Positions 1 through 38,154 of a stretch of 38,154 bases of DNA are shown in pieces. Each line of letters opens with the position of its first letter. The stretch's first letter is position 1. The stretch is from a virus, in IMG/VR virus record IMGVR_UViG_3300047550_003675, positions 1 through 38,154 of that record; one strand, given 5' to 3'. The position numbers and the translations under genes were made by a program. The notes beneath the pieces were generated by a model that was given only the letters and a program-made list of their open reading frames with translations, had not been told where the DNA came from and did not search any database.

Positions 1-318
1 GCTTTGGAGGAGTTGTGGAAGAAGCAGCATCCTCTCAAGGAGTTCATTGATCCGAAGAATTTCAAGTCTTACGACGAGTTGAAGGCACGACTCCACGAGG
101 TGCTTGGTGGAGACATTCGTGCCAGCGTCAACGAGTCCGCTGCAAAGGGCGGTGCGGAGACTGCCTCTTTTGATGATGAAGACGAGACACCACGCCCCGT
201 GCGTAAGCCCGTGGCTGCTGCTCCTGCCCCCAAGAAGGAGCAGAAGCGGGTTGTTGAGTCAGATGACGAGGTAGAGGATTCGCTCTCTTACTTTGAGAAG
301 TTGGCTGGCGACGAGTAA
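1..318 (+). CDS. gp32: gp32-like single-stranded DNA-binding protein, C-terminal part (partial at left edge)
   Basis: The reading frame is open from the first base of the window and ends with TAA at 316-318, so the start lies outside and only about 105 residues are seen. The segment NFKSYDELKARLHEVLGG resembles the end of the core domain of T4-like gp32 proteins. It is followed by an Ala/Pro/Lys linker and a strongly acidic tail (ESDDEVEDSLSYFEKLAGDE). An acidic C-terminal tail is the hallmark of replication ssDNA-binding proteins, where it docks the helicase loader, recombination mediator and polymerase. The zinc-binding and OB-fold core is not in the window, so the identity rests on the tail and a short motif. 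It converges with the leftward operon at the hairpin just downstream. Confidence 0.6.
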   Translation, partial: ALEELWKKQHPLKEFIDPKNFKSYDELKARLHEVLGGDIRASVNESAAKGGAETASFDDEDETPRPVRKPVAAAPAPKKEQKRVVESDDEVEDSLSYFEKLAGDE

Positions 319-338
319 GCCACCTGCCTAGCAGCACG

Positions 339-366
339 AAAAGGGCACGCTTCGGCGTGCCTTTTT
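339..366. terminator. Hairpin terminator between converging genes
   Basis: A 7-bp GC-rich stem (GGCACGC 344-350, GCGTGCC 355-361) closes a TTCG tetraloop. A-rich bases on the left and T-rich bases on the right extend it to about 12 pairs. A T-run at 362-366 follows on the plus strand, so it is a strong intrinsic terminator for the gp32-like gene. On the minus strand the stem is followed by CTTTTC, a weaker U-tract. It lies a few bases beyond the stop codons of both converging genes and probably serves both. Confidence 0.85.
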
Positions 367-369
367 CTT

Positions 370-2496
370 TTATAGTATGCTGCGTTCCATTACTTTGAGT
401 GTGGCTTCGCTGTTGCGAACACGGAGATCGTCGTTGTAGTTGTTCACAACGGTGTTGGATTGATTGTTTACAGTGTTCACAGAAGCCCGCATATTTGACT
501 GTGCCATTGCCTGTGCTTGTCCTTGTGCAGTTTGGGCTTTGGTTTCTTCTACTCCACGACGAGAGGTTTCCATTGCTGCTGCTTGTTGCCCCACAGGAGT
601 TGATGTGGTTGACGCAGGAGAAATGGAGCCTGTCGCTTGTGTTGTGGATTCAGGTGTTGGTGTGGTTCCTTCTACTTTGATTAGATCACCAACGGCAGGA
701 ATAGAAGACACAAAATCGTATATTCCTTTGGGGCCAACAAGGCTTGCAATCTGATCGCCTATCCACTCGCCTCCAAGAGCACCTGCCATTGCTCCCAAAA
801 TTGTTCCAACTGGGCCTATTGCTGTTCCCAATCCTCCGCCAATAATTCCGCCAATAGCAGAACCAAATCGTTTTGCTATCTCTGCTCCGATTGCTTCTTT
901 TTTCTCTTCTGGCCCAAGATTGGGATCGTTTTTTATACCGTAGATGTTGAATGCACCAATTATTCCTTCAATTGCAGAAGTGATTGGGCCAAGAGACTTC
1001 ATTCCTGAAAGAATCTTGCCCATGTTTGATTTTAAAAATATGCTAGGATTGGCTACTGCTTCTGCAATTTGTGCTGCTTCACTGGCAACAGACTTTCCTG
1101 CTTCTATTACAGCACTTCCAGCCGATTTTGCACCTTCCCATCCTTTAGATGCAAGGTTTTTTGTGCCTTCCCACGCACTGCTCCACCACGATTTGCTCTC
1201 TGCTGCTGTTTTAGCCGCACCTTCTGCTGCTCCTCCTCCAAATCCCAACATTGATTTAGTGCCTTGCCACGCTTTTCCTGCAAGACCTTTAGTGCCTTGC
1301 CAAGCCTTTTTGAGTCCCCAATCGGTTGCTTTGTCTGTTGCCCAATCTGCAACACTTGAAAGCATTCCCGGCTGTCCTTCTGCACCGCCTCCTCCACCCA
1401 TTCCAAACATTCCGCCAAGCATTCCAAGCAAACCGCCTCCGCCAAGTAGCCCTGACAAGGTTTTGCCAAGCCCACCAAACAAGCCTTTCTGCTTTTCATC
1501 GCCTTTTGCTGCTGCCACTACATTTTTTAGTGCTTCTTCTTTTTTCTTTAGAGACTCTGTTCCTGATTTTTTACCAACCACTCCGTCTTTGATGGCTCGC
1601 ACATCAGCAGCAATCTGACCAAGCACTCCAACATCACCACCTGCCATGCCAGCCAATCGTCCACCCGCTGCTCCACCCATTATGCTGCCAACAGTTCTTG
1701 CTCCTGGGAATGGAGGAGTTGGTGCTCCTGCTCCACCCATTCCTCTGCCCATCAGGATTCGTTCTAGTTCGTTTTGCTTTCGTCCTGCTTGAGAAATGCT
1801 TTCAACTCTGCGTCCGGCAAAAGCCTCTAGTTCTTCTCGTCCTGCTCGTTTTTCAGCCATGTACTCGCCAAGCAATCCTCCCACAAGAGGAATTTGACGA
1901 ACCACCATTTCTGGAATGGATTTTACTTTTTGTGCCAGTGATTCTTTCACAAAAGCACCGAAACCAGTTTTCTTTTGTAGAACGCCCTCAACTGGTTTGA
2001 TGATTTCTGCTATCTTTTTGGTGATGTCAGATTTTTCACCAGTTGTTTTTTCGGCAGTTTCACGAATAAACTTTAGTTTGTTGTATATGTCTACCTGTTC
2101 TCTTCTATCTTTTGAACGAACTGCTCGTTCAGACAGAGACAGGGCAGACTCAATAACAGCAAAGTTTGCTGCGTTATTAGGATCGTCTAGGTCTTGTAGA
2201 CGCTCTCTTTCACTTCTAACCAATTCTTCAATTTGAGCACGAACGCCTTTTGCTCCACCTTTTCCAAGAACAGCCACAGACAGTTCGGTGTCTCCACCAG
2301 ACAGTTGCCGCTGTTGTTCCAAGAGGGCTTCAAGCAGACCTATTTTTGCGTCAACCGCTGTGTACGCCCTTTCCACTTCTGGTGGAAGCGGCATTTCAGG
2401 TGCAGGTGCAGACGGTGCTGTTTTTGTGGAAGCAAATCGTCCACCTACTCGTGGAACCGAACCCCGCCTTCCCCTACCTGGACCTTTTTTTGCCAT
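370..2496 (-). CDS. Probable tail tape measure / baseplate hub protein (gp29-like role)
   Basis: A 708-residue protein with a very basic, Gly/Arg-rich N-terminus, then a charged, helical, probably coiled-coil region (about residues 40-270). Next come a Gly/Leu/Met-rich stretch (about 340-375), imperfect W-x-G-T-K/A-K repeats (about 395-470), a long glycine-zipper hydrophobic segment (about 543-592) and a Gln/Ala/Ser-rich C-terminus. Long helical proteins with Gly-rich membrane-active segments are typical tape measures, which set tail length and pass into the host envelope on infection. T4 gp29 has 590 residues. The gene starts right after the stop of the frameshift extension of the gp26-family gene (TAAATG junction, AAGGG upstream), the position a tape measure has after its chaperones in lambda-like phages. 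I see no sequence motif that proves gp29 homology; the role is inferred from composition, length and position. Confidence 0.6.
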   Translation of the reverse strand: MAKKGPGRGRRGSVPRVGGRFASTKTAPSAPAPEMPLPPEVERAYTAVDAKIGLLEALLEQQRQLSGGDTELSVAVLGKGGAKGVRAQIEELVRSERERLQDLDDPNNAANFAVIESALSLSERAVRSKDRREQVDIYNKLKFIRETAEKTTGEKSDITKKIAEIIKPVEGVLQKKTGFGAFVKESLAQKVKSIPEMVVRQIPLVGGLLGEYMAEKRAGREELEAFAGRRVESISQAGRKQNELERILMGRGMGGAGAPTPPFPGARTVGSIMGGAAGGRLAGMAGGDVGVLGQIAADVRAIKDGVVGKKSGTESLKKKEEALKNVVAAAKGDEKQKGLFGGLGKTLSGLLGGGGLLGMLGGMFGMGGGGGAEGQPGMLSSVADWATDKATDWGLKKAWQGTKGLAGKAWQGTKSMLGFGGGAAEGAAKTAAESKSWWSSAWEGTKNLASKGWEGAKSAGSAVIEAGKSVASEAAQIAEAVANPSIFLKSNMGKILSGMKSLGPITSAIEGIIGAFNIYGIKNDPNLGPEEKKEAIGAEIAKRFGSAIGGIIGGGLGTAIGPVGTILGAMAGALGGEWIGDQIASLVGPKGIYDFVSSIPAVGDLIKVEGTTPTPESTTQATGSISPASTTSTPVGQQAAAMETSRRGVEETKAQTAQGQAQAMAQSNMRASVNTVNNQSNTVVNNYNDDLRVRNSEATLKVMERSIL

Positions 2497-2685
2497 TTAC
2501 TGATGCCCTTGTCGCTTGGCTCGTTCTTTCTCTTCTTTCAAGAATTGGATCAATAAATTTATGTATACTTCACGCTCCCAAGGTATTAGCCCCTCCACTT
2601 CGGAAAGGGAGTACTTGTGGTGCTGCATTAGTGAAAAATTGGTGTTGTAATACGCTGCCAGCGTGTTATGGCAGACCGTTATTGA
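2497..2685 (-). CDS. -1 frameshift extension of the gp26/51-family protein
   Basis: This frame encodes 62 residues that would be added to the upstream protein if ribosomes slip -1 at the T7 run (2691-2685). The joined product reads ...SDFF then SITVCHNTLAAYYNTNF and continues through HHKYSLSEVEGLIPWER to a Lys/Glu-rich helix, giving about 297 residues in total. The YY-x-x-NF and IPWER-x-x-Y pattern resembles the C-terminal helices of T4-like hub assembly proteins, so this looks like conserved protein, not noise. No good independent start serves the whole segment: an in-frame ATG at 2628 would give only 43 residues and would lose the YYNTNF part. The segment stops immediately before the tape-measure start. 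The alternative is a separate 43-residue gene. Confidence 0.7.
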   Translation of the reverse strand, partial: SITVCHNTLAAYYNTNFSLMQHHKYSLSEVEGLIPWEREVYINLLIQFLKEEKERAKRQGHQ

Positions 2686-2691
2686 AAAAAA
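2655..2691 (-). promoter_or_regulatory. Putative -1 programmed ribosomal frameshift signal
   Basis: Reading the minus strand, the zero-frame codons are GAT TTT TTT CAA TAA. The slippery heptamer T TTT TTT occupies 2691-2685 and fits X XXY YYZ exactly. The zero-frame stop follows one codon later (2681-2679). Ten bases after the heptamer a hairpin can form: CTGCCA (2674-2669), an 8-base loop, and TGGCAG (2660-2655), a perfect 6-bp stem. Heptamer, short spacer, nearby stop and stem-loop are the normal parts of a -1 frameshift site. Confidence 0.7.
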
Positions 2692-3389
2692 TCGGAGACA
2701 GACTTTACCTCCGTTTCCACCAATTTCTTGCACGACGGGCAAGTGTACTTGAAACTGTATACCAGTTCTGGAGTGGTTTTGACGAATTTCATAATCTGTT
2801 CAAACTGCTCGGGCAGCAGGTTATCCACGAAGTCGGTTAGTTCTTTGGGATCAATATCGTCTTTGCTGTACACATTGTCGCCAAAAATAACGCTCTCAAT
2901 ACAATCCTTTGCTATTCCAAAAATGGCATCAATCTCGGTTTTGCTGTAGTCCACATCGTGCATGGACGGATACCGCAGCACCAATGATATCTGGTCGTTG
3001 ATCTTTACTGTGGAGTCTACCGCTTCTTTCTCAACCTTTTTGACTTTGACTTCTTGTAGATTGATTCGTACTCCTGTTTTTTCTTGGCAAGTGGAGCAAG
3101 TGATTTGTGGTTTTACTTCTTCTCCCACAGACTTCATGCGAATCTGTAGAAATGCGTATTCAGAATCCGCTGTGCACAGTTTTTTTGTGTCTAGTAGTCC
3201 GTTGGTGCATGCAGAAATGATATTACGCATAGCATCCACGATCTGGTTCATGTCACCAGACTGTGCAGCAATGAGTAGTACTTTTTCTTCTTTAACCAAA
3301 AATGGTCTGTATTTTGCCACTATGCCAGAAATTGGCAGAGTCATGGTATACGACGGTAATTGCGAAGAGGTCAGTTTCAGTTTTTCCAT
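2679..3389 (-). CDS. gp26: T4-like baseplate hub assembly protein (gp26/gp51 family)
   Basis: A protein of 236 residues in the zero frame. It resembles the T4 baseplate-hub assembly family (gp26/gp51, Pfam T4_baseplate type): LPSYTMTLPISG near the N-terminus, a middle region with YPSMHDVDY, and a C-terminus ending in FF. Two CxxC pairs (about residues 96/99, CSTC, and 217/220, CPSC) could form a zinc ribbon. The frame is open to a TTG at 3404, but the ATG at 3389 is preferred because GGAG lies 6 bases upstream. These proteins help assemble the central hub and are not clearly part of the mature tail. The stop at 2679-2681 is bypassed if the adjacent T7 slippery site works. gp26 and gp51 cannot be told apart by eye. 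Confidence 0.8.
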   Translation of the reverse strand: MEKLKLTSSQLPSYTMTLPISGIVAKYRPFLVKEEKVLLIAAQSGDMNQIVDAMRNIISACTNGLLDTKKLCTADSEYAFLQIRMKSVGEEVKPQITCSTCQEKTGVRINLQEVKVKKVEKEAVDSTVKINDQISLVLRYPSMHDVDYSKTEIDAIFGIAKDCIESVIFGDNVYSKDDIDPKELTDFVDNLLPEQFEQIMKFVKTTPELVYSFKYTCPSCKKLVETEVKSVSDFFQ

Positions 3390-3427
3390 GCTGTCTCCGT
3401 TCAAATAAAAAGTATACAGTATCTATA

Positions 3428-4165
3428 TCACTGTTGCCCGTTAATTATTCCGTTCACGGTTCCGTCGCTGCCGTATCGGTTTATTCTTCCTGTTTTTGGA
3501 TTTATACCAACCACTTGTTGTACTCGTTGTTGTACTGGACGAAGTGCTTGTGGCAAGTTTAGACCAAACGGAGAAACCTGTCTTTGAGCAGCAGACAGCG
3601 TGGTTGACGGTGGATTGGGAGCAGATGTGACAGCAGGTGTGTACTTTCTGTACGCAAACACAATGTCCTGTGTCAATATTTCATTATCTTTCTCGTATCC
3701 CAATATGAGTTCGCCTATTTGCTTTGGATACAGTTCTTCAATGGTTGCAGAGTACACCACTTGGTCTGTTTTATCTAAAACATTGATTACACCGTTTGTG
3801 GTGTATTCATCGTAAAACGAGAACTTGTAATTTGACGGATTGCAAATAAAATTTAGCCACTCTTCAAAAAATGCTCGCTCTTTTAGATCGCCTGATAGCA
3901 CATACGATAAGGTCAAGTCTCCAGAGTAGAGAGGCTCGGTTGGAAACTGTCTTTGTGGGCCATAGAATCTGTAGTTCTGCGTGGTTAGTGATCTTCCAGG
4001 AACCGACGCAGAAGTGCATCGCAAGGTTAATTGCTTTTGCGAAGCAGGACGATATCCAAATACTGCGGGAGTATTAAGAACCATCTCAAACCGATTGGCG
4101 TATATCAGGCTGTCCCGATAAATCTCGCTCATCATTTCGTTGATGTTGGATGGAATGTAAGTCAT
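3428..4165 (-). CDS. Tail-tube-fold baseplate protein (gp19/gp54-like tube initiator)
   Basis: A 245-residue protein. Residues about 20-170 look like the T4 gp19 tail-tube family: ANRFEMVLNTP, CTSASVPGRSLTTQNYRFYG, a strand-rich middle with GDLTLSYVLSGDLKERAFFEEW, then CNPSNYKFSFYDEY and YPKQIGELILGYEKDNEI. The C-terminal 70 residues are Pro/Gln-rich and low in complexity. The real tail tube subunit is normally encoded beside the sheath gene, which is not in this window. A tube-fold protein beside hub genes is more likely the initiator ring on which the tube polymerises (the role of gp54 in T4). It starts in an ATGA overlap with the upstream gene, so the two are translationally coupled. Fold assignment is confident, exact role less so. 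Confidence 0.7.
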   Translation of the reverse strand: MTYIPSNINEMMSEIYRDSLIYANRFEMVLNTPAVFGYRPASQKQLTLRCTSASVPGRSLTTQNYRFYGPQRQFPTEPLYSGDLTLSYVLSGDLKERAFFEEWLNFICNPSNYKFSFYDEYTTNGVINVLDKTDQVVYSATIEELYPKQIGELILGYEKDNEILTQDIVFAYRKYTPAVTSAPNPPSTTLSAAQRQVSPFGLNLPQALRPVQQRVQQVVGINPKTGRINRYGSDGTVNGIINGQQ

Positions 4166-4758
4166 GGAGTGTTTCCTGAACGAACATACGAGTTGTAAGC
4201 CATACGACGAACGCCCATCTTTCGCCCCTTCACAAACAGGGCAAGGTCAACATCAACCAACACATCCCAAAATTCCATAGGAATCTGTATGGGTCGTCTA
4301 CGAATCCCACTTATTACATAGCGTCGGTAGCAGGGCTTGAAGAACGCAAATTTTCGTGGCCCGTTCAGCCTGTCGTATGAAACCCCCAACCGAGTAAGCG
4401 ACTTGTCTCCACTCTTACGCATAGGTAGACTGTTTTCTATGGCGGTGAACAGTTGCCGTCGCCACTTGTGTGCAATATAGTGGAGATTCAAGCCCTCAAA
4501 CCCGTCCCTGTGCATTTTGGTCACGATTACCAGTGGAAACACATCGTAGGCTTTGGACGAATTCAAAAATCTGTCGTCTTGTGGTTTATATTTGAAAAAC
4601 ACCATCTGCCCCACCATGAGCCGAGACGGAATGTGGAGTTCTCCAATACTATTCAAATACTTCAGCAGTTGCAGATACGACTGGTCGGTGCCTCCTAGAC
4701 CCGCGACCGTTTCTTCTAGTAGTGCCTTGAGTTCTTGTGGTTGCTCTGGAGTTGTCAT
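4162..4758 (-). CDS. Conserved T4-like protein beside gp4; possible DNA end protector (gp2-like)
   Basis: A protein of 198 residues from the ATG at 4758. This start is chosen because it forms an ATGA overlap with the gp4 stop; the frame stays open to an ATG at 4806, which would overlap gp4 by 52 bases and lacks a ribosome site. The core pattern (VFFKYKPQDD, then YDVFPLVIV, GFEGLNLHYIAHKWR, and later FKPCYRRYV) recalls a family common in T4-like phages whose members sit beside the head-completion gene. In T4 the order 2-4-53 puts the DNA end protector there, so a virion-head or DNA-end role is plausible, but I cannot confirm gp2 identity. It is not gp53, which is clearly encoded at 6728-7645. 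Confidence 0.7.
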   Translation of the reverse strand: MTTPEQPQELKALLEETVAGLGGTDQSYLQLLKYLNSIGELHIPSRLMVGQMVFFKYKPQDDRFLNSSKAYDVFPLVIVTKMHRDGFEGLNLHYIAHKWRRQLFTAIENSLPMRKSGDKSLTRLGVSYDRLNGPRKFAFFKPCYRRYVISGIRRRPIQIPMEFWDVLVDVDLALFVKGRKMGVRRMAYNSYVRSGNTP

Positions 4759-5198
4759 GTCTTGTGCCTGAACAGGTCGTCTTCGGTTAGTACTCGGAAC
4801 TCCCATCCACGCTGGTCTGCGGCAGTTTTAGCCGCTGCCCATTTAGCCTTGTTGGTGATCCAAGTTTGGGCTTCGTACAGGTAGTTGCGGGTACGCTTCT
4901 TGGGTTTCTTGGGTTCTTGTGTCTGCTTTTTGGGCTTTACCTCAATCAGCATGGTTTTGACCCCGCCATCGGTGGTACGCATCTCCACAATGAAATCCAC
5001 ATAGTAGCGGTGGGGCTTGCGGTCAAGTGGACTGATATACGGTATCACTACCTCTTCTGACCCCCATCGCAGCACCGTTTCGCTTAAGTCACAGAATTTC
5101 ATAAATCGCCGTTCCCACATGGAGCGGTACACTATTTGAGTGGGGTTGCCCATGTATTTGGATGGGTTGGTTGGGCTAAAATATCCTTTGTAGGGCAT
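4755..5198 (-). CDS. gp4: Head completion protein with nuclease-like fold (gp4)
   Basis: A 147-residue protein, close to T4 gp4 (150). The motif train YRSMWERRFMKFCD, VLRWGSEEVVIPYISPLD, HRYYVDFIVEM and LIEVKPKKQT matches the gp4 family, which shares the PD-(D/E)xK-like core of TnsA-type nucleases: Glu in WERRF, Asp in YVDF, and E-x-K in IEVKPK. gp4 acts late in head maturation, on packaged heads, before tail joining. It is the first gene of the leftward operon; its ATG lies 36 bases from the divergent gp48 start. No Shine-Dalgarno sequence is obvious upstream. Confidence 0.88.
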   Translation of the reverse strand: MPYKGYFSPTNPSKYMGNPTQIVYRSMWERRFMKFCDLSETVLRWGSEEVVIPYISPLDRKPHRYYVDFIVEMRTTDGGVKTMLIEVKPKKQTQEPKKPKKRTRNYLYEAQTWITNKAKWAAAKTAADQRGWEFRVLTEDDLFRHKT

Positions 5199-5234
5199 AT
5201 AGATATGTAGAAGTCCACGAGGAAAAAATAGCCA
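5198..5234. promoter_or_regulatory. Divergent intergenic region with late-promoter-like box
   Basis: Only 36 bases separate the gp4 and gp48 starts. On the plus strand TATAGATA (5198-5205) differs by one base from the T4 late -10 box TATAAATA and would start RNA at about 5211. A ribosome site (GAGGA, about 5219-5223) then precedes the gp48 ATG at 5235. No equally good box is seen for the leftward operon, whose promoter may overlap the start of gp48. Confidence 0.4.
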
Positions 5235-6728
5235 ATGGCTGAATCCACACCAGAAAATCTATCGTCCAAGCCTATTGCTGCCACCAATAGACCTCAAAAT
5301 TACGGTGGAATCCGAAATCAGACTGTGGGCCCACAGAGTGGTGACAGCATAATCTCTGCTCTTGAAAACACACCAAAACTGCATCGTGGTTCGCGTAACC
5401 AACCATCAGTTATGAAGTATCCTGATGCGATTGGACAGGCTGAAGTGCCACACATTATGCAGTTCAAAATATTTTGGAGATGGGAACGCCCAGATCTTGC
5501 TAATCGCTTGGACGGCATAAAGGAAGAAAGCGAGAACAATGTGGAGGCTTTGCAAACCAGCCTGTCTAGTTTGAACAGTGAATCTTCTGATTTTGCCTCT
5601 GAAGTTCTGAACGATCAGAGAGTTTCAAAAGTTATAGACCAAAACAATCTTCGTGGGCTGTTTGAACGCGGCGATTTGGAAGGATGGGAAGCACGATCAC
5701 TTTTGGAAGAAACTGTAAAAAGCGAACAGGCAAAGGTTGATACCATCAGCAAACACCGTGCAGAACTACTAGGAGAAACTCCACCAGATGCAGATGAGCG
5801 TTTGGCTTTGAGAAGTGGAGTAAACGAGCAGTTGGCTAATATAAATCCTCTAGAGGCAGGTGCAAAAGCGGGAGGAGTAGCAAGCCTGTTTCAAGCATTT
5901 TCAACTTTTCGTAGCAGCACTGGAACCGTTGGTTCTCGTCTCCGAAAGGCTACGATCAGCGGAGCAAAAACTGGTTTGGTGGTTGGAGCAGGCACAGCAG
6001 TTGCCACCGCACTTGCAAAATATACACAGGCTTCTCCGGTTTACGATCAGATGGTGTCCATTTATTTGCCCATGTGCACCAAGATAAACCAAACTGATGT
6101 TTTTGAATATAAGGGAAATGCTAGTATGGCAGTTGCTGGTGGCTTGATGGACATCTTGGGTGGGCCAATGAAAGAGTCGTTTGTTCAGGGAGTTCAGGGG
6201 CTTGCCACCAAAGTTGCAGACACAAAAGGTTTGGGTGATGCTGTTTCTGCTTTTACAGGCACAGTTATCAATCCTCGTCTTGAAAAGATATTTCAGCAAA
6301 AAGGTATCCGAACCTTTACTTTTGCTTGGGATTTCTATCCACGAAATCCAAGCGAAGTTGAGAATATTAAGTCTATAATTGATACTTTCCGATACCATTC
6401 GCACCCCGCTATTTCTATGAGTTCTGATTCTCACAAAGACGCAACACCAGAGCAGAAACAGGCACACACTAAAATAATGCTTCGTGTGCCTGCGGAGTTT
6501 GAGGTTCGTTTCTTGTCATCAAGTCCAAATCCTGGAATTGTTGGATACAATGAAAACGAGTACATTCCAAAGGTTGGTCGGTGCGTAATCACGGATATTC
6601 AGGCAGACTATACCACAAATAGTATATTTTCAACATTCCAAAACAACGCTCCAACGGCTGTTACTCTGACTCTCACAATGAGTGAAGTCACACAGATGAC
6701 CCGTGAGCATGTGGAGGCTGGCTACTAA
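5235..6728 (+). CDS. gp48: Baseplate tail tube cap (gp48)
   Basis: A 497-residue protein, longer than T4 gp48 (364). The C-terminal half carries the family signature: VSIYLPMCTKINQTDVFEY (about 275-293), INPRLEKIFQQKGIRTFTFAW and DFYPRNPSEVENIKSIIDTFRYH (about 348-390), then VPAEFEVRF. The N-terminal part holds an Asp/Glu-rich helical region (about 95-200) and a Gly/Ala hydrophobic stretch (about 205-262) that accounts for the extra length. gp48 caps the hub and, with the tube initiator, templates tail-tube polymerisation. First gene of the rightward operon; AGGA lies about a dozen bases upstream of the ATG. It overlaps gp53 as TAATG. Confidence 0.85.
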   Translation: MAESTPENLSSKPIAATNRPQNYGGIRNQTVGPQSGDSIISALENTPKLHRGSRNQPSVMKYPDAIGQAEVPHIMQFKIFWRWERPDLANRLDGIKEESENNVEALQTSLSSLNSESSDFASEVLNDQRVSKVIDQNNLRGLFERGDLEGWEARSLLEETVKSEQAKVDTISKHRAELLGETPPDADERLALRSGVNEQLANINPLEAGAKAGGVASLFQAFSTFRSSTGTVGSRLRKATISGAKTGLVVGAGTAVATALAKYTQASPVYDQMVSIYLPMCTKINQTDVFEYKGNASMAVAGGLMDILGGPMKESFVQGVQGLATKVADTKGLGDAVSAFTGTVINPRLEKIFQQKGIRTFTFAWDFYPRNPSEVENIKSIIDTFRYHSHPAISMSSDSHKDATPEQKQAHTKIMLRVPAEFEVRFLSSSPNPGIVGYNENEYIPKVGRCVITDIQADYTTNSIFSTFQNNAPTAVTLTLTMSEVTQMTREHVEAGY

Positions 6729-7645
6729 TGTACTTCAGCAACTTTCCAGTCCTGTCGTATCCGTATCAGATTGGGGATACCACAAAAAACATTGCTGCAC
6801 GAAATATTCTTCGCAGAGTGGTTATGTCAGAAGAAACTAAAGCGTCTCGTGGTGCGTTTGTGGAATACCACATAAAAGACGGAGAGCGTCCCGAGCAAAT
6901 AGCCGATAGAGTTTACGGTAATCCAGAAGATCACTGGATAGTTTTACTGTCCAACGATATTATTGATCCGTATCACGACTGGTATAAGTCTTCTGCTGCT
7001 ATGGAAGAGTACATTTCAAAAAAGTACGGTGGCTTTTCTGTATTTTTTACGAACACAAGCGATGCGTTTGTCTACAACACTAATCTGTTTGCTGGCTCTA
7101 CTCTTGAACAAAACGGAGTTTCTTCTGCTATAACAGAGTATCATCCAACCCTGTGCAAGTTGGTGATAGACTCGCCGTCTTTCACAACAGGAACAGCCAC
7201 CGTTGGGCTTTCGGGCGGAACAAGTATAACAATCAAGATTCAACGAGTCTTGCCTTCGTATACTGCTGTGAACTATTTTAGAGCATACGGACTTACTGCC
7301 ACAATAGGCCCAACAGGAGAAAACGGAACAGACGAGATTCCGCCCCTTGATCCTTTGGCTAAACAAACCAACCAGTATTCTGATTACACACAGTTGGGGG
7401 TGGTTGGTGGTGGATATCCTGTGGTTGGTATTCGTACAGCAAGCGGAACCACAGGATCGGTGGCGTTATGGGAAACTTATATTGGTGGGTATATGGGAAT
7501 TTCGGGTGATGCGGTAAACCAATACGCGGTTTCTAATTTTACTTACGAAACTGAACGAAACGAACTGCGTAGAAAGATAAAGGTTCTGCACCCACGATAC
7601 GCGGACAGCGTTAAACGCGAAATTCAAAATCTGCTAAAGGTGTAA
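6728..7645 (+). CDS. gp53: Baseplate wedge protein gp53
   Basis: A 305-residue protein. The N-terminal 100 residues are typical of gp53: YFSNFPVLSYPY, VEYHIKDGERPEQIADRVYG, then DHWIVLLSNDIIDPYHDW and a KYGG end. The DGERPEQIADRVYG part is the LysM-like segment of the family. The C-terminus has the usual NELRRKIKVLHPRYADSVKRE pattern. T4 gp53 has 196 residues, so about 100 residues between (about 120-260, Gly/Thr-rich, beta-like) are an insertion. gp53 locks neighbouring wedges together around the hub. The start overlaps the gp48 stop (TAATG), which indicates coupled translation. Confidence 0.88.
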   Translation: MYFSNFPVLSYPYQIGDTTKNIAARNILRRVVMSEETKASRGAFVEYHIKDGERPEQIADRVYGNPEDHWIVLLSNDIIDPYHDWYKSSAAMEEYISKKYGGFSVFFTNTSDAFVYNTNLFAGSTLEQNGVSSAITEYHPTLCKLVIDSPSFTTGTATVGLSGGTSITIKIQRVLPSYTAVNYFRAYGLTATIGPTGENGTDEIPPLDPLAKQTNQYSDYTQLGVVGGGYPVVGIRTASGTTGSVALWETYIGGYMGISGDAVNQYAVSNFTYETERNELRRKIKVLHPRYADSVKREIQNLLKV

Positions 7646-7648
7646 AGC

Positions 7649-8974
7649 ATGGCACAGGAAGTAGGCAGCAATCTAATCAAGGCTGGTGATTATAAACTCA
7701 CCAAGATGCTGCTTCGGTCTTCTGTGACCAGTAAAGAGTTGGATATTGCCAACCTGTATTCCAAATTTGAACTGTTTGAAGACCTGTTTTCTCCGTACAT
7801 GAGCGGGATGGTGTACATGAATGAATCATTCAATACACCAGAAATCTTACCAATCACCGGACAAGAGTTTTTGGATGTAGAGTTCAAAACAGATGTACAG
7901 AATGTGAAACCTGTCAAGAAAACTTTCAGAGTTTACAAACTAGATAAACACAGCCCAGATCCAAACGGAAAGGGGCAAAAATACACTCTGCATCTCATAA
8001 GCGAAGGTGGCATGATAAACCACTCGCAGCGGTGTGGATACGCAGTAAACGGTTCTGTTTCCAAAATGGTAGAAACTGTCGTGACCAAACATTTTCCTTC
8101 GCATCTGTGGGAAAATCGTTTTGAGGTTGAACCAACAACAGATAACTACTCGTTTGTGCTTCCAAAGAGTTACACTCCATTCAAAGCCATTTCGTGGCTG
8201 TGTTCAAAGGCTGTTGGTGGTGTAGTCAACGATTACAGCCCGTTTTTCTTTTACGAAACATTTGACGGATACTCGTTCAAAAGCCTGTCTAAAATTATTG
8301 AAGACGGTTCAAAAGTGATTCAAGACTACTACTTCATCAAAGATAAACTTGCTGCACCTGATGGTAGTCCGTCAAGCCTGCCAACAGAAGGCCCGTTGAG
8401 TGCTGTGTTCCACAGAGTTCAAGCACTAGAAGAAATGTCTCGGTTCAATATGGCAGATAATGTAATGGACGGGCTTGTGTCTTCTCGTTTGCTTGTGCAT
8501 GACCTTTTCCGCAAAGAACAACGGGAAGTTCAGTTCAGAGAAACTGATGTGTTTGAAGACACTAAAAAACTTGGAGCAAAGCCACACTACAAAAACTCTA
8601 AAAACGACGACGAGTATTTCTACAACCAGCCGTGCTCGTACTACTTTTTGCCGTCCAACAGTTACACGGTTTACACCGATCAAAACAATATTGTAGACAA
8701 TGTGGGAGTAGAGTCGTTTTTCCTGAAACGAAAGTACCATGTAAACGCCATAATGACACAGAAGATTGCTGTAGACATTTACGGAGACAGCACCAAGCGA
8801 GTGGGACAGGTTATAAATCTGTATACACCGAAGTTTTCGGCAGATCACGCAGTCAAATCTGACAAAGCAGACAAGAACTTTAGCGGAAACTATCTGATTA
8901 CATCGGTGCGACACACATTTGGAACAGCATACAGTTGCAAACTTGAACTCTCAAGAAATGCGATGGGGGTGTAA
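7649..8974 (+). CDS. gp27: Baseplate central hub protein (gp27-like)
   Basis: A 441-residue protein (T4 gp27: 391). Features of the hub family are an N-terminal YKLTKMLLRSS / ELDIANLYSKFELFEDLFSPYMSG segment, the first barrel-like domain with EFKTDVQN, and the middle signature SYTPFKAISWLC followed by SPFFFYETFDGYSFKSL. The C-terminal part (VGQVINLYTPKF, NYLITSVRHTFG) resembles the second tube-like barrel. gp27 forms a trimer that adapts the threefold spike (gp5) to the sixfold tube. It lies directly between gp53 and gp5, as expected. AAAGG lies shortly upstream of the ATG, and the stop overlaps the gp5 start (TAATG). Confidence 0.85.
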   Translation: MAQEVGSNLIKAGDYKLTKMLLRSSVTSKELDIANLYSKFELFEDLFSPYMSGMVYMNESFNTPEILPITGQEFLDVEFKTDVQNVKPVKKTFRVYKLDKHSPDPNGKGQKYTLHLISEGGMINHSQRCGYAVNGSVSKMVETVVTKHFPSHLWENRFEVEPTTDNYSFVLPKSYTPFKAISWLCSKAVGGVVNDYSPFFFYETFDGYSFKSLSKIIEDGSKVIQDYYFIKDKLAAPDGSPSSLPTEGPLSAVFHRVQALEEMSRFNMADNVMDGLVSSRLLVHDLFRKEQREVQFRETDVFEDTKKLGAKPHYKNSKNDDEYFYNQPCSYYFLPSNSYTVYTDQNNIVDNVGVESFFLKRKYHVNAIMTQKIAVDIYGDSTKRVGQVINLYTPKFSADHAVKSDKADKNFSGNYLITSVRHTFGTAYSCKLELSRNAMGV

Positions 8975-10071
8975 TGAAAGGCTTTTCAGGACGAGAAGGA
9001 TTTGTGTGGTGGCACGGTGTTGTGGAAGACAACGCTGATCCGCTGTATCTTGGGCGGTGCCGAGTTCGTATATTTGGATTTCACAGCGACGATAAGGTAG
9101 AGTTGCCCACCGCAGCCTTGCCGTGGGCGTATCCCATGCAGCCTATTACCAGTGCTGCTCTGTCTGGAATCGGACAGTCTCCCACAGGACTGCTGAACGG
9201 CTCCCATGTGTTTGGATTCTTTAGAGACGGTGACGACGCACAAGAGCCTGTAATGATGGGTTCTTTTGGTGGTGTGCCACAAGCAAATGCGGACACATCA
9301 AGGGGGTTTGATGATCCAAGTGGACTGTATCCAGCAAAAACAGAAGATGTAAACAACAGGCTGTTCCCCATAGGTGTGTCTGTTGTTGGTGAAGCAGACA
9401 CAAACAGACTTGCCAGAAACAATGGAGAAAGCAACGGGCAAGGAACCGTTGCAGAAAAGCGAGCAGGAACAGTCAAGCAAAATGTTCAGAGTGCTCCTGG
9501 GATTAAAGACGGCAAGAGCCAATGGAGCGAGCCGCAAACCCCGTACAACGCAGTGTATCCAAAAAATCATGTGCTGTACACCGAAAGCGGACATGTCAAA
9601 GAATACGACGATACACCTGGGGCAGAACGCATCCACGAGTACCACGCATCAGGCACTTTCACTGAAGTGGGCAACGGATGGGAAAACAATCCTGATGGAA
9701 CCCGCGTTCAAAAAATTGTGGGCGACGATTACGAAATCTGCTTGGGTAACAAGAAAGTGTATATTGGCGGCAAAGAAGGCTTGAATGTGGTGGTGGATGG
9801 CCCAATTAATTTAACGGTTGTTGGCAACGGTAGCAACATTCAGATTGACGGCAACATAAACATTTTAGCAAAGGCTGAAGTTAATCTGCAATGTGAGGGC
9901 AGATTCCGTGCGTCTGCACAACAGATGGAATTTTTTGCTGCTGACAGTATTGCATTCTCGGGCAAGACCGTGGAATTCATATCTGACGGGTCTGTGGCTG
10001 TGGTTGGTAGCCGTATTGAGTTGAACTCTGGTCAGCCGTCGCTTCGTCCGTCCAAGGTGCAGTTGCAATGA
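8974..10071 (+). CDS. gp5: Baseplate hub spike (gp5-like) without lysozyme domain
   Basis: A 365-residue protein, much shorter than T4 gp5 (575). Residues 1-105 form the gp5/VgrG-type OB domain: WWHGVVEDNADPLYLGRCRV, LPWAYPM, HVFGFFRDGDDAQEPVMMG. Residues about 190-235 carry the conserved linker YPKNHVLYTESGHVKEYDDTPG, then ERIHEYHASGTFTEV. The rest (about 255-360) is strand-rich with a periodic pattern ending in VGSRIELNS, the triple-stranded beta-helix needle. The lysozyme domain of T4 gp5 is absent: no E-x8-D-x5-T catalytic arrangement is seen between the OB domain and the needle. The role is the membrane-piercing spike on gp27, probably tipped by the PAAR protein at 14842. Confidence 0.87.
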   Translation: MKGFSGREGFVWWHGVVEDNADPLYLGRCRVRIFGFHSDDKVELPTAALPWAYPMQPITSAALSGIGQSPTGLLNGSHVFGFFRDGDDAQEPVMMGSFGGVPQANADTSRGFDDPSGLYPAKTEDVNNRLFPIGVSVVGEADTNRLARNNGESNGQGTVAEKRAGTVKQNVQSAPGIKDGKSQWSEPQTPYNAVYPKNHVLYTESGHVKEYDDTPGAERIHEYHASGTFTEVGNGWENNPDGTRVQKIVGDDYEICLGNKKVYIGGKEGLNVVVDGPINLTVVGNGSNIQIDGNINILAKAEVNLQCEGRFRASAQQMEFFAADSIAFSGKTVEFISDGSVAVVGSRIELNSGQPSLRPSKVQLQ

Positions 10072-10421
10072 ATTATCGTGGAGAACATCGCAAGTACGAG
10101 CCAGGTACTTCTGTGTACCGTGTATACAAATACGGAGACATCGTGACACGAAGCGGTGTTTCTTATATTTGTAATGTAGAAACATCATACGGATATTTAC
10201 CTTCAGAAGAGCAGTCTGGTTTTATTGTGCTTGGCGGAGGCGGAGCCACTGGTGGAATTTCTTTTTCTTTTGGAACATCTGCCCCGTCTTCTCCTGTTGC
10301 TGGACAGCAGTGGTTTGATAGTTCAACAGGACTCCTGTATGTGTATGTGGTAGACGAAGATTCTGGGCAATGGATTCAACCAAATGCTGGCCCAACAGTA
10401 ATTGATGGAGGAACCATCTAA
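10068..10421 (+). CDS. Small virion protein with carbohydrate-binding-like N-terminus
   Basis: A 117-residue protein. The N-terminal 45 residues ([20 protein letters not shown]) look like the aromatic-rich CBM5/12-type chitin-binding or fibre-attachment fold (Y-x-x-GD-x-V-x-x-x-G-x-x-Y). A Gly-rich hinge follows, then a module ([19 protein letters not shown]...GQWIQP) common in phage fibres. It starts in an ATGA overlap with the spike gene and stops in a TAATG overlap with the collagen-like gene, so the three are co-translated. Likely a tail-surface accessory protein; no specific family recognised. Confidence 0.55.
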
Positions 10422-10969
10422 TGCCCATCAATTTTCCTACATCACCCGCTGTTGGACAGGTATATGAATTTGGTGGATTGTCGTGGCAATGGAGTGGAAC
10501 TGCTTGGAAATCTTTGGGGTTTTCTCCTGTGGTTTATGTTCAGGGAGCAACAGGTGCAACTGGTTCACAAGGAGTAACAGGATCACAAGGAAATACGGGT
10601 GCAACTGGCCCACAAGGTCCAACAGGTGCAGCGTCAACGGTTGCTGGCCCAACAGGCCCGACTGGACCGCAGGGAAATACTGGCCCTCAAGGACCAACAG
10701 GTGCAGCGTCAACGGTTGCTGGCCCAACAGGCCCGACTGGACCGCAGGGAAACACGGGAGAGGTAGGCCCACAAGGGCCGCAAGGTAATACTGGTTCTAC
10801 AGGGCCACAAGGAGCACAAGGAAATACAGGAGAAACAGGCCCTCAAGGAATTCAAGGGGTTCAAGGTGTCACAGGTGCAACTGGCCCTCAAGGGGTTCAA
10901 GGTGCAACAGGAGCAACCGGTCCCGCAGCAGACCTTGGATTTGTGATTGCTATGGCAATAGCCCTATAA
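10421..10969 (+). CDS. Collagen-like fibre protein
   Basis: A 182-residue protein. The N-terminus ([20 protein letters not shown]...GTAWKSLG) is a fibre motif like the end of the preceding protein. Residues 42-169 are about 40 collagen G-x-y triplets, rich in GPQ, GNT, GPT and GAT, broken twice by the same STVA interruption. The short C-terminus ([13 protein letters not shown]) is hydrophobic. G-x-y repeats form collagen-like triple helices, used by phages as rigid trimeric rods in tail fibres. The interrupted part contains a 75-base internal duplication (see repeat). A role as a thin fibre or spacer at the baseplate is inferred. Confidence 0.8.
10619..10752 (+). repeat. 75-bp tandem duplication inside the collagen-like gene
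   Basis: The stretch beginning CCAACAGGTGCAGCGTCAAC occurs at 10619 and again at 10694, and continues almost identically for about 59 bases (to AGGGAAATAC and AGGGAAACAC). The period is 75 bases, exactly 25 codons, so the frame is kept. The copies encode [20 protein letters not shown] twice. Near-identity at the DNA level indicates a recent duplication or ongoing slippage and recombination. Confidence 0.85.
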
Positions 10970-10972
10970 ATA
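10965..10972 (+). promoter_or_regulatory. T4-like late promoter box TATAAATA
   Basis: A perfect match to the T4 late -10 sequence, at the stop codon of the collagen-like gene (the stop TAA is inside the box). Late promoters read by a gp55-type sigma need only this box. RNA would start near 10978, very close to the GGAG ribosome site (10977-10980) of the gene at 10986, so the leader would be extremely short. It could be real or chance; position at a gene boundary supports it. Confidence 0.5.
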
Positions 10973-10985
10973 CGCAGGAGAACCC

Positions 10986-11615
10986 ATGAAGAAACTACTT
11001 GGACAAGACGCATCAGGCACATACGCTTTCAACCCCACAGCCAAAACTGTGACATTTTCAGGGTTGAGTCAGGCTATAACTCTAGCCAACATTCTTCTCA
11101 TTACCAATGTCACCGCAAACACCATTATCTACAATTTTGCTAGTTCATCCACAGGTGCAGCCAGTTTTGCCAACAATGTGCTGACGCTGGACTACGACAC
11201 CACATCCATGAACTCTACGGATGTGCTGCAAGTCTATCTTGACCTTGCAGGCGAAGAATCCCTCCACGACCTTCTTCGCCGCATGAACAAACTGTTGGAA
11301 AGCAATGCGGTGGTAGACTCTCGTTTGCGTCAAAAAGTGGTGATTGAAGCCATCGGAACCAACTTGGCAGCACCAACCGAAGTTAACGCAACTGTTCCTG
11401 TTTCTGGATCGGTTACAATTTCATCTGGAACAGTTACTCCCACAAACGCGGTGGTTACTCAAGTAATCTCAAATACCGCAGCGAACCCGTATTCGGTTGC
11501 GTCAAGCACATCTTCTTTTGTTATGGAAGGACCAGTTCACCAGTTATGGCGTGTAGCCAATGACGCTCAAGCCTGCTACGCTCAAGCAATTCGCTCTAAA
11601 CTAACATTCTCATAA
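10986..11615 (+). CDS. Virion structural protein of unknown function
   Basis: A 209-residue protein I do not recognise. The N-terminal half (MKKLLGQDASGTYAFNPTAKTVTFSG...YDTTSMNSTDVLQVYLD) is beta-rich. A short helical stretch (ESLHDLLRRMNKLLESNAVVDSRLR) probably trimerises. The C-terminal half is Ser/Thr/Val-rich, ending with VHQLWRVANDAQACYAQAIR. Its place between a collagen-like fibre and a large repeat protein in a late operon argues for a virion component. The start is fixed by GGAG six bases before ATG. Confidence 0.6.
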   Translation: MKKLLGQDASGTYAFNPTAKTVTFSGLSQAITLANILLITNVTANTIIYNFASSSTGAASFANNVLTLDYDTTSMNSTDVLQVYLDLAGEESLHDLLRRMNKLLESNAVVDSRLRQKVVIEAIGTNLAAPTEVNATVPVSGSVTISSGTVTPTNAVVTQVISNTAANPYSVASSTSSFVMEGPVHQLWRVANDAQACYAQAIRSKLTFS

Positions 11616-11627
11616 TAGGACTAAACA

Positions 11628-14507
11628 ATGGCAGTAACTAATCTACTAAAGACACAAGTTGACCAACCCGTATTTGAGTGGGCACGCTTTGCTCCCACCG
11701 CATCGTCTGCTACTTCTGCTCTTGCTTCTAGTGATGATAAAGCACGATATTTTTATTATGTTGTTGGTCAAGCCATGTGGCGGTACGATACTTATTCAGA
11801 TTCATGGCAGGAGTGTGCTCCCCCAAATACCGCTCCAGTAACTACCGCCGCTTTAAAATACGCTAAATTTTCAGGATATCGTGGTCACACTATTACTGCT
11901 ACTTCCAATACGATTACTGTTGCAGGATTTAGCAAACACGCACATATTCCAGAAGGGTTAAAAATTCGTATTATTGCAGGTAAAGGAGCAGGACAAGAAC
12001 GAACAATCACTGAAGTTGCTGAGGCTGTTGTTGCTGATTTCGGTGTGATTACAACTGCAAGTGCTTCTTCCATAGCCGATTCTACCAAAAAATGGAGAGT
12101 AAATCAATGGGACGGATACCAATGCCGTCTTGTGTACAGCACAGGACAATCACAAATTCGTAGAATTTTGTTTAACGACACAACAACTTTGCATTTTAGT
12201 GATGTTAACTGGCAAGCAATAGACTCGTTCAATAATACAGGATGGTCTGCGGTTACTCCTTTTGCTTTACCAGTGACAACCTCTGGTTTACAAACTCATT
12301 ACATAATTGAATCGTCTGTAGTTACTGTGGACACTTCTTGGGATGTAACACCAGATGAGTCTTCGGTATATCAGATTCTTGGTGGAGGTCTGTGGTTATT
12401 TTCTTCGGCTTCTGCTACTCCATTTTCTTCTCTTCAATTTTATGATATTCTTAGCGATACATGGCAAACAAAAACAGCAATAGGTGGATTGATTACTTCA
12501 GCATACGGAACAGATTTTGCTATTGATCGTACAGGAGAAGTATCAGGAGCATTTGTTTCAGGATTAACAGCCACTTCTGGTCTTACCAATGGTCTAGTTA
12601 ACAGCGGAGCAACAATGGAGTATGATCGTTGGGCAAATCACCAGTTGCGTATTACTTCAGGCAAAGGAATAGGTCAACGAAGACGAATAGTTGGAAATAC
12701 AGACACAACATTTTTTGTGGATCATGGATGGGGCATAACACTAGATAACACATCACAATATGCAGTCTATGCAGACACAGATAAACTATGGATTGCAGGA
12801 AATGGTAGTTCTGCACTATGGTATTATTCTGTGGAAAGGGATATGTGGGCAAACGGACATATTGCAGACAGTGGTATTGCACGAAATATTTCTGTTACTC
12901 CATACGCAGGAATAACATACGAAGCACCCCACGAAGGTTTAGCCGTTTCTAGTATAGTGTATAACGCAAACGGAATTCTTACAGTTGCAGTAAACGCAGG
13001 CGGAAGTGGTTATGTAGTTGGTGATCTTGTAACCTTAAGCACCACTGGTTCTGGTGCACAAGCGTATGTTACATCTGTTAGCGGAACAGGAGCGGTTACT
13101 GGTCTTCAACTTGCCGCATCAGGAACAAATTATACCTCTGTTACCACAAGCAATACTACTGGTGGTTCAGGAACAAGTTTAACAATTAATGTGACTGTTG
13201 GAAAGGTTGGAAATGTTACAACAGTAACTAATCAGGATTTTAGACACGGTGAGTTTGTAACAATTGCTGGTTGTGCTACAGACACCACATTTAATGGAGT
13301 ATTTCAAATAATAGGGACAGCATCACTAACTACATTTTCTATTGCTGCCCCGTCAGCAACCGCATCACCAACGGCAGCATCATCTCAAAGCACATCAGTT
13401 TTAGTTGACGCATCACAAAACTGGGCAACAAACGAACATACTGGAAAAATACTTTATATTTTGTCTTCTGGTGCAAGTCCAACTCTTGTTGCTGCTAGAA
13501 AAATTGCTTCAAATACTGCAACAACTGTAACTGTTGCTGGCGGAACGATTACCGCAGCAACAAACGGAACAAGCAGATATGTAATTCAAGAGCCTCGTGG
13601 TTTTGGTGCTATGGTAACAAATAAAATAGCCAACAAAGTTGGTTATGGATGGGCATCATCAGGCACAGCAACCACATTGGTTGATTCGTCTAAAGATTGG
13701 AACAACAATCAATGGCTTAACTGTCGTGTTCGTGTTATGTGTGGTACTGGAGCGGGCAATGAATCAGTAATCACAGCAAATACTGCTACAACTCTTACTG
13801 TGGCATCTTGGGGTGTTGCCACACCTGATGCTACATCTAAATATGAAATATTAGATTCATTTGGTATTGTTACTACAGCAGGAACAACAACACTCACTGA
13901 TGCACAAAAAAACTGGGGCACAAACGCTTTGGCAGGAAAGCGTTTGCGTGTAGTGGCTGGTGCTGGTATTGGTAACGAAGTTGCCATAACTTCAAATACT
14001 GCAACAGTAATTACTCTTGGTTCATCAATCACAACCGAAGCCACCGCTAATAACGGCACTTTCTATGAAATTTATGAACCACCTGCACGATCTACAGGAA
14101 CAGATTTGCGTTGGTTGTTTAACCTGTCTGATACTACTAAAAAGGGCAGATGGTTCATTTCTCCTCGTGGTGGCGGTTCCAACATTTTTGATATTTACGA
14201 TATTCCTTCAAACACTTGGGACATAACCCCGTTCATTACGCCATACACATCAACACTAACAACAGGATCAATGTATGCGTATGATGGAGACGATTCCTAT
14301 TTCTTTACAAAGGATGCAACAGGTCGCGTATACGAGTTAGATTTAAACACATTTAAAGTTAATACTTCTACTACAACTCCATATGCTCATAGCACTGCAA
14401 TTATAGGAAATCGCATGGAAATAGTAGAAACACCAGACGGCTTGAAGTATCTGTATATCATGCGTCATACAGGACAGGAAATGTGGAGAACTCTGAAGTT
14501 CTGGTAA
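11628..14507 (+). CDS. Large repeat-rich virion protein with kelch-like motifs
   Basis: A 959-residue beta-rich protein. Two kinds of repeat are visible. First, kelch-like motifs (aromatic, Tyr-Asp, then x-x-S-D/N-x-W): MWRYDTYSDSWQE (about 50), LQFYDILSDTWQT (about 270), LWYYSVERDMW (about 397), IFDIYDIPSNTWDI (about 852). Second, a 60-75-residue unit with (S/A)-x-K/Q-x-W, then R-(V/L/I)-x2-G-x-G-x-G-(Q/N)-x3-I-x-x-NT-x-T, at about 115-170, 337-365, 590-650, 685-735 and 757-815. Kelch motifs usually form beta-propellers. Ser/Thr/Gly-rich composition and lack of catalytic motifs suggest a structural or glycan-binding surface protein. AGGA lies about ten bases upstream of the ATG. Function unknown. 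Confidence 0.65.
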   Translation: MAVTNLLKTQVDQPVFEWARFAPTASSATSALASSDDKARYFYYVVGQAMWRYDTYSDSWQECAPPNTAPVTTAALKYAKFSGYRGHTITATSNTITVAGFSKHAHIPEGLKIRIIAGKGAGQERTITEVAEAVVADFGVITTASASSIADSTKKWRVNQWDGYQCRLVYSTGQSQIRRILFNDTTTLHFSDVNWQAIDSFNNTGWSAVTPFALPVTTSGLQTHYIIESSVVTVDTSWDVTPDESSVYQILGGGLWLFSSASATPFSSLQFYDILSDTWQTKTAIGGLITSAYGTDFAIDRTGEVSGAFVSGLTATSGLTNGLVNSGATMEYDRWANHQLRITSGKGIGQRRRIVGNTDTTFFVDHGWGITLDNTSQYAVYADTDKLWIAGNGSSALWYYSVERDMWANGHIADSGIARNISVTPYAGITYEAPHEGLAVSSIVYNANGILTVAVNAGGSGYVVGDLVTLSTTGSGAQAYVTSVSGTGAVTGLQLAASGTNYTSVTTSNTTGGSGTSLTINVTVGKVGNVTTVTNQDFRHGEFVTIAGCATDTTFNGVFQIIGTASLTTFSIAAPSATASPTAASSQSTSVLVDASQNWATNEHTGKILYILSSGASPTLVAARKIASNTATTVTVAGGTITAATNGTSRYVIQEPRGFGAMVTNKIANKVGYGWASSGTATTLVDSSKDWNNNQWLNCRVRVMCGTGAGNESVITANTATTLTVASWGVATPDATSKYEILDSFGIVTTAGTTTLTDAQKNWGTNALAGKRLRVVAGAGIGNEVAITSNTATVITLGSSITTEATANNGTFYEIYEPPARSTGTDLRWLFNLSDTTKKGRWFISPRGGGSNIFDIYDIPSNTWDITPFITPYTSTLTTGSMYAYDGDDSYFFTKDATGRVYELDLNTFKVNTSTTTPYAHSTAIIGNRMEIVETPDGLKYLYIMRHTGQEMWRTLKFW

Positions 14508-14519
14508 TAGGAGAACCCG

Positions 14520-14831
14520 ATGGCACTACAAAAAACAATCTACACGGCAGACAACACAGGAGCATCGTCTAACTACTGGAAGATTCGTTCTGTGTTGTTG
14601 AATCACACAGAAGGCAATGGAACAATAATAGTTGACGGATATGTTTCAGAGCAAGCACGGCAAACAAGTCGTGTTCCGCTTGACACTAGAGTTGTTCCTG
14701 TTCCTGTAAGCGAATACCTAACTCGGTTTTCTCCTGTGGCTATTGATGAGGCAGGGATGAACGAAGTAAAGGCTGGTTATGTGTTTCTGAAAAGCCTAGT
14801 TGCGGACTTTCAAGGTTCAGAGGATGTTTAA
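14520..14831 (+). CDS. Small virion protein, unknown function
   Basis: A 103-residue protein, not recognised. It is beta-rich with a single compact-domain pattern (YTADNTGASSNYWKIRSVLL, then TIIVDGYVSEQARQ, VVPVPVSEYL) and a helix near the end. It begins 12 bases after the 959-residue protein with the ribosome site GGAGAACCC directly before ATG. Its place before the PAAR protein suggests a small tail component or an adaptor for the large repeat protein. Confidence 0.6.
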   Translation: MALQKTIYTADNTGASSNYWKIRSVLLNHTEGNGTIIVDGYVSEQARQTSRVPLDTRVVPVPVSEYLTRFSPVAIDEAGMNEVKAGYVFLKSLVADFQGSEDV

Positions 14832-14841
14832 GAGGTAACCC

Positions 14842-15102
14842 ATGCCAGGAGTTTGTAGAGCATTCATAGATACTGCTGGAGGCACTATTTTAGTGGGTGA
14901 TTCTTCTGTTTTGATAGAAGGAAATCCCGTAGTTGTAGAGGGAAATCCTGTAGAAAATCACGGAAAAGACGAACACAGCAACGCAACCATGATTAACGGC
15001 AATCCACGAGTTGTGGTAAACGGGATTCCTGTTTGCACAGAAGCAAGTCAAGCATCGTGTGGCGATGTTCCAAGTGGTTCAGCACGAGTAATAGTGGGGT
15101 AA
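14842..15102 (+). CDS. PAAR-type spike-tip protein (gp5.4-like)
   Basis: An 86-residue protein made of short beta hairpins with the PAAR-like pattern: DTAGGTILVGDSSVLIEGNP, NGNPRVVVNGIPVC, and a final GSARVIVG. Candidate metal ligands are the His pair in NHGKDEHS and Cys in PVC and SCGD. PAAR proteins form the sharp, metal-bound cone at the end of gp5/VgrG spikes; in T4 this is gp5.4. Here it is about 4.8 kb from the spike gene but in the same operon and strand. The length is normal for the family (about 85-100). Confidence 0.8.
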   Translation: MPGVCRAFIDTAGGTILVGDSSVLIEGNPVVVEGNPVENHGKDEHSNATMINGNPRVVVNGIPVCTEASQASCGDVPSGSARVIVG

Positions 15103-15105
15103 TTT

Positions 15106-15936
15106 ATGGCGTGTCCATGCAAGCAAAAACTAACAGACGAACAAAAAAACCTAGTTAACAATCAATTAGGTAAAACTTTTGTACAAAACACCACAGGCGG
15201 ACAGGCTGGTGGTGTTAGTAGTGCTCTTGGGCAGTCTATTTCTAGATTAACTGCTCTGCAAACAGCACTTTTAACTCCATCTGTTGGAACTGTTGGTGCT
15301 GCTTTGGGAAATACTGGTGTTGATACTGCAAAACTGCAACAGATCATAAACAGCACTACATCCATGAGAAACGCAGTTAATACTTTTAGAGATCAAGCCA
15401 ATGCTTTAAGCAATCCTCAAACCCTTATGAGCGTGGTTGGCAGCATGAATTTTTACGCCAATCTTGGATGTGCTTTGGGAATAGAAGGGCTTGATGTCAC
15501 AGTTTCAATTGGTGCACTAACAGGAAACGGACAAAACGCTATAAACATAGCAGGTGGCGTTCAAGTGGATTTGGATCGTATCATAGACAATTTTGCAAAA
15601 AATCCAGCAGGAGCAGGACTTGAGAATGCAGCAAAAGAATTTAATACTGCTCTTGAAGGCATAAGCAGCAAAATAAACCAAGCCACTGGTGCTTTGAGTG
15701 AAATAACATCTGCTAGTGATAAAATACGACAAGATGCAACAGCACTAATAGCCAAATACAGCCAGATAAACTTCTTTAGCAATCTTGTTGGAGACGCAAA
15801 CGATCCGTGCAACAAGATGAGCGTGGCAATTAATCAGGGTGGATTGCTCACACCAGAATTTCAGCAGTTGGCAGGAGCAGCAAACGCTTCTGTGGCATCT
15901 CCATTCACAAGTTCAGGGAGCACAACAACCAGATGA
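15106..15936 (+). CDS. Virion-associated protein of unknown function
   Basis: A 276-residue protein, not recognised. It starts MACPCKQKL with a CxC, has two more Cys-containing spots (GCALG, DPCNK), and is otherwise Ala/Asn/Gln-rich. Helical stretches are QQIINSTTSMRNAVNTFRDQ and a long one from VDLDRIIDNF to about residue 225. A central hydrophobic part surrounds LGIEGLDVTVSIGAL. It starts 3 bases after the PAAR stop and overlaps the next gene (ATGA). A PAAR neighbour is often a cargo or adaptor for the spike, so a tail-tip or delivered protein is possible; that is inference only. Confidence 0.6.
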   Translation: MACPCKQKLTDEQKNLVNNQLGKTFVQNTTGGQAGGVSSALGQSISRLTALQTALLTPSVGTVGAALGNTGVDTAKLQQIINSTTSMRNAVNTFRDQANALSNPQTLMSVVGSMNFYANLGCALGIEGLDVTVSIGALTGNGQNAINIAGGVQVDLDRIIDNFAKNPAGAGLENAAKEFNTALEGISSKINQATGALSEITSASDKIRQDATALIAKYSQINFFSNLVGDANDPCNKMSVAINQGGLLTPEFQQLAGAANASVASPFTSSGSTTTR

Positions 15937-16598
15937 GCGAACACTCAATTTCATCGTATTCGGAAATTGTTTACTCCATCGGTGAGATTGTGGGTGTGTT
16001 TGGTGTTGGTATTGCTGTGGGTCTGTGGACCATGCTCAAAAAGAAAAAGTTTGCTGCCTTGCTTGAAGTTAAAAAAGAACAAAAGGTAGCCCAAGCACAC
16101 AGTCAGGTTCACGAAACCCTAACTGAACTCCGTCTACTGGTTCGTGCGTCACGGGCAATGGTGTTTCAGTTCCACAACGGTGGGCGGTTTGCTGACGGTA
16201 GTTCCATTAAACGCTTCTCTGTTACCCACGAGTCGTGTGGAATTGGTGTTCAGGGCATGTTGCTGGAATCACAGGATGTGCTGCTCAACCGCTACCGCGA
16301 AATGGTGGATATTTTAGAAAATCGTTGTAATGAAATAATCAAGGTTTCTGATCTGCCCCAGTGCTCGTTTCGTTACGGGCTTGAAATAAATAATGTACTG
16401 TTCTTTGCGGTTAGCCCCCTGAAGTGCGAGGACGGGCTGACTCCTATGGGATTTGTGTGCTGCCATTGGTGTGATATTGGCGATCTGGATGCAGTTCAAG
16501 CCGAAGGAATATCTGAAAGTTCGCTTTCCGAGGTGGTTTCGGTGTCTACCAAAACAATAAATTCACACCTAACGCTAGGTAAACGCAATGCCTCTTAA
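15933..16598 (+). CDS. Membrane-anchored GAF-like domain protein
   Basis: A 221-residue protein. One clear membrane segment (about 12-34, IGEIVGVFGVGIAVGLWTML) is followed by KKKK, so the rest should face the cytoplasm. A helical linker (about 40-70) leads to a domain (about 70-190) with ASRAMVFQFHNGGRFADGSS, IKRFSVTHES and later NNVLFFAVSPL and PMGFVCCHW. The FHNGG pattern with strands on each side resembles small GAF-type sensor domains of membrane-bound regulators. No output domain (kinase, cyclase, HTH) is present. It overlaps gp25 by 11 bases and the preceding gene by 4. An inner-membrane phage protein inside a baseplate operon could be a virion component or act during assembly or infection. 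Function unknown. Confidence 0.6.
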   Translation: MSEHSISSYSEIVYSIGEIVGVFGVGIAVGLWTMLKKKKFAALLEVKKEQKVAQAHSQVHETLTELRLLVRASRAMVFQFHNGGRFADGSSIKRFSVTHESCGIGVQGMLLESQDVLLNRYREMVDILENRCNEIIKVSDLPQCSFRYGLEINNVLFFAVSPLKCEDGLTPMGFVCCHWCDIGDLDAVQAEGISESSLSEVVSVSTKTINSHLTLGKRNAS

Positions 16599-16998
16599 AA
16601 TAAATTCAACACCACAAGAGCCTGTCTATACAGACATAGACCCGCTGTTTACCAGAAACCCTAAAACCAGCGATGTGGTGGCTATAAAGGACACCAAATC
16701 CATCAAGGTGGCTATTCAAAATCTGCTGTCTACTGCTTTTGGTGAGCGGCTGTTTCAGCCACAGATTGGAGCCTCGCTTCGTCCTCTGCTGTTTGAGCCG
16801 GTGGACTCCATTACTGCATTTGAAATACGCGACAGAATCTTGGAAACCATTCGTAAGAACGAGCCACGAGTAAGCAATATAATAGTAGATGTAGTGTCTA
16901 ATCCTGACTCAAACGAATACCAAGTAGTGGTAGAGTACACAATACAGTCCATTGGAGCGGTAGACAGGGTAACAACACTACTTGAAAGGGTACGCTGA
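16588..16998 (+). CDS. gp25: Baseplate wedge protein gp25
   Basis: A 136-residue protein, close to T4 gp25 (132). The pattern YTDIDPLFTRNPKTSDVVAI, IKVAIQNLLSTAFGERLFQP and IGASLRPLLFEPVDSITAFEI is characteristic of the gp25/TssE family, including the FGERLFQP turn. gp25 joins gp6 and gp53 in the wedge core next to the first sheath ring; despite the lysozyme-like label it is structural. It starts inside the end of the preceding gene and stops in a TGATG overlap with gp6, the usual gp25-gp6 order. Confidence 0.92.
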   Translation: MPLKINSTPQEPVYTDIDPLFTRNPKTSDVVAIKDTKSIKVAIQNLLSTAFGERLFQPQIGASLRPLLFEPVDSITAFEIRDRILETIRKNEPRVSNIIVDVVSNPDSNEYQVVVEYTIQSIGAVDRVTTLLERVR

Positions 16999-18833
16999 TG
17001 GCAACAAACGCTAACGCTCTGAATGTGGTTGGGCTGGATTTTAGTGAAGCAAAGGCTTCTCTCCAGTCGTTTCTTGAATCACAGGACACCCTGAAAGACT
17101 ACAATTTCAACGGCTCTGTGCTGAGCACCATTTTGGATATCATGGCGTACAACACCCACTATCAAGGGTTCTACGCAAATATGGTAGCCAACGAAATGTT
17201 CTTGGATAGTGCGGTGCTGCGTCCGTCTATTGCGTCTCATGCCAAGCAGTTGGGATATACACCACAATCGGCTCGTGCTGCAAAGGCTACGCTAACTGTT
17301 CCTATTTCTAGCGGCTCGTCCACCACCGACACCTATTTGGCTCGTGGAAGTGAATTCACAGGAACCGATCCTGAAGGCAGTCAGTACAAGTTTATCCTTT
17401 TGGAAAACGCTTACGCAGACACCACTACCAACAGTTTTGAAGAGATTGATGTGTACGAAGGCAGTCTGCGTCGTGTAAGTTATGTGTACGACCGTAACCG
17501 CAAAGACCTGTCTGTTCTGCTGATTCCCAACGACAAGATTGACACTACAACTATTCGTGTTCGTGTTCAGGCTTCTGTGACTGATTCCACAGGCTCTTCA
17601 AGTGTTTGGAGTGAAGCAACTTCGTATGTGAATCTGACTCCTACTTCCAAAGTGTTTTTCTTGCAAGAGAAGGAAAAGGGGCTGTACGAACTGTATTTTG
17701 GCGACGGCTTCTTGGGGCAAGAGCCTGAAACTGGAAACTTGATTTCTGTTGAATATCTTGAAACCAACGGTGCAGTTGCTAACGGAATAAGCCAGTTTAG
17801 TTCGGCTGTTAGTGGGCTTGGTACAGTTGAAACAGTTTCCGAATCGGCTGGTGGTGGTGATGCAGAGACATCAACACGCATCAAGTTTATGGCTCCAAAG
17901 TACTACAAGTCACAAAGCCGTGCAGTAACAGAAAACGACTACATTACCGCTGTTAACAGGTACTATCCTGATGCTGCGTCTGTGTATGTGTACGGTGGAG
18001 AAACCGTGACTCCACCACAGTACGGAAAAGTTTTCATTGCTATTCGCCCAAATTCTGGGCAGGCTTTGAGCGGAAGTGAAAAGGAAAGTTTGATTAGATC
18101 GCTGCGAGACAACGCCTCTGTGGTTACTATTATACCAGAAGTGGTTGATACAGACTATTTGGATTTGGTTATAGACAGTAAGATTACATACAATCCAAAT
18201 GCCTTAAATATCAGTGCTGGAACTTTGAAAGCATTGGCTGTAGCGTATGCGTTCTCGTACTCTAATATTCAACTAAACTCGTTTGGTTCTAATTTTTATT
18301 ACTCACAATTCATTAAAGGTATTAGTGATTTGCACCCTTCAATTTTGAGCAATCAAACAACTGTAAAGTTGAGAAAAATCGTAGAGGTAGGAAGAGTAGT
18401 ATCATCCAAAGGACTGGTTATTGATTTTGGAAATTCGCTGTATCACCCGCATGATGGTCACATCTCAATACTATCGTCCAACATGTTCCCACATAAAAAC
18501 TATGACGGCACGGTTGTTTATAATTGCAGATTAGAGGACGATGGATACGGTAGTTTGAGTGTGGTGAAAAACGAAACTAACGGAGATAAAACCACAGTTT
18601 TGACTGCTGTGGGAACTGTTGACTACGCAAACGGGACTGTGCGATTGAACTCCAAATTTATTCCTGAAATATCCACAGGAACAGTATACGGAATTATTAT
18701 AACCGTTCAGCCAAAAAATCAAGACTTGTATGTAAAAGAAAACAAAATCATAAGAGTTAATCGTGGTTATTCTGATTCTGTTTCAGTTTCCTTGTTTTCA
18801 GAAGTAGCGTCACGAGCATCTGCTACTGTATAA
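16998..18833 (+). CDS. gp6: Baseplate wedge protein gp6 (baseplate J-like)
   Basis: A 611-residue protein (T4 gp6: 660). The N-terminus (VVGLDFSEAKASLQSFLESQ, DYNFNGSVLSTILDIMAYNTHYQGFYANM) is the gp6 signature. The middle has the Baseplate_J-like pattern FGDGFLGQEPETGNLISVEY and a strand-rich core to AVTENDYITAVNRYYPD. The C-terminus is beta-rich. gp6 forms the dimeric ring that links wedges and changes shape when the baseplate switches to the star form. It is coupled to gp25 by TGATG and followed by gp7 after 3 bases. Confidence 0.92.
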   Translation: MATNANALNVVGLDFSEAKASLQSFLESQDTLKDYNFNGSVLSTILDIMAYNTHYQGFYANMVANEMFLDSAVLRPSIASHAKQLGYTPQSARAAKATLTVPISSGSSTTDTYLARGSEFTGTDPEGSQYKFILLENAYADTTTNSFEEIDVYEGSLRRVSYVYDRNRKDLSVLLIPNDKIDTTTIRVRVQASVTDSTGSSSVWSEATSYVNLTPTSKVFFLQEKEKGLYELYFGDGFLGQEPETGNLISVEYLETNGAVANGISQFSSAVSGLGTVETVSESAGGGDAETSTRIKFMAPKYYKSQSRAVTENDYITAVNRYYPDAASVYVYGGETVTPPQYGKVFIAIRPNSGQALSGSEKESLIRSLRDNASVVTIIPEVVDTDYLDLVIDSKITYNPNALNISAGTLKALAVAYAFSYSNIQLNSFGSNFYYSQFIKGISDLHPSILSNQTTVKLRKIVEVGRVVSSKGLVIDFGNSLYHPHDGHISILSSNMFPHKNYDGTVVYNCRLEDDGYGSLSVVKNETNGDKTTVLTAVGTVDYANGTVRLNSKFIPEISTGTVYGIIITVQPKNQDLYVKENKIIRVNRGYSDSVSVSLFSEVASRASATV

Positions 18834-18836
18834 CAC

Positions 18837-21800
18837 ATGGTTGAACTAAAAAACATCATACTGAATACGCCAACGGAAACTCTTGAGAAGGTGATTGCAC
18901 CTTTCATAGAAGAGCAGTTTCCGTCTTTTATGCGTCGTGACTACAGAAAACTGGTTATGTTTATAAAAGCGTATTACGAGTGGATGGACAAGCAAGGAAA
19001 TCCGGGATTTGTCATTTCTAATCTGTCGTCTGTTTACGATGTGGACAAGAGTTTAGAAGAGTACTATTCACACTTTAAGAACACATATCTTGAAGGATTT
19101 CCTGATGTATTGGCTACCAATACTAGCGGAAGAAAACCAAACAAGAACACCCTGCTGAAACACATTCGTGATTTCTACGGCAACAAAGGCACGGAGAATG
19201 CGTACAAGTTTTTGTTCAGAGTGCTGTACGACAGTGATGTTGAATTTTACTATCCCAAAGAAGACATTTTGAAAACATCAGACGGACGATGGATTGAAAA
19301 AGTTTCTATCAAAACCACATCATCCAACGGTTCAGTTTTGTTCTCTGCAAAAGGACAAACAGTTTATCAGTACAATGGAAATGAATTATTGGCTTCTGCC
19401 GAAGTAGATACCGTTGTTCAATACAATCAAAACGGGTACGAAATTACCGAGTTTTTCTTGAATAACTTGATTGGTAACTTTGTTTCAAGCCTTCCTGTTA
19501 CTTTTGAAATAAACGCACAGCAGTATCAGGAAACGGTATTCAGCGTATTGTCTGACTTTTTTATTCAAACCCCAGGATCAGATTTCCGTGTTGGAGACGA
19601 AATTTACATTACTGATGCCAAAGGCACAGGATTTTCTGCGTTTATTGAACAGACTGGTCTTGGTGGAAGCATTAAAAAAATTGGTGTAAAGAATTCAGGT
19701 ATTAACTACTTTAATACTGTCACGGTGTCTTTTATCAGTCAAACAGGAAATTTGAGTTCTGCTGTGGTGTTTGCCCGTCCAACAGCAGTTACTCGTTATC
19801 CAGGATTTTATTCTAACAATAGTGGAAAACTGTCGTCTACTAAAAAGATTCAAGACGGGCATTATTACCAAGACTTTTCGTATGAACTAAAGTCTGCGGT
19901 GAGTCTAGACACCTACTTTTCGGTGCTGAAAGACCTTATCCATCCCGCAGGTATGCGGATGTTTGGCTCAATCTTGGTGCAAGATTCTTTAGAAAATTTT
20001 GCCAACACATCAGCACAGGGCACATTCTTCCGCGATCCAATTATTGGAAATTACACGCCGTATACCAGTGGAACCACATTGGATCTGCGAGCCAACGGAC
20101 GGACTGGCGGCGGCGGGTGGTGTGGAGCCGAAGGCGATCTGTACCCGTTGGGGTACAATCCGTATATTGGCAGCACAAGCGAGGTTGGGCCAAGCGGCAA
20201 GACTGCTCCTCTTGGAACACTATTCTACGGTACTTCTTTAGGGTACACCTATTGCATCGTGCCTGAAGACGGTAAGACTGCTCACGATCCGCTTGGTGCT
20301 CCGCTTGGCAGCACAACAGCGTGGTTCAACGGCAAAGAAACAGCACTGACTCCTCAAGGCATGCGAGGACTGGTGCTGTGGCTCAAGCCTGAAAACATTG
20401 GCGTGTGTGGTGCGGTTGCCAACGGAGCCAGTGTGGATGTGTGGCGTGATGCGTCACCGTCTCAAAATGATGCAGTTCCGCCCACATGGGATAAATGGAA
20501 TGGTGTAAGTAAAATTACACAAACCAGTAAGGCTTCTCCCAGCCAATGGGATAAAGAAGCAAGAACAACCAATTATGTGACAAAAATTGTATTCGTTCCC
20601 GATGGATTGTGTGGAGGATTCACGATGGGACGACATTTTATGATGGGATTAAATACAGATCCTTCTTCTTCTTCTGGTTATTCAACACTAGATTATGCTT
20701 GGTATGCTTCTGGAAGTTATTCTAATTTAAATTTTCCAAGAGCATCTGAAATTTATGAAAGTGGTGTTCGGGTGCCGACTTTATCTGGTTCTTATGATTT
20801 TGGAACCCATACAGATTCCACGGTTTTTTCTGTGGAGTATCAAGAGCCAAATGTTGTTTATGCTTTAGATGGTGTTGAAAAGCGTAGAGTATATGCTGGG
20901 TATGGGTTGACATTTTATATGGACTCTTCTTTTTATTCGGATGCTATTGCAGGAGTAACAGGAACATCTGTTACAGTTCTTGAAACCTCATACAGAGGCA
21001 CTCCTGTGGTTCCGCAATTGGTTGTAAGCAGCGGAATCACTCAAACCACATACGCAGGACTCACAGTAGACAAACTTCGCCCCACTCTTGCCATCAACGA
21101 CGGGGGTATTGCGGGTGCAACAGGTGTTTCGTTTGGTGGCGGACTGCTGATTGGGCCAAAGACCTCTTTGGCTAACAGCACCACGACTAATATTATACCA
21201 AGAACAGATTTTAGCAGCGGATGGAGTATTACCACACAAACCATCACTCTTCTTACAGGCATCACCGCAACCACTGCTCCTGGGCGGCTTGACAGCAGAG
21301 GGGTGGTTGGCGTAAAGGTTTCTGCGGATACCAGACCATCTACGGCTTCATTATGGAACAGAAAGTTTTTCCAATATACCTTGCCTTCCACATATAGAGT
21401 AGCAGATAAAGTGTGGACTACCAGTGTGTACGCTAAAGCGGGAAGCGGCTCATATCCGTACCTCCGAATTTTAGATAATGGAGCACTAGACGGCGGAACA
21501 ACTCCTATACTGGTAGTAAATTTGAGCAATGGTTCTTATACTACTGCCTATACAAGCAGCGTGTCTTATAAAGGACACTCGGTAATTCCTGTTGGTGACG
21601 GATGGTACAGAATATCTTTGGTAATCAAAGCAAACGGAACATCTAATGGATATACTGTAGGAAGTAGAATTTTTTATATGTCTGTTACCGATAGTAGCGG
21701 AAATGAAGGAGGAGGAGTTGGAGGATGGAGTGGAAGTGGAAACACCGAAATGTACCTGTGGGGGCCGCAGTTTGAAGAAGGCACATACGCCAAACCATTT

Positions 21801-22919
21801 GTTGAAACCACTGGTGCTCCTGCGTCATCCACAGCAAATACCACAATAGACTATTTGGATTCTAGAGTTACTCTTCCGTTCACCCCGGGTGGCACATTTG
21901 AAAGCATGCTTGAAGGTCAGCACATGTACCTGACCAAACCATTGATTCTGCCCAAAGAAGCAGATGCGTTTTTGGTGTTCCGCGTTAAAGCGGAAAACAG
22001 CGGCGTAAACACTGGATTTATTAGTTCTAGCAAACCACTATGGGATGGCACTTTCTTCCCAAATGATGACACGGTGATTCACTGTAGGGGTTGGAATAGT
22101 ATAGATCAAAACAACGCCAATTTGATTTCTGGAAATTATGCAATAACAGGAAACACTGTGCGGTACTACTACAATACCGCTTCCCTGTCGTTCCGTCCGT
22201 GGGGAGGATCAGTTCCAAGCACAGTATCAACGGCACAAAGAGGAATAATTGGTTACGATCCACATGTAAGCAACTTGGCTACAGGCAGAGTTATTGGAGA
22301 AGTGGGACGAGACAGTACAAATACTTTATTTGCGTACTACAACGGCGACCGAGCCACCAACTACTCGCCATCCACAGGCAGAAGCGTTGCTGTTTACAGC
22401 AACAACTCTCTTTCAGAGTCCCCAACGCCTGTGTCTGGTATTACTGTGGATATTGGACGGATTGGTGCGTACATGTCCTCTGGGCTTAGTGCTGGTTATG
22501 CTTTTGGAACCACCGCATGGGTTAGTGGAATTACCGCGTATTGGGGAAGCAATTCTAACAGTTTCAATGGTGTGTTGAACGAAGTAATTGTGTTTGATCG
22601 TAAACTGCAAGAAGAAGAGCGTCAGCAGATTTACGGATATTTGGCTCGTAAATACAAGATGGACACCGCTCTTCCTGATTCGTATTACCTTGCCCATGCC
22701 AGTGGTTACGAAAAAGGCTTGACCTATTGGAGTATTGCCCACCACCCAAATTCTAAAGACCTCCTGACTATTCCTGCGGGGGTATCGTTTGCAGGCATAA
22801 CCATTACCAATTTCTTAAACATGCCTGAAACCATCTATAAGTCCAAGGGCACAGTTCTGTCGGGAGGAACGGTGTTGGCGGGCGATACATATGATTACCT
22901 AGAAAACACTGGTGCGTAA
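18837..22919 (+). CDS. gp7: Baseplate wedge protein gp7 with inserted lectin-like domains
   Basis: A 1360-residue protein (T4 gp7: 1032). The N-terminal about 400 residues are gp7-like: IIAPF-type start (VIAPFIEEQFPSFMRRDYRK), YYEWMDKQGNP, FYGNKGTENAYKFLFRVLY, and a later DLIHPAGMRMFGSILV. From about 508 a LamG/concanavalin-like jelly roll begins (GLVLWLKPENIGVCG, VDVWRDASPSQND). It seems interrupted: the strand KLRPTLAINDGGIAG is at about 745, then a separate carbohydrate-binding-like module (about 784-995, SGWSIT..., DGWYRISLVIKANG, LWGPQFEEGTYAKPFVETTG), then the jelly roll resumes (about 1030-1270) and ends LNEVIVFDRKLQEEERQQIY. gp7 is the wedge scaffold at the rim of the baseplate, so such modules could bind host glycans. 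Confidence 0.85.
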   Translation: MVELKNIILNTPTETLEKVIAPFIEEQFPSFMRRDYRKLVMFIKAYYEWMDKQGNPGFVISNLSSVYDVDKSLEEYYSHFKNTYLEGFPDVLATNTSGRKPNKNTLLKHIRDFYGNKGTENAYKFLFRVLYDSDVEFYYPKEDILKTSDGRWIEKVSIKTTSSNGSVLFSAKGQTVYQYNGNELLASAEVDTVVQYNQNGYEITEFFLNNLIGNFVSSLPVTFEINAQQYQETVFSVLSDFFIQTPGSDFRVGDEIYITDAKGTGFSAFIEQTGLGGSIKKIGVKNSGINYFNTVTVSFISQTGNLSSAVVFARPTAVTRYPGFYSNNSGKLSSTKKIQDGHYYQDFSYELKSAVSLDTYFSVLKDLIHPAGMRMFGSILVQDSLENFANTSAQGTFFRDPIIGNYTPYTSGTTLDLRANGRTGGGGWCGAEGDLYPLGYNPYIGSTSEVGPSGKTAPLGTLFYGTSLGYTYCIVPEDGKTAHDPLGAPLGSTTAWFNGKETALTPQGMRGLVLWLKPENIGVCGAVANGASVDVWRDASPSQNDAVPPTWDKWNGVSKITQTSKASPSQWDKEARTTNYVTKIVFVPDGLCGGFTMGRHFMMGLNTDPSSSSGYSTLDYAWYASGSYSNLNFPRASEIYESGVRVPTLSGSYDFGTHTDSTVFSVEYQEPNVVYALDGVEKRRVYAGYGLTFYMDSSFYSDAIAGVTGTSVTVLETSYRGTPVVPQLVVSSGITQTTYAGLTVDKLRPTLAINDGGIAGATGVSFGGGLLIGPKTSLANSTTTNIIPRTDFSSGWSITTQTITLLTGITATTAPGRLDSRGVVGVKVSADTRPSTASLWNRKFFQYTLPSTYRVADKVWTTSVYAKAGSGSYPYLRILDNGALDGGTTPILVVNLSNGSYTTAYTSSVSYKGHSVIPVGDGWYRISLVIKANGTSNGYTVGSRIFYMSVTDSSGNEGGGVGGWSGSGNTEMYLWGPQFEEGTYAKPFVETTGAPASSTANTTIDYLDSRVTLPFTPGGTFESMLEGQHMYLTKPLILPKEADAFLVFRVKAENSGVNTGFISSSKPLWDGTFFPNDDTVIHCRGWNSIDQNNANLISGNYAITGNTVRYYYNTASLSFRPWGGSVPSTVSTAQRGIIGYDPHVSNLATGRVIGEVGRDSTNTLFAYYNGDRATNYSPSTGRSVAVYSNNSLSESPTPVSGITVDIGRIGAYMSSGLSAGYAFGTTAWVSGITAYWGSNSNSFNGVLNEVIVFDRKLQEEERQQIYGYLARKYKMDTALPDSYYLAHASGYEKGLTYWSIAHHPNSKDLLTIPAGVSFAGITITNFLNMPETIYKSKGTVLSGGTVLAGDTYDYLENTGA

Positions 22920-22931
22920 AACGGAGAACCC

Positions 22932-25361
22932 ATGCCTGCCTACCTGAAAGCGTCAATCAAGCGGTCATATGCCGAAGGCTTCCTGAACGAACTGGAACGC
23001 AACGATAACCAGTACTTTTTCTTTGTAGCCAAACCCACAGCATGGGAAACCGCTGGCGGCGACAACAGCCCACCCACTCCCGGAACAGCAGAGTATCCTG
23101 ATAGTGACGAAAACGAACGCGAGATCATGCGTAACATTATTGGATACAAGAAACTGAATCCTAAAAATATCCTGTTTGCTCTGCCCCGTTACGAGTGGGA
23201 AAGCGGAACCGTTTACGACCAATACAGCGACCGCGAAGGGCTATTTGACACAGACGATCCCAAGATTTTCTATGTGGTCACAGACGAAAACAACCTGTAC
23301 AAGTGCCTGACACGGCAAACTGTAGACGGAACTTATAACGGTCAAGGCAAGCCGTCTACTATAAAACCAACAGGTACTCTGACAACACCATTCGCTCTTT
23401 CTGACGGCTACACATGGAAGTATTTGGCTACTATTCGTTCTTCTGATCTGCCGTATGAACTCACAGACTATATTCCTGTTGATTTTATAACCAGTAGGGA
23501 CGATACAGAAAGCACAAACCAATACGCTGCTCAGGCTACAGCAGTTTCTGGTGAATTTACTCGTTTGGATTTTATAACCAATGGCGGCGTATGTGCCGCT
23601 GCCTACAACCAGACACAACTAGCATCAAACACTGCTCTTCGTTTGGGAACCTATGCTGAAACAGCAGGTGAAAAGATTGTGAAATTAAAAGTAGAAGATA
23701 GTGGAAATGTTCAAAATCCAGCAAATAAAGCAGGATACATTCTTCGTGTTGTTAATTCCACAACCAATCCACAAACCATAAACAATTACGGAGTAATTAC
23801 TGAAAGTGGGAACACTGGTGCTTCAAACGAACTTGTGTATTTTAAAATACAAGACGATGCTATAGATTTCACCGTGACAAATCCTAGTGTTGGCGGTGTG
23901 GATTTCACAACATTTGAAATTCTTCCACGAATTCGTATCACGGGTGACGGAAGTGGTGCGTATGCTTTTCCTGTTATGGATTCGTCAAACAACACCATCA
24001 CGGGTGTAAATTTGATAAATCGTGGAGAAGACTACACCCAAGCATCGGTATTTGTCACCACTTCTATTGCCACACAGCCCACCAAAATACACCCAACCAT
24101 TACTCCTGTACTTGCTCCCAAAGGCGGACACGGCAGCAATATTCTTAAAGAACTGAATGTGAAAGACATTATTGTTATTGTTGAAGTATTGGAAGAAGAC
24201 GAAGACAAATTTATAGGTGGTGGATCATACAGGCAGTTTGGTATTGTAAAGAATCCTATTCTGAACAACGGTTCCAAAACTGTAGCGGGGTCTGCTGATC
24301 CGTACTACCGAGACATTACTCTGCTGTACGACGGATCACAGCATGCGACTAGAGATTTGAATGAATGGAAGGCTGTTTTGTTTACTGGTTCTAATGCAAA
24401 TTTCATATGGGGAACCGAATCTTCCGTTGGCTCAAAAATAAGTCAACTACGGTCTGTTTCTAATTTAGGAAACGAATGCAGACTGATAGTGAAAGTAAAA
24501 AATATAGGCGGAAATTATATCACCTATCAGTCTCGCCCAAATGATCTTATACTAACTTTTTCTGGCGGTGTTGATATTACTGGATTCATTACTGGAGAAA
24601 CTGTAACCCAAAACATTCCCGCTGGAACAACTGTTGCTTCACCAGATCCAAATTTGACCGCAGGTATATCATACGGTTACGACATTAACACAACAGGCAC
24701 AGTTGTTTCTCGCCAAACCAATAAGTTGATAGTGAGAACTGAAAGAAATTCATTTGTTTCTGGTCAAGTAGAAGTAATCGGCAGCGCAAGTGGTGCATCT
24801 GCTGCCCCATCGGCGGTTGCACCTCGCTACGGAGAGTACTCGTGGGTGTACAATCCTCCTTATAATGCTTTTTATAGCGAAGGCGGAACATACGATATTT
24901 TTAGAATCATAGAAGTTGGAAGTCCTTACTTTGATCTCAACGAAACTCCTGCTTATACAGGACTTACCATTTTGTCTCTTGGAACCAGTGTTAGCGGTTC
25001 CACTGGTGGTATAGATGTGACTTCTGCTGCTCTGACTCAAAATTCGTTCTCAAACGGAGACTTTGTGCAACAAGGCTCTAGTGGTGACGCTTTTGGCAGT
25101 TACGCTAGCGGAACTGTGTATAATTGGGAATTTATAAATTCGTCTAGTGGTCGGTTGTATCTTACCGATGTGTTTGGAACATTTAGAAATGTGTCCCAAA
25201 ACGGAATCACTGGTAGCACACTTGGTGCGTATATTGTTACCGATGTTGCGTCTCCAGACATTGATCCATCTTCCGGTGAAATCATATACATAAACAATAT
25301 ACGCCCAATTTCACGAGTCAAGGGGCAATCAGAAGAGTTCCGTCTGCGATTAGGCTTCTAA
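22932..25361 (+). CDS. gp8: Baseplate wedge protein gp8
   Basis: An 809-residue protein, more than twice T4 gp8 (334). The N-terminal about 190 residues show the family pattern: YLKASIKRSYAEGFLNELER, QYFFFVAKPTAW, IIGYKKLNPKNILFALPRYEW, FYVVTDENNLYKCL and LSDGYTWKYLATI. The remainder is beta-rich, Gly/Thr/Asn-rich and probably carries extra surface domains. gp8 dimers sit on the wedge arm between gp7 and gp10. It begins 12 bases after gp7 with GGAGAACCC directly upstream of ATG, matching the conserved gp6-gp7-gp8 order. Confidence 0.9.
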   Translation: MPAYLKASIKRSYAEGFLNELERNDNQYFFFVAKPTAWETAGGDNSPPTPGTAEYPDSDENEREIMRNIIGYKKLNPKNILFALPRYEWESGTVYDQYSDREGLFDTDDPKIFYVVTDENNLYKCLTRQTVDGTYNGQGKPSTIKPTGTLTTPFALSDGYTWKYLATIRSSDLPYELTDYIPVDFITSRDDTESTNQYAAQATAVSGEFTRLDFITNGGVCAAAYNQTQLASNTALRLGTYAETAGEKIVKLKVEDSGNVQNPANKAGYILRVVNSTTNPQTINNYGVITESGNTGASNELVYFKIQDDAIDFTVTNPSVGGVDFTTFEILPRIRITGDGSGAYAFPVMDSSNNTITGVNLINRGEDYTQASVFVTTSIATQPTKIHPTITPVLAPKGGHGSNILKELNVKDIIVIVEVLEEDEDKFIGGGSYRQFGIVKNPILNNGSKTVAGSADPYYRDITLLYDGSQHATRDLNEWKAVLFTGSNANFIWGTESSVGSKISQLRSVSNLGNECRLIVKVKNIGGNYITYQSRPNDLILTFSGGVDITGFITGETVTQNIPAGTTVASPDPNLTAGISYGYDINTTGTVVSRQTNKLIVRTERNSFVSGQVEVIGSASGASAAPSAVAPRYGEYSWVYNPPYNAFYSEGGTYDIFRIIEVGSPYFDLNETPAYTGLTILSLGTSVSGSTGGIDVTSAALTQNSFSNGDFVQQGSSGDAFGSYASGTVYNWEFINSSSGRLYLTDVFGTFRNVSQNGITGSTLGAYIVTDVASPDIDPSSGEIIYINNIRPISRVKGQSEEFRLRLGF

Positions 25362-25371
25362 AGAGGAAACA

Positions 25372-28300
25372 ATGGCTTACGATCCCAGCATCTTCAACAT
25401 CAATCCGTACTACGACGACTACGATCCCGCCAAGGCTTTTCTCCGAGTTCTTTTCAAGCCCGGTTATGCGGTTCAGGCTCGTGAACTGACTCAAATCCAG
25501 TCCATTCTTCAGGATCAGATTTCACAGGTTGGCGACCATCTGTTCAAAGACGGCTCGCGTATTGTTGGAGGTGGAATTAGTGTTCGCAATACCAACTACC
25601 TGATGATTCAGCCAGATGTGCAAGGATTGACTGACATTAGTGATTACTCCTTTGTGCTGAATGCAACAGTAAAATTTGACCAAGGTGCTAGTGCTGCACA
25701 GCCCGAAGCCAGAGTGGTTCATTACATTGAACCAGACTCCACAGACGGCAATCTTGTTTTGATTTTAGATTACATTTCAGGTTCCCAATTTAATACCGGA
25801 TCAACAGTTCTATTAACAACAGATACAGATTCTCCGGACGAGTACACTCTACAGCCAGCGCAGACATCTTGGGCAGCGGGTTCTTGCAAACTGGTTTCTG
25901 TTGATGATGGTATTTTTTATATTGACGGGTTCTTTGCAAGAAATCAGCAGCAGTATTATGTTCCGTACAGAACAATCGGAACCACCCGAAGAGATTTTGA
26001 GTTTGGAACGGCTTACAGTAGTTTGAATTCCAAAGTTGGCTTCAGTATTACTCGTGATTCCATCACTGAGTCTCAAGACTCTTCTTTAAGAGATCCTGCT
26101 ATTGGTTCCTACAATTACAATGCACCCGGAGCAGATCGTTTCAAAATAGATTTGGTGTTGGATCAGAAAGACTTGCTGTCTGTTCCAGACAATTTTGTTG
26201 AGTTGTTGCGTTTTGAAAACGGAAAAATTACTCGCAAAGTTGAGCGTGTAACTTACGGTGAGATTGAAAAAACTCTGTCTCGTAGAACATACGATGAATC
26301 TGGTTCTTATATTGTTAAGCCCTTTGAAGTTAATGTGGCTTTGGTTGGTGCAACTCTCCAATACACTATTGGAAAAGGTAAAGCGTATGTTCAAGGGTAT
26401 GAATTAGATTCACAATATCCCCAAACAGTTGAAGCACCTGCTGCGAGAACTACTCAAACCGAAAGCACTTTGGTTTTTCCGTTTTCAAGCGGAAACTGGG
26501 TTGGTGCGTGTGCTGGATTTGATACTGATACTATTGCTTCGTTCGGTACAACATTCAACACCTTTATTGGAACAACGCTAAACAACGGTTCGGCAGAAGT
26601 ATATTTTAGAAACTCAAGCAAGGCAGTAATCGGGCAAGCCAAACTTCACGGGCTGATTCCGTTTGGGTTTGTTAGTAGTGCAAGTGGATTGACTCGCGGA
26701 CACTATAAAATGTATCTGTACGGTGTTTCTGCTGATTCTTCCATATCTACGGCAACAAGTGCTGTTGTGATGCCTGCTGGAAAATCTGTTTCAAGTGGAC
26801 AAACGCTTGCTGTGTTTGGTGCTTGTGGTGCTGGTGGAGTGTTTACAAATATCAACGGAAGCGATTCTACTTCTCTAGTATATGATGTAAAACCAGCATA
26901 TGCTGTTTCAAATTTTACAGGGGTTGAGTTTTACACTGAAGTCATTAGCAATTCTGTGGGTGTTTGTTTTTCAGGATCGGCTGCTGGTACTCCAACAATT
27001 TACGGTGTGAGTCTGGCAAGCCATTTTTCACAATCAATTCCGGCAGCGGCTGGAACCGACATGCTTTCATTCTTTCCCTACACCCCAACAGGAACAAACA
27101 ATCCATCAGATGTTCGGCAAGTAACCATACTGTCGGGTGATGGTTTAACCGGAACTACCGCACAAGCGTACAGTCCGGGTCACAGCACCAACATGACTGG
27201 CGTTACTCTGGCTAGCGACGAATTTTCGTATCTGCGTCTGCTTATTCCTGGCAATGCTCAACCCATAGGATTTACTGCTGGAAATGTAAGACTGGTTGTG
27301 CCGCTAAAGTACTCTTTGAATGCAAGTCGTCTGGCTGCGAGTGCTGTTTCTAGTTACGCCAGAACAAAAACATCAACCACACACACCACCAGTGCCATAA
27401 CTCCAAATACTAATGGAAATCCAAAAGTAAGAGGAGGAAGAAAGTATATTCAACTTCCACATTACGATGTGTATTCTATTGTTGGAATAACCATGTCTGG
27501 AACTGATGTGACTTCTTGGTTTGAGTTGGATGACGGACAGCGAGAAGACTACTACGATTTCTCAAGACTGTATGTAAAGGCTGAAAAGAGTAGTTCTTTG
27601 ACTGCTGATTGCACAGTCACATACAAGTATTTTGCTCACGGCGGACAGACTTTTGCCCCGTTTGTTGGTGCAAATTCTTATTTTGAAACAGGAACCACGC
27701 CATTAAACTACAGCCACATTCCTCTGTACACCAATACTAAAACTGGAAGAACAATATCTCTTGCAAATGCAATAGATTTCCGACACTCTGGCCCAAACAA
27801 CCCATCACCTCTTTCTAAACCTTATGGGTCATACGAATTCCCTTCTGCTTTAGCCAATACCAGAGTTTCGTATAATCATTATTTGCCAAGAATAGACAAG
27901 ATTAAACTCAAAGTGAATCCATCAAATGGTGCGCCTTTGTTTGTGGTTGAGCAAGGACAGCCTGATCTTGTGCCTGTTGCTCCGCCCGATACCGATGATG
28001 CAATTACCCTGTATACAGCACTGGTTCCTGCGTACACACACAAATCATCGGATATCATGTTGACTCCTCACGATAATCGTCGCTACACAATGGCAGATGT
28101 TGGAAACATTGAAAAACGAGTCAATGATGTTGAAACATTTGCAACTCTGTCTGCATCAGAAACAGAGTTGGAAACCAAATCAACTATTGCATACGCAAGA
28201 TTACTTGGGTCGTCTACTACACTAGAACCAATCAAAACATCTTTGTATGTGGACGAGTTTACAGGACACAATTCTGGAGATGTGGCAAGCGATGAACACA

Positions 28301-30504
28301 TTTGCTCTGTGGATTACGAATACGGAGAATTGCGTCCGTTTTTCTTGTCTTACCCAATTTCTTTGGGAAATACCAGTGGAAACTCGTCTGTGGTTGCGTC
28401 TTCTGATGGTGTGTGGACTCTTTCATACGGTGTAACAGCACACACACAAAATCTTGGATACACCAAGACACTCAAACCAAATCCAACCAACACAACCAAT
28501 TGGCTTGGATTCCTGACTGCTTCCAAGACTATTGAAACCACATGGGACACTTCGTATCGCCCACTTACCAAGACTAATGCTCTTGGCGAAAACGATAACT
28601 GGATTTCTTCTGATGCTTACGACCGTCGCGGGTTTGGAACCCAGTGGAACGATTGGGAAAGCATGTGGACAGGCATAGAGACTCGTCAAGAAGAAAACGA
28701 CACAATACAGCGAGCAATTCTTGAACTGCCTCGTTCTGCGTCTCCATCGGCTGTTGCGTCGGTTGATTCAGGAAACCCATCAATCGGTGTTGGTCGCAGA
28801 ATAGACGCTACCACTACCGAAAAACTCATGGGATACGCCAAGTCCAAGCGACTCAAGAATCGTATCAAGGAAACAGTTGAAGGACGAGTGGTTGACAAGA
28901 GTGTTCTTCCGTATATTTCAAATCAGACAATTGGTTTGACCGCTTACGGACTAAAGCCCAATGCCACAAATCTTTCAGTTTTCTTTGACGGTATTTCGTT
29001 GGCAGGCGGCGGAAACGGCTTGAGTGCAGACAAGCACGGAACTGTTTCTGTTTCGTTTACGATTCCTGCAAATCGGTTTACAGTAGGCGAAAAACTGATT
29101 CGTATTAGTGATTCGTTTGATCCACAGAACGCATCTACTGCTGCTGAAACAGTCTTCTATGCTGTTGGTGCACTTGCCAAACGAGATTCTGGCTCTTACT
29201 CCACTCGTCCGCCAGAACTTCGTCGTCAGAGTGTTACCAGTGAAGGCATAATCAAGACACCATTCAACCGAGATGTTTCATACGACAGCAATCCAGACAC
29301 GGTAGAAAACAACCAGTGGACTGATCCTCTGTGTCAGACTTTTATAGTGGACAAGAAAACATATCCTAACGGAATGTTTGTGTCTAGTGTTGATGTTTTC
29401 TTTGCCAAAAAGGATACTCTGCTTCCTGTAACAGTTCAACTTCGTCCAACAGTAAACGGATATCCGTCTCCGTCTGTGGTTCTCCCGTTCTCTACTGTGA
29501 CCAAGTTGCCGTCTGGTGTGACTGTGGATGCAAACAACGGAAATCCCGTTGCTACAGGCTTCACATTTAGCAGCCCTGTATATCTTGAGCCGGGCGAATA
29601 CGCAATTGCTGTGGTAACAAACAGCGGAAAATACGAGTTGTACGCATCAGACACATCACTCAACACCACATCTGGTGGAAGAGCAGGCAACAACGCAAGT
29701 GTTGGAACCTTGTATGTTCCACAGAATACCAGCACATGGGTTGCTGATAATGCAACAGATATTGCTTTCCGAGTCAATAGGTGTGTTTTCAACAACACTG
29801 CTTCGGGAACAATAGATTACAGTACTGACGGTGCTTGGACATCCAGAAACAACCAGATTGTAAAAATTACAAACAACGAAATAGTACCCATCGGGTGCTC
29901 TGTTTCTAGAACTGTGGGAAATGTGCCGTTCAAGAATGGGCAGAACACCTATTTCGCAACCACAAAAACAGGATCAAATACTTTGCCCATATCGTATACT
30001 CTTACACGAGGCACCAGTGATGCGGTGTCGCCTGTTATTGATATGGGAACATTTACAGGAAACGCAGTCAGTATGTACTTGAGCACCACTTCACCAAGTG
30101 GCAGCAACGGATACCCAACCTCTTCGTATGTTACCCGTGCGGTGGTTTTGCCACAAGACTCTACCGCTAATGGAATATTGGTGTACACCAATGCAGTTGT
30201 TCCACAGGGTGCCACACTCAACCTGTATTGCAAATATTCGTCATCAGGAGAGAGTGGGCTGTACCAATCACAGTGGCGACAGATGACCCGAGTTAATCCT
30301 GCATTCACCAGTTCAACAGAGTCAGATTTCAGAGAAGCCATTTACGGCATAACAAGTGCTACTGTATCGCCTCTGAATGGATTGGGCGGGGCTATTAACT
30401 CGTATCAGATCAAAGCAGAGTTTTTGGCAAACGGCACTTCATCGTACTCCAAGACACCTGCTTTGAAAAATATTAGCGTAGTAACATGGGCAGGGTGGGG
30501 TTAA
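25372..30504 (+). CDS. Giant DUF4815-type virion structural protein
   Basis: A 1710-residue protein, the largest in the window. The N-terminus (INPYYDDYDPAKAFLRVLFK, PGYAVQARELTQIQSILQ, then LFKDGSRIVGGG) is the DUF4815 signature of large T4-like baseplate proteins. The middle (about 600-1000) is beta-rich. At about 1300-1480 another typical pattern occurs: WTDPLCQTFIVDKKTYPNGM, VDVFFAKKDTLLPVTVQLRP, NGYPSP, and YLEPGEYAIAVVT. It follows gp8, where T4 has gp9 and gp10, so it probably replaces these as the rim protein that attaches long or short fibres. The start has GAGGAAAC upstream of ATG. Confidence 0.75.
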   Translation: MAYDPSIFNINPYYDDYDPAKAFLRVLFKPGYAVQARELTQIQSILQDQISQVGDHLFKDGSRIVGGGISVRNTNYLMIQPDVQGLTDISDYSFVLNATVKFDQGASAAQPEARVVHYIEPDSTDGNLVLILDYISGSQFNTGSTVLLTTDTDSPDEYTLQPAQTSWAAGSCKLVSVDDGIFYIDGFFARNQQQYYVPYRTIGTTRRDFEFGTAYSSLNSKVGFSITRDSITESQDSSLRDPAIGSYNYNAPGADRFKIDLVLDQKDLLSVPDNFVELLRFENGKITRKVERVTYGEIEKTLSRRTYDESGSYIVKPFEVNVALVGATLQYTIGKGKAYVQGYELDSQYPQTVEAPAARTTQTESTLVFPFSSGNWVGACAGFDTDTIASFGTTFNTFIGTTLNNGSAEVYFRNSSKAVIGQAKLHGLIPFGFVSSASGLTRGHYKMYLYGVSADSSISTATSAVVMPAGKSVSSGQTLAVFGACGAGGVFTNINGSDSTSLVYDVKPAYAVSNFTGVEFYTEVISNSVGVCFSGSAAGTPTIYGVSLASHFSQSIPAAAGTDMLSFFPYTPTGTNNPSDVRQVTILSGDGLTGTTAQAYSPGHSTNMTGVTLASDEFSYLRLLIPGNAQPIGFTAGNVRLVVPLKYSLNASRLAASAVSSYARTKTSTTHTTSAITPNTNGNPKVRGGRKYIQLPHYDVYSIVGITMSGTDVTSWFELDDGQREDYYDFSRLYVKAEKSSSLTADCTVTYKYFAHGGQTFAPFVGANSYFETGTTPLNYSHIPLYTNTKTGRTISLANAIDFRHSGPNNPSPLSKPYGSYEFPSALANTRVSYNHYLPRIDKIKLKVNPSNGAPLFVVEQGQPDLVPVAPPDTDDAITLYTALVPAYTHKSSDIMLTPHDNRRYTMADVGNIEKRVNDVETFATLSASETELETKSTIAYARLLGSSTTLEPIKTSLYVDEFTGHNSGDVASDEHICSVDYEYGELRPFFLSYPISLGNTSGNSSVVASSDGVWTLSYGVTAHTQNLGYTKTLKPNPTNTTNWLGFLTASKTIETTWDTSYRPLTKTNALGENDNWISSDAYDRRGFGTQWNDWESMWTGIETRQEENDTIQRAILELPRSASPSAVASVDSGNPSIGVGRRIDATTTEKLMGYAKSKRLKNRIKETVEGRVVDKSVLPYISNQTIGLTAYGLKPNATNLSVFFDGISLAGGGNGLSADKHGTVSVSFTIPANRFTVGEKLIRISDSFDPQNASTAAETVFYAVGALAKRDSGSYSTRPPELRRQSVTSEGIIKTPFNRDVSYDSNPDTVENNQWTDPLCQTFIVDKKTYPNGMFVSSVDVFFAKKDTLLPVTVQLRPTVNGYPSPSVVLPFSTVTKLPSGVTVDANNGNPVATGFTFSSPVYLEPGEYAIAVVTNSGKYELYASDTSLNTTSGGRAGNNASVGTLYVPQNTSTWVADNATDIAFRVNRCVFNNTASGTIDYSTDGAWTSRNNQIVKITNNEIVPIGCSVSRTVGNVPFKNGQNTYFATTKTGSNTLPISYTLTRGTSDAVSPVIDMGTFTGNAVSMYLSTTSPSGSNGYPTSSYVTRAVVLPQDSTANGILVYTNAVVPQGATLNLYCKYSSSGESGLYQSQWRQMTRVNPAFTSSTESDFREAIYGITSATVSPLNGLGGAINSYQIKAEFLANGTSSYSKTPALKNISVVTWAGWG

Positions 30505-30505
30505 A

Positions 30506-30712
30506 ATGAGTAAATATGTTCGTGATCCACATACTGGAGCATTATACCTGAAAGACAGAGACGGGCTAGCAATTCGTGCACAGCAAGAATTGCTGAACAC
30601 AACGGTACAGGCTTTACAAGATCAGATAAATACATTGAACGCTAGGCTATCGCAAATTGAATCTGCATTGAGCACAGGAACCATATGGCAGCAAACACAG
30701 GCCCAGACCTAA
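30506..30712 (+). CDS. Coiled-coil mini-protein between DUF4815 protein and fibre
   Basis: A 68-residue protein. Residues 1-22 (YVRDPHTGALYLKDRDGLAI) are a small beta motif, and residues 25-57 form a clear heptad helix (LLNTTVQALQDQINTLNARLSQIESAL). The start is 2 bases after the previous stop. It overlaps the 1006-residue fibre gene by 28 bases in another frame. Size, heptads and tight coupling suggest a trimeric connector or fibre chaperone. The family is not recognised. Confidence 0.65.
   Translation: MSKYVRDPHTGALYLKDRDGLAIRAQQELLNTTVQALQDQINTLNARLSQIESALSTGTIWQQTQAQT
30625..30632 (+). promoter_or_regulatory. Candidate late promoter box GATAAATA
   Basis: GATAAATA fits the NATAAATA form of the T4-type late -10 box and lies 53-60 bases upstream of the 1006-residue fibre start at 30685. 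RNA would start near 30638, leaving a normal leader of about 45 bases with the AGGAA ribosome site (30676-30680). It lies inside the coiled-coil mini-gene, so chance is not excluded. Confidence 0.4.
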
Positions 30713-33705
30713 ACACCTACAGTATTCCAGAAGTAGCACTTGGCGACACCTTCAACACATGGAGGGATGTTACCAATACAGGCGTTTACAAACTGAACAA
30801 ACTCAAGATTTATGACGGAGTATCGTCTTCGTCCATAGACATTACTGTGGCTGCTGGTGGTACACTGTCTGCGGCTATTGCCGATAATGTGAATAAAGGT
30901 GTCACATTCCTTCAGCCCGTAACATTCAACGGCGATGTGACATTCAATGCGTCAGCATTTACTGTAAACGCAAACATTGTTACCATTGACGACTATTCTA
31001 TAGTGCTTGGTGATACTGCTGCTGGGTCAGACGATACAAAGATTACCGCAGCGGGTGGTGGCGGCCTGCTTATCAATCGCGGCACAAGCGGAAACACCGC
31101 AGAGTGGCTGTGGCGACCAACAGAGGTTCACGGACTTACTGGTGTGTGGCAAGGCAATGCACATCTTGGTTTTAGTGGAGCCACTTTTGGCATCTATCCC
31201 CATCAAGGCGGTGTTCTGCCTGTTCACGGCAGCGGTATCCGTTTGGACGGCGGCAGCACCAGCGATCACGGGCTGTTGGTTGAATTGACTTCTAGTGGAG
31301 CCGCAGGCACTACCAGCAATCGCTCCATTCAGTTTGAGCGGTACGCCCCTGCGGGTTCCACCGTGTTCATGGAAGTGTTGAGTGGGGACACCTACGGTAC
31401 TCGTCCGTTTGTGAATATTAGCGACGGTGCAAACCGAAAAACCATTTACAAAAGCGGTCACGGGTTTGTGTTTGGAACCCCTGTTCGTTTTGACGGTAGC
31501 ACTTATGTGGCAGCACAGGCAAGTTCTGCTGAAAGTGCAGAAGTTGTGGGTATTGTCTCCAAAGTGATAAATACCGATTATTTTGAGATTACTTTCTTGG
31601 GTGAGATTTTTGGAGATTTTTCACTAGTAAATGCCACAAACTCGTCTTTGGTTTCTGGAACAACATACTACCTTACGCCCGGTGATGCAGGAAAAATAAC
31701 TCCTGTTCAACCAACCAGTCCTGGAGCCGTTCACAAAGCACTGCTTATTGCCACAGGTGCCAACTCTGCAATCGTTTTGCCGTTTACTGGTGGTGTGTTG
31801 TCTAGTCCTATTCAGATAGCCAATTCGTCATCAGTAGCCACCCGAATCAACCAGATAAACGCTTTCAAAGTTGGTGATTTGGTTCGTTTCAAGGCGTATC
31901 CCGCAGGAATAACACTGAGATATAATGACGGAATCAGTAATATCACCCAGTATTTTTCTGAAGGAATTTTCGTAAAGGCACAAGCCGATACAGCAGAAGA
32001 AGCAGAAGTTGCAGGCATGGTTATTGCTACTGGTTTGAGTGGTGCCAGCATGGCATCCAATTTTGATGTGCTCATGGACGGTTTCTTTAATGTGAGTTCG
32101 TGGAGTTCTCCGTATGGCACATTAACTCCAGGAACCGTGTATTTCTTGAACAGCGGGTGTGCAGGCACAACACAATCTTTTGAAAGCAATGTGTCTTCGC
32201 ACAGTACCACGCCGCCGTCCACCGAAGGAACAGTTCGCAAGCCCCTGTTCATGGCAACTTCCGCGTTTAGTGGATACCTGTTCTCGTATCGTGGCGATGT
32301 GCGTGGTGCGGCTACGGGTGTGAGTTACGCCAACCTTGAAAACTTCTTGGTGTACAATATTAGTGACGGCGTTTCTGGTGACTTGAAAATTGGAGTGTAC
32401 AACGCCAGCACCACAGGGTTGGAGTGCATTAAACTGGCTGCGGGGCAAGGCAAGTACGATTCCAGCGTGGGTGTGACTGGTTATGTGGGTATAGGTGGTG
32501 GCTGGCAAGCACTAAACACTGGAACAGGAAATAGAATTCTCTCACAACTGGATGTGCGTGGCGATTTGCGTGTGGGTGTTACTCTTGAGGGTACTGCACA
32601 GGGACGCGATCTCATAATTTCTAGATACACAACCGACAGCATAACTTCCAACGGAACAACTGCTGCTACTCGTAATGTGGTTGGAACACAATACGAGTCT
32701 TCTAGTTTGGTTTTGGGTTACGGTGTGCGTCCGGGTCGCAACAGCGATTCGTGGATAAGCAGTCTTCCTTCGTCTTTGTCGTCTCCTCGTTCTGTTTTGA
32801 TTGCTGGTGCAAGCGGTGGAACCCCCGCTCTTGTGTGGAAGTCTGCGTCTAGTGGTATTGTGGCTTTGGGCAGTGCGGTCACGCTGACTGACGGGTTCAG
32901 TATTGTTGGGAATACTGCATCGTTTGCTGGTTCTATGAATATTGGAACCACTTACGATGTGGTGTCAGATAATTCTGTTTTTGGTTCAAATAGTCCAAGA
33001 GTTGTTGTTCAAGGATACGGACAAAAATCATCAAGGTCGCAGATTTGCTGTAGAACAAACGATGGTAATTTTATACTTTTAAATGCTAGCGGCAAACAAT
33101 ATGATTACAGTCCTATAAATGCTTATGATGGTGGTGGGTATCTTGTTTTTGGAAGAGTTGGAGGAGCAAATCAGGGATGTACATTTGGAATTAACCCTTG
33201 GGCTGCTGGTGCAACTAATGGCATGCTATTTGCATTCAATGGTACAAATTTAAATGTTGGAATAAACAATCAAAATCCTCTTGTGGCTTTGGATGTGAAC
33301 GGCGAGGCTCGTTCGTCCACAAGCACCACATCTGGGGCAAACGCAAAAACCTTGACTACGAAGGATTATGTGGACGATAGAATGAAAGTTGGAACAGTAG
33401 TCACATTTATGATAGCCAACGGAGGATTTGCTGTTGAGGGGTCTGCTCACACAGATCAAAATGATTATGAAGGAATGCCAGATGGTTGGAAAAATGTATC
33501 AGTGTATGCGAACGGTGAAGTTGTTAAATTTACTGTTCCTGCTAATTCTGGTAATTGGAGAGGATGTGCTGTCGGAAACGATGGACTTGGAAGTGGAAGT
33601 GTAGTTCCTTTTACTATATCTGATAGTGCCTCAATTCAAACAGTTACCGTTAATGTGCCCTATAATAATAGCGTTTGGTTTTTTAGAGCGAGAAGAACTT
33701 CTTAA
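30685..33705 (+). CDS. Tail fibre protein (1006 residues)
   Basis: The N-terminus (PDLNTYSIPEVALGDTFNTW, then TNTGVYKLNKLKIYDG) is a baseplate-attachment style of T4-like fibres and is followed by long beta-rich stalk sequence. Two copies of a fibre module with AQA-x2-A-x2-AEV-x-G-(I/M)-V lie at about 275-289 and 430-444; one more copy is in the next gene. Near 865-900, NVGINNQNPLVALDVNGEAR and LTTKDYVDDRM mark the stalk-tip junction, and the last about 100 residues are the presumed receptor-binding tip. From about residue 750 the DNA is clearly more AT-rich than the upstream part. AGGAA precedes the ATG. Adhesion to the host surface is inferred. Confidence 0.8.
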   Translation: MAANTGPDLNTYSIPEVALGDTFNTWRDVTNTGVYKLNKLKIYDGVSSSSIDITVAAGGTLSAAIADNVNKGVTFLQPVTFNGDVTFNASAFTVNANIVTIDDYSIVLGDTAAGSDDTKITAAGGGGLLINRGTSGNTAEWLWRPTEVHGLTGVWQGNAHLGFSGATFGIYPHQGGVLPVHGSGIRLDGGSTSDHGLLVELTSSGAAGTTSNRSIQFERYAPAGSTVFMEVLSGDTYGTRPFVNISDGANRKTIYKSGHGFVFGTPVRFDGSTYVAAQASSAESAEVVGIVSKVINTDYFEITFLGEIFGDFSLVNATNSSLVSGTTYYLTPGDAGKITPVQPTSPGAVHKALLIATGANSAIVLPFTGGVLSSPIQIANSSSVATRINQINAFKVGDLVRFKAYPAGITLRYNDGISNITQYFSEGIFVKAQADTAEEAEVAGMVIATGLSGASMASNFDVLMDGFFNVSSWSSPYGTLTPGTVYFLNSGCAGTTQSFESNVSSHSTTPPSTEGTVRKPLFMATSAFSGYLFSYRGDVRGAATGVSYANLENFLVYNISDGVSGDLKIGVYNASTTGLECIKLAAGQGKYDSSVGVTGYVGIGGGWQALNTGTGNRILSQLDVRGDLRVGVTLEGTAQGRDLIISRYTTDSITSNGTTAATRNVVGTQYESSSLVLGYGVRPGRNSDSWISSLPSSLSSPRSVLIAGASGGTPALVWKSASSGIVALGSAVTLTDGFSIVGNTASFAGSMNIGTTYDVVSDNSVFGSNSPRVVVQGYGQKSSRSQICCRTNDGNFILLNASGKQYDYSPINAYDGGGYLVFGRVGGANQGCTFGINPWAAGATNGMLFAFNGTNLNVGINNQNPLVALDVNGEARSSTSTTSGANAKTLTTKDYVDDRMKVGTVVTFMIANGGFAVEGSAHTDQNDYEGMPDGWKNVSVYANGEVVKFTVPANSGNWRGCAVGNDGLGSGSVVPFTISDSASIQTVTVNVPYNNSVWFFRARRTS

Positions 33706-33731
33706 ATAATTTTAAGAAACAGGACACACAC

Positions 33732-36056
33732 ATGGGATCATCACTCGTACTAACAGGCGGAGCAGCAACCACCAAGACTCTCAAAGAGTCTATCTCTATA
33801 ACTGGTCACGGAATGACTGTTGGAGATGTGCTTCGCTACGATCCAGCAGGAACAACTCCCAATACACAGTATATTCGGGCACAAGCCAATTCTGCTGCAA
33901 ACGCAGAAGTACTGGGTATTGTGAGTGCAATCACCGACGAAAACACCATTGAACTTGCTTACGGTGGGTATATTGATATTCCCGCTCTGTCTGGTATTTC
34001 ATTCCCTGTACTGTTCCTATCGGGTGTGTGTGCAGGAGGACTCACTTCCAATCCACCCAGTGCTGTGGGACAGATCATCAAGCCTGTAGCGTCCAAGCAC
34101 CCGTCTTTGAACGGATACATTTTGAACAACTACTTGGGCACACAGATTGGCGGCTCGTCCACGGTGGGTATTGACGAGGTGCAGCCTGTGGGCACCATCA
34201 TGCCGTATGCGGGAACTGCTATACCTGATTCGTGGCTGGAGTGCAACGGCAGCACCTATACTGTTGCAGCGTATCCTGAACTGTACTCCAAGATTTGCTA
34301 CACCACAGGCGACAAAGCACCCATCTACGGGCATGTGGTGGAAATTGATTTGAATTCTACGACTCTTGCAGCAACAACATACACGAGTGCAGTGGTTGGT
34401 GATTGGGTATTCATAAAGAATCACAACGGAATCGCTACAGCAAGCGATCCGTCAGCAACCCCTTGGGGAACACAAAACCAAACAGACGCAGACACCGAGC
34501 AAGCAAAGTGGGATATTTACGGCACAATTGTATCAAAGGGAACAAACAGCAGCGGAAACCAAGGATTTGCTGTTCAGACATACGGAAAATGGACACAAAC
34601 TGCTGCTACTCAAGCAACAACAATTACTCGCAGATTCATCATGCCAAATGTGTTTGCGAAAAGTGCTGTTGGAAGTGTGTCTTCTGCGATCAGAGTAATA
34701 AAAGGATCTGATTTCACAAATATAGGAACAGGAAACATCACTAACGCACGAATGATTGCGTACAATGTGCCTGATTTCTCTGGTCGTTTCCCTGTTGGTG
34801 TCATGGATGCCTCAAGTGATTTTGGTGGAGCAGAAGCAGACAATCCGTATATTCATTATAGTGGTCAAGTTGGGCCAATCGCTCTGGGTGCAATGGGTGG
34901 AGAAGACAGGCATCAACTCACCGTGGCTGAAATGCCTGCTCACGACCACACCTATGTGGATTGGGGTGGAACTGCGATTTCTTCTGGTTTTGATTTATCT
35001 ACAATTGCCACTGGACAGTATAGCAATAGCCCTACAAGTTCTGTTGGAAACAACTCCCCCCACAACAACATGCCCCCGTACCTTGCGGTGCGGTACATTA
35101 TCAAAGCCAAGCCGTACACCCGTGCAGCCATTATTGACGGGCTTGACCTGCCGTGGGCTTCCACGCTGGTTCGTGACCTACGCACCCGTGCCATTGGTGG
35201 GTCTAACAGCGATGTGGTTTTCTACACGAATGTTGCGGGTGATAGCGGTTACGGCACTCCTAGAATGTGGTTGGCAAACGGAGGAAAGGTTGGAATAGGA
35301 TACGATCCAAACACCGATAGTGGGCCTCCTTCTACTGATGCCGCAGATTCGTATTATGGAGCAAAACTACACATATACGACAGAGTTGATCGTGAACCTG
35401 TTCCTGCTGGTGTTTCGCTTTCTGCTTCTAGTGTTGTGAGTGGTGCAAGAGCAAACCTGCTTATCGGAGGCGGCGAAGGCCCAAACGCTTCCAACAGCGG
35501 AAGATACCATATGTTCTTTTCGCTAGGCAGAACTGCTGCGTATATTGGTGTGAATAGCAGATTAAGAAATCTGTCGTTTGCTCTGCCAAATCCGTCAAGT
35601 AGTGATCTTGACACCATGATGGAGCGGCTTACAATTACCCCTTCTGGAAATGTGGGGATTGGAACAACTGGGCCAGTTTCCACACTTCAGGTGAATGGCG
35701 TAATCACCACCGCAGGTCTGACTTCAAGTGCGGTCGTGAGTTGTGCTACTGCTCCCACACAAGATCAGCATTTAACAAATAAACTGTATGTAGATGTTAA
35801 AGTAGATGGTAAAGCCCCCATAATGAACGCTAGTACCGGAATATCAATACCGATTGGAGGATATGTTATGGTAAGTGAAAACGCTCCAGGGTCGGGTTCT
35901 GCTACGAATAGTTTGAACAATACTAGAAGTTTATATTTTAGACAACAATATGGAGATTTTTTTACAACCGCCATAGCAGGTACTAGTACTGTTACAGGCA
36001 CATGGAAATGTTGCGGTGGTGGTAATAATCTTACTCTATGGCAAAGAATCTCTTAA
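33732..36056 (+). CDS. Tail fibre with phage collar domain (gp12-like short fibre)
   Basis: A 774-residue protein. Residues 1-140 repeat the module of the preceding fibre (AQANSAANAEVLGIV at about 50). Next comes a phage tail collar domain: VQPVGTIMPYAGTAIPDSWL, ECNGSTYTVAAYPELYSKI (about 154-195). After an insertion, it resumes with FSGRFPVGVMDAS, HQLTVAEMPAHDHTYVDWGG (about 396-415) and NNMPPYLAVRYIIKA. The HDH in the second part matches the H-x-H that binds metal in the T4 gp12 trimer. Later, GNVGIGTTGPVSTLQVNG and LTNKLYVDVKVDG mark the junction to a different 80-residue tip. Likely a receptor-binding short or side fibre. The ATG is preceded only by AGGA further upstream. Confidence 0.8.
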   Translation: MGSSLVLTGGAATTKTLKESISITGHGMTVGDVLRYDPAGTTPNTQYIRAQANSAANAEVLGIVSAITDENTIELAYGGYIDIPALSGISFPVLFLSGVCAGGLTSNPPSAVGQIIKPVASKHPSLNGYILNNYLGTQIGGSSTVGIDEVQPVGTIMPYAGTAIPDSWLECNGSTYTVAAYPELYSKICYTTGDKAPIYGHVVEIDLNSTTLAATTYTSAVVGDWVFIKNHNGIATASDPSATPWGTQNQTDADTEQAKWDIYGTIVSKGTNSSGNQGFAVQTYGKWTQTAATQATTITRRFIMPNVFAKSAVGSVSSAIRVIKGSDFTNIGTGNITNARMIAYNVPDFSGRFPVGVMDASSDFGGAEADNPYIHYSGQVGPIALGAMGGEDRHQLTVAEMPAHDHTYVDWGGTAISSGFDLSTIATGQYSNSPTSSVGNNSPHNNMPPYLAVRYIIKAKPYTRAAIIDGLDLPWASTLVRDLRTRAIGGSNSDVVFYTNVAGDSGYGTPRMWLANGGKVGIGYDPNTDSGPPSTDAADSYYGAKLHIYDRVDREPVPAGVSLSASSVVSGARANLLIGGGEGPNASNSGRYHMFFSLGRTAAYIGVNSRLRNLSFALPNPSSSDLDTMMERLTITPSGNVGIGTTGPVSTLQVNGVITTAGLTSSAVVSCATAPTQDQHLTNKLYVDVKVDGKAPIMNASTGISIPIGGYVMVSENAPGSGSATNSLNNTRSLYFRQQYGDFFTTAIAGTSTVTGTWKCCGGGNNLTLWQRIS

Positions 36057-36064
36057 AATAATCG

Positions 36065-36072
36065 AATAAATA
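36065..36072 (+). promoter_or_regulatory. Candidate late promoter box AATAAATA
   Basis: AATAAATA followed by CC fits the NATAAATA late -10 form and lies in a true intergenic region, 9 bases after the collar-fibre stop. It would drive the spike gene at 36248 with a leader of about 170 bases that contains the mini-frame at 36083 and the relic at 36158. A second weaker box, CTAAATA (36234-36240), lies only 8 bases before the spike ATG. Confidence 0.45.
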
Positions 36073-36082
36073 CCTTTAACCT

Positions 36083-36148
36083 ATGTCAAAAATAAAAGTT
36101 GAATGCGTTAATCTTGACTGTTTTGATAGAACATTAAAACTAAATTAG
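36083..36148 (+). CDS. Possible 21-residue mini-gene or leader ORF
   Basis: ATG at 36083 opens a 21-codon frame (MSKIKVECVNLDCFDRTLKL, then N) ending TAG at 36146-36148. It would be the first frame on an RNA from the box at 36065. There is no ribosome site, and it may be chance or the remains of a lost gene. It runs up to the relic fibre-start sequence. Confidence 0.2.
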   Translation: MSKIKVECVNLDCFDRTLKLN

Positions 36149-36157
36149 GAAACACAC

Positions 36158-36229
36158 ACGGCATCATCACTCATACTAACAGGCGGAGCAGCAACCACAA
36201 AAGTTATTCATACAGTAAGAATAGCGTAA
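36158..36229 (+). pseudogene. Relic of a fibre-gene start (copy of the 33732 start)
   Basis: The bases from about 36149 to 36200 closely match the region around the start of the collar-fibre gene at 33732. GAAAC and ACACACAC are followed by GGCATCATCACTCATACTAAC where the functional gene has GGGATCATCACTCGTACTAAC; both continue AGGCGGAGCAGCAACCAC. The start codon ATG is replaced by ACG (36158-36160). Translated from ACG it reads TASSLILTGGAATTK, then diverges and stops (TAA at 36227-36229). It is best read as the left-over 5' end of a duplicated or replaced fibre gene. Confidence 0.75.
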
Positions 36230-36247
36230 TCACCTAAATAACACCAT

Positions 36248-38154
36248 ATGCCCTACTCCCCACTACCGTTCCCGTCCAACGCCTCTCTTGAGAACCTCAA
36301 GGTTATTGCTCAAGACACTACGATATACATTGCTCCCGGTTGGCTAGGTTCGGCAGGCAAGACGGGTTCCGCTGGTACATGGACAGGGCAGACACTAGGC
36401 AACGACACCACAGGTGACGGAACTGTGAGCAAGCCGTTTGCAACCCTTGCCAAAGCGTGGACAGAAGCACAAAAGTATTTGATTACAGGCAATGCCACCC
36501 TATATGTCCAGTTCCAAAAAGGCATCTACGACCTGAACGGTGGCACCACACACGATGCCTTCTTTCCTGACAACCTGTACCACCCACAGGGCGGCAACAT
36601 TATTATTCAGGGCGATCCTGCTGCGGTCAAGCAGAAGTACCTGTGGCGTGTGGCAAACTACTCTTGGGATTTGAGTGACGCAAGCCATTGGGGGCACACA
36701 GGAGATGTGTACCTGTGGAACACTGGAGGCACTGCTCACGGGTTTACTGGTGAAGACGAAGGCGGATATGTAGCCATTTCTAATGTGAGTCTTGGCAGTG
36801 CAGAGTACTACGAAGACCCGTCTGTAGCCACTGGTGCAACCGCATTCCGTGATGTGCGGTACGATACTCGCGGTGAAATATACGGTGCAAGTGGTGGTGA
36901 TGGCGTGATTCAAGTTTGGAAAAACTGGGGAAACCATTTCTTTAGTCACCAGTATCCACACGAAGACGGCGACGGTATTATTGGGTTAGCCAAGATACGC
37001 GGAGCAAGCGGTTCAGCCGATGTGCTTGGACTGGTATTCAAAAATGCAAATGTTGATCTGCGTGTTCCTGGATTTTATGAAAACACACCGTCCACCCACG
37101 CAGGCAGAATTGCTCCGGGATTGAGTGCCACCAACAGCGGTAAATTTTTTGGAGTGACTGGTGCGTGGCCAGAGTCGCAGTACAGCAAACCAAACGGCTA
37201 CTACGGGTTGACTGCTGCACGAAATGTGAACTATCCAGCCCTGCCCGCTGGTGTTACTCATGTTTCAGATGAAATTTTCACAGTAACCAATTACCCTGTG
37301 GTTATACGCAGCGGCATCACATCCAGTGCTGCTAAACCGCCACTGGTTGTTCGTGGCGGCAAGATTAAAGCCATCAGAAACCTTATGTTTACCACCGCAG
37401 CGGTAGACGGAGTTTCAGCAGGTGAACAATCACTCACTTATGGATTGTCTCAACTACACCAAGACAGCAAAACTCCTTCTCCGAATCTGTTGGTTGTTGA
37501 CGAGCGGGGAGAAGTTGGTGTTCGCCACATTGGTGCTGCTGGTTGGAATTGTGCACTCAAGGCACAACGATTTGGTGCAGTCAAGGCGTACTCGTCTATT
37601 GGTATTGAATCGTCTGCAACAACTGTAGGCAACCAACACACCGCAGGCAGTATTTGGATCAAAGCAGACTCTTCTGCTAATCCACTGGACAATACCCCTG
37701 TTTTAATGTCGTCTTTGTGCACAAACGGAATTGTTGCAGAGCGTAATGGCGTAGTGGATTTGAGTCTACAGAGTTACGGTGCAGCAGGAGTGTACCTGAC
37801 AGATTCCACCACATGGATGCAGAGTGTGCTGGAAGGAGTAGTATCAACCGAAGACTCCAAAGTTATTATTGGTTCGGGTTGGTCAAACAATCTTGCTGCT
37901 CTTCCATTCTTTAGGCTTATTGTGAATATTCCGGTATTTGGTGGTTCCACTCTTGGAAACACTGGTGGTTTCTACAATCCAGAAGCGTGGAACACCAACA
38001 CTTTCCGTGATGTTCGGCTTGTTCTTGGAACTAGTACTAATAAAAACGACTACATTGGTCGTGTTCAACATGTAATTGCTGGTGTGTCATTCCAAACCAA
38101 CTCAACACAGAGAAGCGGATGGACTGGCTCTTCGTGGACAAAAAGTGCTGGATT
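36248..38154 (+). CDS. Large tail spike or fibre protein, beta-helix type (partial at right edge)
   Basis: Reading from ATG at 36248 the frame stays open for 635 codons to the window end, so the protein is longer than seen. Near the N-terminus, GNDTTGDGTVSKPFATLAKA with the following YVQFQKGIYDLNG is the classic start of right-handed beta-helix spikes and pectate-lyase-like domains (DGT-x-x-x-PF-x-T-L-x-x-A). Repetitive strand-rich sequence follows with many Asn/Gly turns (GGNIIIQGDPAAV, LVFKNANVDLRV, VVRGGKIKAIRN). Such proteins are host-glycan-binding or depolymerising spikes; no catalytic residues can be assigned. No Shine-Dalgarno sequence precedes the ATG. Assembly completeness is unknown because of the edge. 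Confidence 0.75.
   Translation, partial: MPYSPLPFPSNASLENLKVIAQDTTIYIAPGWLGSAGKTGSAGTWTGQTLGNDTTGDGTVSKPFATLAKAWTEAQKYLITGNATLYVQFQKGIYDLNGGTTHDAFFPDNLYHPQGGNIIIQGDPAAVKQKYLWRVANYSWDLSDASHWGHTGDVYLWNTGGTAHGFTGEDEGGYVAISNVSLGSAEYYEDPSVATGATAFRDVRYDTRGEIYGASGGDGVIQVWKNWGNHFFSHQYPHEDGDGIIGLAKIRGASGSADVLGLVFKNANVDLRVPGFYENTPSTHAGRIAPGLSATNSGKFFGVTGAWPESQYSKPNGYYGLTAARNVNYPALPAGVTHVSDEIFTVTNYPVVIRSGITSSAAKPPLVVRGGKIKAIRNLMFTTAAVDGVSAGEQSLTYGLSQLHQDSKTPSPNLLVVDERGEVGVRHIGAAGWNCALKAQRFGAVKAYSSIGIESSATTVGNQHTAGSIWIKADSSANPLDNTPVLMSSLCTNGIVAERNGVVDLSLQSYGAAGVYLTDSTTWMQSVLEGVVSTEDSKVIIGSGWSNNLAALPFFRLIVNIPVFGGSTLGNTGGFYNPEAWNTNTFRDVRLVLGTSTNKNDYIGRVQHVIAGVSFQTNSTQRSGWTGSSWTKSAG

Follow-up and report, generated by a model that had tools for sequence, protein, structure and literature searches.

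Sequence evidence for a programmed −1 frameshift yielding short and long tail assembly chaperones in an uncultured T4-like phage

The 38,154-base virus record analyzed here over its whole length (hereafter the window) carries T4-type tail genes, and its T4-type genes comprise a gp48-like tube cap, baseplate wedge proteins, a gp5-like hub, head closure, and a DNA end protector. One further gene, of the gp26 type, ends in a run of T residues directly ahead of its stop codon, with another frame staying open beyond it. Is this locus read as a single protein, as two separate genes, or as a short and a long form of the same protein? Based on sequence comparisons, we hold with high confidence that a programmed −1 frameshift yields a short (236 aa) and a long (297 aa) tail assembly chaperone (Table 1). 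Specifically, ribosomes translating the gp26-type gene would produce the short form, TAC-N; at T TTT TTT, a fraction of them would slip one base back, bypass the TAA located one codon past the heptamer, and read 62 more codons to produce the long form, TAC-NC, presumably as a minor product. We infer the occurrence of this slip, its frequency, and the roles of its candidate stimulators from sequence.

Table 1 Coordinates of the features discussed, with the evidence behind each assignment
Feature	Position	Strand	Evidence
Short tail assembly chaperone (TAC-N), encoded by the gp26-type gene in the zero frame	2679..3389	−	PF12322 and phrog_150 matches, AlphaFold model
Slippery heptamer T TTT TTT	2685..2691	−	Sequence; in-phase T TTT TTN common to relatives
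−1 frame extension, TAC-C domain	2497..2691	−	phrog_634 and phrog_150 matches, −1 phase, selection, match to C-terminus of T4 gp51
RNA hairpin CTGCCA-8 nt-TGGCAG, probable 3′ stimulator	2655..2674	−	Folding energy
GGAGG element, weak candidate 5′ SD-like stimulator	2708..2712	−	Sequence; enrichment in relatives
708-aa ORF, putative tape measure protein	373..2496	−	Position directly after extension stop
Tail-tube-like gene	3428..4165	−	phrog_45, E 4.8e-35

Two frames and their counterparts in T4

The zero frame runs from an ATG at 3389 to a TAA at 2681–2679 (236 aa plus stop), and its 3′ end reads GAT (2693–2691), TTT (2690–2688), TTT (2687–2685), CAA (2684–2682), TAA. The −1 frame is open from the heptamer to a TAA at 2499–2497 and adds 62 residues beyond the two Phe (the extension amounts to 64 codons plus stop if the two slip-site Phe codons are included); joined to TAC-N, it makes a 297-aa fusion. 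The original prediction had read precisely this layout from the DNA, and its coordinates for the ending, for the heptamer (2691–2685) with a stop one codon on, and for the 62-residue continuation are exact. Across the main ORFs of the window, in-phase T6 sites occur twice in ~12,470 codons, the gp26-type heptamer being one of them, and T7 runs are not rare when counted regardless of phase (7 in the window vs 18 expected). What sets this site beyond chance is therefore its phase, position, homology, and conservation, and not the T7 run itself. The second in-phase T TTT TTT heptamer of the main ORFs lies near 35957 in ORF 33732–36056 (+), 99 bases from the 3′ end of this tail-fibre-like gene.

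Both frames belong to the same protein family. The zero frame matches PF12322 (T4_baseplate; E 6.9e-59, residues 12–235 on profile positions 2–218 of 219) and phrog_150 (E 1.9e-59, profile positions 7–233 of 282), while the −1 extension matches phrog_634, named “baseplate hub assembly catalyst” (E 8.5e-28), as well as positions 230–277 of phrog_150, the last part of that profile. Since the zero frame covers positions 7–233 and the extension positions 230–277, a single profile holds both frames in tandem. On this same profile, T4 gp26 spans positions 14–235 only and T4 gp51 spans positions 13–280. The C-domain profile aligned to T4 gp51 residues 200–244 (hhalign E 5.8e-5; YSLNSISKMIPAER against YSLSEVEGLIPWER), and no match was obtained between this profile and T4 gp26. 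In T4, genes 26 and 51 are two divergent genes; with gp26 corresponding to the N domain and gp51 to the N plus C domains, T4 thus makes from two genes, and without a frameshift, the same pair of products that frameshifting would make here. This is the comparison with gp26 and gp51 that had originally been suggested as a check: the short product matches T4 gp26 and the fused product T4 gp51. “Hub assembly” is a legacy name; in functional terms, the gene is better called a tail assembly chaperone.

We also compared predicted structures, with the N and C parts modeled apart as separate chains. Modeled with AlphaFold (pLDDT 92), the N part had its best solved-structure match in 3fgx, a protein from B. 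stearothermophilus (Z 7.2). The HK97 tail assembly chaperone 2ob9, on which residues 1–92 of the model superimposed with Z 6.5 (rmsd 3.9, 86/104 aligned), ranked second among 864 aligned PDB chains, ahead of unrelated structures at Z 4.3 and below. With Z-scores of 6.5–7.2, i.e., moderate values, the predicted fold of the short product resembles that of the HK97 chaperone. The model of the C part (pLDDT 82.6) is all helix. Searching PDB sequences with the N and C profiles returned no meaningful match, and none to the solved chaperones.

Conservation of phase, slip site, and extension

Using tblastn with the N and C parts, we identified 160 loci having both, i.e., 159 IMG/VR loci plus the window, and the C part was in the −1 phase in every one of them. 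An in-phase T TTT TTN was present at the end of N in 163/163 distinct sequences having both parts, isolates included. Isolates sharing the heptamer and −1 frame include members of Straboviridae that are not of the T4 group (LPCS28, phi-Grn1), of Pootjesviridae (OLIVR5), and of Menderavirus (YB07), along with Vibrio phage D491s, Aeromonas phage G2, and Ochrobactrum phage ORM_20; sequenced Kyanoviridae isolates display the −1 relation as well. A one-base homopolymer change in a single assembly would look alike, and the extension could on that basis be a sequencing error splitting one continuous gene, or else a decaying remnant; the recurrence of the same −1 relation in all these loci and in isolates of four taxa refutes this reading, as does the purifying selection on the extension described below, and we assign it a negligible probability. 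The pattern that the original prediction had set against itself, i.e., a C part that is in every case an independently started gene and an unconserved heptamer, is the opposite of what these relatives display.

The composition of the slip site was examined in 96 representatives sharing <70% identity. All 96 had T as the third base of the codon ahead of the two Phe codons, whichever of Asp, Ser, Asn, Ala, His, or Gly it encoded. All 96 likewise had TTT as the first Phe codon, against a TTC share of 27% among Phe codons in the rest of these genes. At background rates, and assuming independent representatives, the chance of the invariant T is ~1e-21 and that of the invariant TTT ~1e-13. This is the pattern expected for tandem tRNA slippage. 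The second slip-site codon was TTC in 59 representatives, TTT in 34, and TTA (Leu) in three.

These same data bear on transcriptional slippage, in which polymerase slipping on the T7 run would generate mRNAs with an altered number of U residues and hence the same fusion. The T7 run is there, with a terminator-like hairpin just upstream, but 59 of the 96 representatives have T TTT TTC, i.e., T6 then C, which is short for polymerase and a good ribosomal slippery site, and the invariant bases are those on which tandem tRNA slippage depends. With T6C only in most relatives, transcriptional slippage is very unlikely. The terminator-like hairpin itself (CGGAGGTAAAGTCTGTCTCCG, 2693–2713 (−), directly ahead of the T7 run) was rejected as a functional signal, as such hairpins are at chance level (2 found vs 1.6 expected) and this one is broken in two of the relatives, L003 and L004.

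A related gp26 gene in Vibrio phage D493 (3567–3780) has a −1 frame that runs into C-domain-like sequence (...NSLMPWHLMSLV...). Its junction (TCA CTT TTC AAG TAA) has no T TTT TTN heptamer, which counts against the frameshift reading; this phage would either slip at another site or reach the long form by another route.

Evidence that the extension is protein-coding came from its length, sequence, and substitution pattern. It spans 55–72 residues in all 96 representatives and includes a conserved block (consensus FFxIxLSHxSLxNYYxTNFxLMQHHKYSLTELENMIPWEREIYV) that begins at the slip site itself. Close relatives displayed a synonymous excess in the −1 frame that was absent from the other frames, with 19 synonymous vs 2 nonsynonymous changes between L003 and L004 and 6 vs 1 between the window and its relative L001. 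Purifying selection thus acts on the extension as read in the −1 frame.

Cyanophage records annotate a distinct gp51. If gp26 and a small gp51 were separate genes, the latter being translated from its own start or through re-initiation after the gp26 stop, a start codon should be available. In 31/96 representatives, the −1 frame does contain an ATG ahead of the midpoint of the conserved block. However, no ATG, GTG, or TTG precedes this point in 42/96, and a start codon with a Shine–Dalgarno (SD) sequence was found in 1/96 only, the other 95 having none. In the window, the candidate upstream starts are solely a TTG and a GTG within gp26 (−51 and −42, respectively, from the heptamer), neither of which has an SD, in agreement with the earlier view that the extension has no good start of its own. 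Separate genes would, in addition, leave the heptamer and the invariant T ahead of the two Phe codons unexplained. Given the lack of any start codon in 42/96 and the single SD-bearing start, we rejected the separate-gene reading, which retains only a slight probability. Phase, heptamer, selection, start codons, the downstream RNA structure signal, and the T4 comparison instead all point to −1 frameshifting and to the two products, of ~236 and 297 residues, first proposed.

The annotated starts of gp51 vary between relatives and cut the conserved block. Relative to the gp26 stop, “gp51” starts 2 nt downstream in S-PM2, 50 nt in Syn1, and 71 nt in S-CAM3, and is absent from ACG-2014e; in cyanophage records NC_006820, NC_015288, NC_031906, and NC_062736, its start varies or the gene is omitted, apparently for lack of a start proper to the −1 extension. 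More generally, the extension is mostly annotated in GenBank as a separate “gp51” that cuts the conserved block, or omitted. Most of the public “gp51” annotations that we inspected are therefore probably wrong, and −1 frameshifting is most likely the origin of “gp51” in hundreds of marine T4-like phages.

Candidate stimulatory elements

The window has a candidate stimulator on either side of the heptamer. Downstream, the 6-bp hairpin CTGCCA/TGGCAG originally noted 10 bases past the heptamer is present, with arms at 2674–2669 and 2660–2655 and a folding energy of −10.1 kcal/mol (z about −2 vs dinucleotide shuffles). In relatives, the 45 nt directly after the heptamer (+9) had a mean folding z of −0.98 (se 0.16), as compared to −0.4 to +0.16 elsewhere and −0.55 for the overlapping +20 window. 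Among 1,272 helices tested over 90 aligned sequences, the best covarying one sits just 3′ of the heptamer, in the same place as the stem seen here but shifted from it by a single base. No strict conservation of the individual pairs of the hairpin was found over these 90 sequences, pairing being lost in some lineages. The suggested search of relatives for the T-run and the stem thus bore out the heptamer and an enrichment in downstream structure, but not the individual base pairs of the stem. The hairpin that begins 10 nt past the heptamer is a probable stimulator of the slip.

Upstream, an SD-like element (a tetramer, mostly 8–11 nt from the heptamer) was found in 62/96 representatives vs 37.8 (sd 3.9) after synonymous shuffling, and in many relatives such an element, located 8–11 nt from the heptamer, probably aids the slip. 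The GGAGG of the window is separated from its heptamer by about 16 nt, as opposed to 8–11 nt in most relatives carrying the element, which makes its role in this phage doubtful. We tentatively suggest, as not quite an even call, that marine T4-like phages share a composite signal made of T TTT TTY, an internal SD-like element of the dnaX kind, contained in the gp26 LEG codons 8–11 nt upstream, and a position-fixed, sequence-variable hairpin ~10 nt downstream, working on cyanobacterial ribosomes and on those of other marine hosts, the T4 group having replaced this signal by two genes. The 163 distinct sequences constitute, in any case, a large natural set of putative −1 frameshift signals.

Relation to known chaperone systems and neighboring genes

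Short and long tail assembly chaperones are made by −1 frameshifting in lambda (gpG/gpGT), P2 (gpE/E+E′), and HK97 (gp13/gp14), from loci just before the tape measure gene, with G GGA AAG as the lambda slip site. The window locus has the same arrangement as lambda G/GT, i.e., a predicted short and long form ahead of a putative tape measure gene, with T TTT TTT in place of G GGA AAG. Its protein has no sequence match to the solved chaperones, and its N domain, for all the predicted resemblance in fold to 2ob9, is about twice the length of the HK97 chain and carries Cys pairs of the kind usual in zinc ribbons. By analogy with lambda G/GT and HK97 gp13/14, the two forms would act as chaperones, coating the product of the putative tape measure gene that follows and recruiting the tail tube protein during tail assembly. 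This would tie the classical T4 genes 26 and 51 to lambda-type tail assembly chaperones.

The ATG of the 708-aa ORF, at 2496, immediately follows the TAA of the extension, and a long ORF lies directly 3′ of the extension in 66 of the 88 relatives having enough sequence. No relatives of the 708-aa protein were detected by tblastn against the phage collection, and its assignment as a putative tape measure protein hence rests on position; in Vibrio phage phi-Grn1, the gene in the equivalent position matches tape measure phrog_58 (E 7e-10). Just upstream of the gp26-type gene, the tail-tube-like gene is a usual neighbor at such loci.

Among T4-like phages, Vladimirov, Gautam, and Davidson reportedly found in 2022 that frameshifting is conserved in several groups and that T4 itself uses genes 26 and 51. 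Their study (Virology 2022, 566:9–15) is cited in PMC10885494 for T4-like phages in which a short and a long chaperone gene take the place of frameshifting, and in PMC12846349 for −1 frameshift signals of the poly-T type in T4-like TAC-N genes. The original prediction had been unaware of frameshifting as a standard feature of this T4-type family; going by these two citing papers, it had already been described there, for the same 26/51 gene family. The window phage is another, uncultured T4-like phage, and its frameshifted chaperone is, on the same sources, not new in kind. Possible additions to that 2022 study, as known here through the papers citing it, are the SD-like element enriched upstream of the heptamer and the downstream hairpin with its fixed position. 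A similar logic applies to the TAC locus of Vandenendeviridae and Andersonviridae, which has a conserved GTTTTT and is mis-annotated as two genes (PMC12846349): the poly-T slip site and the two-gene mis-annotation are alike, in other phage families, the likeness being one of locus logic.

Two CxxC pairs occur in the gp26-type protein (2682–3389 (−)), at residues about 98–101 and 217–220, with weak zinc-ribbon matches. In T4, gp26 seems to carry both pairs and gp51 the first, and they are possibly a zinc-binding portion of the chaperone N domain.
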